From NCBI GenBank assembly GCA_902728285.1, contig CACVBU010000544.1, forward strand, positions 1 through 64,000: a DNA stretch of 64,000 nucleotides, read 5' to 3'. Each line of letters starts with the position of its first letter. The stretch's first letter is position 1. A model generated the notes under the pieces. The model was not told the DNA's origin. It saw only the letters and a program-made list of their open reading frames with translations, and made no database searches. This document shows positions 1-64,000 of the stretch, one piece after another. The DNA comes from Clytia hemisphaerica. Its lineage: Eukaryota; Cnidaria; Hydrozoa; Leptothecata; Clytiidae. Both the position numbers and the translations under genes were made by a program.

Positions 1-3000
1 ACTCGAAAAGATCTCGTACACCTTTTTGAAAAAGAAATAAAAAAATCACGAATAAAATTGAAAAAAACATCACGAAATTTTTACAAAAATATCAAGGAAA
101 AAATAAAAAATCACGATGAAAATCATGAATAATAAAAAAATCTCGTACACTTTTACAGTGGTTTACCCCTCGATGTAATGTTTAAATTTTCCGTGAAATC
201 CATTCCACCAAATAATGGATTGAGAAAAAAAATGGATTTCGAAAAAACAGTTGGACATGGAAGAAGTTTTTAGTAGTTTTTCAGATTTCATCAGAGCTTT
301 GTTTGATTCAATTTAAGTGTTTCCTGTATGTGTACCAACAAAATTTTAGTTTATTAAAAACTGGTGTATATGTATAAGAATTGGGAAGCGATCAAGGCAA
401 GTCACTCGATTCGCAAGTTGCAAGCAAAATATTTATAGGATCACGCACCAGAAATTGCGAGTTAAAATATATTCATTATCAGTTCGTAAATGTAAACCCC
501 GCAAAACCCCGACAACTGCTCAGGTCCAGGAAAACAGAGCCTCTTTAGAGACGTACTCAAACACTTCAGGCGTACAAGCTTACGACGTTTACTGCAGTCT
601 TTTACCCTTGAGTTGTTGACAAACAGGAGCAAACTCTTCACATAAAAAGTAAAAAATCTTTTTCTCGGCTGTAGCACAGGAATTTAAAACAATTAAAATG
701 CATCATAAAAATAATGTTAAGTTTTGTTGTTGTATTTCGACATTTTACAAGTCATTTTACCATTACCATTACCAACAATAAAATCCTTTATAATACAATC
801 ACATGTCATTGTTCCATATCTCTGACCATCAATGCGTATTCATAAAAAAAACACCAAAGAGCCCACATCATCAAGGGTCGGTCAAGCCAGAATTTGAAAA
901 ACAACGACAAACAAACAGTTCTCCTTCCACTGAATAATGGGAGGAATAAATTCTTCCAGGTAAGCCATATCCAAAATCGCAAAATATTTTTGTTCCCAAC
1001 ATTTCAAACCCTACAAAAAGTCCAGTGATGCTCACTTCAACATACAGATTCAATCTAAACCAAAAGGAATGGTTTTCCCACCATATGTAATGCATACAGT
1101 TCATTTTATCAGCTTAGGTCCTCTTCTTACAATGAAGCAACAACTCTGTTGAGCCTTGCCTGTTGATGAAAGAATAAAAATTCCATCTCCTTTCTTCTCA
1201 TTCCACAAGTTCTGCTGCTTTCTTCGTTTCTTTTCAACAATCAGCGCCACCTCTTTTCAAAACAACAATGTTTTTGTTTGTTGCTTTTATTTATTTTTCA
1301 CAGACAGTGTCAACATTCGAATTTGGAAAACTTCGAAAGCCTTTGCTCGAGTCAATGCAACGACTTCTTGTCGGGGAAAAGTGACGAAATTTTGGACAAG
1401 TGACGAATATTTTCCCCGAAGAAAATTTTCCCCGGCCTTAATGCGTTTACCAACTACCAGCAAGTGGCAAATTTTTCTCTCACAAATTTTTTTCCCGATA
1501 TGGTATATCTAAACGCACAAGGCGACACTTTTTGTAAAAAACGAATTTAACCATCCGTAATTCCATGTCTCACCGCCAGGGTTCTAGCTTTGATCCGTGG
1601 AAGGGCGGACGGTTTTTCAAATTATTTCTGCGTTTGAAAGATTGGATACATATAGTAAATTTTCATTTGCGCTCCCAGCGTAGGTGAGATTTAAAGGTAC
1701 ATTTACACGATAGCAAAACAGATTCGCTCATGTATATTCGCTTCGCAATTATTTGACTTTTTTAATCTCAAGCTTTTTTACCATTTGGATTTGCTGACCA
1801 TCTTGACTGGAGATCAAAAGATGTTTGATTTATATCAACCACTTTGTAGTTTGCTGTGTTCGCGGCGTTTAATGTTTTGAATACTGCTAAACACCTTGTT
1901 TTGGGCCTTTTGTGCACTCAAAGGAGGGAGAAAAGACCGACATTTTATTGATAATTTAATATTGACAGTGTGTATTATGATAGGTTTTTGGTGTTTGAGA
2001 CTTAGATGGGTCAGATGCGTTGATTGGGTTTGATTGTAGTTTTGTTTGTTTTGTAATTTGGAAACAGTTCGTCCGGCAATTTAGGAATAATTTTCGTGAT
2101 TCTACAGACCAGACTGACGCCTTAAAAATATTGCAAATAAATTTACAGACTGTCGAATACTTTTGTGTCAAATGGGTTTTGGTTTTTATTTTTTATTGGG
2201 TCTATAACATTCGACTTCTAAAAACGTTCGAAATTTGTATTGTTTACAAATACGAATTAGCCGAAAATTCGGTAAATTTCATTAAAACATCATTAAAAGA
2301 AAATTTTAAGCTCACATCAGCACTTTATTGCAAAATTTCGTATTTTGCTGATTTCTGCTAACGACAGCAAAATTTTTGTAAAATGATCCTTTTAATGATG
2401 TACAACGTTGGTCCAAATTTCAGGTTTCTACCATTAGCCAAACTGGAGTTATCTAAAAAGCAAGTTTTGCTGACGTCTGCACTTATTCGTTTTTGCGTTT
2501 TTCGCGAAAATGAGGGCGTAAATTAAATAACACCCCTACTGGGAAACTTCATAAAGGTCCTTCGTTGTAAATCATTGGTTTGCTCATTTTCTGCCGGCTA
2601 ATGGTCGTCAAAAATCATATTTTCACGTTTTTGAGAAATGCCATAACTTACCTGAGGACAGACTTTATGTCAGCTGCGCACCCTTATGTCGTGTCAAAAT
2701 TTATCCCTTCTGAGTAAATTTCACTTACTGTTTCCAGTTTTTCTAATAAGCGACAATCGGCAAATGAGAGTCTCTAGTGGTGTATTCAATGTAACAAACA
2801 GTTATTTGAGCAAGTTCGAGTGAATGGAGCCGCATTTTGAAATTTTTGTTTCGAGGACTGATTTGAGCCAAATGAGAGTCTCTAGTGGTGTATTCAATGT
2901 AACAAACAGCTATTTGAGCAAGTTCGAGTGAATGGAGCCGCATTTTGAAAATTTTGTTTTGAGGACTATGATTTGAGTCAAATGAGAGCCTCTAGTGGCG

Positions 3001-4131
3001 TATTCAATGATCTAGTATATTCCGTCGACTGCATACCAAAAGGAATAAGAGAAGCTTGTAAGAAGTTTGTCGTTTTGAAAAGGCAAAATACTGACGAGCC
3101 TTTGACAATAGCTGCTGTTATTGACCTTACAACAAAATTTTGTTAAAAACGGAGCGTATTTAGAAACTGTACCAAAATAAGCGTCTGCAAAGATTCAGAT
3201 TCGATAGATTGAGGCCCTAACTCTAAAACTACCCTCGGATACCTAACAGACGGAGATTTGTAATATGCGGATATAATAATATAGCAAGGATCTGGCTCCG
3301 ACTATTTCCCTTTGTACTGATGGCGGGAACCTGGTTATACCTTGGTTGGGCTAAAAGGTTTTTTTGGCTTGGGATAATGATGTTCCACACATCAAATTTT
3401 CACAGGATTAAATAACTGTGAAGCACCCTAGAGTATAAATTTGACAAAATGTCCCTGATTGGGATACCAAAACAGTAGGTCAAAAAGTATAGGTTGAAGA
3501 CTCTCCAATTCTGTGAAAACTATCTAGTCCTGAGCATTTGCCTATCCTAATTTCTAAACAAATTCTGTTTCTCCACATATATAGTGAGCAGGTGAGAGAG
3601 GGGATAAATGAAAGCATTCTTGGTCACAGTAGATTTTTCGAAGTATTAAAATAGATCACTAAACAAATATAAAAAATGTATCCAATGTTCGGTCATATGT
3701 CTATTTTATAATAAATATTAAATTCGAAGTATTTCAAAAATATAAAAAATAACGTAAACAAATTTTTGATACGTTTTAAACTTTAAAATGTAGAGGTTCA
3801 ATTTTGGCCTTAGGAGCCGATAATTTGAAAATCAGAATACCAAAATAATAGCAGTATTTGGTTTTATCAAAATTATTTTTTTTAATTATTTTTTTTATAA
3901 ATGATCGCCTGATGGGAGGCTTTTGAACAAAAGAAAATCAAACAATCTGACTTTAATAAAAAATACCAACATGCGTGACAAAAAGTCCTCTTCCAATACT
4001 TCTAACTGTATATCAACGTTTGCTGGTTGTTCTACGTCATTTTTTGCCGGTTGTTCTACATGTACCATGCTGTATGTGTATTTTCAAAAAACAAAAAAAC
4101 AAAACAAATTAAATTCAAATTCTGTAATAAT
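1..4131. other. Non-coding, AT-rich; no gene recognised
   Basis: No open frame here looks like a protein: the longest (1156-1512 +, 2020-2361 +) are low-complexity and have no recognisable motif or splice context. A short direct repeat containing TCTCGTACAC occurs near 12 and 151, and a 108-110 bp tandem repeat lies at 2761-3000 (listed separately). The rest shows only A/T runs. Confidence 0.5.
2761..3008. repeat. Tandem repeat, ~109-bp unit, about 2.3 copies
   Basis: Units begin CAAATGAGAG at 2761, 2869 and 2979. The first two are nearly identical over their length; the third is more diverged and cut short around 3008. The unit has no coding character. Confidence 0.8.
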
Positions 4132-4353
4132 TTATTGAAAGATCAAGTAAAAGGGTGGTACAGTTGTTAAATATGGTAAACAATTGCCTTGCTGGAACTC
4201 AGCTTCCCAAAGCTCTTTCAACGAACTGTAGATCGCTTGATTTTTCAAAAAGCTTTGTCCAAACCCCTCTGACTCTGTCAACTTGAAGCTGTAACCATTA
4301 TCATTTTTCTTAGCGAAAAGGGTTACAGTATTCCAGTTTTTTAGCGTCGTTAT
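4132..4353 (-). CDS. Isolated terminal coding exon, unknown protein
   Basis: On the minus strand a 74-codon open frame starts immediately after a good acceptor (TTTTTGTAG, ending at 4354) and ends in TAA at 4132-4134. It has no start codon, so it reads as a 3'-terminal exon. Its composition is protein-like: an early WNTVTLF, then a GYSFKLTESEGFGQSF stretch and a C-terminal aromatic/proline-rich tail (PPFYLIF). I do not recognise the family and found no convincing upstream exon before the zinc-finger gene at 5.5 kb. It may be a relic exon of a mobile or dead gene. Confidence 0.45.
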   Translation of the reverse strand: MTTLKNWNTVTLFAKKNDNGYSFKLTESEGFGQSFLKNQAIYSSLKELWEAEFQQGNCLPYLTTVPPFYLIFQ

Positions 4354-5549
4354 CTACAAAAATAATCGATAGACAATAATAGCTTAGTGTCATAGAAATT
4401 AAATCTCAAAGGCAAGGCTGACGCGGAAAGTCTGATTGATTTGATGATCATATCAATTTATGTTGTCTTATTCTGATTGAGATTGGATCGGTTTAGAAAT
4501 TTTTAAAGGTGCAGACTCTTTTATTGAAAGAATCGAATTAATTGAAATTTTCGGAACATTTTTTCGATTAGCTCTCAGTAAAATTAAAAAAATTGTAAGT
4601 GGTGTGTTTTATAATGTGTGTTGCAGGTTTTATTTTTACACAAGTGTCCCCGTTTCATATCTCCCTATTGTTATATTATGCTAAATACAAGTAAAATGTT
4701 TTTCTTTTCCTCTTTCTGGACAATATTGCTCCACGTCCGTTTCAATTCAATATCTAAAAGCTTGTTAATTAAAATTGATGGTAAGTAAATTGTCAAAATC
4801 GATCCAAGAAGGCGAACCAAACCTCTTCTGAGATTTTGATGTTTTTTATAACTATAAGCATAATTTGCAGAGAGGTATGAAAGGTTTATTTTATCCCCCT
4901 TCTGAAATGAAACCTTACCCCCCTCTTTTTTTTCAAAAAATCGAAACTCGCTCTATACGCTACCAAAGCGATCAAAGAGTACCAAATGTAGTCGAGTCAA
5001 GAGTTGATTGTTTATTTCATTTCTAACCTTATTGCATCGTGATTTGTAACTGCCAAAATGAAGCTAATTTGTCTTTTAGTTTTACGCTGTTTTCATTGTT
5101 TCCATTGTACTTAGATTTGTTATTTGATAGGACTTTTGTAGTGAAATTGTAAATGATTATTATATAATTTGTATTAGTCCCACGTGTATTGTCTATATTA
5201 TGTGTCTAGGGAGTTGCGTATTGTATTGTATAGTGCCGTATTGTGTGTATAGTTATGTGTTTGTCCCTTGAGAGTTGTCGTGATGTGTTATAAATCTGCG
5301 TATTGAAATTGTGAGTGTTAGTTGAGAGTATATGTTTACGTGTACGTGCATGTTCAGCCACAGTGTTTTTAGTAAGTTTCTATTTCTTCTTTTATATGAT
5401 ATATCTTTGACTTTTCTTTGTAATGTAACAGATGTATCTTTATATTTTGACTTGTACTGTATTTATATTTCGTTAGCTAAATGTGTTATTTTATTCAATT
5501 TTAGCCATTTTCCACCAGGAAACCACCATTTTTACATGAAAGTATGAAC
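4354..5549. other. Non-coding interval
   Basis: No convincing gene. The stretch at 5150-5330 is T/G-rich (repeated TGTATTGT and TGTGT words). The open frame at 5332-5547 (+) is T-rich and low in complexity, and I treat it as chance. Confidence 0.4.
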
Positions 5550-6109
5550 TCAAAAATGTTTTTTGTTATGCCTGACCATGTTGCCCTTGCTACCAAACCT
5601 TTTTCCACAAGCATTGCATTCGTGACTTTTTACATGTGTTAAAAACGTTTGCGTTATACCAAATTTTTTGTTGCATATTTTACAAGTATAATTCTCCTCA
5701 TGGGTTTTCATGTGCTTCTTCATAAGATCCTTTGTTTTGAATGTTTTCCCACAAACTTCCACCCACTGATTTTCTGGATGTTCTTCAGTTTCAGATTGTG
5801 ACTCTAAGTAATTTGAAAATTAAAAAAAAGATTTATGTCATACAAAAAATCATACGAGTGAGACCCTTCATGCACAAAAAAACAAAAACGTTCGATTGAT
5901 GAGAAATAATTCGAACGTTTTTTATTTTTTAATTGGAAAGTAAGTGAAACGAATGAAATGAATGACAAAGTCTTATTACTTTATACTGTTGTTGTTAACA
6001 GATATTAAACAAAAAATTGTATTAAATTTGATGAAGCATATAAATTACCTGCACTTTCCTCTTCAGTCTTTGATGATTCCCACTCTGATTCAATATTAGT
6101 ATCAGACAT
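5550..6109 (-). CDS. Two-exon C2H2 zinc-finger protein (~104 aa)
   Basis: Exon 1 is 6109-6049 (ATG at 6109) and exon 2 is 5803-5550. The donor AG|GTAATT and acceptor ACTTAG join in phase. The N-terminus is short and acidic (Glu/Ser/Thr-rich). It is followed by three C2H2-type units: the first lacks its leading cysteine (VEVCGKTF ... HMKTH), and the second (CKICNKKF ... HVKSH) and third (CNACGKRF ... HNKKH) are complete. The protein ends two residues after the last histidine pair. Members of this family usually bind DNA or RNA in the nucleus. With only two intact fingers this could be a small regulator or the remnant of a longer zinc-finger gene. The exon structure and motifs are seen directly; the function is inferred. 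Confidence 0.75.
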
Positions 6110-6189
6110 CACGACTTTTCTCGAAAAAACTGGTGCACTGAAGAATCTTGTCGATGCAAGTCTGCAATCTTTGTTTATTTTTATTTATA

Positions 6190-6365
6190 TTTTAATGCTG
6201 ACGATAATTCGGACAATCAATGATAATTCAGACTATCAAAGATAATGCGAACGATCAATGATAATTCGGACCATCAAAGATAATTCGGACCGTTATCGGC
6301 TGCCTCGCCGGAAAATGATAAAGTTTAAGATAATTCGGACCATCTATGATAATTCAAACCGTGTA
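6190..6365. repeat. Degenerate tandem repeat of GATAATTCGGAC words
   Basis: About nine imperfect units of roughly 17-20 bp centred on GATAATTCGGACCATCAA, interrupted near 6300 by a GC-richer segment. It lies just upstream of the zinc-finger gene's first exon, so it could overlap that gene's 5' region, but no promoter element is obvious. Confidence 0.7.
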
Positions 6366-6369
6366 CGGA

Positions 6370-8633
6370 AAAAAAAATTTGCGAATCGGATGGTGTTATG
6401 CCTCTTTGGAAACACAGGCCATCAATGATATGTTGTCATTTCATTAAGCAGAAAAATAATTGTCAGAATGATATATAGAATGTCAGAATGAATATAAGGT
6501 CTGTGACCCAATTTACAGCAATTGATTTTATATCACTATGCTTATAGTGATATGGATCAGCAGGTTTTCAAAGAGATAAAATATTATATGTTAGAGTCAT
6601 TTAGCATAGTACGGAAAGGGGTCTGATCCCCCTTCTTAAACAACTCCCCCTCTCGGCATCTTCCCCCAACCTGTAAAAATTGTTATCCCCCAGGGGATTT
6701 GGACAAAAATAACTAACCTTTAGTTTAGAGAGTGAGAAGTTAAATAAAAAACTTCTTTCTTCTTTTTGACTCGACTACTAAAACAGGAAACTTCTTTTCA
6801 TGCAGATGAAATTTCATAACATTACTTAAAAATAATCCACAATATATTATGTGTAAGCCACTTTTTTTAACGATCCCCCTATCCTTTCTACCTCCACCCC
6901 TTTTCATAAAAATTTCTGATCGCCTTGTTCATTTACTCGAAAGGGTGCACCCCCTTAAGAAACCTTTAGAATGTTGTTTAGAGATATGAATATACTGTAT
7001 TTGAATTCATTCATTATTAAAGATTACCGGGAATCCCAAAAATAATGGACCTGAATGGACAAGTTTGAGCTTAGAATGAGATTCTGAGAGAAGTAAAAAT
7101 GATACGAAAAGGCTCTTCCAGAAAAAATGAGGTAGTGGAGGATATAACATATGGAAATTTAGCCCCCCCCCCCGACATAATGAATTATGACCCTCTGGAC
7201 AAATTATCCCTAAACTGAGCAAATTTGCCCCCAACAACAAGGCAAATTTTGCAGATTTTTCACTACCCCCAGACAAAATATCCAATATATCCTCGACCCC
7301 TCACGAACAAAAATTTTCTAGAACAGCCAATCTAAACTTTTCACTATTCTAAGGAGGAAAGGCTATTCCAAGCTCTCATGCTTTAAATTTGCTTTCTGTT
7401 CAAAATTTTTGAAGAACGAAAACGAGACCATTTGCAAAGAAGTGAATAAAATCGAAGTATGTCAATTGAAGCAACTGCGTCACAACAAAAATATGCTCTT
7501 TGCAAAAGTTAAAAAAAAAGTTGATCCACACATTTGATCTTTTTGAAAATTTTTCTTTCATTTTGAAAAAAGTGGTACCCTGAGACTGCTTGAGAGAGAC
7601 AAAGAGAAATAAAAAAAATTCTAAAATTGTGAATTTTCCGATCCTTAGAGAGAGCCTTGTTAATAAAACTTTCCGATTTTCCAAATTTGAAACAAAGAAA
7701 AATAGCTGGCAATTTGACAATAAAGAAAATTTATTCATTGTTTTTCTCGGCATTTTTTTCCACCTGATGTCATTTGCCGGCTACTATTATTAAATTGATG
7801 TCTACACCAAAGAGATGACCAAATCTTGAAGTTATTATAATGTTGTAACAAAGCATGATCCAATACCCAGGGATTAGATTGTGGTTGTAAAATTAGATTG
7901 TTTTAATGTTAGGTAGATGTATGATGCCTACAATGGAGCTTATCCTTTTAAGTTACAAAAATGAAAAGAACAAAGTTTTTCCTCCACTTTTTATATTATA
8001 CATACTAGTTTATTGTTGATTTGTTAAATTGATTCACTTTTGTCATTTTAAGATTCCTTATTCAGTCAGGTAAAACAGCAGAATCTTCTCAGAAAAATGA
8101 CCCTCAGATGGGGTATGAAAGGGTGAAGTATTTTTATTTCGACAAAGATGCTTTGATAAAGTTATGATGATACTGCATGTGGAAGCCCATAAGAGGGCAT
8201 ACATTCTTAAACTGCATTTCTCTAAGACAAGGTTAAATGTAATACGAAAATGTAAGGTTTATTCATATTCATCAAATAACTACCAAATTAAATTTAATGA
8301 TAAAACTTAATATTATATTATTAGAAAAGAATGTCTTTCCTGTATAAGAAAATATATTTCACATGCCAGATTTATTTAATTCTAAATATATACATTTGGC
8401 ATGAAAAGCTGAAACATGGATGAGTTTTCTCATTTTATTTCTTTATACAAAGATGGTTAGAGGGTATGGGTTTTTGCACAGAACCTAACATTGCATTGGT
8501 TGTGGTGATGTGTAGGTTCCAATCATTGGTCCTTTCGTATAAAATCTTGAACGATCCCGACGTATCTAACCTAGCTCGACCATAAAGCAGCCGTTCTTGA
8601 CTCTGTGGAGACTGCTTTGTGTTTGGCTTTGAT
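6370..8633. other. Non-coding interval
   Basis: No gene recognised. The open frames at 7007-7285 and 7400-7753 (-) and 7590-7793 (+) overlap each other on opposite strands, are low-complexity and lack recognisable motifs. A C9 run occurs near 7165. Confidence 0.4.
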
Positions 8634-8921
8634 TCAATCTTTCAGCTTTACACTCAAATCTTTGCTCTCGAGTTGACTGGGGTCGTCTGAATCATAAAAC
8701 CCTTGTAATTCTTCTTTTTCTGACGTGGTTAGTTTATTCCAGAATTCATCCATCAAAAAGGATTGGAGTGCAGTCGCACAAAGAAGGTGACCACGGACAG
8801 AACAGGAATAAGCCTTTCCAGTAAACATATGTCCGACGGTAACAGGGGCATAGACAGTTTCAAGGGCTTTATCGAGGCCAGATCCTCCCATCAGACTGCC
8901 AACTGAACCCAAAAAGCTCAT
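8634..8921 (-). CDS. Short conserved-looking ORF (95 aa), unknown function
   Basis: ATG at 8921, stop at 8634. The N-terminus is Gly/Ser-rich. It is followed by a segment with the pattern APVTVGHMFTGKAY...VRGHLL, then an acidic, lysine-ending tail. As I remember, similar PVTV-HM-TGKA-x-R-x-HLL segments occur in uncharacterised, probably transposon-associated proteins of cnidarians and other invertebrates; I cannot verify this here. It could be a single-exon gene or the last exon of a larger one: a CAG precedes the ATG by a few bases. There is no membrane segment or signal peptide. Nothing nearby suggests a role. Confidence 0.5.
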   Translation of the reverse strand: MSFLGSVGSLMGGSGLDKALETVYAPVTVGHMFTGKAYSCSVRGHLLCATALQSFLMDEFWNKLTTSEKEELQGFYDSDDPSQLESKDLSVKLKD

Positions 8922-8959
8922 AAGCTGGTGACACTACTAAGTCAAAAAACATAGATTTT

Positions 8960-9400
8960 GGACACAAACTATGTTTTTTATTGACAACCAACTGCTTTTC
9001 TTAGACAACCAACAACTTTTTTTGGATTATCAATAGTTTTTATTGCATTATCAATAATTTTTATTGAAAACCAACAATTTTTATCGATAATCAACAATTT
9101 TTATTGATAATCAACAATTTTTATTGTTAATCAACAATTTTTATTGTTAATCAACAATTTTTATTGTTAATCAACAATTTTTATTGTAAATCAACAATTT
9201 TTATTTTTAATCATTCAATTGTTGATCAATATTTTTTTATTGGCAACCAACAAATTTCATTGACAATCAATAATTTTAATTGCCAACCAACTATTTTCAT
9301 CGACAATGAATAATTCTATTGGATTGACAATAGTTTTTACTGGCAATAAATAAATTTCATAGCTTAGCATTAATTTCCATCAGAAACCAATATTATATTA
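8960..9400. repeat. Minisatellite of self-complementary ~20-bp units
   Basis: Many imperfect copies of a unit containing AACAATTTTTATTGTT, which pairs with itself (AACAAT/ATTGTT around a short T-rich loop). Copies near 9100-9180 are almost perfect and become degenerate on both sides. The array can therefore form a series of small hairpins on either strand. Confidence 0.8.
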
Positions 9401-11637
9401 TCATTCTTGGTTGTCAAGATTTTTCATTGCTACCAAGACAAGTTTTCAAAATCCTATTGACTGCAAACTTGTAATTTAATCTCAATCTTGAAATTGATTA
9501 CTATACCTAATTCCATTTCCTGATCCTTTTTTTAAAGGCTCTTCTTTCTTGAGACAACCTTTTTCTCAACCTTTCTACCCTTTCTACATTCTATTGAGAC
9601 ATTTCACTGTAGGAAAGAAAACGATCGAACATTCGAATTTCGACCAATCAGTGCGTGTTGTGATCACATGCACGAAGCATGATCGAATTTGTAAACAAAT
9701 ATGGCGGAATGTGTGCGGAGAGAATTCCAATGGGATGTAGTTCCCCAAGAAAAAAAAACAGGAAAAAAGACTACAATTTAAACGTTGATAGGAATAGAAA
9801 TTGACTTTTGTTAAAGGATCATTGCTAAATTAAAATGACCCATAAAACTTTGGGAAAGAATGAGGTTTTAATGTAAATGTAAAGGCAGACACGGAAGACG
9901 GGGGGCAGGGGGTGTAGATCAGAAGTGGAAAATGTATTTCGTTATTTTTTGATGGTATCAAACGGTTATAATGATTTTGCTAATTCATTTCTTTGTTCTT
10001 ATTTCTTCAGGTGTATAACAGATAGGAGCTAGACTCAAGACAAAACTCAATTATATGCAGTACTGGTTATATGGTTTGAAAGTCATTAGTAAGTATCGGA
10101 GAAAAGTCATCATTTACATATCTATTTTCGAGCTCTTTTAAACAACCAAAAAAACTGAAGAAACTTCTCCGATTAAAACTTACAACTTTGAAAAACCCCA
10201 TTATTTAGTGGAAAGTTTTATTATTGGACGCTATTTCTGGTTGGATTTTTCTTTCGAAATTTTTCTGAACAGTTTAGTCTATTTGGTAACCTAAATCGTC
10301 AATATTAAAACAGTACAGGTATGCTTTTTTATTTTAGAATCGTTCAAGGATCAGAGAAGATTAACTAAGACAAACAAAGTCCAAAGTAGAAAGGAAGAAA
10401 ATTAACAATCAACAATTTTGAAAACAGAAATCTATTTTCAGATCAGAATTGTTATCAGAATTTTCATCAGAATTTTCAGAATTACTTTTCGTATTTACAA
10501 AATGAATAATTATATGTGTTAATAAATATTTGCTAAATTAGAAATGCGAATAATATAGAATAGCTATCTACAAATGAATAAATATTATATATAATAACTT
10601 ACAATTTTAATCTCAACTTCAATTTATTATTGTATTATATATAAATTCTAGGGAAATTCTATTTATATATAAATAGAGTATGATTGAAATACTATAGAAT
10701 ATATTGATATGTACAGACAAAGATGAATTTACTGTATGTTAAAAAGTCTCACATACAATCTAAGCAAAATAATTCTCAGATAGGAATTCTAGGATTTAAA
10801 GTGACTATAACAAAAAAGAGCCAAAGAGGGTAAAAAAGACACCACAATACAAAACAAAGGAATGACAACACAAGGAGTTGCCGTGTATTCTAATTTTTCA
10901 TTCGTCCAAAGGAACTTACTTATCATATGTGGCAGTTAAAAGGGAGGTTTTCCGATTCTTCAGATGCTCAAAATCGAATTATGTTTTAAGAAAAATGGTG
11001 GCTAGGAAGGAATCAAGACGAAAGAGACAAATGCAATGAAAGGGCCATTTGCTTTACTGTGCTTGTTATATATAAAAAAAAATCACTGACTATTATTTTT
11101 TCTTTATGAGAAAGCATTTTGCTGCAAAGTTGCAATTGTAATGACCCTTTCAAAGCGTAAAAAAATAAAGTAATCTAGAAAATCATCGAAACCATTATAA
11201 TCGTCGATAGAGAAAAAGAATCTTAAAATGTCCATTTTTTGCTGTTTTGAGAAAACATACTAAAACATTGAAGTGAATACTTAAGTTTTTTTTGCTTTAG
11301 AAAAACCATCAGAACATGCTAATAACCCCTCGAATTATTTTGAACATAGAAAAAGGGTTTCACCTTCTAAATAAAAATTGAAACAAGAAAATCTTGAAAA
11401 AAGATTCTAGCTGATTTGGACACAAGGCTGTCTTTTTCTCCAAGGATAAAACAATTACAAGCAGTACCAGCGAAAGAGAAGATCTGCTTCCATCCCTTTT
11501 ATTATACTATTCCATCAAAAGATAGGCACTCCCCACCGACCCACCCTAACAACAAAATCGATAAGTTGTGATTTTTTTAACGTCTCATTCCTTTCGAACT
11601 TAAATTTAAATTTCTTAAAGCATTTCTGTGACAACCT
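9401..11637. other. Non-coding interval
   Basis: No gene recognised. It contains a CATTCGAA word at 9631, A/T-rich palindromic stretches near 10560-10680 (repeated TATATAA words) and an A-rich segment around 10800-11400. Confidence 0.4.
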
Positions 11638-14600
11638 TTACGATTTTGTTGTTTCTGACCCTTCCTCCTTCTCCCCCTCCTCTGAAAACCACTCCTTGCA
11701 ATACCGGTCATAATGGCATCGATGATTTTCTAGATTTTTTATCTCATTACCTTCGCCAAGTTCAACAACGTCCAGGGTACATTTCGACGAAGCACTGGAT
11801 GTCTTGCGTTTCCATGATATCATGAGGTTGCCGTCTTTCGTCCGGATTTCTTCCACGTCCACCATTTTATTCTCGCCTTCTTGAACATCTTCAAGCAAAT
11901 AGGCGAAGCCCATTTGCCTCTCCCATGCCACAACAACATAACTATGCTTTTCAATTTTCGGAGGATATTTTGCCGATATGATCGATTCAGCGATGTCTTC
12001 GATGCTTGGGTGTTCTGGTTCTGGTTCTAGTTGCGCAGTGGTCTTTTTTACCCTCTTTGGTTTCTTCTTTTTGTATTCGTTCACCGATTTGAAGCCTTTT
12101 TCGGGGGGGGGGGGGTTTCAGGGGTCTTAAATACCGTCATACCGACAAAATTTTGGGTCAAATACCGTAATACCGTCGGTGAAGGAAGCCTAATACCGAT
12201 ACCGATATTATATTTATGTTCTTTTTCTAAAATAATGAATTTTCAAATCTATTGTGTAGTAACAAATTAGAAACTGTACAAACAGGTCTTGTACTTTATG
12301 AGGTCTCCCAGTCAAACCCTCAATTCAGGTATTCACGCACAAATTTTTGCTAATTCACGTATTCACGCGCGAAAAAGAACATTTTCACGTTCACGCACCA
12401 ATTTTGCTTTTACATCTTTGGTTAAACGATTGTGACCTTATTGGGCTAAATTTAACCTTTTTATGGTCTCTTTTAAACAGATTGACTTATTCTTATACCA
12501 AACATTTTCGCCAATATATAAAGTTTTTTGCTAGTTTTGTGACCTTATTCTCGATATCGTCGACTTTTTAAGTCCTCTTTTACAGCTATTTGAGCTTTCA
12601 TAAAGCAATATTTTAGGTCTGCCGCGCCAAAGTTACTTGCTTGTTACGGGAGGGAAATGCAAAATTAAGCCTTTCCCCCAATAATTTCTCCCTCGCAGAC
12701 CCGTAAGATGTCTTTTATATAGAGAATTAATTTAAAATCGAGGTTTGGGCCAATCATGGTGTGAGAAGCCGTAGACTTCAACACAGGCTTCATAGAGGTG
12801 GTGCTGTGGTGCAACTAGAGGACGTGAATTCTAAAGTTGAACTCCCCCTTATCGGAGTAAAGAAAATGAATGGAAAAATAAGAACGCGAGCGAAGCGAGC
12901 GCGAAAAATTTTCAAAAATATTTGCTCTTCTTTGTTATTGAAAAACGGCCTTAATACGCTATTGTTAGCCAAGTATGCCTTGTTTGGTCACAGGATTTTG
13001 ATTTTATTTAACACTGACCATTTGTTGGCAAAAAGAAAAATATGGTACGGCGAGCGACGTACCTGCCGTACCCGGTGCGGCGTTTCAAGAGTTTCGCCCA
13101 AGAAAAAATTTAAAATTTAGAATGCCTAGATTGCCTGAAAACGCATCACGTGCATCATGATGTGAATTATTTTTTAATCGTTCGATGATGTTTTTAGAAC
13201 TACCTACTTTTACTAATTATGAAGGAGTAAATACCGTCTTTACTGTCTCTAAGTTACTGCAGTATTAGTGTATTGTATTGTAGTAGCAATATAATTGAAT
13301 ACGGAGAGACGACCATATCATTTAGTGCTGACGGAGAAAATTTTACCTAGACTCAGTCGATGGATGCAGTATTTGCATCACAAAAGTTGTCATTAAAAAA
13401 ATGCGCCCGCAGAAAAATAACGAAAACATTTGTTTAGATATTGTAAAGTTTTTCTTATTTTGAATAACCTCACCATGACAATAAGTCGATAGGACATCCA
13501 AGATTGTGCGAGCGAAGTGAGCAAGAAAGTTTTACTGGTTAAAATAGCGCAGTAGTCTCATCTTTTTTCGAAAATTTTTCTGCAGGAAACTCATGAAGAA
13601 ACTAAAAGGTAAATAGTTTTATACCGAAATACCGTTTTTTATTGATAAAAATATCGAAATACCGACAAAAAAACAGGCAATTTACCGATACCGGTAGAAA
13701 ATGAAATACCGTAATCCCGTCGTTTTTTTTCTCGTAATACCGATTTACCGGGGGTAAAAAGGCCCAATACCGTCATACCGTAAAAGTGAAACCCCCCCCT
13801 TTTTTCCTCTGCTTCTCTCCTAGTATAAAAAGATAGATCAATTACAAATTTTGAAGGTTATCTCGAACAAAAAAAACAAAGTTGTAAACAGGTATGAATA
13901 ACACAAAGAATGTTCAACGAGGGTAAATTTTCTTTCAAAGTTTTAAAGACCTCCAACTTTTTAACAATGTGAAAATGTTTTGACAGAATATGTAACTCAC
14001 TTTAGCTTAGATTGACTTTTTTGTCCAGCCAATAATAAGGATAACTTCTCGTTGAGGGTTTGGTACGTGGTGGCGTCGTTGTCGTGCTTTAGTACGCGGA
14101 TCATCTAAGAATTCAAAATAAGGACAAAATTAGTACAAATTGCGTAATATTACCATAACAGAATTACCAGTTATCAAATCAACAAACTTTTAGTTTTTTT
14201 AGTATACAACTTAAGCTGAATTAACATGTACAAATATATGTAAGAAGAACTAATTTTAAAACATAACCAAATTCACTTTTACGCTTTACATTTACAAAAT
14301 CGTTTTGTTTGCAAAATTTCAAAACATTCGAATTGGACTTTCTGAATTACGTCATAACCGAATAGCCAATCAGCTGCTTACAAATAAATATATGAAATAC
14401 AAGGGAACACCCGGGAAAAAGTGGACCTATGTCTATTTATTTACGTAACTCTCCCTACAAAGGATAAAATGCTCCTCCAAAATAATAATTTAATAAAAAT
14501 TACCCAATAAACTGCATTCATCTTTTGAAGCTTGTTCTTGCTAGCTGTCAATTGGAATTTTTCAATCGCTTTCTTGGCAACATTCTGACAAATGAAAAAA

Positions 14601-15264
14601 ATTATTCACTTATTAGAAGATTTCTGTATATAGATGGAGGAAAAAAATGACATGCCAATACTTTTCTTCGAAAATGAAACATCCCCAACCCCGTTCATGT
14701 ATGCGGAAGGTATATAAGTTTAAAATGAGATTAAATATCAACAGAAAAGACCAACCAACTCAATTATTAAAGATCTGAAGTATTACATACCAAATAAAGT
14801 GTATGGGCAGCAGAATAATCTGGCCTTCTTCTGTCAAAATAGTCCTGAAGCTCGTAAGATTTTCTGTTGCATTGGCAGAGTGGTACTGTGTCCTTCCATT
14901 GATTATAAAAATTTAAAAGAAATGCGTATGATGGTGCTTCACTGGTGTGTGGGTCTTGAGCGGTAGATTGTTCGGTGGATGGTTCGGATACTTCGGATGG
15001 TTCTGTTAGTTCGGTTGGTTCGGTATGGTCTGTAGCTGTAGCGTTTGAAGTTTGCAGCGGGAATAAGTTTGTAAAGTTGTGTGAATTGTAGTGCGTAGGT
15101 GTAAATGGCGAAGGAAATCTTGTTGGATGAAAGGATGGAAAATACCAATTTTGCTGTTGCATACTAGTATGTTCGAAATCTTTGCCCGGAGGTGTTATCA
15201 AAATGTTTCCATTCCCGGTGGCACTGGCTGATGACATGGCTGCTTCCAATCTCGGTATGAACAA
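11638..15264 (-). CDS. Four-exon gene of unknown function, last exon interrupted by an insertion
   Basis: Exons on the minus strand: 15264-14791 (the first good ATG context is slightly inside, near 15237), 14584-14504, 14104-14001, and 13819-11638, the last interrupted by an inserted element at 12103-13797. All splice sites are GT-AG and the phases join without a shift. The N-terminal exon is Ser/Thr/Pro-rich, with a run of T-E-P-S repeats, and ends in a small Cys/aromatic segment (VPLCQCNRKSYELQDYF). The middle exons are Lys/Leu-rich and probably helical. The C-terminal exon has a Lys-rich stretch, an acidic linker, and a compact beta-rich domain (VVAWERQMGFAYLLEDVQ ... LMISWKRK) that resembles small SH3/Tudor-like folds in pattern only. 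Family not recognised. Possibly a host nuclear protein or an accessory protein of a mobile element. Without the insertion the last exon reads through in frame. Confidence 0.55.
12103..13797. mobile_element. 1.7-kb non-autonomous inverted-repeat element with ATACCG arrays
   Basis: The ends are G-run then GTTTCA on the left (12103 onward) and the complement TGAAAC then C-run on the right (to 13797). Clusters of ATACCG words lie just inside both ends (12128-12210 and 13630-13780). The flanking target sequence CCTTTTTC (12095-12102) is repeated at 13798-13806 with one extra T, so an ~8-bp target duplication is likely. It sits inside the last exon of the gene at 11638-15264; removing it plus one duplicate restores the frame. 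No transposase was found inside. The superfamily is uncertain; an 8-bp duplication would fit hAT-like elements. Confidence 0.75.
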
Positions 15265-15339
15265 AAATGAAGAATAATGAATAAGATCTCAAGAATATTT
15301 TCGATGAATCGAACGATAAAAATTCGAAAATATATTGTC

Positions 15340-15560
15340 TGGCAATATTCGTTCGAAAAAATATTGACTACCTATAATTTCGTTCGAAAAAATATTGACT
15401 ACCTATAATTTCGTTCGAAAAAATATTGACTAACTATAATTTCGTTCGAAAAATTATTGACTGCCTATATTTTTGCTCGAAAAATTATTGACTGTCTATA
15501 CTTTAGCTCGAAAAAATATTAAAATCCTATAATTTTGTTCGAAAAATTATTTTCCCCCAA
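15340..15560. repeat. Tandem repeat, ~35-bp unit, six to seven copies
   Basis: Units carry TTCGTTCGAAAAAATATTG followed by ACTNCCTATAATT. They diverge progressively toward 15560. The array abuts the Penelope-like fragment on its left. Confidence 0.8.
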
Positions 15561-15672
15561 GATTTTGTTCTAAAGTGAAAACATTTTATAAGGACTCACA
15601 AAAAGCAAATTAATCATTTCCCTCCAAAGATTCGTATTGGTGGTTCACTGGTTAATGAAAATCATAAGATTT

Positions 15673-16459
15673 ATTTAAAGAAAAACAACAATGTTTTTAA
15701 AATTGAGCAAAAGCTTTTCGATTAAAAATCATCTTCAGTGCTACAAATGATGTTAAAAATTGGAAATCAAAAAAGTTACAATTTATGTGTTTAAAAGCAA
15801 TTAAATGTAGTAAAAAACTGGATAAAAGAAACATCATAAAATACAAAAGGCAATGCATGTTAAGAGAATATGTAAAAAGTAATTAAAATAATTGGCTAAG
15901 TTACTCCATTTCGGAAAAGAATTAATCGGTTTGAGTCTAGTTGGTCATTTAAAGACGGTCTCTTGAGGGCTATGATAGATGCCTCTAAGTTCTTCCGTAA
16001 ACCAGTTTTCTCAGAGGCATTAAAGATAACCTTCCAAACGAATTGATGATTAGGGAATTTACGCAGGTGTTTGGCTGGTTCAGAGTTTTTGTCAATGTTT
16101 TCATGTTCCCCCCATCTGGTTTCGACGTTTCTTTCGGTTTCTCCAACATATTTATTTCCACAAGTGCAAATTCCTTCATAAATTTTGCATGCCGGATATG
16201 GACCGATTAATTCTTTTCCGAAATGGAGTAACTTAGCCAATTATTTTAATTACTTTTTACATATTCTCTTAACATGCATTGCCTTTTGTATTTTATGATG
16301 TTTCTTTTATCCAGTTTTTTACTACATTTAATTGCTTTTAAACACATAAATTGTAACTATTTTGATTTCCAATTTTTAACATCATTTGTAGCACTGAAGA
16401 TGATTTTTAATCGAAAAGCTTTTGCTCAATTTTAAAAACATTGTTGTTTTTCTTTAAAT
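15673..16459 (-). mobile_element. Penelope-like element 3' fragment with 258-bp inverted arms
   Basis: Arms 15673-15930 and 16202-16459 are near-perfect reverse complements of equal length. Between and overlapping them lies the end of an ORF on the minus strand that encodes a GIY-YIG-type endonuclease (next entry). Penelope-like retroelements are known to carry terminal repeats that can be direct or inverted, and to end their protein with a GIY-YIG domain. The reverse transcriptase part is missing, so this is a 5'-truncated copy whose 3' end was duplicated in inverted orientation. Confidence 0.8.
15896..16207 (-). pseudogene. GIY-YIG endonuclease domain of a Penelope-like element (truncated)
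   Basis: The frame reads on the minus strand to a stop at 15896. The first ~12 codons upstream (16208-16240) come from the inverted arm rather than the natural protein. The domain shows a Cys pair around the first motif (KIYEGICTCGNKYVGETER, where KYVG corresponds to the YIG half), a conserved Arg and His (TRWGEHEN), an EPAKHL segment, a conserved Glu (LEASIIA) and the family's usual ending LILFRNGVT. The GIY-YIG domain in these elements nicks target DNA for integration. The upstream reverse transcriptase is absent, so this copy cannot act on its own. Confidence 0.8.
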
Positions 16460-16950
16460 TTACTTTTGGAATGGCAAAATTTTAAAGAAAATAAGATTTA
16501 TTGTACTCAGAAAAATAATTTTCACTTTGAAAGAATGAATTCAAGACTTGCAGGAGGTAAGAAAATTTTACTTAACTTTAATGAAGTGGCATCGTGTTGT
16601 CGACAATGTGTTTTGTTTACCAACTGAATAACTGTCGTTCTTGAAGCAATTTTGATCGAATGTGGGCTTACGATCTTTTGTAAAATATCCGTTGACCATA
16701 TTTGGTGATAAGTATTAAAAAACCAATCAGCGTTCGTAATTCTTTTTATTGACACTCCCTGAGGCATGTACTGTTCATTCAGAGTGTATCATTTTTAACC
16801 TCCATGCGCCTTTGTTTTGGTAAAAATTGAAAATTTAAAATGTCAGTCCAATTTTCAGCAGCGAAGCAATCTTGTCGGTCGGCAAGAGTACCCCCGGTTG
16901 TGGTTGTTACAAACAAAGCAAACAAATTATTTACCTCTTTTCAATTTCAG
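16460..16950. other. Presumed 5' region of the CACTA transposase gene
   Basis: An upstream open frame beginning ATGTCAGTCC at 16840 and a Cys-containing frame from 16872 both run toward the acceptor TTTCAATTTCAG at 16950. Neither gives an unambiguous first exon in phase with the next, so the gene start is left open. A minus-strand frame at 16522-16767 has no recognised motif. Confidence 0.35.
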
Positions 16951-18771
16951 GTAGACCGTGTAACTGCACTAGCTATCGGTGTAATGGAGCGATCCGTTCA
17001 TCAAAGACAATTTATCGCCATGCAAAAACTGATGCTTCATATGCCATTCAGAAAACCACAGCACCTCTTGAAACTCAAAACATTGACTGTCCGTATTACC
17101 CTGGACTTTTTGAAACCCATCCAGCAGCTAAGACACCTCTTTTCCTTGATGCTGATATCTCCGTCTTAGACCATATCTTTTTGGAGTTTCGTAAATTTGT
17201 TTCGCATCCTAGCTATGCTAAGGCAACTGTTTCTGAGAGCTTTCGCAACGATAAACTTTTTAAATTACCCAAACCCAACGAATCTTGTTCCGGCAGGTCC
17301 AAAATGCATAAAACATAAAAAGCATATTGCATAATGCATAATGCATAATATTTGAAAAATGTCAATTTTAGAGGCCATAATAAGGAGAATTTGAAAGATA
17401 ATACTTTCAACAAAACAAATATACCATTTTCTACCAGAAAATAAAGGGTAGAAAGCTGTAAATTTGAATTTTGGATGATGAAGAAAATCCATGATCCACT
17501 GAAAATGCTTGTCGCCATTTTGATTTTCATAGTTGTATTTTACAGAACGTAGTATAGTGTAGAAAAAACACGAAAATATCTCCTCCGTATATTACTTTTC
17601 TAAGTTCTCAGAGATCTTTTTTAACATTTGCATCGGGTTTTCCATCTTACAAAGCATTAACCATGGAATGCTTTTATAATAAGCCAATATATCCAGCCAA
17701 TATAAATTAAAGAGTTTCATGCAAAAGCTAGATCAAAGAAAATAGACTTCGAATCTTTTTACATTCGAATGTTTATGGCTTTTTTGAGAAAGAAGAAGGG
17801 GGAACCTTTCTGATCTGTTGCATCTTCTTATTATTTATGCTGACGCAAAACCCTTTTGTTATGATTCGAATGTTTTCTCTTTCGTTCGGATTCGAAAAGT
17901 AAATATAATATGTCTGGGGAAATCCCTCTGATAATGGAATGTTTACAAGAAACTCTTCTAAAGAGGTTTTCGTGGTTTTAGCCTCTACAAAAAGGAGAGT
18001 TTTAGAAAATATAAAATCGTTCTGTAAATTACACAATACTATTATGCATTATGCAATATGCATTATGTTTTATGCATTTTGTACCTGCCGAATCTTGTTC
18101 ATCTTATGAAGAGGCAAAAGCCAAGATCAAAGACTTTCTTATACCGATCCAGACTTTCAAGGCGTGTGAAAAGGACTGCGTGGTTTTTAGAAATGAACTC
18201 TCTTCTGCTAAAACGTGTCCGAAGTGTGGAAGTAGTAAAACCAAATCCAAAACATTCAAATACTTTCCTATCGGACCGCGAATCGCCCGTTTGTATCAAA
18301 ATGAAAACTTGGTGCGCATATTGCAGGCTCATACTACCCGCCCGAAGGATGGATATCTGCGTGACATATGGGATACCAACAAATGGGAGAATTGATTTGA
18401 CGAGGATGGAGAGTTTAAAGGTGATGACGACGGCGTGGTTTTAAATTTTTGCAGTGATGGTGTCAACCCGTTCAAAACGATGCACCACGTCTACTCGATG
18501 TGGCCACTGATGTTATCGATCCTTAATTTTCCGCCCGCTCTGCGAAAATCTGTTGGTGGCATTATGCTGGTTGGAATTATCCCTGGCAACGGCAGAAAGG
18601 AAGCCTTCCACGTGGATCCATATTTTGAAATTTTGGTTGATGAACTAATGGTACTTTCAGATTGTCAAACTTTCCACCCGGGATATATGGAAGCACCCGT
18701 GAGAATCAAAGTACGCCTCCTGCAATACGTTTTGGATTTCCCTGCAATCTCTAAAGTACTTCAGCAACCAG
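16951..18771 (+). pseudogene. CACTA/Plavaka-type (tnp2) transposase, 5' half
   Basis: After an acceptor at 16950 the frame gives a CxC-type zinc cluster (PCNCTSYRCNG ... RHAKTDA), a linker and, beyond an 800-bp insertion (17291-18090), a second zinc site (KTCPKCGSSKTK). The tnp2-family core follows: YFPIGPRIARLY, the RPKDGYLRDIWD segment, NFCSDGVNPFKTMHH (probable first catalytic Asp), MWPLMLSILNFPP and GIIPGNGRKEA. Two lesions are visible: the insertion, and one in-frame TGA at 18393-18395 between otherwise conserved residues. The exon ends at a donor CAG|GTTTGT in phase 1. The next exon in phase (starting with the expected Cys-Pro-Trp-Cys motif) lies at 42874. CACTA transposases cut and paste their own element by a DDE mechanism; this copy is dead as it stands. 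Confidence 0.85.
17291..18090. mobile_element. 800-bp non-autonomous inverted-repeat element
   Basis: Both ends begin CGGCAGGT (or its complement). The inverted repeat extends about 50 bp with few differences, including several ATGCATAA words. The flanks carry an exact 10-bp target duplication, AATCTTGTTC (17281-17290 and 18091-18100). It interrupts the tnp2 transposase frame; because element plus duplicate is 810 bp, the frame is the same on both sides. A 9-11 bp duplication fits Mutator-like elements, but no transposase is present. Interior open frames (17213-17530, 17773-18036, both -) look like chance. Confidence 0.9.
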
Positions 18772-18821
18772 GTTTGTCTAATTTTAGATTAGGGTGATCA
18801 TCATGGATGTTTGCGGAACGT

Positions 18822-21083
18822 CGCGCTCAAACGCGCGTTCCGCATCCTTCGGCAAGATCTGCGTACGCGGGGCGTAAATTTGTATATGTTCAAAAAAATG
18901 TCCCCAAAACTGCTACCTCCAAAACGAAAAATGTCGACTTTGCTCTGTATTGAAGAATGGCACCTGTTTAGCCAGCGAAAAGAAGCATTTACCTCGTAAA
19001 TTTTATTGAAAATTAAATTTAGTAAAACTTTGGTTCTGATTTTGTCGTTTTTTGTTTTTAATATACATATTTAAAAAAAAGTAAAAGTGTATCTAAAATT
19101 ATATCCAGTTTGAATATCCTATCAAGTGCGAGATGTCTGTTTTTGTGTCGTGACTTTCACTTTTGCACATTTGCGAAACATAAACAAAGATGGCGATTTT
19201 TGTCAAGGCAGGATCCTGCTGATTTTTTAAGCTAGAAGGCATCTTTTGCTTGTAAAATGACGTTGCTACTGTGCACACTTATTGGAAATTTTAAACGAGT
19301 ATCATTCTTGAGGTTTTTTTACCACTTCCTCTGGGAGAGGTGAGAGCTGTCCTATCCTTCACTTGCTGATGGTGTGGTGGCTGTGTAGTCAACTGCTGAA
19401 ATTTTCCATAAATGGTGTGATGGTTGTTTACTTTGTGGCATTCAAACTTCATGGCACTTTTTTGTGATAATTTATTGAAGTAACCTTTACTATTACATCA
19501 ATTAATCTCATGGAAAACTATTTTTATGGCTTGATCAAACCAAATATCTGCATGAACAGCCCAGTCAGATTTATAAAAAAACAACATTCGGATTTCGAAA
19601 TATTTTAACTTTTTAGACAAAGGGCCGGCGATTTACACAAAAACTTCGGCGCTGCGCATAGGCTTCGCAAGGCAACATTTAAATCTTATTCAAGTTCTTA
19701 CTTTCGCAGCTTCGGCGCAGCGGCGAAAATCGTCGCGCAGCGCAACCTTTCACAATAAAAAATTTAATCTTATTTAATTTTTTTACCTTCGCGGCTTCGG
19801 CGCAGCGGCGAAAATCGTCGCGCAGCGCAACCTTTCGCAAGAAAATATTTAATCTTATTTAAGTTTTTACCTTCGCGGCTTCGGCGCAGCGGCGAAAATC
19901 GTCTCGCAGCGCAACCTTTCGCAAGAAAATATTTAATCTTATTTACGTCGCGCAGCGCGCTCAAACGCGCGTTCCGCATCCTTCGGCAAGATCTGCGTAC
20001 GCGGGGCGTAAATTTGTATATGTTCAAAAAAATGTCCCCAAAACTGCTACCTCCAAAACGAAAAATGTCGACTTTGCTCTGTATTGAAGAATGGCACCTG
20101 TTTAGCCAGCGAAAAGAAGCATTTACCTCGTAAATTTTATTGAAAATTAAATTTAGTAAAACTTTGGTTCTGATTTTGTCGTTTTTTGTTTTTAATATAC
20201 ATATTTAAAAAAAAGTAAAAGTGTATCTAAAATTATATCCAGTTTGAATATCCTATCAAGTGCGAGATGTCTGTTTTTGTGTCGTGACTTTCACTTTTGC
20301 ACATTTGCGAAACATAAACAAAGATGGCGATTTTTGTCAAGGCAGGATCCTGCTGATTTTTTAAGCTAGAAGGCATCTTTTGCTTGTAAAATGACGTTGC
20401 TACTGTGCACACTTATTGGAAATTTTAAACGAGTATCATTCTTGAGGTTTTTTTACCACTTCCTCTGGGAGAGGTGAGAGCTGTCCTATCCTTCACTTGC
20501 TGATGGTGTGGTGGCTGTGTAGTCAACTGCTGAAATTTTCCATAAATGGTGTGATGGTTGTTTACTTGTGGCATTCAAACTTCATGGCACTTTTTTGTGA
20601 TAATTTATTGAAGTAACCTTTACTATTACATCAATTAATCTCATGGAAAACTATTTTTATGGCTTGATCAAACCAAATATCTGCATGAACAGCCCAGTCA
20701 GATTTATAAAAAAACAACATTCGGATTTCGAAATATTTTAACTTTTTAGACAAAGGGCCGGCGATTTACACAAAAACTTCGGCGCTGCGCATAGGCTTCG
20801 CAAGGCAACATTTAAATCTTATTCAAGTTCTTACTTTCGCAGCTTCGGCGCAGCGGCGAAAATCGTCGCGCAGCGCAACCTTTCACAATAAAAAATTTAA
20901 TCTTATTTAATTTTTTTACCTTCGCGGCTTCGGCGCAGCGGCGAAAATCGTCGCGCAGCGCAACCTTTCGCAAGAAAATATTTAATCTTATTTAAGTTTT
21001 TACCTTCGCGGCTTCGGCGCAGCGGCGAAAATCGTCTCGCAGCGCAACCTTTCGCAAGAAAATATTTAATCTTATTTACGTTT
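18822..21083. repeat. Tandem duplication, ~1.13-kb unit
   Basis: The sequence beginning GCGCTCAAACGCGCGTTCCG at 18824 recurs at 19958, offset 1134 bp early and 1133 bp later (one T missing near 20567). The copies are otherwise almost identical up to about 19948 / 21083. The unit contains ~0.8 kb of flanking DNA plus the first ~330 bp of the KDZ transposon's left end, so that end is present twice. The junction falls in CGTCGCGC-rich sequence that also occurs in the array, suggesting unequal exchange or an assembly duplication. Confidence 0.9.
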
Positions 21084-21230
21084 TTACCTTCGCGGCTTCG
21101 GCGCAGCGGCGAAAATCGTCGCGCAGCGCACAACCTTTCACAAGAAGCATTTAATCTTATTTACTTTTTTACCTTCGCGGCTTCGACGCAGCAGCGAAAA
21201 TCGTCGCGCAGCGCAACCTTTTGTGAAATA
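20790..21230. repeat. Left subterminal array of the KDZ transposon (~84-bp units)
   Basis: About five units, each with TTCGCGGCTTCGGCGCAGCG, then AAAATCGTCGCGCAGCGCAA, then an A/T-rich spacer (CAAGAAAATATTTAATCTTA). A shorter duplicate copy of the outer part of the array lies at 19657-19948. Apparent protein frames across it are repeat translations, not genes. Confidence 0.9.
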
Positions 21231-21548
21231 TTGACATATGTAATTTTTTATTCACAGATTAGAAACAGTTTTTTCAAATTTATTGAGACCTTTAATATTT
21301 ACCACGATTAATGAGTAAAAACATTTATCTTAAAAAAATTTTATATACATCCCTATTCATAAATTTAAAAAAATAGTTATAAATATCCCAATATTGTAAT
21401 TTTTAACTCTTACAACATCTTCATTAATTCTTTATACCAAAAAAAATAAACAATTTATAATTAAAACACACCTGCAACTAAAAGTGAACGAAACACTCGT
21501 GAAAATTTTGAATTATACAGCTTTAATTTAACATCTTTTTTAACCATC

Positions 21549-23463
21549 TCAATAACTTAACTTTTTAGAAAGCCTGGTGTTATAATTGTCATCCAGTAAT
21601 TTCAATAAACATAACCTCTTTGCATATGTCATATTCCTTGTGATGTTTTTGTAACAATTCAGTACATGAAATGTTTGCTCACAGACTTCCGTATTCATCT
21701 TACGCACATCCTTAAATTTAGGAAGATCGGGATGGTATTTACAGTCGTCACTACTGAGCACGCATTTCGACTGCGTGTGTTTCTCAGCATGAAAAACGTC
21801 CACAATAAACATTAATTCTTCAATTGCCTTGGCAAAAACATTCCCTTCCCTTGCTAATCTACAGACGTACGGGTGTAGATCACAGGATCTATCATAAACT
21901 ATACCTTTCAAGTTTCCATTAAGATTACCTTGAAATATATCAATTAACCCTGTAAACACCATTGATAGACTTTCAGCAGTATACATTTCAAAATGGGACA
22001 ATCGAATGCCGCATGATCTAAAAACATACAACATACCAGCAGTCCGTGTCTCGTACTTGTTGCAGTTCTCTTCTTTCTTGCAACCTTCTCCACTTGTAAT
22101 AACATTCTCCAATAGCTTTACTCTTTGTCTAGTCATAGGATAAAGGTCTAATCTTTCATTTTTGATTTCATTTTTCATCTCTCCTGACTCGTTAGAGTGG
22201 ATGTGGCATAATTTGGATCCTTTTAAAGATTGATTTCCTCTAACCGGATTATTTATACAACGAACAACTTTGTTAACTTCTCCTATCTCATGAGGCAACT
22301 TAGTTATCGGTTTAGCGCAACAATATCGATACAATTTTTCGTTTCCGTCGATTACAACCATCTTATTCTTGCAACCTATAATTTAGAAAAGTCATTATTT
22401 TGATTAATTTTGAAAAACCCCACTGGGAAACAATTTAACCGGGATGCTGAGACAGGGGTGTAATAGTCATTTTTTCAATTTAAGCCTACACATATAATGA
22501 TAAAATGAATCAAGTTCAAAATGTATCCGAATTACCTGTCTCGTTACATTCGTGTGAAAACCATTTTTGATCGATTACTTTTTTCAAGGTTGGATACACA
22601 TCTTCACATATCTTTTCAATATCGAAATGTTTATTGTGGTCCTTTCTGTGCCATAACATTGTGGGGCAAATGCTTATTAGTCGTTTTATGAGCCAATGAT
22701 TTTCGATGACTTCGGCAATCAGTTTCTTTGTAGAGTCATCAATTCCAAATTCAACATTGTACATTTCGGAAATCTTATCAAAACTTGTAGCACCAATACA
22801 AATCTGTAGAGAAATCCTCTCTAGATATCGTGTCGTAAAAGCTATGGATGACGTGATCATAAAGTAGTCATCTCCATCTGTTAGATACGTTCGATATCCA
22901 TCTTTATTTTCTGTCCAGTGTCTGTAAAACTTCGTCTTACACGTCTTACACAAACCATGGTAATTCAATCCATCAATAATGCCATTTTCAGTGTAAATCC
23001 TTACTTGGGATGCTCTAGGGTTAATCCTGATCTTCTTCGAGCAACAAGTAGTGGTAATTGGGATAAATGCTGGCTGCTCCATGTATTCGCTGTTCCCTGT
23101 TTTATACCTAACCATACAGGTGCTGCAGTGTAGGATATGACTTTCGATTGGACGAAAATAAACTTCACCATTTGGTAGGTCAAGGTCTACTAATACCTGT
23201 AGATTACTGTCACTTAATGTGGTTACATACGATTGCAAAGTCTTCGTTATGTATTCGATTCGGTGTGGAGTGCGTAATGAAACATTACTAAGTAAATTCT
23301 GTAACACTTTCAATACATCAATCCGAATAATCATCTTCGCGCCTCTTAACTTTTCTCCGTATCTGCTTCCAGAAGGTTTGTGCTCAAACAAATTTTTCTT
23401 TTGTACATAATTTGTTTCATAAAAAACTGACGTTACAATAAATTTTTCAAGAAGACAATGCAA
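21549..23463 (-). CDS. KDZ-family transposase with CxC5/CxC6-like clusters
   Basis: Exon 1 runs to 22536 and exon 2 is 22375-21549, joined in phase across a 160-bp GT-AG intron. The frame is open from 23463, but the first in-frame ATG is at 23334. An in-frame TAA lies just upstream of 23463 in an A7 run, so the true start is uncertain. N-terminal Cys pairs (HCSTC, TTCC, GLCKTCKTKF) match the CxC5-like cluster. A second cluster spans the splice junction (HECNETGC ... RYCCA ... CHIH), CxC6-like. Core motifs follow: VVIDGNEKL (first Asp), IVYDRSCDLHPYVC (second Asp), DVFHAEKHTQSKC, and NTEVCEQTFHVLN (catalytic Glu). KDZ transposases move DNA elements by a DDE-type RNase-H fold. About 560 aa from the ATG, shorter than many KDZ proteins. 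It looks potentially functional apart from the start. Confidence 0.85.
22376..22535 (-). other. 160-bp intron of the KDZ transposase gene
   Basis: Donor GACAG|GTAATT and acceptor AATTATAG|GTTGC on the minus strand. Splicing fuses the two halves of a cysteine cluster, which supports the model. Confidence 0.85.
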
Positions 23464-23586
23464 TGGCTTTTTTTAGTTGTGACGTCGGATTTTGATTTTG
23501 GGAGAACATTGCATTGCCATCTTTAAAAAGAAGAAACTTAACGGCCATAAATTCATTTCACCTCAATCAACACTCGAGGAACAATC
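23464..23586. promoter_or_regulatory. Shared upstream region between the KDZ transposase and the ATPase gene
   Basis: About 120 bp separate the open end of the transposase frame from the ATPase start codon, so both genes must be driven from a very small bidirectional region or from overlapping 5' leaders. It contains GACGTC (23481) and several A-rich runs but no convincing TATA box. The A7 run (complement of T7 at 23468-23474) would put an upstream ATG at 23509 in frame with the transposase if it were one base shorter. Confidence 0.5.
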
Positions 23587-25223
23587 ATGTCGAAACCTTT
23601 GAAAGAAATCTCAGACGATGTTTACCGGCGCGCACTGGAAAAATGTTGGGCGGTAAAGTTGGACACACAGAAAACCTTCCCTACACTAATCGATGAATGG
23701 ATAACAGTGGAGAAGAAAAAACTTGGAGTTCCGTATTCTTACCTTGCATACCCACTTCTAACGAGTATATCATACTGTCTCGGTGTGAGCAGAGTAAAAC
23801 TGGCTGAATCGTACCAAGAACCCGTCATCCTTTACTCGTTGGTATCAGGCAGAAGTGGTACAAATAAATCAAGCTGTGTATCACTTTTCCGAAATATCAT
23901 CAACAAGATTGAAACAAATGAGCGAGATGATAAACAGCACATCTTTGACAGTGGCACTATCGAGGGTCTCATGACCACACTTCATGAGAACAACGGCTCC
24001 GTTTTATGCGCTGTAGACGAGTTTTCCACATTCTTAGATGCAATGGATAAAAACTCAAATGGAAATGTCGAACGCTCAAGGTAACTTTTTACTTAGTTTT
24101 GTAATTTTAAGATCCCATATACCTCACCGTCAAATATAGGTAATACGCACTCCAATGGAGAACCTAAAATCTTAATTGTGTTCGCACGGGTTTTCGCATA
24201 ATCTTAGTTAGTATTAGACCTGACATCCGTATGTTCAATTTTAACGTTTATCTTTTGAAAATAGCTCTTCATGTAATGGTATATGAACATAAGATTATCT
24301 TTAGATATCTATCTCTTTGGTCCGGTTCATCATGGTCAAAAAAGACAAAGCACGGCGGAAAGGTGGAAATTGAAGACCCACGATTCAGTTTTTATGGGTT
24401 TAACCAAAACTACTTTCTTATTAACATGATCGTTAACAGCAATCATTTTGATGGATTCCTGCCAAGATTTTTGGTCGCTACTTCTGAAGAGGAGTATGTT
24501 CCAATAACGGAAAAAATTGCAGCTTCGAAAACAAAAGTTCCACTCTGTATCCAGAATTTGTTTGACAAAATTTTCAAACACTTTTACTATAAAGGTCATG
24601 TTTTTGAGCTAGACACTGAAGCATTTACTTTGTTTGCATCATATGATCAAAAAGTTTTGGACTTCAGAAAGGCAGATGTGTTCGAAGACATGAAATCAAT
24701 GATTATGTCCAAAAGTATCGGTAATGTGCTGAGAGTAGCTGCTCTCCAGTGCGCACTACGCGTTGTTGTCGATGCCGATGACTTATCAAATCTGGATTTC
24801 ACAATTGGGATGGTCGACATGGAACGAGCCATCACGTTGGTAACGTATTCGGTTAACTGTTTAATTGCATTGATAGACAGCACGAAAAATACTTCACGAA
24901 ATGGAAGGAAACGACATAGCGAAATGCCTTTACCTGAAGTAATGGATGAGGAGTTTCTATTGGTCCACAAGGCGAAAATCAAAAAGATCTTCACGCAAAA
25001 TTCAAAGATCGTACCGGTTTCATCCATCACAAGAAATCACATGTGTCCTCAAATAGGTGGGAAAAATGGTTCAGAAGAAGCCAAACGTTTTCTAAAGGGG
25101 TTAGAGTTGAATGGTCTTGGTAAGCTGTCAGTGGAGAATGATAAATCAGTATTTATTGTAACCGATAAAGAAAACATTGAAAATCAGATAGTCTCAGATT
25201 TGATGACTAAACTCGATCTTTGA
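23587..25223 (+). CDS. DUF3987-like P-loop ATPase (470 aa), transposon-borne
   Basis: Exon 1 is 23587-24080 and exon 2 is 24305-25223, with GT-AG ends and an in-phase join (ATG at 23587, TGA at 25223). Visible motifs are a YLAYPLLTSISYCLGVSR helix, a Walker-A-like loop GRSGTNKSS (residues ~88-96, Asn where Gly is usual), a Walker-B-like VLCAVDEFSTFLD (~139-151), and the later YLSLWSGSSWSKKT and FSFYGFNQNYFLI segments. This order matches DUF3987 proteins, which are ATPase domains often found in primase-helicase proteins of phages and plasmids. The C-terminal third is charged and may be a winged-helix or other DNA-binding part (inference). Together with the divergent KDZ gene inside shared inverted repeats, it is probably a transposition or replication accessory. 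Family call fairly sure; role inferred. Confidence 0.75.
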
Positions 25224-25706
25224 GTCTTATACATTATCACACTTAATATTTATGGTTTGAATAATTAAATTTTTACGTGTTTGGATGATTTTTAAATTTG
25301 GCAGTTAATTTCAAATTTTGGGTTTTAAGGTTAGGTTGACCAGATATTTATGGAAAAATTCAGTTTTTTCTCCACACATCCATATTTATATTTAGTCAAA
25401 ATCAAATCATATAATTGTATTTATTCTTCAGATGTTGAATTCTAATTATTATTTGTATATTTTCCAATAACTTATTAATCACATCCTTACTTTTTTCAAT
25501 GAATTACTCTATCCACCATTTAAAAAAACTCATATAAACCGTTTTGGGTCACATCTATACATCATTTGATTTTAAGTTTTGATTTGACTTTAAAATTACA
25601 ACAACAAGTAGGTTTTATTGACTTAACCTTTACCTAACACATGTATTATTGACACCACCAGGCCATTTCAGACTTTATAGTATAATAGCTCCTATCACAC
25701 GCGAAA
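25224..25706. other. 3' flank of the ATPase gene and first diverged right-array unit
   Basis: AT-rich, no gene. From about 25660 it matches the spacer of the right subterminal array (CCATTTCAGACTTTATA ... CACACGCGAAAG), showing that the array originally started here. Confidence 0.5.
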
Positions 25707-26022
25707 GACCTTTATATACCCTGGACCAAGCTTCTCAATCCCAGCCAAGCAAAGTCTTTGATCGGAGTTTTTTGAAAATTGATACCCTAATGGCGGCACT
25801 ACTCGATAGCGGTGTAAATGCATCGAGAGCGCTAGGTCTACTTTTCCTCGAATTTATTTTATGATGTAGCGGCGTTAGATGTTAATTTTTAACATTGCAA
25901 TGGCTTCTCCTCGGGTACCAATTCCAAAAAAACTCCAATCAAAGATGGCAGATATATTTTTTTTTTTCGGTCAAAAAATCAAAGATGGCAGATATTGCTT
26001 GGTCCAGGGTTATATAAAGGTC
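25707..26022. mobile_element. ~316-bp inverted-repeat element inserted in the right array
   Basis: The ends carry CCCTGGACCAAGC and its complement, with GACCTTTATATA outside, as an inverted repeat (25707-25731 / 25997-26022). The array unit is interrupted exactly here. No coding content. Confidence 0.7.
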
Positions 26023-26489
26023 AGTGAGTGCAACATTCTTCACCGCTACGCCGAAGTCGCGAAGGCCATTTCAGACTTATAATAGCTCTTATCACACGCG
26101 AAAGGCTTGCGCAGCGCAACGTTCTTCGCCGCTACGCCGAAGCCGGGAAGGCCATTTCAGACTTATAAAAGCTCCCATCACACGCGAAAGGCTTGCGCAG
26201 CGCAACGTTCTTCGCCGCTACGCCGAAGTCGCGAAGGCCATTTCAGACTTATAAAAGCTCCCATCACACGCGAAAGGCTTGCGCAGCACAGCATCCTTCG
26301 TCGCTACGCCGAAGTCGCGAAGACCATTTCAGACTTATAAAAGCTCCCATCACACGCGAAAGGCTTGCGCAGCACAGCATCCTTCGCCGCTACGCCGAAG
26401 TCGCGAAGACCATTTCAGACTTATAAAAGCTCCCATCACACGCGAAAGGCTTGCGCACGTCAAATACGTGCGCTAACTGCGTATACCAC
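26023..26489. repeat. Right subterminal array of the KDZ transposon (86-bp units)
   Basis: About five near-identical 86-bp units, each with CTTGCGCAGCGCAACGTTCT, then TCGCCGCTACGCCGAAGTCG, then CCATTTCAGACTTATAAAAG. The GC-rich part is the reverse complement of the left array's GC-rich part, so the two arrays are mirror images. The overlapping 65-77 aa frames at 86-bp spacing are repeat translations. Confidence 0.9.
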
Positions 26490-26538
26490 GCGCAGCGCCG
26501 AAGTAAGTGTGCAAATCGTCGCCCCACTCTTTTTAGAC

Positions 26539-27266
26539 CCTACGATTTTATTGGAATTTTGTCATGGTTAAACTTAACATTCAGCGGATATTGTTGCCAA
26601 ATAATGATTTTTTTGTCACGTTGTCAGCCAATACTGTTTGACTATTTGAGTAACACTTTTTAAGATCATACGCCATATCGAATATTGGGTGATTGTGGTC
26701 AGTATAACATTTGTTGAGGCTGGTTGAGGAGGTACGCTGCTGTGAAAAACAGACAAAATATTTGCAGGAGTTCTTAATTATTCATCATGATATTAGAAAG
26801 ACTTTGTTGTGGTTTGAAGATCAAGCAAATTGTGATAAGTTTTGTGACATGTGTGTGATGTTCAATGACATTTATAACTTTTACATACGAAGGCAGCAAT
26901 CACTAATGCACTTTCATTTAATCTTCCAAATAAAATAAGCACTTTTGAAGCTTTTTCCTCAAAACTGTTGAGCGTGTTTTTAGCGAAGTTAAATGAAGAT
27001 GTTTGTGATCGCCGCCTTAAAATATACCTTATTAAGTGGATAAATTTTGGCGTGGATTTAATTTGGCAATTAGCCAAAATGCAATTTTTGACGGGGATTT
27101 AGCTAATTTGACGATATAGATCAATTTCATAAAATTTGGCGGGGATTCAAGTTGGCGAAATGCAAATTTTGAGACACTTAAATTGGTAAAAATTACTATA
27201 TATAAAATATACTGAAAAGTTGTTATTTTTTAGTTTTTGAAATTTTGGCGGGGATTTAATTTGCCA
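26539..27266. other. Non-coding, with degenerate GGCGGGGATTTAA repeats
   Basis: Between the KDZ element and the ACCGGTG repeat. Words like TTTGGCGGGGATTTAATTTG recur at about 27045, 27095, 27145 and 27243; related words occur in inverted orientation at 41335-41376. The frame at 26711-26938 (+) has no recognised motif. Confidence 0.5.
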
Positions 27267-27480
27267 ATATGTGTCATGCCACGCGATTTCCAACATACTC
27301 CATCACACCGGTGTCAAAAAAAACCAGTGGACCCACCGGTTCCCACCGGTGTCGAATGATTTTGCAACCAGTTTCAACCACTCTTCACCGGTGGCACTTT
27401 TTAGAGATTCGAGACTGGTGTCCACCGGTGTCCACCGGTGTTTTAATAATTACACCGGTGGAGGCTTTAGATTTCGGCTG
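27267..27480. repeat. ACCGGTG-rich repeat, left copy
   Basis: Begins with a 29-bp block (27267-27295, containing GTGTCATGCCACGCGATTTC) that is present as an exact reverse complement at 41295-41323. It is followed by about eight CACCGGTG or near-CACCGGTG words to 27460 and by TTTCGGCTGCCGTC. CACCGGTG is itself a palindrome. Confidence 0.85.
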
Positions 27481-30400
27481 CCGTCAAAAATTAAACTTAG
27501 AGTTTACGCATGCGCGATTACATCAAAACAAAATTGGCTGTTCCGCTTCGCTTTCGCTTCGCCTGTCTGCCTGTAGGTCGACACGAAAAAAGTGTAGAAG
27601 CAATCACTTCAAATGATGATGATTTGCCTAGAGAATGGTGATGGTAAAGTATTTGACAAACAAAAAGACAAACAGTTTGTCTTAGGAAGGATGAGGAAGG
27701 TTTGTATATTTTACATTGAAAAACTCATAGCAATGGAGTAGAGATGGGGGTTGATATAATGGATATCTTTTGAACTACAAAACCACCATTTGGCATTTGA
27801 AACAAATAAATGACACAAATGACGACTCATTTTTCTCATTGAGGTAAGGGCTTTAATCTGGTGGAACTATTTTTTCCAAAATATGAAGGGAATATTTTGG
27901 CCTGTCCTCCCTATTAATAGTCGAGTGAAAGTTTGAACTTTTTGGAGTGGGCAGTAAACCTGTTTAATAATTTCCCTCCCCTAAAATGGATTTTTAAAAA
28001 AAATTTGTATATCTAAAATTGTATTCAAATTTGAGGAATGTTCAGGCCCAAAGCCTGTGTTAGGTAGTTGCTTAATGCACCTTTTAGAACAGGTAAGTTA
28101 TTGTAATTGGCACCCTTCACCTAATAGCCAGCAACTCCTCAATTTTGAATACAATTTGGTTGAATACAAAAAACAATCAATGGGATTTAATTTTGTGTTT
28201 ACTTTCGACTTATATCAAATTTGATGCAGCCAAGTTGTTTTATTTAAATGGAACTATTATTAATGGTAGGGTGGACAGGCCAAAATTTTCCCCTCAATTT
28301 TTAGAAACCAAGCTAATTTTATTTGAAAGTCCTTACCTTTGTGAGAAAAATGAGGGGTCATTTATTAGAAATGGTTGAGTATTCCCAAAGTTATTCCATT
28401 TTCAAAACACAAAAAAATCACCTTTTCAAAGAATCGCCTCCTTACACCACGCCAGCAAGAAATAATTTTCGGAAGCACCAAAATCGCGCCAAAAATGGCG
28501 GATGAAATCTAGTCTTCCGTGTGGCGGGGTGTGGGGAGTTTTGCTGGTGCGGTCTGAAAATCGGCCCGATAACTGTTAAACTTTAGCTTATCGCTAATGA
28601 GCTGGAAATGATAGCTAAAAACAAATTTCACCACTAGGAAGCTGAAATCCTCAGCTTTCAGATGGTGTATGCTGCTTACATGAAAAAATCCGCAATCTTG
28701 TTGAAAAATTGCAATTCCTTCTATTTATTCAAAATTCCAGACAGCCTTTAGGTTTTCAAATAAAGCAGCATGTGATAGATTGTAGCCTAATCTTACCCTG
28801 GGTTTACTAAAAAAAACGCGATTGAAAAGATGAACCAGCTCAATAGCGACAGCCATTTGTTTCAATATGGGTCGAGAATTTTCTGGTGCCGTGGTCAGCA
28901 CTAAATCGCGTTTTCACCTTGACGTCGAAAAACATGAATATCTTTGGAAAGAAAATAGATACCTGGATGCAGTTTTTTTTACTTGTTTCCCTGATAATTC
29001 CTGATTGATTTAAAAAAAAATAATTAACAGATTTGGATGATTCAAAGGTATATAAGTACTAATGCATTGAAGTTCATTTTTGTAAATTCTTCCTCGTTCC
29101 GCGCAATAAATCCTGACGAGTGCGCACCCTATTAATGGTCCGATTTGGCTGAAATTTTGCAAACTTCTTCCTTGGGTGAAAACCTAGGGGTAGTTTTTTC
29201 ACTTTTTCAAAATTCTCATTTTTAAGGGCGTGGTCACAAAGTTTAGCTCAAACGAGGCTAAAAATTTGGGGCAGACTGGAGACCTCAAAAATGGTTGGAT
29301 TTGGCTGAAATTTTGCTCACCTAATCCTTGGGTAAATACCTGGGAATGTTTTTTTCATTTTTTAAAAATTTTTGGGGCCATATTTATGTATAAAAGTTGC
29401 AAAGCGATCCAGACCCTTTCGATTTGCAAGTTGTTGCAATAATAGATAATAGTTGCAATAGAGTTGTTGCAATAGAACGGCTGTGTCTCCATAATAAATC
29501 ATGGAGATTGGTAACGTCCAGCCACACATCAGATTCGATCTGACAGCTCACACTGTACCATTATTCAATTAGAAAAATTGAAGCTATTGACCAGACAACT
29601 CTATTTGGAAGATTTTAAGCAAAGACCAGGACACTACCCTTGAACAACATACAAGTTTAAATCTCAAATTATCCAAAATGATAGATACAATTATCAAAAA
29701 GTGTTCAGCAAAAGGGTTTTTTTTACTTTATACTTGAAAAGAATTGAGAAAAAAACGAGAAAGAATTAATAAAAAATAACACAAGTTGAATTGTACGAGA
29801 GATGCTATTTGAAAATAAATTATTGGAGAAAATGTACAAAATTAATCAAATGAAATAATAATAAAATTAATTATAATTAAAAATGGGTTTTGAGCCCTTC
29901 TGAAATATTAATTGGATGTTTTTTTGTGTTTTTTTTTTATTTTTGTTCTTGTTTTTGTTCTTGTTTTTGTCTTTTTTCTTCTTATCCTTCGACACCCACA
30001 CATACCCATCTTTATCTCTCTCACCTTCTTTCTTCCACACTTCAAACGCCTTTGCACTCTTGCTGCCAGGGTTCTTTTCTCTATATAAATAGAAAGCTGC
30101 AGCGCTTAGATCAGCCATTTTTTTTTTATTATTTTTAATTGTTTATTTTTACTGAAGAGAAAAAACAATGCAAATTTGAAAAAGGTTAACTTGCATAGTA
30201 TGTCACTTTCATCACCTCCAAATCACAAAACTGTCTGGTCTTCATTTATAAATTGACCAGGTCAAGAAGTCAAAAACAAAACAAACAAGCTAAATTATAA
30301 ACCAATTATAAATTAATGACTAGGCATTTCTGTGATTTGGAAACATTAGAGACCCGGGAGTAAACCTTGGCTTTTAGTTCATACTTGCAACATTTGTAGA

Positions 30401-30522
30401 TAAAATCTGATTAATGGTGAAAGTATTTAACAGAGTACACCACGTGAAGGTAAGCCATAGGAAGGGGTAGATCACAAGAATTGTGAAAAATTGAAAAGTT
30501 TATTAAAAAGAGAGTAATCTTA
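27481..30522. other. Non-coding interval with one doubtful small ORF
   Basis: No firm gene. The minus-strand frame 30118-29867 starts with a normal ATG and a protein-like 30-residue segment (AAFYLYREKNPGSKSAKAFE), then becomes a Lys/Asn tract encoded by an AAAAAC-type simple repeat. It could be a short exon (a GTGAGA donor lies inside it) but I cannot support a gene. Confidence 0.4.
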
Positions 30523-30803
30523 GGGATTGGCCATAAAGTATCTACTAGAGGGGGGTGGAGGATTTTTCTAAAATCACAAAAAAAATTTCGAACCAACCCT
30601 CTTTGACGGTACCCCACAATACACGAAAAATTGCAATGAAGAGTTGCTAATGCTATCAAATTAGCAATTTATTTATATTATAAATTCAACCAAAAATTCA
30701 TGGTAAACGCCAAAATAAAAAGAGTAAAAAATGTAAACAAACAGCAAAAAAACCACCCTAAAATTCTCCACCCCACTCTAGTAGATACTTTATGACCGCT
30801 CCC
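30523..30803. mobile_element. 281-bp PIF/Harbinger-like MITE
   Basis: Inverted ends share GG-CATAAAGTATCTACTAGA and continue for about 45 bp with few mismatches, flanked on both sides by TTA (30520-30522, 30804-30806). A 3-bp TTA/TAA duplication and G-rich ends are typical of PIF/Harbinger elements. No coding content. Confidence 0.8.
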
Positions 30804-31103
30804 TTAAAAGTTATTTTATAGTTTTTTGTGATCTACCCCTCAGTTTTTCGTACTCTGCCCTAAAAAAGAAAAACAATTTTGATTAGGGCTGACTGTAATA
30901 GTCAAAATGACAAAGCAGCAGCGAAGGGTAAATACTCATCACAATGATAAAGTATATTTTTCTCTTGATTTGAAATAAATTTAGAGAATTCATAGCAATT
31001 CACATTGAATGCTTTAACACAACTATTCACAATGAATTGATGTGACACCTCCATTGTGCTGATTTATCATTTTAATAAAAACCTCACGCTCGTGAAAAAG
31101 AAG

Positions 31104-33593
31104 TTAATATGTAGCTGGATCAGGTGCAGTGAGATTTTTGGTATTGTCAGTACAGAATTCCCGTATATCAGTGAAAAGATAGTCTTTCCTTTTCTGAGGG
31201 AATCCTTTAGGGTGGATAATATCAGGCAAATCTCTGGTATTGGTGACACTCTCAAGAGGGACTTTTCCAATGATAGACACCTTTACAGGCTCATCACCTA
31301 GTCTTTTTGAGCAATATACTATACCCTTTTCTTCTGAAGACATACTAAAGTGATGATACTCAAGAAGGTCTTTGATGTCTACAAATTGGTACTTTTTATC
31401 AAAATACTCTGTCCACTCATATGTTGGAACATTAACCTGCTTGTCATGAGTCCCAGCCAAAACACCAACATTAACCTTAGTATCATTGCAAACATCCATT
31501 ACATCATACAATGATGAGACTTGTGTACGCCGCAGCTTTGTTTTGAATGCACCGAAACATCTGAAAATTGGAAAAAATTCATCCTCTAGAGAAAAACCTT
31601 TTCAGTCAACAATTTACCCATTTTTATCATTATATTTTGTTGAAGATAATATTTTAATAATCTTTTATGTTTGGCCTTCTGGGCCTTCAACATATACCCT
31701 GAGTCGGGAGGAAATTAAAAAAGTTTAGATGAAGGCTGGCTGATCATTACCTGTCACAGCTAAACTTTGTGTGGCCAGCAATCATAAATGAATATTCAAT
31801 CTTTTCATGAAGTCCATTGATTATTCTCCACATGAGATAATGCAGAAAGGCATTATTCTTGTTCTGGCCTAGAGTTACAAATGTTATTAGAAAATTTAAC
31901 AAGCTTGTTGGCTATTCCAAAAAAAATATACAGGGGTATTGACAATATTGACGAACCTTTTTTGCAAACCCCCTGGAAAATTTAAATGCTAGAGGTAGTT
32001 CCTATTAAATGGATTAAACCCTCTGGAAAGTGAAGTTTTGCAATTGTGTGAGTGTTGTCTTTAAAAAAGGGTCTGTAAAATAACTATTAAAGAATATACC
32101 AAAAGCCCTTCCAATTTTGAGACCCCCTGGAAAAGTTCGTCAATACCCCTGTATGGTTTAAATCATAATGAATGTGAAGGAAATTTGGAAAAATTGAAAC
32201 CACTTTCGATTTGCAAGTCACATAATTTTTAAGTTCATTGCATAAATTTGTATAAATTAACGGAATTGTAATAAGAAGAATAGAAATTATCGTATTTTTG
32301 CATTTTTGTCGACTTTGCAGAAAAACGTAAACAAAGCCTAAATTCTGGAATTTTGAAAAGATTTTGAAATAATGAAAAGTGTAAAAAACTGTCAAAAGTA
32401 CACATACCCGAACAATTATCAGCATGTAGATAAGCTTCTGTCTCACCAAAACTGTAATTTTCTAAATAGTGGTGCACATAGCTGATGGTAGCATTAGCAC
32501 CCTTCCCTGTATTAACAATCTCATCAATGAGATAACAGTATTGAAGACCTATACCATCATTGCACAGACCAAAGATTGAACATTTACGAGGCGTCTTAAA
32601 AAAAATAGGCCCTGGCTGGAGAGGGTGATAAGGGTAATGAGTTTGTTGGGCATAGTCCCACGAGTAGTGGGACATTCCTTTAAAAGAACAAGGAGGCTTT
32701 TTAGAAAACGCATTGAAATTTTCCATTCCTTCTAATTGTAAAAACTTCCGAGCATCATCCTTCGCCCTTTTAACTTGAGCTCTGTAATAGCGGATTTCCT
32801 CAGCAGCCCGAATTATATGGTCCTCCTGTGATTTTAAAGCCTCGTCATAATCATCATTCCCCCCAGAATCATCACCCTCCTTATGTTTAGCACGAGCTCT
32901 AATCAATAAATTATTGCCCTGCTGACAAGTCCAGCACAAATCAGCCATAGTTTTAGCAACTACAATGTTTGGCAATGCTTTTTTCCAGAGGTCACGAAAA
33001 GCACTAAAACCCATTGCAGGCAAATCTTCTTTTAAACATGCACTGTGATAACTTTCATGAATTGATTTCTTAGTGTGGTGAGAGTTTATAAACTGCGTAG
33101 TACCCTTTTCATCCCTACAATAGGGAATTCTACCGGGTAGATACGATGCATTTAATTCGGCAAAATTTTTGAGAAAGGTAATAGCGTGTTCATTAGTCTT
33201 CATTGAAAAGGTATTATGAGGTAAACGTCCTTTATTCCCATGCTCACGAGCTACTGGGCCCTTTTCTTTAAAATGTTTACACAATGTTTGGTAAACAGAA
33301 AGACTCATTGTCAAGCAAAACAAAAATGTCTCACGACAAACACGCTTACCATGAATCATATAAGTAGTCTCACCATTTTTTGGTTTGTTTGCCAATATAA
33401 AACCTAATAACAAAAAGTCTTTTTCGCTGCTGGTCAATTCCAAAATCGAATCCCTGCGATCTCTAATCTCATCTTTGGTAAAAAGGAGATAACATTGTCC
33501 TTTTTCAGGTCCAATTTTACAACCACAACCTTCCCTATAAAATTTATCAACTTTTTCTTCTTCTTCAGTATCAAGAGGTCTCTTTTCAGCCAT
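31104..33593 (-). CDS. Transposase-like protein with DNCSGQNKN motif (586 aa)
   Basis: Three exons on the minus strand: 33593-32408, 31868-31751 and 31560-31104. All ends are GT-AG and all phases join to give 587 codons. I chose the ATG at 33593 (AAAG-ATGG context); the frame is open further up but without a better start. An N-terminal Cys cluster (GCGCKIGPEKGQC) and a CWTCQQGNN site precede the core: an Asp in GLCNDGIGLQYCYLIDE, GKGANATIS, LHADNCSGQNKNN across the first intron, LMWRIINGLH, GHTKFSCDRCFG across the second intron, and LRRTQVSS. The spacing of acidic residues suggests a DDE/RNase-H-type core (inference). As I recall, this family is common and uncharacterised in cnidarians, molluscs and fish. 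No lesion seen. Confidence 0.75.
31931..32151. mobile_element. 221-bp MITE in an intron
   Basis: Ends CAGGGGTATTGAC / GTCAATACCCCTG, flanked by TA on both sides (31929-31930, 32152-32153). It lies in intron 1 of the DNCSGQNKN gene. A TA duplication suggests a Tc1/mariner-like origin. Confidence 0.8.
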
Positions 33594-34160
33594 CTTTCTA
33601 GGTTTATTCTGTGATCTTGCTTTCACCAAAGCTACCAGCAAATGAAAACAGAATGCTGATATCAAAGGGTGCGCGCGCATAAGTAGACATACTTTTCGAA
33701 CCTTCGAAAAATGTTTCAAGATCGAATGTTTTACTGGTACATGTTTTACGTCATTAAGATCGTGACAAATTTTGTGAATTTGAGTTGAATTGGGAATAGG
33801 GCCCTAATATTACTACGTGACCAACAATGCAACATGGTGACATGTATTAGGAATAAGGGCCCTAATTACTACGTGACCAGCATGATGACACGTATTGGGA
33901 ATAGGGCCCTAGAACTACGTGAGCAAGCTGTAAAACAATAGAAATTTCGAACAACAAAAGTTTGCGATTCCGAAAACAATAACAAGTAACATTCTAATTG
34001 GTCCTTTCAACTAGTTCCATTGTTTCTGTCACCTTATTCAATTGTTTCGAATACCTTGCCCTATAAAAGGACACGCTTCAAAAGATCCCATTGCTTTTCT
34101 GCTCACATCAGCTTTGTTCAATTTTAAATATAATTTCTAATTTTTATTTGTTTGTTCAAC
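33594..34160. promoter_or_regulatory. Divergent promoter region with a TACGTGACCA tandem repeat
   Basis: 567 bp between the start codons of the DNCSGQNKN gene (-) and the BEN-domain gene (+). Three copies of a ~50-60 bp unit (GGGAATAGGGCCCTAATTAC then TACGTGACCA or close variants) lie at about 33790-33925. ACGTGA resembles a bZIP/bHLH half-site. TTCGAA words cluster at 33695-33730, just upstream of the minus-strand gene. CCCTATAAAAGG at 34059-34070 looks like a TATA box for the + gene, about 90 bp before its ATG. Confidence 0.6.
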
Positions 34161-37100
34161 ATGGCTAACCGTTCAGTAAGAAAAGTAATTGAAGAAAATC
34201 TCCCAAAATATGCCTTGGTATATTTTGAATCAGATAAGAAGACCAGCATCAAAAGGACTGACCAACTTACCTGGAACAGCCAAGACCAGCGTGGAAAATA
34301 TTGCAAATTTGTTTTTGGCACAAAGACATTGATTGGGCAGATTCTAACTATGAAAGGTAAATAGTTAGTGGGGAACTAATGGAATAGATATTACACGTTT
34401 TTTTTTTAAGAAACTAGTTTTACCAAGCAGCATCAATGTTTCTTAAGAAATCGGCCTTTTGAGCCTTAAATGTTTCTAAACTGTTTGACATTATCAGCCT
34501 CATGGAAGGCTGAAATTTGACCTCCTATGAATTTCTCTAATTCGATATTCTTGCCAAATAAGGATTAATTTCACTTCGCATGAATTTCTCTAATTCGATT
34601 TTATTACCTTATAAGGATAAATATGGTGTCAATGGAAATTGTTTTGCCTCCTATAAATTTCTCTAGTCCGATAAGGATAAATATGGCATCAATAGAAAAT
34701 TTCACCTCCTTTAAATTTCTCTAATTCGATATTGAAATAAGGATAAATATCTCAATATTTCACTTCGTTTCTCTAATTCGATTTTATTGCCTTGTAAGGA
34801 TAAATATGGTGTCAATGGAAATTGTTTTGCCTCCTATAAATTTCTCTAGTCCGATAAGGATAAATATGGCGTCAATAGAAAATTTCACCTCCTTTAAATT
34901 TCTCTAATTCGATAGTAAAATAAGGATAAATATCTCAATTTTTCACTTCGTTTCTCTAATTCGATTTTATTGCCTTAAAAGGATAAATATGGCGTCACTG
35001 GAAATTATTTGGCCTCCTATAAACTTCTCTAGTCCGATATTCTTGCAAACTAGGGATTAATATAACGTCAGCGAAATTTGACCTCATATAAATTTCTCTA
35101 ATTCGATATTGAACATTATTTCTATAGAGACGGAGAATGAAGTGAACGTCTACGAAAAAGAATGGGAAAAGAATCAGCCCAAGAAACGAAAACAGGCCGA
35201 AACCGAGACCGAAAGTGACGACGAAGAGGAAGAGGAGAACAGAAAAAAGAAGAAGCCGAGACAGGTATGTTATTTTTCATGACAAATTTATTTCAGTGAA
35301 CGTATCTTCTATGATTTCAGTGTAGAAAATCTAAGTTGAAATTTCATTTTCTCTTTAATGAACAAGTCAGATTTTCTACGAATCACGTTGAAAGGTCCTA
35401 TAAAAATAGAAAAAGAAGTTAATTCATTCTTTTGCACGGGGAATCTTTTCGGTCCTTGACAAAATCTTTATTTTCGATGTCTTTGGAAAATTTCATGTTT
35501 CATTCAGTAGGCATAAAGTATAAAGTCTGTTCACGATCAGTGTACATATTTGTCTATAATTTTTTAAGGATTGGTTCAAATATAATAGATTTGGTACCGT
35601 TGGAAAGATATTGATGAGTGGAATAATTTGAAATAAAAATTGTTTTGAAAACTTTCTAAAATAAAAATGAAAACGAAGAAGAAAAATGAACTACTTGTAG
35701 AATTGAGATATAATTATCATTTTCAAAACAAAAAAGAGCGTACACTTATCGCGAACAGACTTTAACTTTTGATTTCTTTTTTTGCTATTAAGACTATCAA
35801 GAGGAAAGGAAAACCATCAAAAGAAAAGAAGAAAAAGCCAGCAGCAGTACCAAAAACCAAAGAACAGGTAAATTAATTTTTTATAGCCCTACAATACAAT
35901 TGTCAATCGTTTTCAAGAAAACGAATGGACTATTAATGTCTGTCTCAAATGTGGACACTTTACCTTTTTAACATTTTTTCAGCACCTAGTCATACTATAT
36001 TTAAAAGTTATACACCGTTGGAAAGATAATTTTGAGGAGAATGTTTTGATAGATTTCATATCTTGCTTAGGTCAAAAGATACAGCCCTTAAAAGTAGGGC
36101 TAAAATTGCCAAAAATCACTAAAAATGGCCAAAATGTACGTATTTCAAAGAGCTGTAACTTTGGATCAAAGCAAGATAGAAGAAATCTGATTATCTTTCC
36201 AACGGTGTATAACTTTTAAAAATAGTGTGACTAGGTGCTGAAAAAATGTTAAAAAAGTAAAGTGTCCACATACTTTTGAGACAGAATTTAACACCGAATG
36301 GCCTTTTTGAAATCTTTTCCTTACCTAAAAGTTCGTCTGAGTTTATGATAGACGTCCTCTTTTAAATTCAACCTCGTTTAAATTTCTCTAATTCGATACT
36401 ATTGCCATACATGGTCATGATACGAATTCGTTTTTGATTGAAATAAATTTCAATGAGCTGATCTGAAAAAGGAATAGATGTGAATTATGGAATCTGTGTT
36501 TACATCTATCTACAGAAAAAAGAGGAAAAGAAAAAGAGACAAAGCAAAGTCGAGAAAGTGAGAGCAGCCGAAGCAAGCTGCGAGATCGCATTGGAAACCA
36601 CAGAGGTATGTATACCTTAAACCTATTAATACCAGGCTTTTTGAGTTTTGTATTACCGGGGGTGGGTACTCCTTCAAAGTGAACTTGTGACTTGTGTGAG
36701 GTATTCCATTCAAAATTTGCTTTTAAAATCTGTCTCAAAATTATGTGGACACTTTACTTTTTTAACATTTTCTCAGCACTCATTTATGCTATAATAAAAA
36801 GTTATATACCGTTAGTATTTCATTTTTTTAATTTTCATTTTTCTTCATTTTCTAATTTTTTCAAAATCATTAAGCCTATTAAAACATTCTCTTCAAAATT
36901 ATTTTTCCAGCGGTATATAACTTTTTATTAAATGAGTGCTGAGAAACCTACCTACCTTAGCTTTCCAAATATGTATAACAAGTGCTTCTAACAAAACAGT
37001 CTAGCGATTTTACAAAATGCCCTCTACTACAAGTGGTACCAAGTTCTATAACAATTGTACCTTTATTTTTTAAGCCAAAACGCGACATCATTAACGTGGA

Positions 37101-38862
37101 CAAACAAAAGAATGTTAATGGCTTTATTTTCGATTCTGTGGTCCTAAAACATAACGTACCTGAGAAAGCCGACGCCCAATTTTCAAAGATTGTCAAAAGC
37201 AAGCCATTTGATGGTAATTTGAGGACCTTTTCTTCCCTTAAAACCAAAATTGTTGCTCCGTTGTCCGGCGAAATCGTTTCTCCGTCGTCGTCGTCCGGCG
37301 AAATCGTTGCTCCGCTGTCGTCGTCCGGCGAAATCGTTGCGCCACCGTCGTCCGACGAAATCGTTGCATCACCGTCGTCGTCGTCCGACGAAATCGTTGC
37401 TCCACCGTCGTCGTCCGACGAAATCGTTGCTCCGTCGGCATCATCCGGCGAAATCGTCGTTTCGTCCTCGTCTGGCAAAATCAACAAAATCGTTGTTCCG
37501 TCGGCATCATCCGTTTCGTCGTCGTCCGGCAAAATCAACAAAATCGTTGTTCCGTCGGCATCATCTGGCGAAATCGTCGTCTCGTCGTCGTCCGGCAAAA
37601 TCAACAAAATCGTTGTTCCGTCGGCATCATCCGTTTCGTCGTCCGGCAAAATCAACAAAATCGTTGTTCCGTCGGCACCATCCGTTTCGTCGTCCGGCAA
37701 AATCAACAAAATCGTTGTTCCGTCGGCATCATCCGTTTCGTCGTCGTCCGGCAAAATCAACAAAATCGTTGTTCCGTCGGCATCATCTGGCGAAATCGTC
37801 GTCTCGTCGTCGTCCGGCAAAATCAACAAAATCGTTGTTCCGTCGGCATCATCCGTTTCGTCGTCGTCCGGCAAAATCAACAAAATCGTTGTTCCGTCGG
37901 CATTATCCGGCGAAATCGTCGTATCATCGTCGTCCGGCAAAATCAACAAAATCGTTGTTCCGTCGGCATCATCCGTTTCGTCGTCGTCCGGCAAAATCAA
38001 CAAAATCGTTGTTCCGTCGGCATTATCCGGCGAAATTGGTGTTCCGCTGTCGTCTGGTTCCTCCACTGTTCCATGGTCTGGTTCCTCTAATGTTCTGTTG
38101 CCTGGTTTTGTTGTTCCTTTGTCTGCCAACACTCCAGTTTATTCAACGAACGCTTCAACCCCACGCCAACAATACACCACACCAAGTAGTTGTTCCTCTC
38201 GCATGTATTTCACTCCGGAGTCAACGGATTATGTTGTTTCTTCAAGAAGTGGTGGTCGATTTCTTCAACAATCCAAAGATCAAAAAAGCACTCGTGAGAA
38301 GATCGATGAACTTTCTTTGGAGTTGGTCCAAATGCGTGGGGTGATGGAGCAACAGGCAAAGGACATCAACACAATAATGACGATATTGAAAGAAACCACC
38401 AACCGCCAACCACCAATGCCAGTTCTTAATCACCATGAGGTTGCAAATGAGCTGGAAAATATTGAAAAAGCAATTGAGGATACCAGACCAAACCTTTTCT
38501 TGCCTGGCGGTTACATGGAGGAGCTCTTGGGGAATGGGTCAATCACAAGTTCAAAGTCGGAGGTTACAACTGAAGTAACAGAGGCAATTGCCAAATCCGC
38601 CATCGAAATGATGAAAAGTAAATTCAGCCCGCAAGAACTCAAATACGGGAACATAAAAGGCACCGCCAGGATGAAGAAACTAAATGAGGCGACAATGAGG
38701 AATATTTATTGTTCTATCCGAGAAAAATTCAATCTCCGCCCTGATTTTGAGTTCCTGGGACCCATTGAGACTAGAATTGGGATAAAATTGAATGCCCATA
38801 GGAAGAATATAAAATTATTAACACAGATAACAGATATTCCAAGTCAAAGCGCCAGCTCTTAA
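34161..38862 (+). CDS. BEN-domain protein with Ser-rich repeats (786 aa)
   Basis: Five exons: 34161-34356, 35128-35264, 35793-35867, 36516-36605 and 37000-38862, all GT-AG with consistent phase (787 codons including the stop). Residues 1-65 form a small domain (PKYALVYFESDKKTSI) of the kind seen at the N-terminus of some invertebrate BEN proteins. Residues ~66-166 are Lys/Glu-rich and probably a nuclear-localising, disordered segment. Residues ~250-515 are Ser-rich, with ten GKINKIVVPSA repeats. A coiled coil (~597-633) is followed by a C-terminal BEN domain (~667-777: LFLPGGYMEELLG, FSPQELKYGNIKG, MRNIYCSIREKF, IGIKLNAHRKNI). BEN domains bind DNA and recruit chromatin factors. It is divergent from the transposase-like gene and may be its partner or an independent host gene. 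Confidence 0.8.
34394..34510. mobile_element. Truncated copy of the CACGTTTTTTTTTAAG MITE
   Basis: Left end identical in layout to the complete copy at 44622-44892 (CACG, T-run, AAGAAACTAGTTTTACC ...), preceded by TA. The right end is missing. It lies in intron 1 of the BEN gene. Confidence 0.75.
34510..35115. repeat. Intronic repeat of AATTTCTCTAATTCGAT units
   Basis: About ten copies of (A/G)AATTTCTCTA(A/G)T(T/C)CGAT with spacers of ~40-70 bp, many followed by AAGGATAAATAT. A larger ~235-bp period is visible (34560-34740 resembles 34790-34970). One further copy lies at 36383 in a later intron. All of it is spliced out. Confidence 0.8.
35937..36286. mobile_element. Fold-back element in intron 3 of the BEN gene
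   Basis: The left arm (TGTCTCAAA ... TGTGGACACTTTAC ... AAAGTTATACACCGTTGGAA) is repeated in reverse complement at the right end over about 90 bp. A second, diverged copy lies at 36724-36945. No coding content. Confidence 0.8.
36724..36945. mobile_element. Second copy of the TGTGGACACTTTAC fold-back element
   Basis: Starts TCTGTCTCAAAATTATGTGG and ends with the complement of AGCACTCATTTA...AAAAGTTATATACCG. It sits in intron 4 of the BEN gene, just before the last exon. Confidence 0.7.
37440..38036 (+). repeat. Coding tandem repeat (GKINKIVVPSA units)
   Basis: Ten repeats in two alternating lengths: a short type ending VSSSS and a long type adding GEIVV. At DNA level these are TCG/TCC-rich words around GGCAAAATCAACAAAATCGT. 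The bias leaves all three + frames and one - frame open here, which explains the long overlapping frames 37250-38344 (+) and 38132-36957 (-). Confidence 0.9.
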
Positions 38863-39470
38863 ATCATATGGTGACTCAGTGATTGATCCATTCTCTTAAA
38901 TTATTCATCAGATTTTATTCGCTACATAAATTAAAAATAAATTCTCATGGATCAACGCAAAACACCATATGCTTAAGTTCTGAGGCTATTTCTTAGGAAT
39001 TTTTTATCAATAATTTACTGATCATTGTAACCTCATTATTTTTTTAAACTATTTCTTAGGAATTCTTCAAAAAGTTGTGTTTGGTTTCGTTGTCTGCATT
39101 TTGCGGTGGTACTTAGCGAAATATGAACTTTTAAGACGATGTTTTGAATTCATTGTGACAAGGATTCAGAGAATTAAACACAATGCCACAGATTTGAAAA
39201 AGATTTTTTTTAAATTGTACAAAAAAAATACGAGTTAGTCAGTTGGTCGGTAAAAATTTTGTCGAAAAAATTAAAAATTATTTTTTAAACCTATGGTAAT
39301 GTTTTCTTCATTCAATCAGTTTGACTTTTCGCAAGATCCAAAACGTCAGCTCTTAAATTATATGGTGACTCAAATCATTCAGAATTTTACTCACATTCAG
39401 TACAGCTATTAACAATAAATTCTTGTGGATCAACCCACAACACCATTTGATTGTAACCTTAGTTTTCTTC
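38863..39470. repeat. Repeated hairpin-forming 3' segment of the BEN gene
   Basis: Right after the stop, CATATGGTG...TTGATCCAT pairs with ATGGATCAA...CACCATATG about 80 bp later. A second copy starts at about 39345 with the same CAGCTCTTAAAT leading words that overlap the last codons, and a partial third (ATGGATCAACCC) lies near 39577. Segmental tandem duplication of the gene's 3' end with conserved pairing ends. Confidence 0.7.
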
Positions 39471-41099
39471 ATTCAATCAGATTGACTTTTTGCAATATCT
39501 AAAACAAAATAATTATCAAAAATCATGTTATCATCATTAATGACATTGTCAATAAATTTGTACAATTAATTCTTATGGATCAACCCTCAGCCGATTTTGT
39601 CGGCTGACACAAAAATCAACGTCATTTTCAGAATCAATCTTGAATGAATTTCAGTTTCAAACTTCAATGTAACGTCTTCAAAAAATTGATGTCAGCATTT
39701 TTAAACTCTTCACAGGTTTTGGTCTAACGATTTTTGTGTCAGCTGGCATGTGTAAATCACACTTAAGGATATATATAGCAATTCTTGATCGATTTATGAT
39801 TGCAACTTCATTTGTTTTAACCTAATTTATTTAGGATAATAATATAATATAGGATTTATTGTAAGAGTTTTAGTATTTTTACTTTTTTTCACGAAACTTG
39901 TGTTCATGTTAAAATAAAGCTGGACTAAAAAAATGTTGGTTTGCCGTCACCCGACCCTAAGTTTTGGAGGACAGTCGGTTGGATATTTTTTTTATTTTAT
40001 TGATTTTAAAAATTTCCAGCACTGATGGACTTTTAAAACAAATGGAACAAAAAGATTCTTCTTTTATAAGGTAGCAATATAATAATATTTTTTGGGTCGG
40101 CAGGTTTTGAATAGGGTGAAGGCAATTCAACATTTTTTTAAAGTCCAGCCTAACAGTAAAAAAAGGAACAGCCCTGTGAATTCAGGTTGGCATTTGGCAT
40201 TATCGACCTAAAATAACTAAAGCCGACCTAGATTCTTCATTTCTGCCCTTCTACTAAACTGGATTCACTGGACTGAAAGAACGAGAAAATTAAGCCATAT
40301 TGTACAAAAATTTGTAAAATTCATTAGTTTTAGAGTTGTATAATTTAAAACTTTTCCCCTTAAACTGAGTAAAAAGAATTATAACATCATTGTTTTTATC
40401 TCAGTCAAATCATGTGTAGTCTCTATTCTGACTTTCAAGATCAAAAATTTTCTTATTTTACAAGGCAAAAACATAAAATCTTTAAGAACGTAGAACGTAG
40501 AATACTTTTTTAATCAAACAGCTGGGGTTTTACTAATCATGTCATGTTTCCCGTTAAAGGAACTGTACTATACTATAAACCCTTCTGGACGTGGTGTCAG
40601 GGTGGCCTAACCGTAGGTATTGCTACCTATCTCAAAGATGCAAGCTAACACAAAAGGAAAAGTCGACTCGTAAAAATCCAAATCTCAAAAAATAAATTAT
40701 TAACCCATCCATAATCAAAGAGCCACATTAAGTGGGAAAAAGGGTTCTAAATTAGATAAGAAACTATTTGTGTTTGGTATGGAAAAATAGCTTTGTCGAC
40801 TTCAAAGGAATCCAAATTTTTATGGTTTAAAACAAACTCAAATCATCTGATCTGGGTTTCCTAGTACTGTTTTTTAATAAACTTTCATCAGTCAACAGAA
40901 AAACCAATACAAACTTACTTTAAAGATCAACTCCAGATAAGCCCAGGCTAACTCCAGATAGGAAAAATTTTAAAGAAGGAACCAGCGCGAGTTTGAAACT
41001 TCAAAACCAGATGCGATTATTATTAAAATAGCGAACAAGTTCGTTATAGGATGGTTCTCATTATTTTTCATTCGGCAATTTATTACAATTATACAATTT
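39471..41099. other. Non-coding interval
   Basis: No gene recognised apart from the small element at 39927-40153. AT-rich throughout. Confidence 0.45.
39927..40153. mobile_element. ~227-bp inverted-repeat element
   Basis: The ends GCTGGACT-AAAAAAATGTTG and the complementary CAACATTTTTTTAAAGTCCAGC form an inverted repeat that extends inward through TTGCC-TCACCC. No coding content. Confidence 0.7.
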
Positions 41100-41323
41100 C
41101 GGCTACCGTAAACCGGTTTGAACCGGTGTTGAAACCGGTGGCGCTCGCTTCTTCCACCGGTGTTCCATGGTTTGTTATGGTGTCAGTGACGCGAAAATTC
41201 AACCAGTTAGCACCGGTGGAAGCACCGGTTGGAAGAAGCAAAACACCAGTGTAAACCGGTAGGTAGTTAAATGAACACCGGTAGGTATTCTGTGTGTTGG
41301 AAATCGCGTGGCATGACACATAT
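41100..41323. repeat. ACCGGTG-rich repeat, right copy (inverted relative to the left)
   Basis: About eight ACCGGT words, ending with the exact 29-bp reverse complement (41295-41323) of the block at 27267-27295. Beyond it, inverted relatives of the left flank's GGGGATTTAA words continue to about 41376. Confidence 0.85.
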
Positions 41324-41443
41324 TTGTTAAAATTTGCCAAATTCGCAAAATTTAATCCTCACCAAAATTAATCCACAAGGTATGAAGTATTTATTCAAGG
41401 TGTTCGAAGTCATTGCATGTTTAGCTTTTTTGATTGCATGAAT

Positions 41444-41681
41444 CAGGGGCCGCGGCTCCACTCTGAAAGTGATAGGGCCATGATATACTGACGAAGGAGG
41501 CGCCACCATGGCTGGCGCCGACGGCAGAAATTTTTGAATTTTAGCTCTTTTAGATCGCCCAAAACAGGTTTGTTATAACGTTATTAAACAAAATTTGGCA
41601 TGATTGGTAAACTTTCTTTTTACTTTGAAAAAATGTGGTCAGGCCGATGCCCGGGTGGCCCCCCTGGTGCCGCTGCCCCTG
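41444..41681. mobile_element. Possible hAT-like MITE
   Basis: Starts CAGGGGCCGCGGC and ends GCCGCTGCCCCTG. CAGGGG ends are typical of hAT elements, but I see no convincing 8-bp duplication in the flanks. GGCGCCACCATGGCTGGCGCC-like dyad at about 41491. Confidence 0.5.
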
Positions 41682-42580
41682 TGAATGTGTGAAAACTAGA
41701 GAATGTAGTAAATTATAAATTAGTGACATTTTTGTGAAAATGGAATTCATTTTTACCACTTTTAGTTAGGTCTATTATACGATGTCATGTTTAATACTTT
41801 AAAGCTACAGAATCTAAACAATGACGAGAAAGACTACACTTTTCCTAAACTACACATCAGTGTGTTATTGTTTTTATGACCTCGTGCTTGAGTCTTTTTT
41901 CACAGGGTACGTATGTTGAAAAATTCTAGAAGGACCTTTTAAAACTCATCAAATTATTTTTAGCTCAAAAGCCCTGTATGAAAAACTCTCTGTGTTACCC
42001 TTTTAGATACCGAAAGACACTGAAAACACAAATATATGTTTTTGAATTTTGAATAAGATAAAAACTATAAACCAAACCATAATATGTGAAATTTTGCATT
42101 TCATGAGTTTCTTAGTCTACACTGTAATATCCCTATGTTATTAAGTCCATGCTACAATGCTATACTCTTTAGAGTTTTAATTTTTTATTTTTGTTATTTA
42201 CTTTTGTGGAAAGTTGTATTGAACAGATATTATTGTACTTTTAATCAGGGAGATTTATTTAAAGCTACAAGTATTACAAAATCGAGCACAAATGACTTTT
42301 TGTCTTCTAATTTTCCAACATCCTCTTCTTTGGCATTATTGTTATGCCTCGATAATAAATTCTAGGTGAAATAAAAGGTCTTATTAGTTTGTTCTTTCAA
42401 TTCTGCATTAATTAATAACGGCTCGATTTCCTGTACATTTTGAGATTTCTTCGCTTTGCGAAAACAGAACGCTCGTTCCGCAACCCCTTTTATGTTGATT
42501 TAGATTTTCGGAAATTACTATTCCAGGGTTTCGAAATTTTTGATAGTTTGAAATAAGTTAGACAGGGTTTTGCAATTTAA
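41682..42580. other. Non-coding interval
   Basis: AT-rich, no gene recognised; the open frame at 42135-42365 (+) lacks motifs. Confidence 0.4.
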
Positions 42581-42590
42581 GTTTTTTTCT

Positions 42591-42806
42591 TTTAATGTTT
42601 GGAATGTCTTCGATTTAAAGGCGTTTTTTTTACTTCTTTGTTTTTTTAATGTTTGGAATGTCTTCGATTTAAAGGCGTTTTTTTTACTTCTTTGTTTTTT
42701 TAATGTTTGGAATGTCTTCGATTTAAAGGCGTTTTTTTTACATCTTTGTTTTTTTAATGTTTGGAATGTCTTCGATTTAAAGGCGTTTTTTATATTTCTT
42801 TGATGA
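42591..42806. repeat. 54-bp tandem repeat, four copies
   Basis: Each unit contains TAATGTTTGGAATGTCTTCG then ATTTAAAGGCG and a T-run. The units are nearly identical. It lies 70 bp upstream of the exon at 42874, within the giant intron. The apparent 77-aa frame across it is a repeat translation. Confidence 0.9.
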
Positions 42807-42873
42807 AGAATTCCCCGAGCTTAGCAAATTACTTTCTTTATTTAATTAGAATTTACAACAATTTACATTTTAG

Positions 42874-45800
42874 CCGCTGGTGGACTCAAGGCCTGTCCTT
42901 GGTGCAAATTAGAAGGTTGTCACTGTCATGCTCTGAATAAAACCGTATATATCAACATTCGAAGGTAATACATACTGGGGACTCATCCTGTTGTTCAAAT
43001 TCAACTTAAATTCTAACTTGAATTTTTATCTTGTTTTTTATATACATTTTGGTACCTTAAGAGCCGTTTTTAAAAAAATCTTCAGAATAAAGAAAGTGCG
43101 ATACCTCACCCTCTTAGATTTTGCTGAAATTTGGACGTTTAAATACACTAAAATGTCAACATATTTCAAGCATAATTGTATACACAAAAAAATGATGTCA
43201 GGTTTAGACTGGTTCAGGAGTGAGAAACTAATTTTGGTATTATAGGAACCTAGACCCAACACACTGTCTTCGCAAGAGCAAGTCGTTTTCAAAAGTCGAG
43301 AAGGAAGAGAAACCAGACTCATTTACACCCGAAGAGGAATCCAGGGCAAGGGAAAAATTTGAATCTCTTCCCAACAAAAATCAAAAGAAAAATTATGCCA
43401 GAGAAGAAGGTATCAAAGGTAGGAAAAATTTTTTTCAATCGAATCATTTCGATATTTTTTCTATAACCATAAAGTCTAATTATGTTTTTAAATTACTTTT
43501 CGAAGGTTTTGTGACTATGACTAGTAAAATCTAAAACTTAACCTTAAGAATATTACCTTAAGGGAAGAAATTTTCGCGAGAAGAAATTTTCGCGGAATTT
43601 AATTTCGCGAATCAGAGTTTCAAAATGGGAAATTTCGCGGAATTTAATTTCGCAAATGAGAAGAATTTATCAACTTAGATTAACTTTTAAGCATCACGGA
43701 GTTGTTTATATTTGTTTATATTTGATAAAAAATACACGTTATAATGCTTAAAAATCAATTGTGTCCATCTTTTTTGGTAATACCTGGTCAAAAACAACAA
43801 AATAAAAGAATAAGAAAAAAAATCGAATTTCGCGGAATTTAACTTCGCGATTTAACAATTTTGGTGTGTTTCGCGGAATTTAATTTCGCGAATTACGCCA
43901 AAATTCGCGAAATTAAATTCCGCGAAAATTTCTTCCGCGAAAATTTCTTCCCTTAAGGTATGTGATTCCGACCAAAAAGTTAAGAATATCCATGATTAAA
44001 TGGATTTACACTATTCTTATAAAAAAAACGTTTAAGCAGGTTTAAAATTCTAAGCAGCAACTGTAAAATTAAAATACATATTATATTTATCAAATCAGGT
44101 ACTTATTGCTTCATGAAATTGGAATATCATAAATACCACGAACATTACCAACCAGACGGAATGCATACAATTACAGACGCTGTTCATACGATCATAAATT
44201 GGCTTATTGGTAAGTAAATTTTCTTGTTTTTTTTTTTAAATAAAAGTATGTATTACCCACTTCGGAGAAAACCAAAATTAAATAACATTACAAATCAATG
44301 TATGAAAAAGTATTTCTTTTGAAGAAAAATATTCGCTTGGTGTTTGTTTTATTGCCTCTTTTCATTTTTCAGGAAAACTTGATGAACAAAAATTGTTACT
44401 CGCAGAAGACGAAATGACACTGTCAAAGAAAAATCATCGTGCCAAAAAAGTCAAAACATTAACTGAAGAGGAAATAAAGATTGGCAATAACAGGTAAATC
44501 TAGAAAATCTTAAAAAGATGATATACTAAACAAAAGATTAAATAGTAAGAAAAAAAAAATTCAAAGGGATACACATATTTTATAAGCTTAACAAAAAAGA
44601 AAAGAAAAGTGAAATCAGATACACGTTTTTTTTTAAGAAACTAGTTTTACCAAGCAGCCTCAATGTTTCTTAAGAAATCGGCCTTTTGAGCCTTAAATGT
44701 TTCTTACATGTTTCTAAACTTTTTGACATAATCAGCCTTATGAAAGGCTGGATTGGAAGGTTCTTAAAAAAAAACGAATTAAAAAATTTTATTTTCTCAT
44801 TCTCAGTCCCAGCATGTTTCTTAGATGTTTCTTAGTTTTTAGGCATTCTGAGCATCATGTTTCTTAAAAGTGTGTTTCTTAAAAAAAACGTGTACATCTT
44901 TATTTTGGTCCTCAGAAAGACCTCCGAATTTTATGGTATAAAATATTTTGCAAAGCTTCATTAAAAATTTTCCAAAAACGAGTCTCAAAGTTGAATTCCA
45001 TTTGTTTTCAAGCAAAAGCAAAAGCAAAATTTCCAAATAAAAAAAGCGAATGTAAATAACTACTTCATAAATTCTTCTCGTAGATGCAAAAAGATGGTAC
45101 ATTTTCCAAGTCATTGCTCTGGTTTCACTGGTGATGTTTTCTCAACGCCTAAAATCGCTTTGAAGAACACTCATGGATGTACAGAGGTACAGATGATATT
45201 ATTTTGAACAATTTTCCTTCGTGTTTTATCGTAATCATGTGTCACACAACGGAATACATCTCTCAGTTTTGATTTCTTCAGATTTCTTAGAGACAATCCA
45301 TTTTTTTAATTTTAGTACACGGCGAATCGTATATGGATCTTCCTGTTAAAGGATATGCTTGAGCTTCGACAACGACGAACTCTCGTGTTCTTTTTCGACG
45401 TCATTGCACGAATTCATGCGAGGAGATTCGACGACGAGGCACTTACAACGTTGGAAGACGATATGGTGGTTGCTCTTGCTCTTCTTGAACGTGATTGCAC
45501 AATCCATCTTTCCAACATCACAACTCACATCTTGGTGCATCTTGCTTCGAAAATCCGGGATAACGGTCCGTTATATGCATTTTGGATGTTTGCGTTCGAG
45601 AGAATGAATTCATGGATCACTCGACGGGTAATGAATCGATCCAAAATGGAAGAATGTGTGATGGAAACTGTTCAAGTAAGTTGAATCTTCTTTTATCCAT
45701 TTTGAGTCTTGTCTCTTTAAAAACGTCTTCCCTCTATATTTCTTCTTTTTGAATGGTTGAGTGAGAGAAAAGATGTGCTCATAATGTTGCAGAGGGGTTT

Positions 45801-46726
45801 TCCCTGAGACTCTCCTTTAATTCTCCCCCGTGGAGAGAGGCATTACGAGATTTTTTATAAGAACAAGTGGACCAAGTTTTAATCGAGAACACTATAATAC
45901 ACTTCTTTATTTCTAATCCACGTGTAATAAAAAAAGGCTTCTTTATTTATGTAACATGACGCTCTAGGTCATAAAATCTATATAAGTACAGCTTATGTAT
46001 ATAACAAAAGCTGGTAAATAGTGAAAAAACAAACGCAAGAAAAAGTGAAAATTGATACGTCAGGTTTTTTCTTAAAGAAAACTTCCTTTTTGGAATTTGG
46101 CCAAAGGCAAATAATATTAATCCCAGTTTTTGTTGTTCCTTTATAAAATCGTACTGATTTTCCTTACGTAATTACTTATTTTACAGATTCTCGACTGGGT
46201 CCTTTTCTGTCAGTTCATGGGAAAGTTCGATCACCTGTATGACCGAAATAACACGCTTTGCAGCCTCAGCAATTCAATGCTTCAGCGCGATGGCTTGATA
46301 GAAAACGTCGATCGTGGAAAAGAATTTTCGCTATCATGCGAAGAAAAATCATTTTTCAACACAACAGAAGTCAAAGGGAAGAGATACAAGAAATTCGAGC
46401 CCGTCGTTGAAAAGATTGAAGATCAAGTGGAGTTCAAGGTTGGGGAATTTTGCTATTGTGAAGCCAAGGCGTCATTTGTCAGAATAGTAGATCTCGTCCA
46501 GATTGGTAATCAACATTATGCAAAAATTTCAGTGTTCGAAGAAGTTACTCGAGATTATGAAACTGGCTTGTGGTATGGAAAAAATAACCCTGGCTCCGAA
46601 CACAGCGTGCTTTTGGAAGATGTCTCTAGACCTATGGTAATAGCAATTGAAGATGACTTTATTTGGTTTATTGGTTTTGAGCAAGAAAAAGAATATTTGT
46701 GGTTTGAAAGTCATGTGAAGCTTTAG
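42874..46726 (+). CDS. CACTA/Plavaka-type transposase, exons 2-8 (3' half)
   Basis: Exons 42874-42964, 43246-43418, 44099-44209, 44373-44493, 45084-45186, 45316-45675 and 46187-46726 (stop TAG). Every junction is GT-AG and every phase joins. The exons encode, in order: KACPWCKLEGCHCHAL and VYINIRRNLDP (the Cys-Pro-x-Cys/RR signature that follows the catalytic region in tnp2 proteins), a charged segment, PDGMHTITDAVHTIINWLIG, a Lys-rich linker, the DUF4218-like region (LLERDCTIHL, THILVHLASKI, GPLYAFWMFAFERMNSWI) and a C-terminal ~180-residue domain. No stop or frameshift seen in this half. It appears to be the continuation of the 5' half at 16951-18771, which does carry lesions, so the gene as a whole is probably dead. 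Confidence 0.8.
43556..43958. mobile_element. 403-bp MITE with TTCGCGGAATTTAATTTCGC motifs
   Basis: Inverted ends of ~65 bp, nearly perfect, beginning CCTTAAGGGAAGAAATTTTC, flanked by TA on both sides. The core holds several more copies of GAAATTTTCGCGGAATTTAA and its complement. It lies in the intron between the exons ending 43418 and starting 44099. TA duplication suggests Tc1/mariner-like mobilisation. Confidence 0.85.
43983..44035. repeat. Fragment related to the CACGC MITE at 57.3 kb
   Basis: AAGAATATCCATGATTAAAT ... GGATTTACACTATTCTTATA matches the reverse complement of the left end of the element at 57293-57561. Confidence 0.6.
44622..44892. mobile_element. 271-bp MITE, CACGTTTTTTTTTAAG ends
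   Basis: Inverted ends CACG-T-run-AAGAAAC / GTTTCTTAA-A-run-CGTG, flanked by TA (44620-44621, 44893-44894). Internal TTTCTTAAGAAA and TTTCTTAGATG words recur. Complete relative of the truncated copy at 34394. Confidence 0.85.
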
Positions 46727-46809
46727 GAAGTTTATTATTATTATTTATTTATTACAACGAATACAAAGTTCAGGCACGCCGTGGGCCTCTAGAACTGGTC
46801 TTTGTTTAT

Positions 46810-49692
46810 TTACAATAAATAGCGTAGTTCATGGTTTGCCCATGCTTTGTTTAAATTATTCTTGAACGATTTTATCGATGATGCTTCTGCCACGTATTTT
46901 GGAAGCGCGTTCCATGTTGAGATAGTTCTATAAAAGAAGGACTTGCTTTGTGCACCACGTACTCCATCGTCCGGGAAATTCATCTGAAGCTCGTGTATAT
47001 GCTTTCTACATGGTCGCGTCCTTTTGATAAACTTTTTTGGTGTTGTTTTACTATCATAGATGTGGATATGCTTATACACCTGGACCATGTCACAGAAAAG
47101 TCTTCGAAACTCAAGGGATGGTAGCGCCAAGCGTCTTAGTCTTTCTGCATATGGTAACCGTGAGATTGGTTTTACTAGTTTTGTCGCACGTCTTTGGACA
47201 CTCTCGATCAGGTTGATAGATCGACGTAATCTTGGTTGCCATACTGATTGAGCATACTCTAAATGTGGTCGTACAAAGGTGGTATAAAGTGTCTGGAATA
47301 CGTGAGGACTAGGGTCTTGAAATCCTCTTTTGAGCAATCCCAACATAGAATTAGCTTTGTTTACTTGCTTAGCGATATGTTCTTCAAATGAAAGATCTGA
47401 GTCTATCAAAACACCGAGATCTTTTTCTGTGAAGACATGTTCAAGTTGCTCTCCATTTAGTTGATACGGGTGTGCATGCTTTATGTTCTCGAATTTACCT
47501 ATCGTTAAAACGTGGCATTTGTCGGGGTGGAATTTCAACAGCCACTCATGGGACCATCTTTCAAGTGCTTCAATGTCATGTTGTACGATTAAGGAGTCAA
47601 GAATGGAATTGATTTCCTTTATAATCTTCGTGTCGTCTGCAAACAAGAAAATGCTTGATAGAACATGTTCTGGTAGGTCATTAATATAAATAACAAAAAG
47701 CAGAGGACCGAGCACGCTTCCTTGAGGAATGCCACTTATCACTGGATCTAAAGATGATTTTGCACCATTAACACTCACTAATTGCTTGCGGTTCGATAGA
47801 AAAGATTTGATCCAGTTCAGAATTAATTCGTTTATCCCGTAGCGTTCTAGTTTCATCATAAGTCTTCGATGGGGTACCGTGTCAAATGCCTTGGCAAAGT
47901 CGAAGTATATGCAGTCGACCACTTCACTTTTTGCAGTTGATTCGCAACACATATCTATAAAGGAGATAAGCTGTGTGACTGTTGACCTTTTGTTGATGAA
48001 ACCGTATTGCTTGTTCGATAGAAGCTCTTCGCTGATAAGGTGTTCCATGATATGTTTTCGTATCATTGTTTCCATCAACTTACAGACTACTGAAGTTAGA
48101 CTTACGGGGCGATAGTTAATAGCAAGGTTGTGTGCTCCTTTGTTTTTATAGATTGGTGTCACATATGCTAGTTTCCAGTCACTAGGTAAGTTTCCTTCCT
48201 CGAAAGTTTTATTCATTATGATTGATAGTGGTTCTGCAATATGGTCACGAAGTTCAATAAGCATTGAGGCATGAATCTCATCTGGACCAATTGATTTATT
48301 CGCATTGAGCTTCCTGATTTGTTCTGTTATCATTTCCTTCGTAATGTTTAGTGGTTGAAGTATTTTATCTGTTCTGTTGTCAAAATCAGGTAGATCACCT
48401 TCCGGTTCTTTAGTAAAGACACTGCAAAATTGTTTCTGCAGGATGTTGGCCTTTTCTTGGTCCTCGTGCTTTAGGGATGTCTTGTCATCGGGCGTTTCAA
48501 GAAGAGGGGAAACTCCACTTTTTGATTTAAGTTTGCCTCTGACATGTGACCAGAACGCTTTTGGGTTTCTCTTTGAGTTTTCACCGATGGCTAGATCGTA
48601 TTCTCTTTTTGCAAGTGCCATCTTTCGATTGACACGGTTCCTCGCGATTACATATCGGATTCTTGCTTGACGTCTGTTTGTGGGTGATGATTTTGATTTT
48701 AACCAGATCCTGTGAAGTCGCCTCTTTTCTTTGATGTCATTACGTAGTTCAGCATTAATTGGAATTTTCCCTTTCTTTTTCCAGTGAGGCGCTCCTAACT
48801 CTTTTCTTGGGACAAATTGATCTCTGAGTTGAAGAAGTTTTGTTTTGAATTTTGACCAGAGCTCCTCGATCGACCCATGTGAGGTATCTATGAATTCTCT
48901 CGTCCAGTTGATTCTTTGCAGATGACTTTTCATCGACTTAAAGTCTGCCAAGTGGTAGGTGTATCTTTTGGTTGGTGCTTTAAGTTCCATATAACATTTA
49001 AAGCTAAAAGAGAGAACGCTATGATCACTTTTTCCTAAAGGGCTTAGGAAATTTAGATCTTGAACCTGATCTCTTTCATCTGTTAAGATGAGGTCAATCA
49101 GTGAAGGCTCGTCAGTACCTCGACATCTGGTAGGTTCATTCGTATGTTGGAAAAGGAATGAATCACGTAATGCTTCCAGGAATTGCTCTTCTTTACTTTC
49201 CTCTACATGTGGACTTGTCCAGTTCTTCCAATTTATAGTTGGAAAATTGAAGTCACCAATGATGCAACGATGCGTGTATCTCTTATCTTCTGATATAATT
49301 CGTAAGAGCTGGTTAAGATTGGCATTATTTTCTCCAGAGTTTGATTGATTCGTTGGACTGCGGTAGACGCATGCAAAGCAAAGCATATCTTTTCCAGCCA
49401 GACGTACTTCAATGATGCACGCCTCCTCCAGTGCTACAGGACATTCAATGTCAACTGTAAGGTGGTCTACACTGGTATGTCCTAGGATGACGATACCACG
49501 TCCTGTATTGTTCTCAGTATTGGTGTGGTTTACGACTGTGTATCCATCAATTAGATATTCGTGAATTTTCCATCTTTCACCGTTCTTTGGTTTGACTTCA
49601 CAGATTGCAATAAAATGTGGATATTCCTTTGTTATGAGTTCTTCTAGTTGTAGTTTTTTCATTGTTGTTAGCTGGTCGGCATTTGTATACAT
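46810..49692 (-). CDS. LINE ORF2: endonuclease and reverse transcriptase (960 aa), intact
   Basis: ATG at 49692, 78 bp after the ORF1 stop, in a frame that is already open across it. An N-terminal apurinic-type endonuclease has AICEVKPKN (catalytic Glu ~32), CVYRSP, GDFNFPTINW (~143) and SDHSVLSF (~222). The reverse transcriptase has YRPVSLTSVVCKLME, GFINKRSTVTQLI, FDFAKAFDTVPH, GIPQGSVLGPLL and LFADDTKII (catalytic Asp pair ~684). The C-terminal domain has RPHLEYAQSVW. There is no stop or shift over 960 codons, so this ORF could still be functional. It copies element RNA into DNA at a nicked target. Motifs fit the CR1/Jockey group; the exact clade is not assigned. Confidence 0.95.
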   Translation of the reverse strand: MYTNADQLTTMKKLQLEELITKEYPHFIAICEVKPKNGERWKIHEYLIDGYTVVNHTNTENNTGRGIVILGHTSVDHLTVDIECPVALEEACIIEVRLAGKDMLCFACVYRSPTNQSNSGENNANLNQLLRIISEDKRYTHRCIIGDFNFPTINWKNWTSPHVEESKEEQFLEALRDSFLFQHTNEPTRCRGTDEPSLIDLILTDERDQVQDLNFLSPLGKSDHSVLSFSFKCYMELKAPTKRYTYHLADFKSMKSHLQRINWTREFIDTSHGSIEELWSKFKTKLLQLRDQFVPRKELGAPHWKKKGKIPINAELRNDIKEKRRLHRIWLKSKSSPTNRRQARIRYVIARNRVNRKMALAKREYDLAIGENSKRNPKAFWSHVRGKLKSKSGVSPLLETPDDKTSLKHEDQEKANILQKQFCSVFTKEPEGDLPDFDNRTDKILQPLNITKEMITEQIRKLNANKSIGPDEIHASMLIELRDHIAEPLSIIMNKTFEEGNLPSDWKLAYVTPIYKNKGAHNLAINYRPVSLTSVVCKLMETMIRKHIMEHLISEELLSNKQYGFINKRSTVTQLISFIDMCCESTAKSEVVDCIYFDFAKAFDTVPHRRLMMKLERYGINELILNWIKSFLSNRKQLVSVNGAKSSLDPVISGIPQGSVLGPLLFVIYINDLPEHVLSSIFLFADDTKIIKEINSILDSLIVQHDIEALERWSHEWLLKFHPDKCHVLTIGKFENIKHAHPYQLNGEQLEHVFTEKDLGVLIDSDLSFEEHIAKQVNKANSMLGLLKRGFQDPSPHVFQTLYTTFVRPHLEYAQSVWQPRLRRSINLIESVQRRATKLVKPISRLPYAERLRRLALPSLEFRRLFCDMVQVYKHIHIYDSKTTPKKFIKRTRPCRKHIHELQMNFPDDGVRGAQSKSFFYRTISTWNALPKYVAEASSIKSFKNNLNKAWANHELRYLL

Positions 49693-49769
49693 AATTTTTA
49701 TTTCCGAAATTGTGTTTGATTGGTTCTCGTTTTTGTTTTTTGATACTTGTTTATGCGTTTCTCTTGTTT

Positions 49770-52700
49770 TTATTGGTGGTTTGCGACTTTGATCTTCTTC
49801 AGGTAAAAGCCGTTTTTTGAGTTGCCTCTCACACGATAGATATAGGTTTCTGATTTCTCTTGTGAGTTTCTTGTTTTGGCTTCTGTTGAGAGTACCTTGA
49901 ATTGTTTTCTTTCATCAGGGGTGAGATCCTCAGTAACGCTAATGCCTTTGTACGTCGCGTTATCCTTCAGTGCTGTACTCGAGGAAATCAATGAGGTGAA
50001 TTTTGCGAGTCTGTAGTTTTTTCCGTGTTTAAGTCTAAACAGAGCTTTACGCCGAAAATACATTCGAATTTTCAAATGTAAACAGCGCTTTGAAAATCGA
50101 ATGTTTTTGAGTGTTCACACGAGCGCGCAAATGTTTTCGAATGTTTTGAAACAATTTATTTTAGTAAGTACGTTCAATCTGGACAGTCTGGAAAATTTTG
50201 TTTGTCACTCGATCTTTCGAAATCATTGAAATCTTTTTTTCTGAGAGGGGAAGGGGAAGGGATATTTTCTTTTTCTAAATGTTGCATACCGGTATTATTT
50301 TCATTTAACAGAGTCAAAATGTATTTTCTTTCAAAGAATTATGATTTATAATCAGGAAACACTTCTTAGTAATTTTAACTGTATTTTGGATGCACAAGTT
50401 TATTGGAAGGGCATTATTTTTGCCCAGAGTTATAGCTTCAGTTTTCATTTTTATTCACTTCTTTGTTGTTTACAATTCTTTATTTTATTCTCCAAAAAGC
50501 TTTAGATTTTTTTTGGTGTTGTCAACGATGATGATGTTAGTGCAATTTAAGAATGAAGAAGATGGGAAGAAGAAAAAACCGAGCTTTCTTCAGTTTTGAG
50601 ATGTTTTTGAATTTGAAATGCGTGCTGGAGCTCAACTGCAATAAAACAAAGGTTAGTTAACTTTTATTAATTGTGGATTCTTGATATTATTCAAGTCGCA
50701 GATGACAAGAGCAAGAGAATTCTCTCACTGTCAACTGAAGAAGGAGTTGTGGTACCACCTCAAAATTGGTCGAAATTCATGGAGAATCCAGCCTGACTCA
50801 GCTCATTATTATTTGCTGGCAAATGCTAAACCTCCTTCACTCTCCTCACTTTAGATATTTAATTTCCCTACATAAGAGCTAAGGCTCTTTCATTTTCTAA
50901 TATCCCTGTTCTGGCAGAATGTAGATTAAAATGCTATGTTATGCTATTATGGTCTTTATAAAGAGAATGGAAGTAAAAGATGGGTATTTTATGCTAACCA
51001 TCCCTGTCTCACTGAAAGTTTTATCTCTAAGGTTATGGATTGATGACACAAATCTTGATTTATATTAGATTTATTTATATTCTTTCTTTTTCTTCAGGAT
51101 GTAGAAAAAATGGATTTCAGATGGTTTTGGAGTCATTTTTTTCTGGATTTTTTATGTCTGAGCTACAGAAAGTTTAAAATATATTCAGTATATTGTGCAT
51201 TGTGTATCAAAAAGTCACCTTGTCTCGTTCTTCTAAATCTGATGTCTAGTCCTTCTAGTTTAGATACATCCCTGTACTATGAATGAGCTATAAAATATTT
51301 CACAAGAAGAATAAAATTCATTTCTTTCCTTTCAATTTTTGCAAGTTTCTTGATTTTTGAAGTTCATTTTGAGACATTTCGCCTCTTTTTCTTTCCCGCC
51401 TCCTTCTTAAAAAAAAATTCACTTTTTTCTACGCCAATCAGATCTCACGTCTTTTTCCCGATCAGCCAATCACAATGGCTTGTAGAGGGCATTGCGTAAT
51501 TTTTTGTCTGGTCTGTAATTTTGATGTTTTCTCGAATCCAATGAATTTTCTTTAGCAGAGTAATGGGGCCCACTAAACCTGCAAATGCAGCGATTGTATT
51601 GGCTATCAAAAAGCCATTTTAGATTTTCTTGAAAGCCAGATAAATTGCGGACCGAACCGTGGGTCGGGCTATTTTTTCATGGTCCCTATCTCGAATAACA
51701 GGAGATCAAAGTCTGGACTTCGAAGATTCCTTTGACAAAATACTTCCTGAAGAAAATATTTAAGCCATAAATTAGCCCCGACCCTAGATCAGGTGCCCCT
51801 ATGTGCAGGCCACCCTAAACAGTTGTTTTTGACCCTTAACTCTCGGCCGAGTCGTTGCTTTTTTTGATAAACAGCAATTTTGGGACCTTACTTCAGTGGT
51901 CGTTTACTCGCGGTTTTTGACAGTTTTAACAAAAGAGTTTGCCCTAAACTTCAGTTAAAAGGTTATATTTTCACAATAAATCAATTACACAATATTCTGA
52001 ACTTGTTTATACGTTTAAATTTGAGCTCAATACTCTTCATTATGAAAATCGCAAAATTTGATAAATTTTACAGACCAGAAAATTCACCTCATTGACACAC
52101 TCGAGTAAGATTGCCAAGTAAATTCCATTTATCAGACTCATCGTTAAGAGAGACTAACAATGGACGTTTCTTTCCTTCTTCCTCCTTACCCAATCTTGCT
52201 ACACGTTTGATAAGACTGCGTGAGTGGGTATCCTTAATCAAGTTTGAAGCCCAGGTTTTGTCATCATTAATACTTTGCTCAACAACGCCATGTACGATAA
52301 CATTTGAGGCGCGTTTTTGTTTACTGTATTCTTCGGTTTCTTCTTCGCGTATTGCGTCCCTGATCACTTCTTTCAGGGCTTTTGAATCCGGGGACTCCTT
52401 TGAGCCAGTAACATTGGCATAGGTCTGTGACAGAAACTTACATTCTTTTTTAATTGTCTCCTCAAGCATTCCTTGAGGGATTCGATTTTGCTTTCTATCT
52501 TGGTCTCCAACTTCTGTTCGACAAATTCGAAAGTGTGAAGGCCAGGATCGGTACTGAGTTTACTCTTTAAACTTTCCAGTTCATGTTGTTGTTCGTTTAT
52601 TTTCTTTCGGTCAATCTCATTCTGTTTTAACAATCCTTTGCAAGCATTAAGTTCTCGGCGGAGTGTCTCGTTTTCCCTTTTAACAGATGATGGTAGGGTC

Positions 52701-52954
52701 CGTGGTTTTGCAGGAACAAGTTCAAGAACTTTGGGTGTTACAGTCACGCAGTTGGGACAAACATACTTGTAGTGCGTGCTTTTGTGCTTGTCTAGGAAAA
52801 GTTGAATTTGGTATGGTGGTAACTGTGTACAGCGAAAATGGACCAAGCGTCTACATTTCAGACAAACCAAACAATCTTGATCTTTGTCGTCGATGCAGTC
52901 CGTTAGTGTGCATATGACCAATTCAGCACTGGATTTCTTTTGATTGGATGCCAT
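49770..52954 (-). pseudogene. LINE ORF1 with PHD-like finger, frameshifted and split by an insertion
   Basis: Three pieces on the minus strand. 52954-52373: a PHD-like finger (CLVCLKCRRLVHFRC ... YVCPNC) and a coiled coil. From 52469, one frame back: QTYANVTGSKE, then an RRM-like segment (NVIVHGVVE, IKRVARLG, RPLLVSLN) to 52107. After a 2.1-kb insertion, 49976-49770: the C-terminal domain (GISVTEDLTPDERKQF, YRVRGN). ORF1 proteins of this type bind element RNA as trimers and act as chaperones. The frameshift and the insertion make this copy's ORF1 inactive. Confidence 0.85.
49984..52098. mobile_element. 2.1-kb inverted-repeat element inserted in LINE ORF1
   Basis: The ends share TCAATGAGGTGAATTTT in inverted orientation (49988-50004 and 52079-52095), and the similarity extends a further ~12 bp (GTCTGTA). 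ACTCGAG flanks both sides (49977-49983, 52099-52105) as a ~7-8 bp target duplication. The interior has no recognisable transposase. A short open stretch after an acceptor-like CAG at 50702 (about 30 codons) and the frame 50390-50599 are unassigned. Superfamily unknown. Confidence 0.85.
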
Positions 52955-54254
52955 GTATCGTCAGGTTTAGAAGAAAAATTAAGGTTTTTCTTCAACATTT
53001 GATATTTTGGTGAAGATGTTGTTGGAAAAATTTTCTGTTCCAAGAAAGCGTCTCTATTTTTTTTTTTTTTTACTTTAGTTTGGTGTACGAGGTTTCTGAT
53101 TTCCACAATACCTCTACAGAATTTATTTGCTCGTTTTCCGTCATTTTACCTAAATTTTACCAAGAAATGACTGTTATGACAAAAATTCTTTAATTCTGGA
53201 ACAAAGGCTCCTTTAGTCAATTCATTTTATTTTTAACTTTTTCTTCTCTTTTTTGCCTCCGAGGAAACCCCGAAAGTACTGTCTCGACAACAACTTATAT
53301 AAAAATAATAATTTCTAGTCAATTTTTTTTTCAAAGGAATTTATTATATTATAAATTATTCTCGGACACGTCCGGTAAAGATTTTTAAACACGCCGTGTA
53401 AATTTTTACGACTCTCTAAGCTTTAAGGATTTCAAACTAAGAACTCAATATTTGTCCTTCAATTTTGACTTATTTTACTTTTTTGATGTCATCAGCTGCC
53501 TGTCTAAATTAATAAGATTTTAAAGCTATTGGAGATATACACAATCCTACCGAAAGTATAATTTGAGAATTTAATTTTTGAAAAAAAAAATGCAATTTTC
53601 GTATGTTTCATTTTTTTGAAAAGTGAATTTCAAGTTAATTCATTTTTTAGTTTTCTAGATCATTTTATCTTTACTGATCTTTTACTGGAAGAAACCTTTA
53701 AAGGAAAAGAAACGAAGACTATCGTCATTAATCACACAATGAATTATTTTTTCTTATTTTGCGCTCCTTCAAAAAGAGCAATTAATCGTTAATCACACTC
53801 TTCGATGCCTCGCCAATGTTTACAAAATTGACTTTAATTTTGAGATGCAGTCATGACTTAAAGACTTTCTTATAAGAAAAATATAATCTATACATATTAT
53901 TATTCATTATTTGCGTCTGGAATGAATAAGCGCCAAATAGCTATAAATATGGATTTTTGTCATAGAAAGTGACGTAAATCGATTATTTGTTTATCGTATG
54001 TCGAGAAAGAAATTTTGCTGCCTTTTTTTTTTATAATTGAATGTAAGTTCACAATGTGTAACTACTAAACGAAAACCTTGCTTTTTTTCGAGTCAATTCT
54101 TTTAAAGTCAATTATTTCTGAGCTGAGACTCTTGCCATGTTCTTATTAAAATTTTGATCTGTTCTCCCAAGCTTAAAAGGAATAGAATATCTGTTTAGAT
54201 ATTTCTCTATGGTAAACTAACTTGAAATAAATGAATAAAATTCCCTTGCTTTTT

Positions 54255-54530
54255 GTGATTAATATCTGTTTTCCCCCAAAAAGTTCAATCTGTTTCCAAT
54301 GCAATATCATCTTTTTGGAAACAGATATGTTTCCCAATTTATTACAGTATGTTATGTCATTTCCTAGAAATATTGATATGTTTCTCTCTGATGACGTCAT
54401 CAGCTGGAGCGGGGAAATAGATAGTTTTAAGGAAAAGGTCTTTCCTAGAAAATCGGATCTGTTTCCCCATTTTTCAAAAAAAGCTCTCTCCTATAAAAGG
54501 GAAACAGATATTTCGGGGGAAATGGGCTCG
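54255..54530. repeat. Fold-back segment with ATATCTGTTTCCC words
   Basis: TATCTGTTTTCCCCC at the left and GGGAAACAGATAT at the right, with at least four more (A/T)TCTGTTTCC words of either orientation between, and a perfect 12-bp palindrome GATGACGTCATC at about 54389. Probably a MITE or its relic. Confidence 0.6.
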
Positions 54531-57292
54531 TTGGCTGCTTCTGACGTAAATCTACAGTACATCTTAGGTCTGAGGTTAAATAAAGGCAGAACGAAAATTT
54601 CCCCATCTATTTCGAAAGTTGTACAGAAGTGACGTCAAAAAATCGAATGTTAAATGTTTTACAAACATTCGAAAAGTTGCAAAGTAGAAAAAACGTCACA
54701 CTGCGTAAAAAAGCTAACTTTTAAAGCCATTGACCTTTTACATAGTTATGATGTATGTTGATTCAGCAGATTGAATAAATAGAATCTTTTGTAATGAATA
54801 AAGAAAAATGTGGAGCAAGATTTTTTTCTTCCTTTTATTTACAAATTTGAAAGGACTCTTTTATTAAAATTTTGCTGACATCAGGTTCAGACGAGTCGGG
54901 TGTATATAACACCGTATAATTCCTTTAAAGTCAGTCTCAAAGAACACAGTAAAAAATATTTCAAATCAAATTTTATATCCATAGCATTGAAATTTTTCTT
55001 TCCGAAAATGTCACTAATTTATCAACAAAAAATATTATTCAATTTTTCATTATAACGATCATACAAAAGAAAAACAGGTTGTCGACTAAAAAAGTAGCTC
55101 GACAATATTGTTTGATTAACGACTTTCAGTCAGAACGGGGAATGCATTCAGTTCATTATTTGAAAAAAAGTCTTAAAATCTAAATACCTGAAAAGAAAAA
55201 ATTAACCCAAACTCTATTTATAGGACATCCCTAAATCCCAAAATACTGTATGCCGAACAATCATCAAACAGCAAAAAATAAAATTTTTGACTAGAAATGA
55301 AAATGTTGTTGTTTATGGTTTGTAGCTGATAAAATCAACATTTTTACCACACTGGCAGGAAAGTTAAAATTGGAGAAACATCTTAACCAAATTTCGAATC
55401 TCCGTATCGAATACGATCACTCCAGGTCCACTTCAAAATGAACAACGTTTCTGTAAAACTTTTCCTCACGACAAGATCTTTTTAGGAGATCCAAAAATTA
55501 AAAACGTGTACATTTCGAGTCGGCAATACAGCTTCATGAATCAATATTGTTTCATTATATGGGGTCCAACGTTTGAAAAAGATTTTGAAAGCAAGATATG
55601 ACGAATCCGGGTACTCAATTCCGTGTCTGTGTCTGAACTTTTAGTTGCTTAGATTGAGTCGATCTTTTGATCAAGTTCACTATTATACACTACTCTATTG
55701 TATGACCACTCCCTCCTTCTTTCTCCTTGCTTTTTTCTCTTTCTTTGCATCTGTACATTTTTCTGCTTTCTATTGTTTAAGTCTAAAAACAAAAGTAATG
55801 CAAACTTAAAATAGAAAATCAGTCATGGAGACAAGATATTTCATTACAGTAGCCATATATAAATGCAATTCATTTGAGCTCAGGACATTGCTATTTCTTC
55901 AATTTTCTCAGAAAATCTGCAAAAAAGAATTAAGTACAAAGGGAATCGGGAAAATCAAAAAGAAATGTTCAGGTTCGGTGCAATTAAAATGTCTAAAGAG
56001 TGGTCTTACTTTTGTTTTGTTCCTCGATATTATCAAAAAGTCTTAGTGACTCTGAATGGAAGATACGTTTGTTTTTTTCAAAAGAAATGCACCTCTAAAC
56101 AAACAATGATAACTTTCCCTTTCTGACTTTCCCTCCAAATTTTAGCTAAATTTAGTCAACGATTCAGTCTACCAGCAGATATTTGCATCTATAGGCTATA
56201 GAACATCCCATTTATATGAAAGGTGTGAATTCAATTTAAGTTTTTCTAAAGCAAAACCCCTTCACCAACATAAAAGACCACCCAGCACACAACAACCAAT
56301 CTCCTTTAAAAACGTCAAATTCCTTTGTTATTTTTGTTTCTCATCCTTTAGGAGAAAAAAATTCCCATTCGCCACTTTCTTTTTGTTTTGGTCAAATATT
56401 TTCTACCGCTAACGTTTGATATTCGAAATCCTGACCAGAAGATTGAATATAATGACGGAAATTCGAAATTTAAAAGACTAAGTGCATTCAAGCGCTTTGG
56501 AGCAGTCTGTAAATTATTCTGCAAAAGCTACTCCTTTTCTTCCGGTCTGTGAAATTGCTGTAATAGAAGAAAGTTATTATTTATTAAAAATGAATTTACA
56601 GAATGAGTTTTAACAGGGGGTAAACGTTTTTTACTTTTGCATGATGAAAAGTATTTTGAAAATGCAATTGATAGAAAGCCAGTTAAGTTCTGCTCCTATG
56701 ATTGATTTGAATTTTTTTCATGAATATTTCTGGCTATTTACAGGTGAAAAAGGCAATTTTCTGGTGCATTTTTGTATACCGCACCCCCTGAAAAGACTGT
56801 ATGCAAAAGTCAGGAACGGAGTGGATGGGGAATTCCCTAATCTTTTCATAACAAAAAGTTTCAAGAACAAAATATGTCACGAGAAGATTTGGCGTTGATT
56901 TTGTTATGCAAAACTCAAAAACACCATTTTTTAACAGCTACAATCATGGACTTTAATGTTTGAGAAAAACAAACACTGGAAAATGCTCTGGAAAAACCAT
57001 GGAACGGTCCCCCCCCAGTGGCAATGTTTAGTATGTTTAGTGCGTTTAGTGCGAACGACCTTCCCACCAACTTTTTCAATGCACTTCACCATTGCCAATG
57101 GGGGAATGGGGGAGGGGTTCAACTTTCGTCCATGATTGTAGACAAAAAATATGGTTTTGGTTTGAATAAAGAAGAGGTTTGCTTCCTTCGGGAGGGTATA
57201 ACTTCTTTTTTTTATACAATAAGTCGGTAATACTAGGGCGAGTTTGAATATTTATAAGCCTTCATATTCGTCATATCAGAAATTGAGCTGTA

Positions 57293-57561
57293 CACGCTTT
57301 TTTTTTTATAAGAATGGTGTAAATCCATTTCATCATGGATATTCTTAACTTTTTTGGGAAAATCATCCTAAAATATTCTTACAACATTCTTAGGTTAGGA
57401 TCCTAATTGACAATTTATAATTTAAAATGGTCTAAAAATGGCATTCTTAGCTTGAGTAGCAAAATTCTATGATGGTGATATTCTCAGCATATTCTTGATT
57501 TTTTGGCCATTTTCATCATGGACATTCTTATAAAGTGTATTCTTATATAAAAAAATGCGTG
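57293..57561. mobile_element. 269-bp MITE, CACGC ends
   Basis: Ends CACGC-T-run-ATAAGAAT and its complement, flanked by TA (57291-57292, 57562-57563). Internal ATTCTTA words recur. Same end layout as the 44622 element but a different core. Confidence 0.8.
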
Positions 57562-58924
57562 TACTTGGTTTACTGATTTATGTGGTTTGTGAGAGATGCT
57601 CTTCTTTGATGTCTGAATTGCCACAAAGTAGATCCGTGGCCCTTATTCTGACTAAGTACTGCAAAAGGGAGGGGTAATGGAAAATATTTAAGTAACTCGT
57701 GATAGTATGTGGATTGTATTATGTTCAAGTGTGAGAATAAAGTGATTGAAACAGGAATGGAACAAAGAGAACATGATAGTCATTGATAAATCCTGACAGT
57801 CTATGAAAAAATATTGATTAAAATTGGAAATTAATGTTAAGCTATGTGATTTATTTATTAACTATGAAAATTGTTGATTGCCAATTAAAATTATTGATTG
57901 TCAATGAAATCAAAGTGAATTTTTAAAGATTCAACTCTTACGTAAGCGACAGTTGATGCTGGCGAAGGTGGAGGGAGGAGGTTCAATGAATGTATATAAT
58001 TGAGGAGTAGTATTTTAAAGGTATCTTCAAAAATATATAAATTTTTGTAGTACCCTCCATAATGTTTTTTGCTGATTTGACAGTATTTATCCTAAACAAA
58101 CATGAACAGCTGCAGGAAAAATTTGAACAATCATGATAAGTTGATTTTTTCTGGTCTTTAAAAAAAGAATTACCTCACTGACAATCAGTGATTCTAGAGG
58201 TTCATCTGGGAACATTCAGTGGGGATGGAAAATTCTGTGGAACATTTTTTCTTAGAAAAGTGATTGTTTTAGTTTAATTTTGACACACAAAAAAACAACA
58301 ATCTCAGACTTTCTTTGTGGACAATAAATGACTTTCAGTGCAATATGCCAGGCCTCTTAATAGATAACATTGGTTATCAATTTAAATCAATAGCTAATTG
58401 ATATTATGTGGCGATCAATTAGTTATTGGTTATTAATTGATGGACGTTTAGTATTGATTATCAATATTGAATTATAGATTTTAAACGATAACCTATTGAT
58501 CGATTAATATCGATTAGCTATCGACTTAAATCAATGGTGGATTTTATCGATTACGACCGTCTGGAATAAAAAATATTTTACAAGTTCCAAGATTTTTCCG
58601 TAATTTTTTCCCAACGCTTTAATGTATATATAAGTGACAAAGCTTATTCCACGTCAAATGTTACTTTTCCATGTTTATTTTATCGCTTTGCTGTTTTGAA
58701 AACCAAAACAAACCGCCTAAACAGACAGTTTTTTCTACTGCTATGTGTTGTAAAAAGAGCCATCCAAACTGAAACTTGCATTAATTGGACTTGGGGGTGG
58801 GCTTGAGTATAGAGTTAAGTATTTCTCTCAGCTAAAAATATTGTAAATATATTGGCAGCACTAGATAGAGGAAATGCAGAGGAAATCATCAGTTTTTATT
58901 TGACGTCAATTAGATAAGACGCTT

Positions 58925-60056
58925 TTGCAACGCTCTTCGAAAAAATGGCTGAAAACAAAGAAAAACATCAAAATTCATGAAAATAACATCAAAATGGATA
59001 AAGATCAGCCTTTCGGAGTAGCCTCACCACCTCAAGCTTGCACGCCGTCAAGATGTACTGAAGACGAAGACCTGGATCGCTTAACATGCAAAAAATGTAA
59101 AAGATCAGTTCATTATGAGTGCACACAGCTACCTTTGTATCAGCTACAAATATTCGTGACATCCTATAACGATCATTACTTATGTTCAAACTGCGTCCGA
59201 ATAACGAAGAACCTAAGAAATAAAGTGGGAAAAAACACTCAACATTTGATGCAAAATGAACTTAAAAAGAAAGACGACGTCATACAAAAACTGAACAACG
59301 AGGTCAACACTAACACCAAAACCCGTGATTCAATCAAAAATGATCTCAAAACTTTTCTGGCAGGAAAAGTACAAGAAATTGATTGAGGAAAAGACAAGAA
59401 GCATGATAAAGGAAGAAATCAAGCACACAACAGAAATAATGACGGAAACCTCAAAGAAAACATTCGCCGAGATTACCAAGAAGCAAAAAGAAGACTTAAA
59501 ATCTGCCGAAAACCAAAAACGGAAGGAAGAAAGTGAAAAGAGGGACATAGACTCTAGAAAACTGAATATCATCGTTCACGGGTTTCGCGAATATTCAGGC
59601 CCAGATAAGGAAGAAGAAGAAAATGGAGTAAAATATGACATATTTCGGTTCCGAGAACTCCTGGAGGAGATCAATGTTCCAGAAATAAATGTTACACACC
59701 ACAGATTAGGAAACAAAAAAACAAAGAATGGCCGTCCTCTTAAAGTCACCCTGCAAAGTCAGCATGACAAAGATCTTATCATGAAGAATTTACACATGCT
59801 GAAAGAAACTTGTTTCTTTCAGGTAAGTATCACGGAAGATTTCACAATCAACGAACGGAAAAAGATAAAGGAGATGCACGAACAAACAAAGAAGCTTAAC
59901 AAAGACATTAACAATAAAGGATTCAACTGGCGCGTAAGAGGAAACCCAAGAATAAAACTACGCATTGTTAAAAAATTAAAAGACCAAACAAAAATATCTT
60001 CAAGTTATAAACCAAAATGCTCTACAGAAGAAATCGTCAGCGATTGGGCATTAACA

Positions 60057-60095
<39 letters not shown>

Positions 60096-60098
60096 TGA
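58925..60098 (+). pseudogene. Solitary LINE ORF1 (PHD finger, RRM-like), frameshifted
   Basis: The first ATG of the natural protein is probably at 58994 (MDKDQPFG). Segment 1 runs to a stop at 59386: PHD-like finger (CTEDEDLDRLTCKKCKRSVH ... YLCSNC) and a coiled coil. Segment 2, one base forward, is open from about 59325 to 60098: coiled coil, RRM-like LNIIVHGFREY, HHRLGNKK, RPLKVTLQ, then the C-terminal domain (VSITEDFTINERKKIKEM, NWRVRGNPR), ending in an Asp run encoded by a GAT repeat. Similar in order to ORF1 of the LINE at 46.7-53 kb but clearly diverged. No ORF2 follows, so this is an ORF1-only copy or a 3'-lost element. Confidence 0.8.
60057..60093. repeat. GAT trinucleotide run
   Basis: About twelve GAT units that encode the terminal Asp run of the ORF1 copy and may be the boundary where the element's original 3' part was lost. 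Confidence 0.9.
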
Positions 60099-60491
60099 TT
60101 CATTTTGTAAAATAGGCAGTCGAACTCTGTTAGCTTTAAAGCTAGTACAGATTTGTACACTTTTTTCGACTTTAAAGAATATATACATTAACATTAACAT
60201 TGACATCCAACACATTTTACTCGTTATTCATTGTATCTTTGTTATAAATGGATATTAACTGTAATCTCATGGTTAATTGAAATTCGATTGATGCTATTAC
60301 TTCCATTGATTTGTAATTTCCCTCCTAGCTGTTGTAATTTCCCTCCTAGCTTTTGTAATTTCCATCCATCGTTTGAAAATTCGTCATCTTTTCTAAATTC
60401 TTACCAACTTCAAAGGTTTAGGTAAATGGAATAGTAAATAAATTGACCTCAGGAAATCTATCCAGAATTTTCCTCATAACAATAAGATTAC
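60099..60491. other. Non-coding interval
   Basis: Contains three TGTAATTTCCNTCC words (60313-60365) as a short tandem repeat; no gene. Confidence 0.5.
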
Positions 60492-61989
60492 TGATACTGT
60501 ATTTTCAGGTTCTGTTGATGATTGTTGATGAGCAACTGTATGTGTCGATGCCAGACCTGCAAAAGGTATGAATACATCTTTAAAATTGTTAGGATCCTTT
60601 GGGGTTGCTTTCAATTTGTTCTTGATTTTTTTATTACTTTTTTAATTCTTAAATAGAACTTACTCGTTTCCATAGTTTCAGGGGTCTTTGACTTGTCCTC
60701 TGAAAATAAGATAGAGTGAAATATTTCAAATATAAAATCTCATATTTCTATTGACAGTCTTACTTTTCTTTTTCAGAATGTTGAATAGATGACAAAGATG
60801 TTCATTTTAAAAGGTTTGGATTGCAAGATTTTACTCACCTATCTTTCTTTTTCTGGTGTTGTTGACAGACAAGCTTTCTGGGCTCAGCGACTTATCTAAA
60901 ACAATGAGAAAAAATATAAGTCTGGATAAAAAAGTTCTCTTTTCATTGAGATTGTGGGTTTGGCCTTACAAATCTTGAAGAAACACAGTTACTTACTTTC
61001 TTTTTCACAAATTTGGTTCCCACAACATTTGCAAACAACATCTGGTTCATCTATAAAGAGATGGTAATTCAATTTGTTAATTATTTTTTTTAACTCTTTT
61101 TTTTATTCATCTTTCAGGGTGATGGTAAAACGTGCTATCTTATCAATATTTCTGAAAGAGTCGCAAGGTAATTATTGTTTTGTTTTTTGTTTTTCAAAAG
61201 AATTACCTTCTTTTGATTTGAAACCATCAAAACTTTCGATCCCAAGATTTTCCATTCCATTCGTGAAAGATGATTGATTCAACGTGATTGATGTGGAGGC
61301 TATAAGACGAGATGATGTTGCCTTTTGACCTCAATTTAAGGGAAAATGATCAGACCTTCATTTCAAAGGACATATTTTTGAGTAATTAACTTAAAAACGA
61401 GATATTTTGGAATATTACCTTGATGTTCTGATGAGACTGTCATGTCAATTTCTTGTACTTCTTGTCCTATAAAAATATGATACCAACAGATCAAAATTCT
61501 TAAGATTTTTACATTAGTTCATGTTTAGTATAGAATAAGCTGAATAGTCTTTTACCTCTGATATCTATAATTAAATGCCTTGTGGTAACTAGATTTATAA
61601 GTAATAATTGATTTCGAGTACTTTGAAGCGAAACTTACCATATCTTAGGTTTCGTTTGATAATTCGTTTTTTTGCAGGTGTAGATGTCAAGGGAGCCTGA
61701 AATAGAACATTTTAAAATGAGTCTTGGATCGATAAGAATTGGATATCTTGAGTAAATTAATTAGATGCAAAATTATTTGGAGATCACGTAAATCTTTGAA
61801 TGTTTAAGTACATACAGGTACATATACTATCAAGTCTTTGAAATACAGATGTCTCCCTGCAAATCATATCTTTTAAAATCTTTCAACGACAAAAATTTAT
61901 TCCATTTCCGTCCCCTAGACATTAGAGCATATAGTTACCTCGTTACGTAAGTGAGGATTTCGTCTTTCAAGGTTGTTTAGTCTAGCAAG
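60492..61989 (-). CDS. Multi-exon gene of small exons, unknown function (partial)
   Basis: Seven short minus-strand exons with GT-AG ends and consistent phase: 61989-61939, 61696-61639, 61466-61419, 61050-60997, 60895-60839, 60699-60664 and 60556-60492. After the first junction most are phase-1 symmetric. The product starts with an Arg/Asn-rich helix (LARLNNLERRNPHLRNE), then a basic stretch (AKKRIIKRNLRYG), a small Cys cluster (VVCKCCGNQICEKE) and Ser/Thr/Lys-rich disordered exons (SVNNTRKRKIG). No start or stop exon was found. The family is not recognised. The Cys cluster and basic tract suggest a nuclear protein (inference). Because each exon is tiny, the support is splice consistency rather than length. 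Confidence 0.5.
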
Positions 61990-62365
61990 CTAGACGACTA
62001 ATTCAGACATATTAGAAATAAAGCAAAAAAGTAAATTTTAGTCGTCTAGAAAACTTTGTGCACTAACTCCAAACAAAAAAAAAGTGTCAATATCGCAATT
62101 AAAACTTTTTCCCACTCAAAAGAAATTCTTGAAAATAAAATGTGTGTGGATTTGCGTGTTAAAAATGTTTCATTTGAGTTGATTTTATTTTGAGAGTTTG
62201 TTGTTGCTTAATATATTGTTTTCTCTCTACGCAAGTTTCTGCGTAGCTAGGCCCGGTATCTATAAGGCTGGAACACCGGATTCTTCCAGTCGTTTATACA
62301 AACTAAATCCCGTATCATTATTTGTGTTTATTATTAGTATTACATGCATTATAAACGACTCCAGT

Positions 62366-62584
62366 CTAAAGGTTGTTGAGAAAAGTCCTGTTGCCTTCAT
62401 CATCCTTGATGACAAACGCTGGGATTCGTTCGGGGTATCTTGTTGTCAACTTTTCCCAACAATCTCTCAGATATTGACTTTCCTCTTTCAACGTAAATGA
62501 TCTAAGCACAATCATCAATCGAAATTTTTCGGGTGTTTTATAACCACAATCGGGAATGATTCTAACGTAAATGTCATTCATCAT
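62366..62584 (-). CDS. Short ORF (72 aa), unknown
   Basis: ATG at 62584, stop at 62366. Protein-like composition (VRIIPDCGYKTPEKFR, an acidic-basic helix, RYPERIPAFVIKDDEGN). It lies downstream of the larger gene at 62.7-63.7 kb on the same strand but does not join it in phase at any splice site I found. It may be a separate small gene or a 3' exon whose acceptor I missed. Confidence 0.4.
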   Translation of the reverse strand: MMNDIYVRIIPDCGYKTPEKFRLMIVLRSFTLKEESQYLRDCWEKLTTRYPERIPAFVIKDDEGNRTFLNNL

Positions 62585-62711
62585 CTTTTTTCAAACTTTT
62601 AAGTAGTAAAAAGATCGAATAAGGGTTAAAAATGACTAATTTATGCTTAAGGTTTTCCCAAGATTCGAATCTGGATAATGCTTATAAATTGATAAAACTT
62701 GTATTTTGTAC

Positions 62712-63725
62712 CTGAAATGGTGAATTTCTTTATTGCTGAACAAGTCTTCCTCTAAATCGTGGAATAATATTCCTCTGTCCGTCTCGGTCCACGCATTTTC
62801 AATCAATAAAAAGTCGGGAATTGTTTCAAGGTGTAGCTGGTAGTTGAATGGTTGGGACTCGATCACTTCAAAGGGAATCATCGTTGGTTGAAACAGAGGG
62901 AGAAATGTTTTGTTTAAGGTGACGTAAACTTGATGATCTTTACTTTCTTTGTAGGTCACTTCATCGTGGAAATCAGTCCTTACCTGGTATCTGATGAACA
63001 AATTTATCAAAACGATTGCGCTTCTTTTGAGACTTCGTTGGAAGATGTCCCGGAAATACTTCGTAAATATTTGAAATGTGCCCCTTTATGGCGTGCAAAG
63101 GTTCCAAGCAGACGATCTCGTACCTATCCAAATGGCATTCTGTTAAAGTGAATCTGGGATGGTAAAATAGAAGAGCTGGTAACCGATGAACGCCGGCCAT
63201 TTCTCTTACGTACAAATCCAATAGTACCGGTTTTAACTGATCCATCGTAAACGCAATTTCTCGTAGATGTAATTCCGAAACCAGTTCATCTTTTGCTATT
63301 TTGGCTATGATACTCGCTCTTTGTTCATCAAGACATTTCCGTGTGTAACTATAAAATAAAATGAAAAAATTTAACATGTTTTTAATTACTTCATTCCTCT
63401 TTTCTGAGCTTTCGCTCTATTTCGAATACCCTATCAGGTTTAAATCTGGAATCAACTTCCACGGCAAGAAATGGTCAATCTTCTAGATTTGCCCCTTCGG
63501 GGTTGTAAACTCGGTGATTAAGTACCTCGTAGCCTGAAGCTTTTCAATTCGATCTTGTAGGTCGAGCTTCTTCGCTGCCTTCACGTAACCGAGATCGTCG
63601 CATCTTTTTGCATCCATTGAACATCCCCAACAAAAAAAATCCCCTCCCTTTTGATGACCTGATTCCAGTTGACAAGCTGGAGCATCTCCTGTAAAACAAA
63701 CCTTAAAGGTTAATTTGTTTATCAA
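62712..63725 (-). pseudogene. Conserved uncharacterised (transposon-like) protein, partial, damaged
   Basis: Runs in from beyond the right edge. The exon from 63688 encodes GDAPACQLESGHQKGGDFFC and a Cys pair, then DLGYVKAAKKLDLQDRIEKL. It breaks at about 63490: a frame change plus a TGA separate it from a conserved-looking continuation reaching about 63400. The next exon, 63348-62984, encodes MAGVHRLPALLFYHP and YEIVCLEPLHAIKGHISNIY, followed by either a ~60-nt intron or a frame change and a last piece to 62712. As I recall, this GDAPAxQ / PALL / EPLHDxxGH pattern marks a large uncharacterised family in cnidarians and other invertebrates, probably derived from a transposon. Catalytic residues are not assigned. 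Confidence 0.55.
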
Positions 63726-64000
63726 AGTGCATACTCTTAGGTTCCAAATGAACGGGATTTGGGGGGGGGTGGTTGGAAAATTTTTCTAGATTTTAATAAA
63801 CGGGGAAACATTATTGCCGGGGGCTATTTAAAGCAAAATAAGGATAGGACATAGGACTGACAGATGAAACTTTTCAGTCAATTTAAATCAATGTTTCGAT
63901 TTTAAAGCAATGCCAGATAAACTTAAAATTTATATTAAATTTACCCTTGAAAAATCTCAAATGGTCCTTAACTTTTACTCCTTTCATCACAGCAGGTTTT

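Follow-up and report, generated by a model that had tools for sequence, protein, structure and literature searches.

A KDZ-type DNA transposon of Clytia hemisphaerica enclosing a gene for a predicted DUF3987 ATPase

Introduction

Eukaryotic cut-and-paste transposons are usually seen as requiring a single transposase, sometimes in combination with a DNA-binding helper, while certain bacterial transposases have ATPase partners (TnsC, MuB and IstB) which are encoded beside the DDE-type transposase. For the Kyakuja-Dileera-Zisupton (KDZ) transposons, PMC9297572 describes Zisupton as multi-exonic, and PMC12730594 reports an 8-bp target duplication for Zisupton and one Dileera family, and a 7-bp duplication without terminal inverted repeats (TIRs) for two Kyakuja families. 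The pick-up of foreign genes by such elements is known from the latter paper, according to which TET/JBP genes are present in Kyakuja, Zisupton and Dileera, the acquisitions in Kyakuja and Zisupton being independent of that in Dileera; the main text of PMC12730594 contains no occurrence of either DUF3987 or ATPase. ATPase domains of the DUF3987 type, for their part, are most familiar from replication proteins of phages and plasmids. In PMC5862659, DUF3987 domains are predicted to be helicases of mobile elements.

The current work concerns a locus in a window of 64,000 nucleotides (contig CACVBU010000544.1, positions 1 to 64,000, to which all coordinates below refer), in which a previous sequence-only reading had recognized a KDZ transposon with a DUF3987 gene inside, an assignment that is here supported by domain models, termini and a target duplication. 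In common with KDZ transposons, the element possesses a KDZ domain, a CxC5 domain, terminal inverted repeats and a target duplication, and its transposase gene contains an intron, as is the case for Zisupton; it differs from them in the addition of a second gene, DUF3987. The earlier reading knew of no description of this pairing, and none was found in searches of an open-access library, a scope outside which the founding KDZ papers lie. When the literature was queried broadly for transposon-encoded ATPases, and for Zisupton combined with ATPase or primase, no KDZ element with an ATPase was recognized from the titles and abstracts of the matches listed, and DUF3987 did not occur among the matches listed in a third search.

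Results

Boundaries of the element

The element spans positions 20752 to 26528. Comparison of its ends placed a 39-bp TIR at 20752-20790 (forward strand) and its 39-bp counterpart at 26490-26528 (reverse strand). Recomputation reproduced the previously claimed gap-free match between the left end and the inverted right end (31 of 39 positions), the corresponding values for other lengths being 22 of 30 and 38 of 60. The 10-bp target duplication reported earlier on both sides, CTTTTTAGAC, was likewise recovered as an exact match between 20742-20751 and 26529-26538 (both forward strand), and its single further site on either strand of the window, at 19609, is this flank repeated by a tandem duplication. 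Chance occurrence was assessed by scanning the whole window for 39-bp inverted ends bordered by exact 10-mers and by performing the same scan on 100 first-order Markov controls; because the element pair scored 31 and the best control 24 out of 39, the ends and the duplication are considered to be beyond chance. In a laxer scan (8-mers with 30-bp ends) the element pair scored 21 of 30, a value also reached by two of 20 controls. The exact duplication, being 10 bp, is longer than the 7-8 bp of the KDZ families in PMC12730594, and a shorter true duplication accompanied by chance matches or shifted ends is possible even with these gap-free ends.

The tandem duplicate consists of segments 18822-19948 and 19956-21081, which are 99.9% identical (no mismatches, one gap). 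At 19609-19955 (forward strand, 99.9% self-match), the target sequence recurs together with the left end as part of this duplication and not as an independent insertion. The element is a bounded, complete-looking KDZ-type transposon, and this structure is solid.

Subterminal arrays and surroundings

Inside the left end lies an array of approximately 85-bp CpG-rich repeats (20828-21215, forward strand, repeat family D1), and inside the right end an array of 86-bp repeats (26027-26457, reverse strand, repeat family D2) whose core, as aligned, resembles that of the left array when inverted, the similarity to the left array in that orientation being 70-76%. CpG density in the left array reaches up to 47 per 400 bp, where the median of the window is 10. 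Nested within the right array, in its inner part, is a MITE-like insertion of 312 bp (25709-26020, no strand assigned, repeat D5) with inverted ends, CCTTTATATA(A)CCCTGGACCAAGC, and a partial repeat copy at 25681-25707 is situated across this insertion from the right array.

Outside the KDZ element, another MITE-like element, this one having a 10-bp duplication, is present at 17281-18100, and the region also holds a tnp2 remnant and a LINE. Rfam (at the gathering threshold) and tRNA searches of the window returned no matches. Hairpin-forming ends were unsupported, as four stretches folded as single strands did not clearly surpass shuffled sequences (z scores of 0.05, -1.11, -0.74 and -0.70).

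Gene content and the transposase gene

Between the outer ends are located a transposase gene, a DUF3987 gene and the nested MITE. In agreement with the claim of exactly two genes facing away from each other, the two genes are arranged head to head, each with an open spliced frame and one GT-AG intron, and among open reading frames of at least 60 amino acids in the element the only other one exceeding 100 amino acids runs antisense to DUF3987 exon 2. An intergenic region of 252 bp (23335-23586) lies between the two ATG codons of the divergent pair.

The transposase gene occupies the reverse strand. Its exon 1 (22536-23334), counted from its first in-frame ATG at 23334, includes the CxC5 match at approximately 22750-23055; the frame is open up to a TTG at 23463, and either codon is a candidate start. 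Following a 160-nt GT..AG intron (22376-22535), exon 2 (21549-22375) specifies VIDGN, a series of Cys/His residues, YDRSCD, NTEVCEQ and the stop, with the KDZ match at approximately 21600-22058. Pfam recognized CxC5 (PF18718; 3.1e-12, 47.1 bits, above the curated cut-off of 26.9) and KDZ (PF18758; 2.5e-7, 31.0 bits, above the curated cut-off of 26.6), the latter match covering profile positions 62-210 of 217 and leaving the first 61 unmatched. VIDGN (from 317), YDRSCD (from 470) and NTEVCEQ (from 537) are candidate motifs for the catalytic DDE residues of the transposase. With regard to the CxC5/CxC6-like clusters proposed beforehand, the CxC5 part is thus borne out, whereas CxC6 had no Pfam match in either the whole transposase (E <=10, HMMER filters on) or a fragment (E <=0.1), and only Cys/His motifs are visible in its candidate region (CCAKP at 328, CINNP at 349 and CHIH at 366). 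A structure model of the exon-2 open reading frame alone was too poor for use (pLDDT 38).

The DUF3987 gene

On the forward strand, DUF3987 exon 1 (23587-24080) encodes the P-loop GRSGTNKSS (from 23848) and the Walker B motif LCAVDEF (from 24004), and is separated by a 224-nt GT..AG intron (24081-24304) from exon 2 (24305-25223), which contains alignment-invariant residues and the C-terminal segment. The encoded protein of 470 amino acids matched Pfam DUF3987 (PF13148) at 6.8e-32 and 111.5 bits (cut-off 27). Alignment with three DUF3987 proteins from prokaryotes (A1) shows the P-loop lysine K94 and the Walker B pair D144-E145 to be invariant (4/4), together with G172, E188, G196, Q199, G215 and R219, in line with the DUF3987-type P-loop and Walker B motifs noted earlier. 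The residue preceding K94 is N in the window protein instead of G; among the relatives, lysine takes this place in a plasmid protein and in three proteins from viral contigs, of which two are near copies, and glycine in three others. The family also varies at Walker B, with EE replacing DE in relative L027. The description of the gene as divergent can be retained only in a mild sense: the domain is confirmed, and six relatives from phages, plasmids and viral contigs score 117-177 bits, as against 111.5 bits here.

No other Pfam domain was detected in the protein, including no primase, and no AAA match was obtained up to E = 10; NCBIfam profiles gave no match either. Within the element, a neighbouring or fused primase is absent, the other gene being the transposase. 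The C-terminal segment, which lacks a Pfam match, may form a winged helix. A sequence search of solved structures found no related chain, two Rab-23 matches (E 0.11 and 0.28) and one demethylase match (E 0.95) being taken as chance.

Relatives of the two proteins

The sequence collections covered were prokaryotic, viral or plasmid. From them, tblastn retrieved relatives of the DUF3987 protein in one phage and two plasmid records (approximately 20-21% identity), and identity to prokaryotic relatives over long matches is approximately 20-25%. Matching PHROG families carry the names DNA helicase or DNA primase. Primase parts occur in relatives L021 (Prim-Pol and PriCT_2) and L027 (a primase zinc ribbon), and L025 displays a zinc ribbon and Toprim, both below cut-off; a weak AAA match was found in L023 (3.6e-4, just above cut-off), and an MCM-C winged-helix match in L022 (1.7e-4, below cut-off). 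The latter is a stand-alone DUF3987 protein of 463 amino acids, encoded by a Bacteroides plasmid gene. A structure model of L024, based on six alignment rows, was too poor for use (pLDDT 43). Given that the relatives are either primase-helicases or stand-alone mobile-element proteins, the most probable activity predicted for the DUF3987 protein is that of a DNA-dependent ATPase or helicase.

Using the three prokaryotic DUF3987 members as the alignment query (A2), 76 pattern matches led to four confirmed loci, and none of seven pattern matches was confirmed when viral contigs were searched with A1. For relatives of the two element proteins, viral contigs gave 8 and 4 pattern matches, of which tblastn confirmed none, and no relative of the gene pair emerged from the scanned viral and prokaryotic contigs. 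NTEVCEQ, presumably conserved among KDZ proteins, was found in 14 stretches of prokaryotic genome contigs and six of viral contigs, none of these 20 encoding a KDZ transposase by tblastn and translation (best E 0.85); the longer NTEVCEQTF gave no stretch in viral contigs. Among 14 control genomes, seemingly of prokaryotes, the KDZ family was found in none, a result that says nothing on absence more widely, and the DUF3987 family in one, Bacteroides ihuae; genome G001, searched beside them, yielded neither family.

Discussion

The reading that we favour, at a probability of roughly 0.5, is that of a two-gene KDZ-superfamily DNA transposon, in which the transposase acts at the CpG-rich arrays and ends and the DUF3987 ATPase/helicase assists transposition. 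The transposase would bind the CpG-rich subterminal arrays by means of its cysteine clusters, and would cut and join the element ends. The DUF3987 protein, whose expression would start in the 252-bp intergenic region that both genes share, would be a DNA-dependent ATPase or helicase assisting the transposase. Most likely it would unwind or remodel DNA at the element ends or the target site, and thereby raise the efficiency of excision, of insertion or of repair through host replication. This transposition role is inferred from one copy, whose head-to-head genes, open frames and kept ATPase residues make a role as dedicated partner of the transposase plausible for the ATPase.

With respect to known systems, fungal KDZ transposons carrying TET/JBP, as described in PMC12730594, similarly combine a KDZ transposon with an added enzyme gene, yet their enzyme acts on modified bases and the one found here is a predicted ATPase. 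DUF3987 (PF13148) proteins of plasmids, phages and Bacteroides mobile elements share the domain and, in the three aligned members, the P-loop lysine and the Walker B DE, and L022 is also stand-alone and of similar size (463 versus 470 amino acids); the element's gene differs from these in being intron-split, in having no primase domain found and in adjoining a transposase. The resemblance to TnsC, MuB and IstB resides in the idea of an ATPase encoded beside a transposase and is only an analogy; DUF3987 relatives look like replication helicases, to which the sequence evidence points.

It is possible, if rather doubtful, that the DUF3987 gene is a passenger, captured by the KDZ element from a phage-, plasmid- or virus-derived insert or from another mobile element, and having no role in transposition or rendering some other service. 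The TET/JBP acquisitions provide a precedent, stand-alone DUF3987 genes are carried by other mobile elements (for example the L022 plasmid gene), and the pairing is known from one copy; set against this, the gene's frame is open, it contains an intron, and only 252 bp lie between it and the transposase that it faces, as expected of a settled pair, and one limited scan detected no further set of ends enclosing just the ATPase gene. That it is another nested element or an old host gene which by chance came to lie between KDZ ends appears unlikely: the region is indeed rich in nested elements, as evident from the MITE in the right array, the MITE-like element at 17281-18100, the tnp2 remnant and the LINE, but between the outer ends there are just two genes and the MITE, and a scan restricted to starts at 23441-23590 and ends at 25220-25710 produced no candidate with 4-bp duplications and 20-bp inverted ends matching at 14 or more of 20 positions. 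An artefact of assembly or contamination, by which an ATPase gene of bacterial or phage origin was joined to a eukaryotic transposon, is highly improbable. Although the left end falls within the 99.9% tandem duplicate, possibly an assembly error, the ATPase gene is positioned mid-element and away from that duplicate, removal of its GT-AG intron joins two open frames, and the protein is, over the long matches, only approximately 20-25% identical to the prokaryotic relatives found.

Building on the favoured two-gene reading, we propose tentatively, at somewhat below even odds, that the element may represent a KDZ lineage in eukaryotes with a two-component machinery, in which a dedicated DUF3987 AAA+-like helicase subunit would stem from prokaryotic mobile-element replication modules and the ends would be marked by CpG-rich subterminal arrays. 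The element hints that KDZ-type transposons may bring their own DNA-remodelling motor. With a KDZ element encoding a predicted DNA motor at hand, the use of ATP-driven unwinding or target handling by some eukaryotic cut-and-paste transposons would become testable, and the motor gene, if real, would indicate how replication helicases from bacterial mobile elements may have turned into eukaryotic genes.

Boundaries of the KDZ element

The limits of the KDZ element, a two-gene transposon of the Kyakuja-Dileera-Zisupton (KDZ) superfamily at 20752-26528 of the window, are set by its inverted ends and by the direct repeat flanking them. The ends are gap-free inverted repeats in which 31 of 39 positions are identical, and the exact 10-bp direct repeat CTTTTTAGAC lies on both sides. 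When the entire window was scanned for exact 10-mers combined with 39-bp inverted ends, this end pair scored 31, compared to at most 24 in 100 first-order Markov controls, which bears out the 39-bp terminal inverted repeats and 10-bp target duplication proposed in the sequence-only reading; in a laxer scan (8-mers and 30 bp) it scored 21/30, a value also attained in 2 of 20 controls.

A target duplication of 10 bp is longer than the 7-8 bp of Zisupton, Dileera and Kyakuja in PMC12730594, where 8 bp is given for Zisupton and for one Dileera family, and 7 bp for two Kyakuja families devoid of inverted repeats. The true duplication of the KDZ element may instead be 8 or 9 bp, lengthened by chance matches.

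The window holds a third occurrence of CTTTTTAGAC, at 19609, which was rejected as a second insertion since it sits in a tandem duplicate of the DNA around the element's left boundary. This duplicate (18822-19948 against 19956-21081; 99.9% identity over a 1127-bp alignment with 0 mismatches and one gap) comprises the left flanking DNA, the target sequence and the element's left end, and represents either a real local duplication or an assembly error.

Subterminal arrays and neighbouring repeats

Inside each end lies an array of repeats of approximately 85 bp, the left and right arrays being mutually inverted. The left units and the reverse-complemented right units have a core of roughly 50 bp in common, which is rich in CpG. 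The CpG observed/expected ratio is 2.21 in the left array and 1.57 in the right one, against 0.95 for the whole window. The arrays resemble transposase binding sites, and a putative binding role is suggested by this likeness. Folding of four repeat and end stretches, one strand each, was not clearly better than that of shuffled sequence. Towards its inner side the right array is interrupted by a MITE-like insertion of 312 bp (25709-26020), bounded by the inverted sequences CCTTTATATA(A)CCCTGGACCAAGC; a partial repeat copy lies beyond this insertion at 25681-25707.

Other repeats occur elsewhere in the window. A minisatellite at about 37050-38060, richer in CpG than the subterminal arrays, is read through without a stop over 37245-38057 by three long ORFs, of which two are plus-strand and one is minus-strand, its translated repeat being SSGKINKIVVPSA. 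An 800-bp MITE-like element (17291-18090; 17281-18100 with flanks) has inverted ends matching at 29/39 positions and an exact 10-bp duplication, AATCTTGTTC, equal in length to that of the KDZ element; a tnp2 (Transposase_21) remnant lies about 0.3 kb away at 18435-18797. Also present are a 258-bp inverted repeat (15673-15930 and 16202-16459; 99.6% identical, spacing 271 bp) and a LINE-type ORF of 960 aa (46810-49692) with endonuclease and reverse transcriptase domains. The LINE and tnp2 sequences, together with the introns of the two genes in the KDZ element, suggest a eukaryotic origin of the window.

The two divergent genes

The transposase gene, on the minus strand, consists of two exons separated by a 160-nt GT-AG intron (22376-22535), and its frame is 584 codons long when counted from a TTG and 541 when counted from the first ATG (23334); translation may start in the TTG-opened frame, at this ATG or in an additional upstream exon. 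The product had been read as a KDZ transposase with CxC5/CxC6-like clusters, of which Pfam recovers KDZ (2.5e-7, profile positions 62-210 of 217) and CxC5 (3.1e-12), both above cut-off, but does not report CxC6; cysteines and one histidine are present between VIDGN and the KDZ match. Candidate catalytic residues lie in VIDGN, YDRSCD and NTEVCEQ.

The DUF3987 gene, on the plus strand, starts 252 bp from the transposase ATG in head-to-head arrangement, and comprises two exons with a 224-nt GT-AG intron. Its 470-aa product matches Pfam DUF3987 (PF13148) at 6.8e-32 (111.5 bits) and retains K94 and D144-E145, in agreement with the DUF3987-type protein facing away from the transposase that had been claimed. 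In an alignment with three prokaryotic DUF3987 members (21-23% identity), the P-loop K94, Walker B D144-E145, G172, E188, G196, Q199, G215 and R219 are invariant; in a second alignment the Walker B DE is replaced by EE in the viral-contig protein L027.

The residue preceding K94 is asparagine, where glycine is usual. Glycine occupies this place in a Bacteroides plasmid protein, the phage protein L023 and the relative L024, and lysine does so in a Geminocystis plasmid protein and the viral-contig proteins L025, L026 (near copies of each other) and L027. The P-loop of L025 and L027 reads GRSGAKKSP or GRSGAKKGP, the usual glycine before the lysine being absent. As this glycine has been lost in part of the DUF3987 family, its loss need not imply lost activity.

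Predicted activity of the DUF3987 protein

PHROG matches of the window protein are to a DNA helicase (1.9e-17), DNA primases (2.1e-13 and 1e-9) and a family of unknown function (0.15); Pfam reported no AAA domain in it at E values of up to 10, and no family in its C-terminal fragment up to 0.1. Among its relatives, DUF3987 is preceded by Prim-Pol and PriCT_2 in the Geminocystis protein, by a primase zinc ribbon in L027 (6.9e-11, above cut-off), and by a zinc ribbon in L025 (0.007, with Toprim at 4.9e-4, both under cut-off), and it stands alone in the Bacteroides protein (463 aa), L023 and L024. L023 matches AAA (PF00004) at 3.6e-4 (21.4 bits, cut-off 21.2) and L024 at 0.062, under cut-off, while the C-terminus of the Bacteroides protein matches an MCM winged helix at 1.7e-4, again under cut-off. 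Given these domains and matches, and the helicase function predicted in PMC5862659 for DUF3987 domains in fusion with archaeo-eukaryotic primases, the window protein is likeliest to be a DNA-dependent ATPase or helicase and may belong to the AAA+ type. Structure predictions for the transposase exon-2 ORF and for L024 were both too poor for use.

Partner or passenger

The DUF3987 protein was proposed to be a dedicated partner of the KDZ transposase, a reading to which we assign a probability of about one half. It is favoured by the open frame, the intron, the head-to-head arrangement and the enclosure of both genes by the same ends, and a scan of 23441-23590 and 25220-25710 found no separate ends around the DUF3987 gene alone. 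Against it weighs that the pairing is represented by one copy only. Capture of the gene as a passenger, without part in transposition, is a serious rival because KDZ elements are known to bear captured enzyme genes, PMC12730594 describing TET/JBP genes borne by fungal Kyakuja, Zisupton and Dileera.

The sequence collections scanned cover prokaryotes, viruses and plasmids, so that their negatives say nothing on the rarity of the pairing in eukaryotes: in viral contigs, searches for relatives of the two proteins gave 8 + 4 pattern matches with 0 confirmed, and a KDZ motif gave 0, while a shorter KDZ motif yielded 20 loci in genomes and viral contigs, none a KDZ transposase. The open-access papers on DUF3987, among the matches listed, concern bacteria, phages and genomic islands, and of those retrieved by four Pfam accessions one names PF13148 and deals with phage satellites; DUF3987 was absent from the KDZ/CxC5/Zisupton literature among the matches listed. 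A description of a KDZ transposon paired with DUF3987 was not found in open-access literature, and an earlier one may exist in the founding Zisupton/KDZ papers or in Repbase.

The KDZ element is thus genuine and looks complete: a transposon of a known kind to which an open-frame gene for a replication-type ATPase, the DUF3987 gene, has been added.
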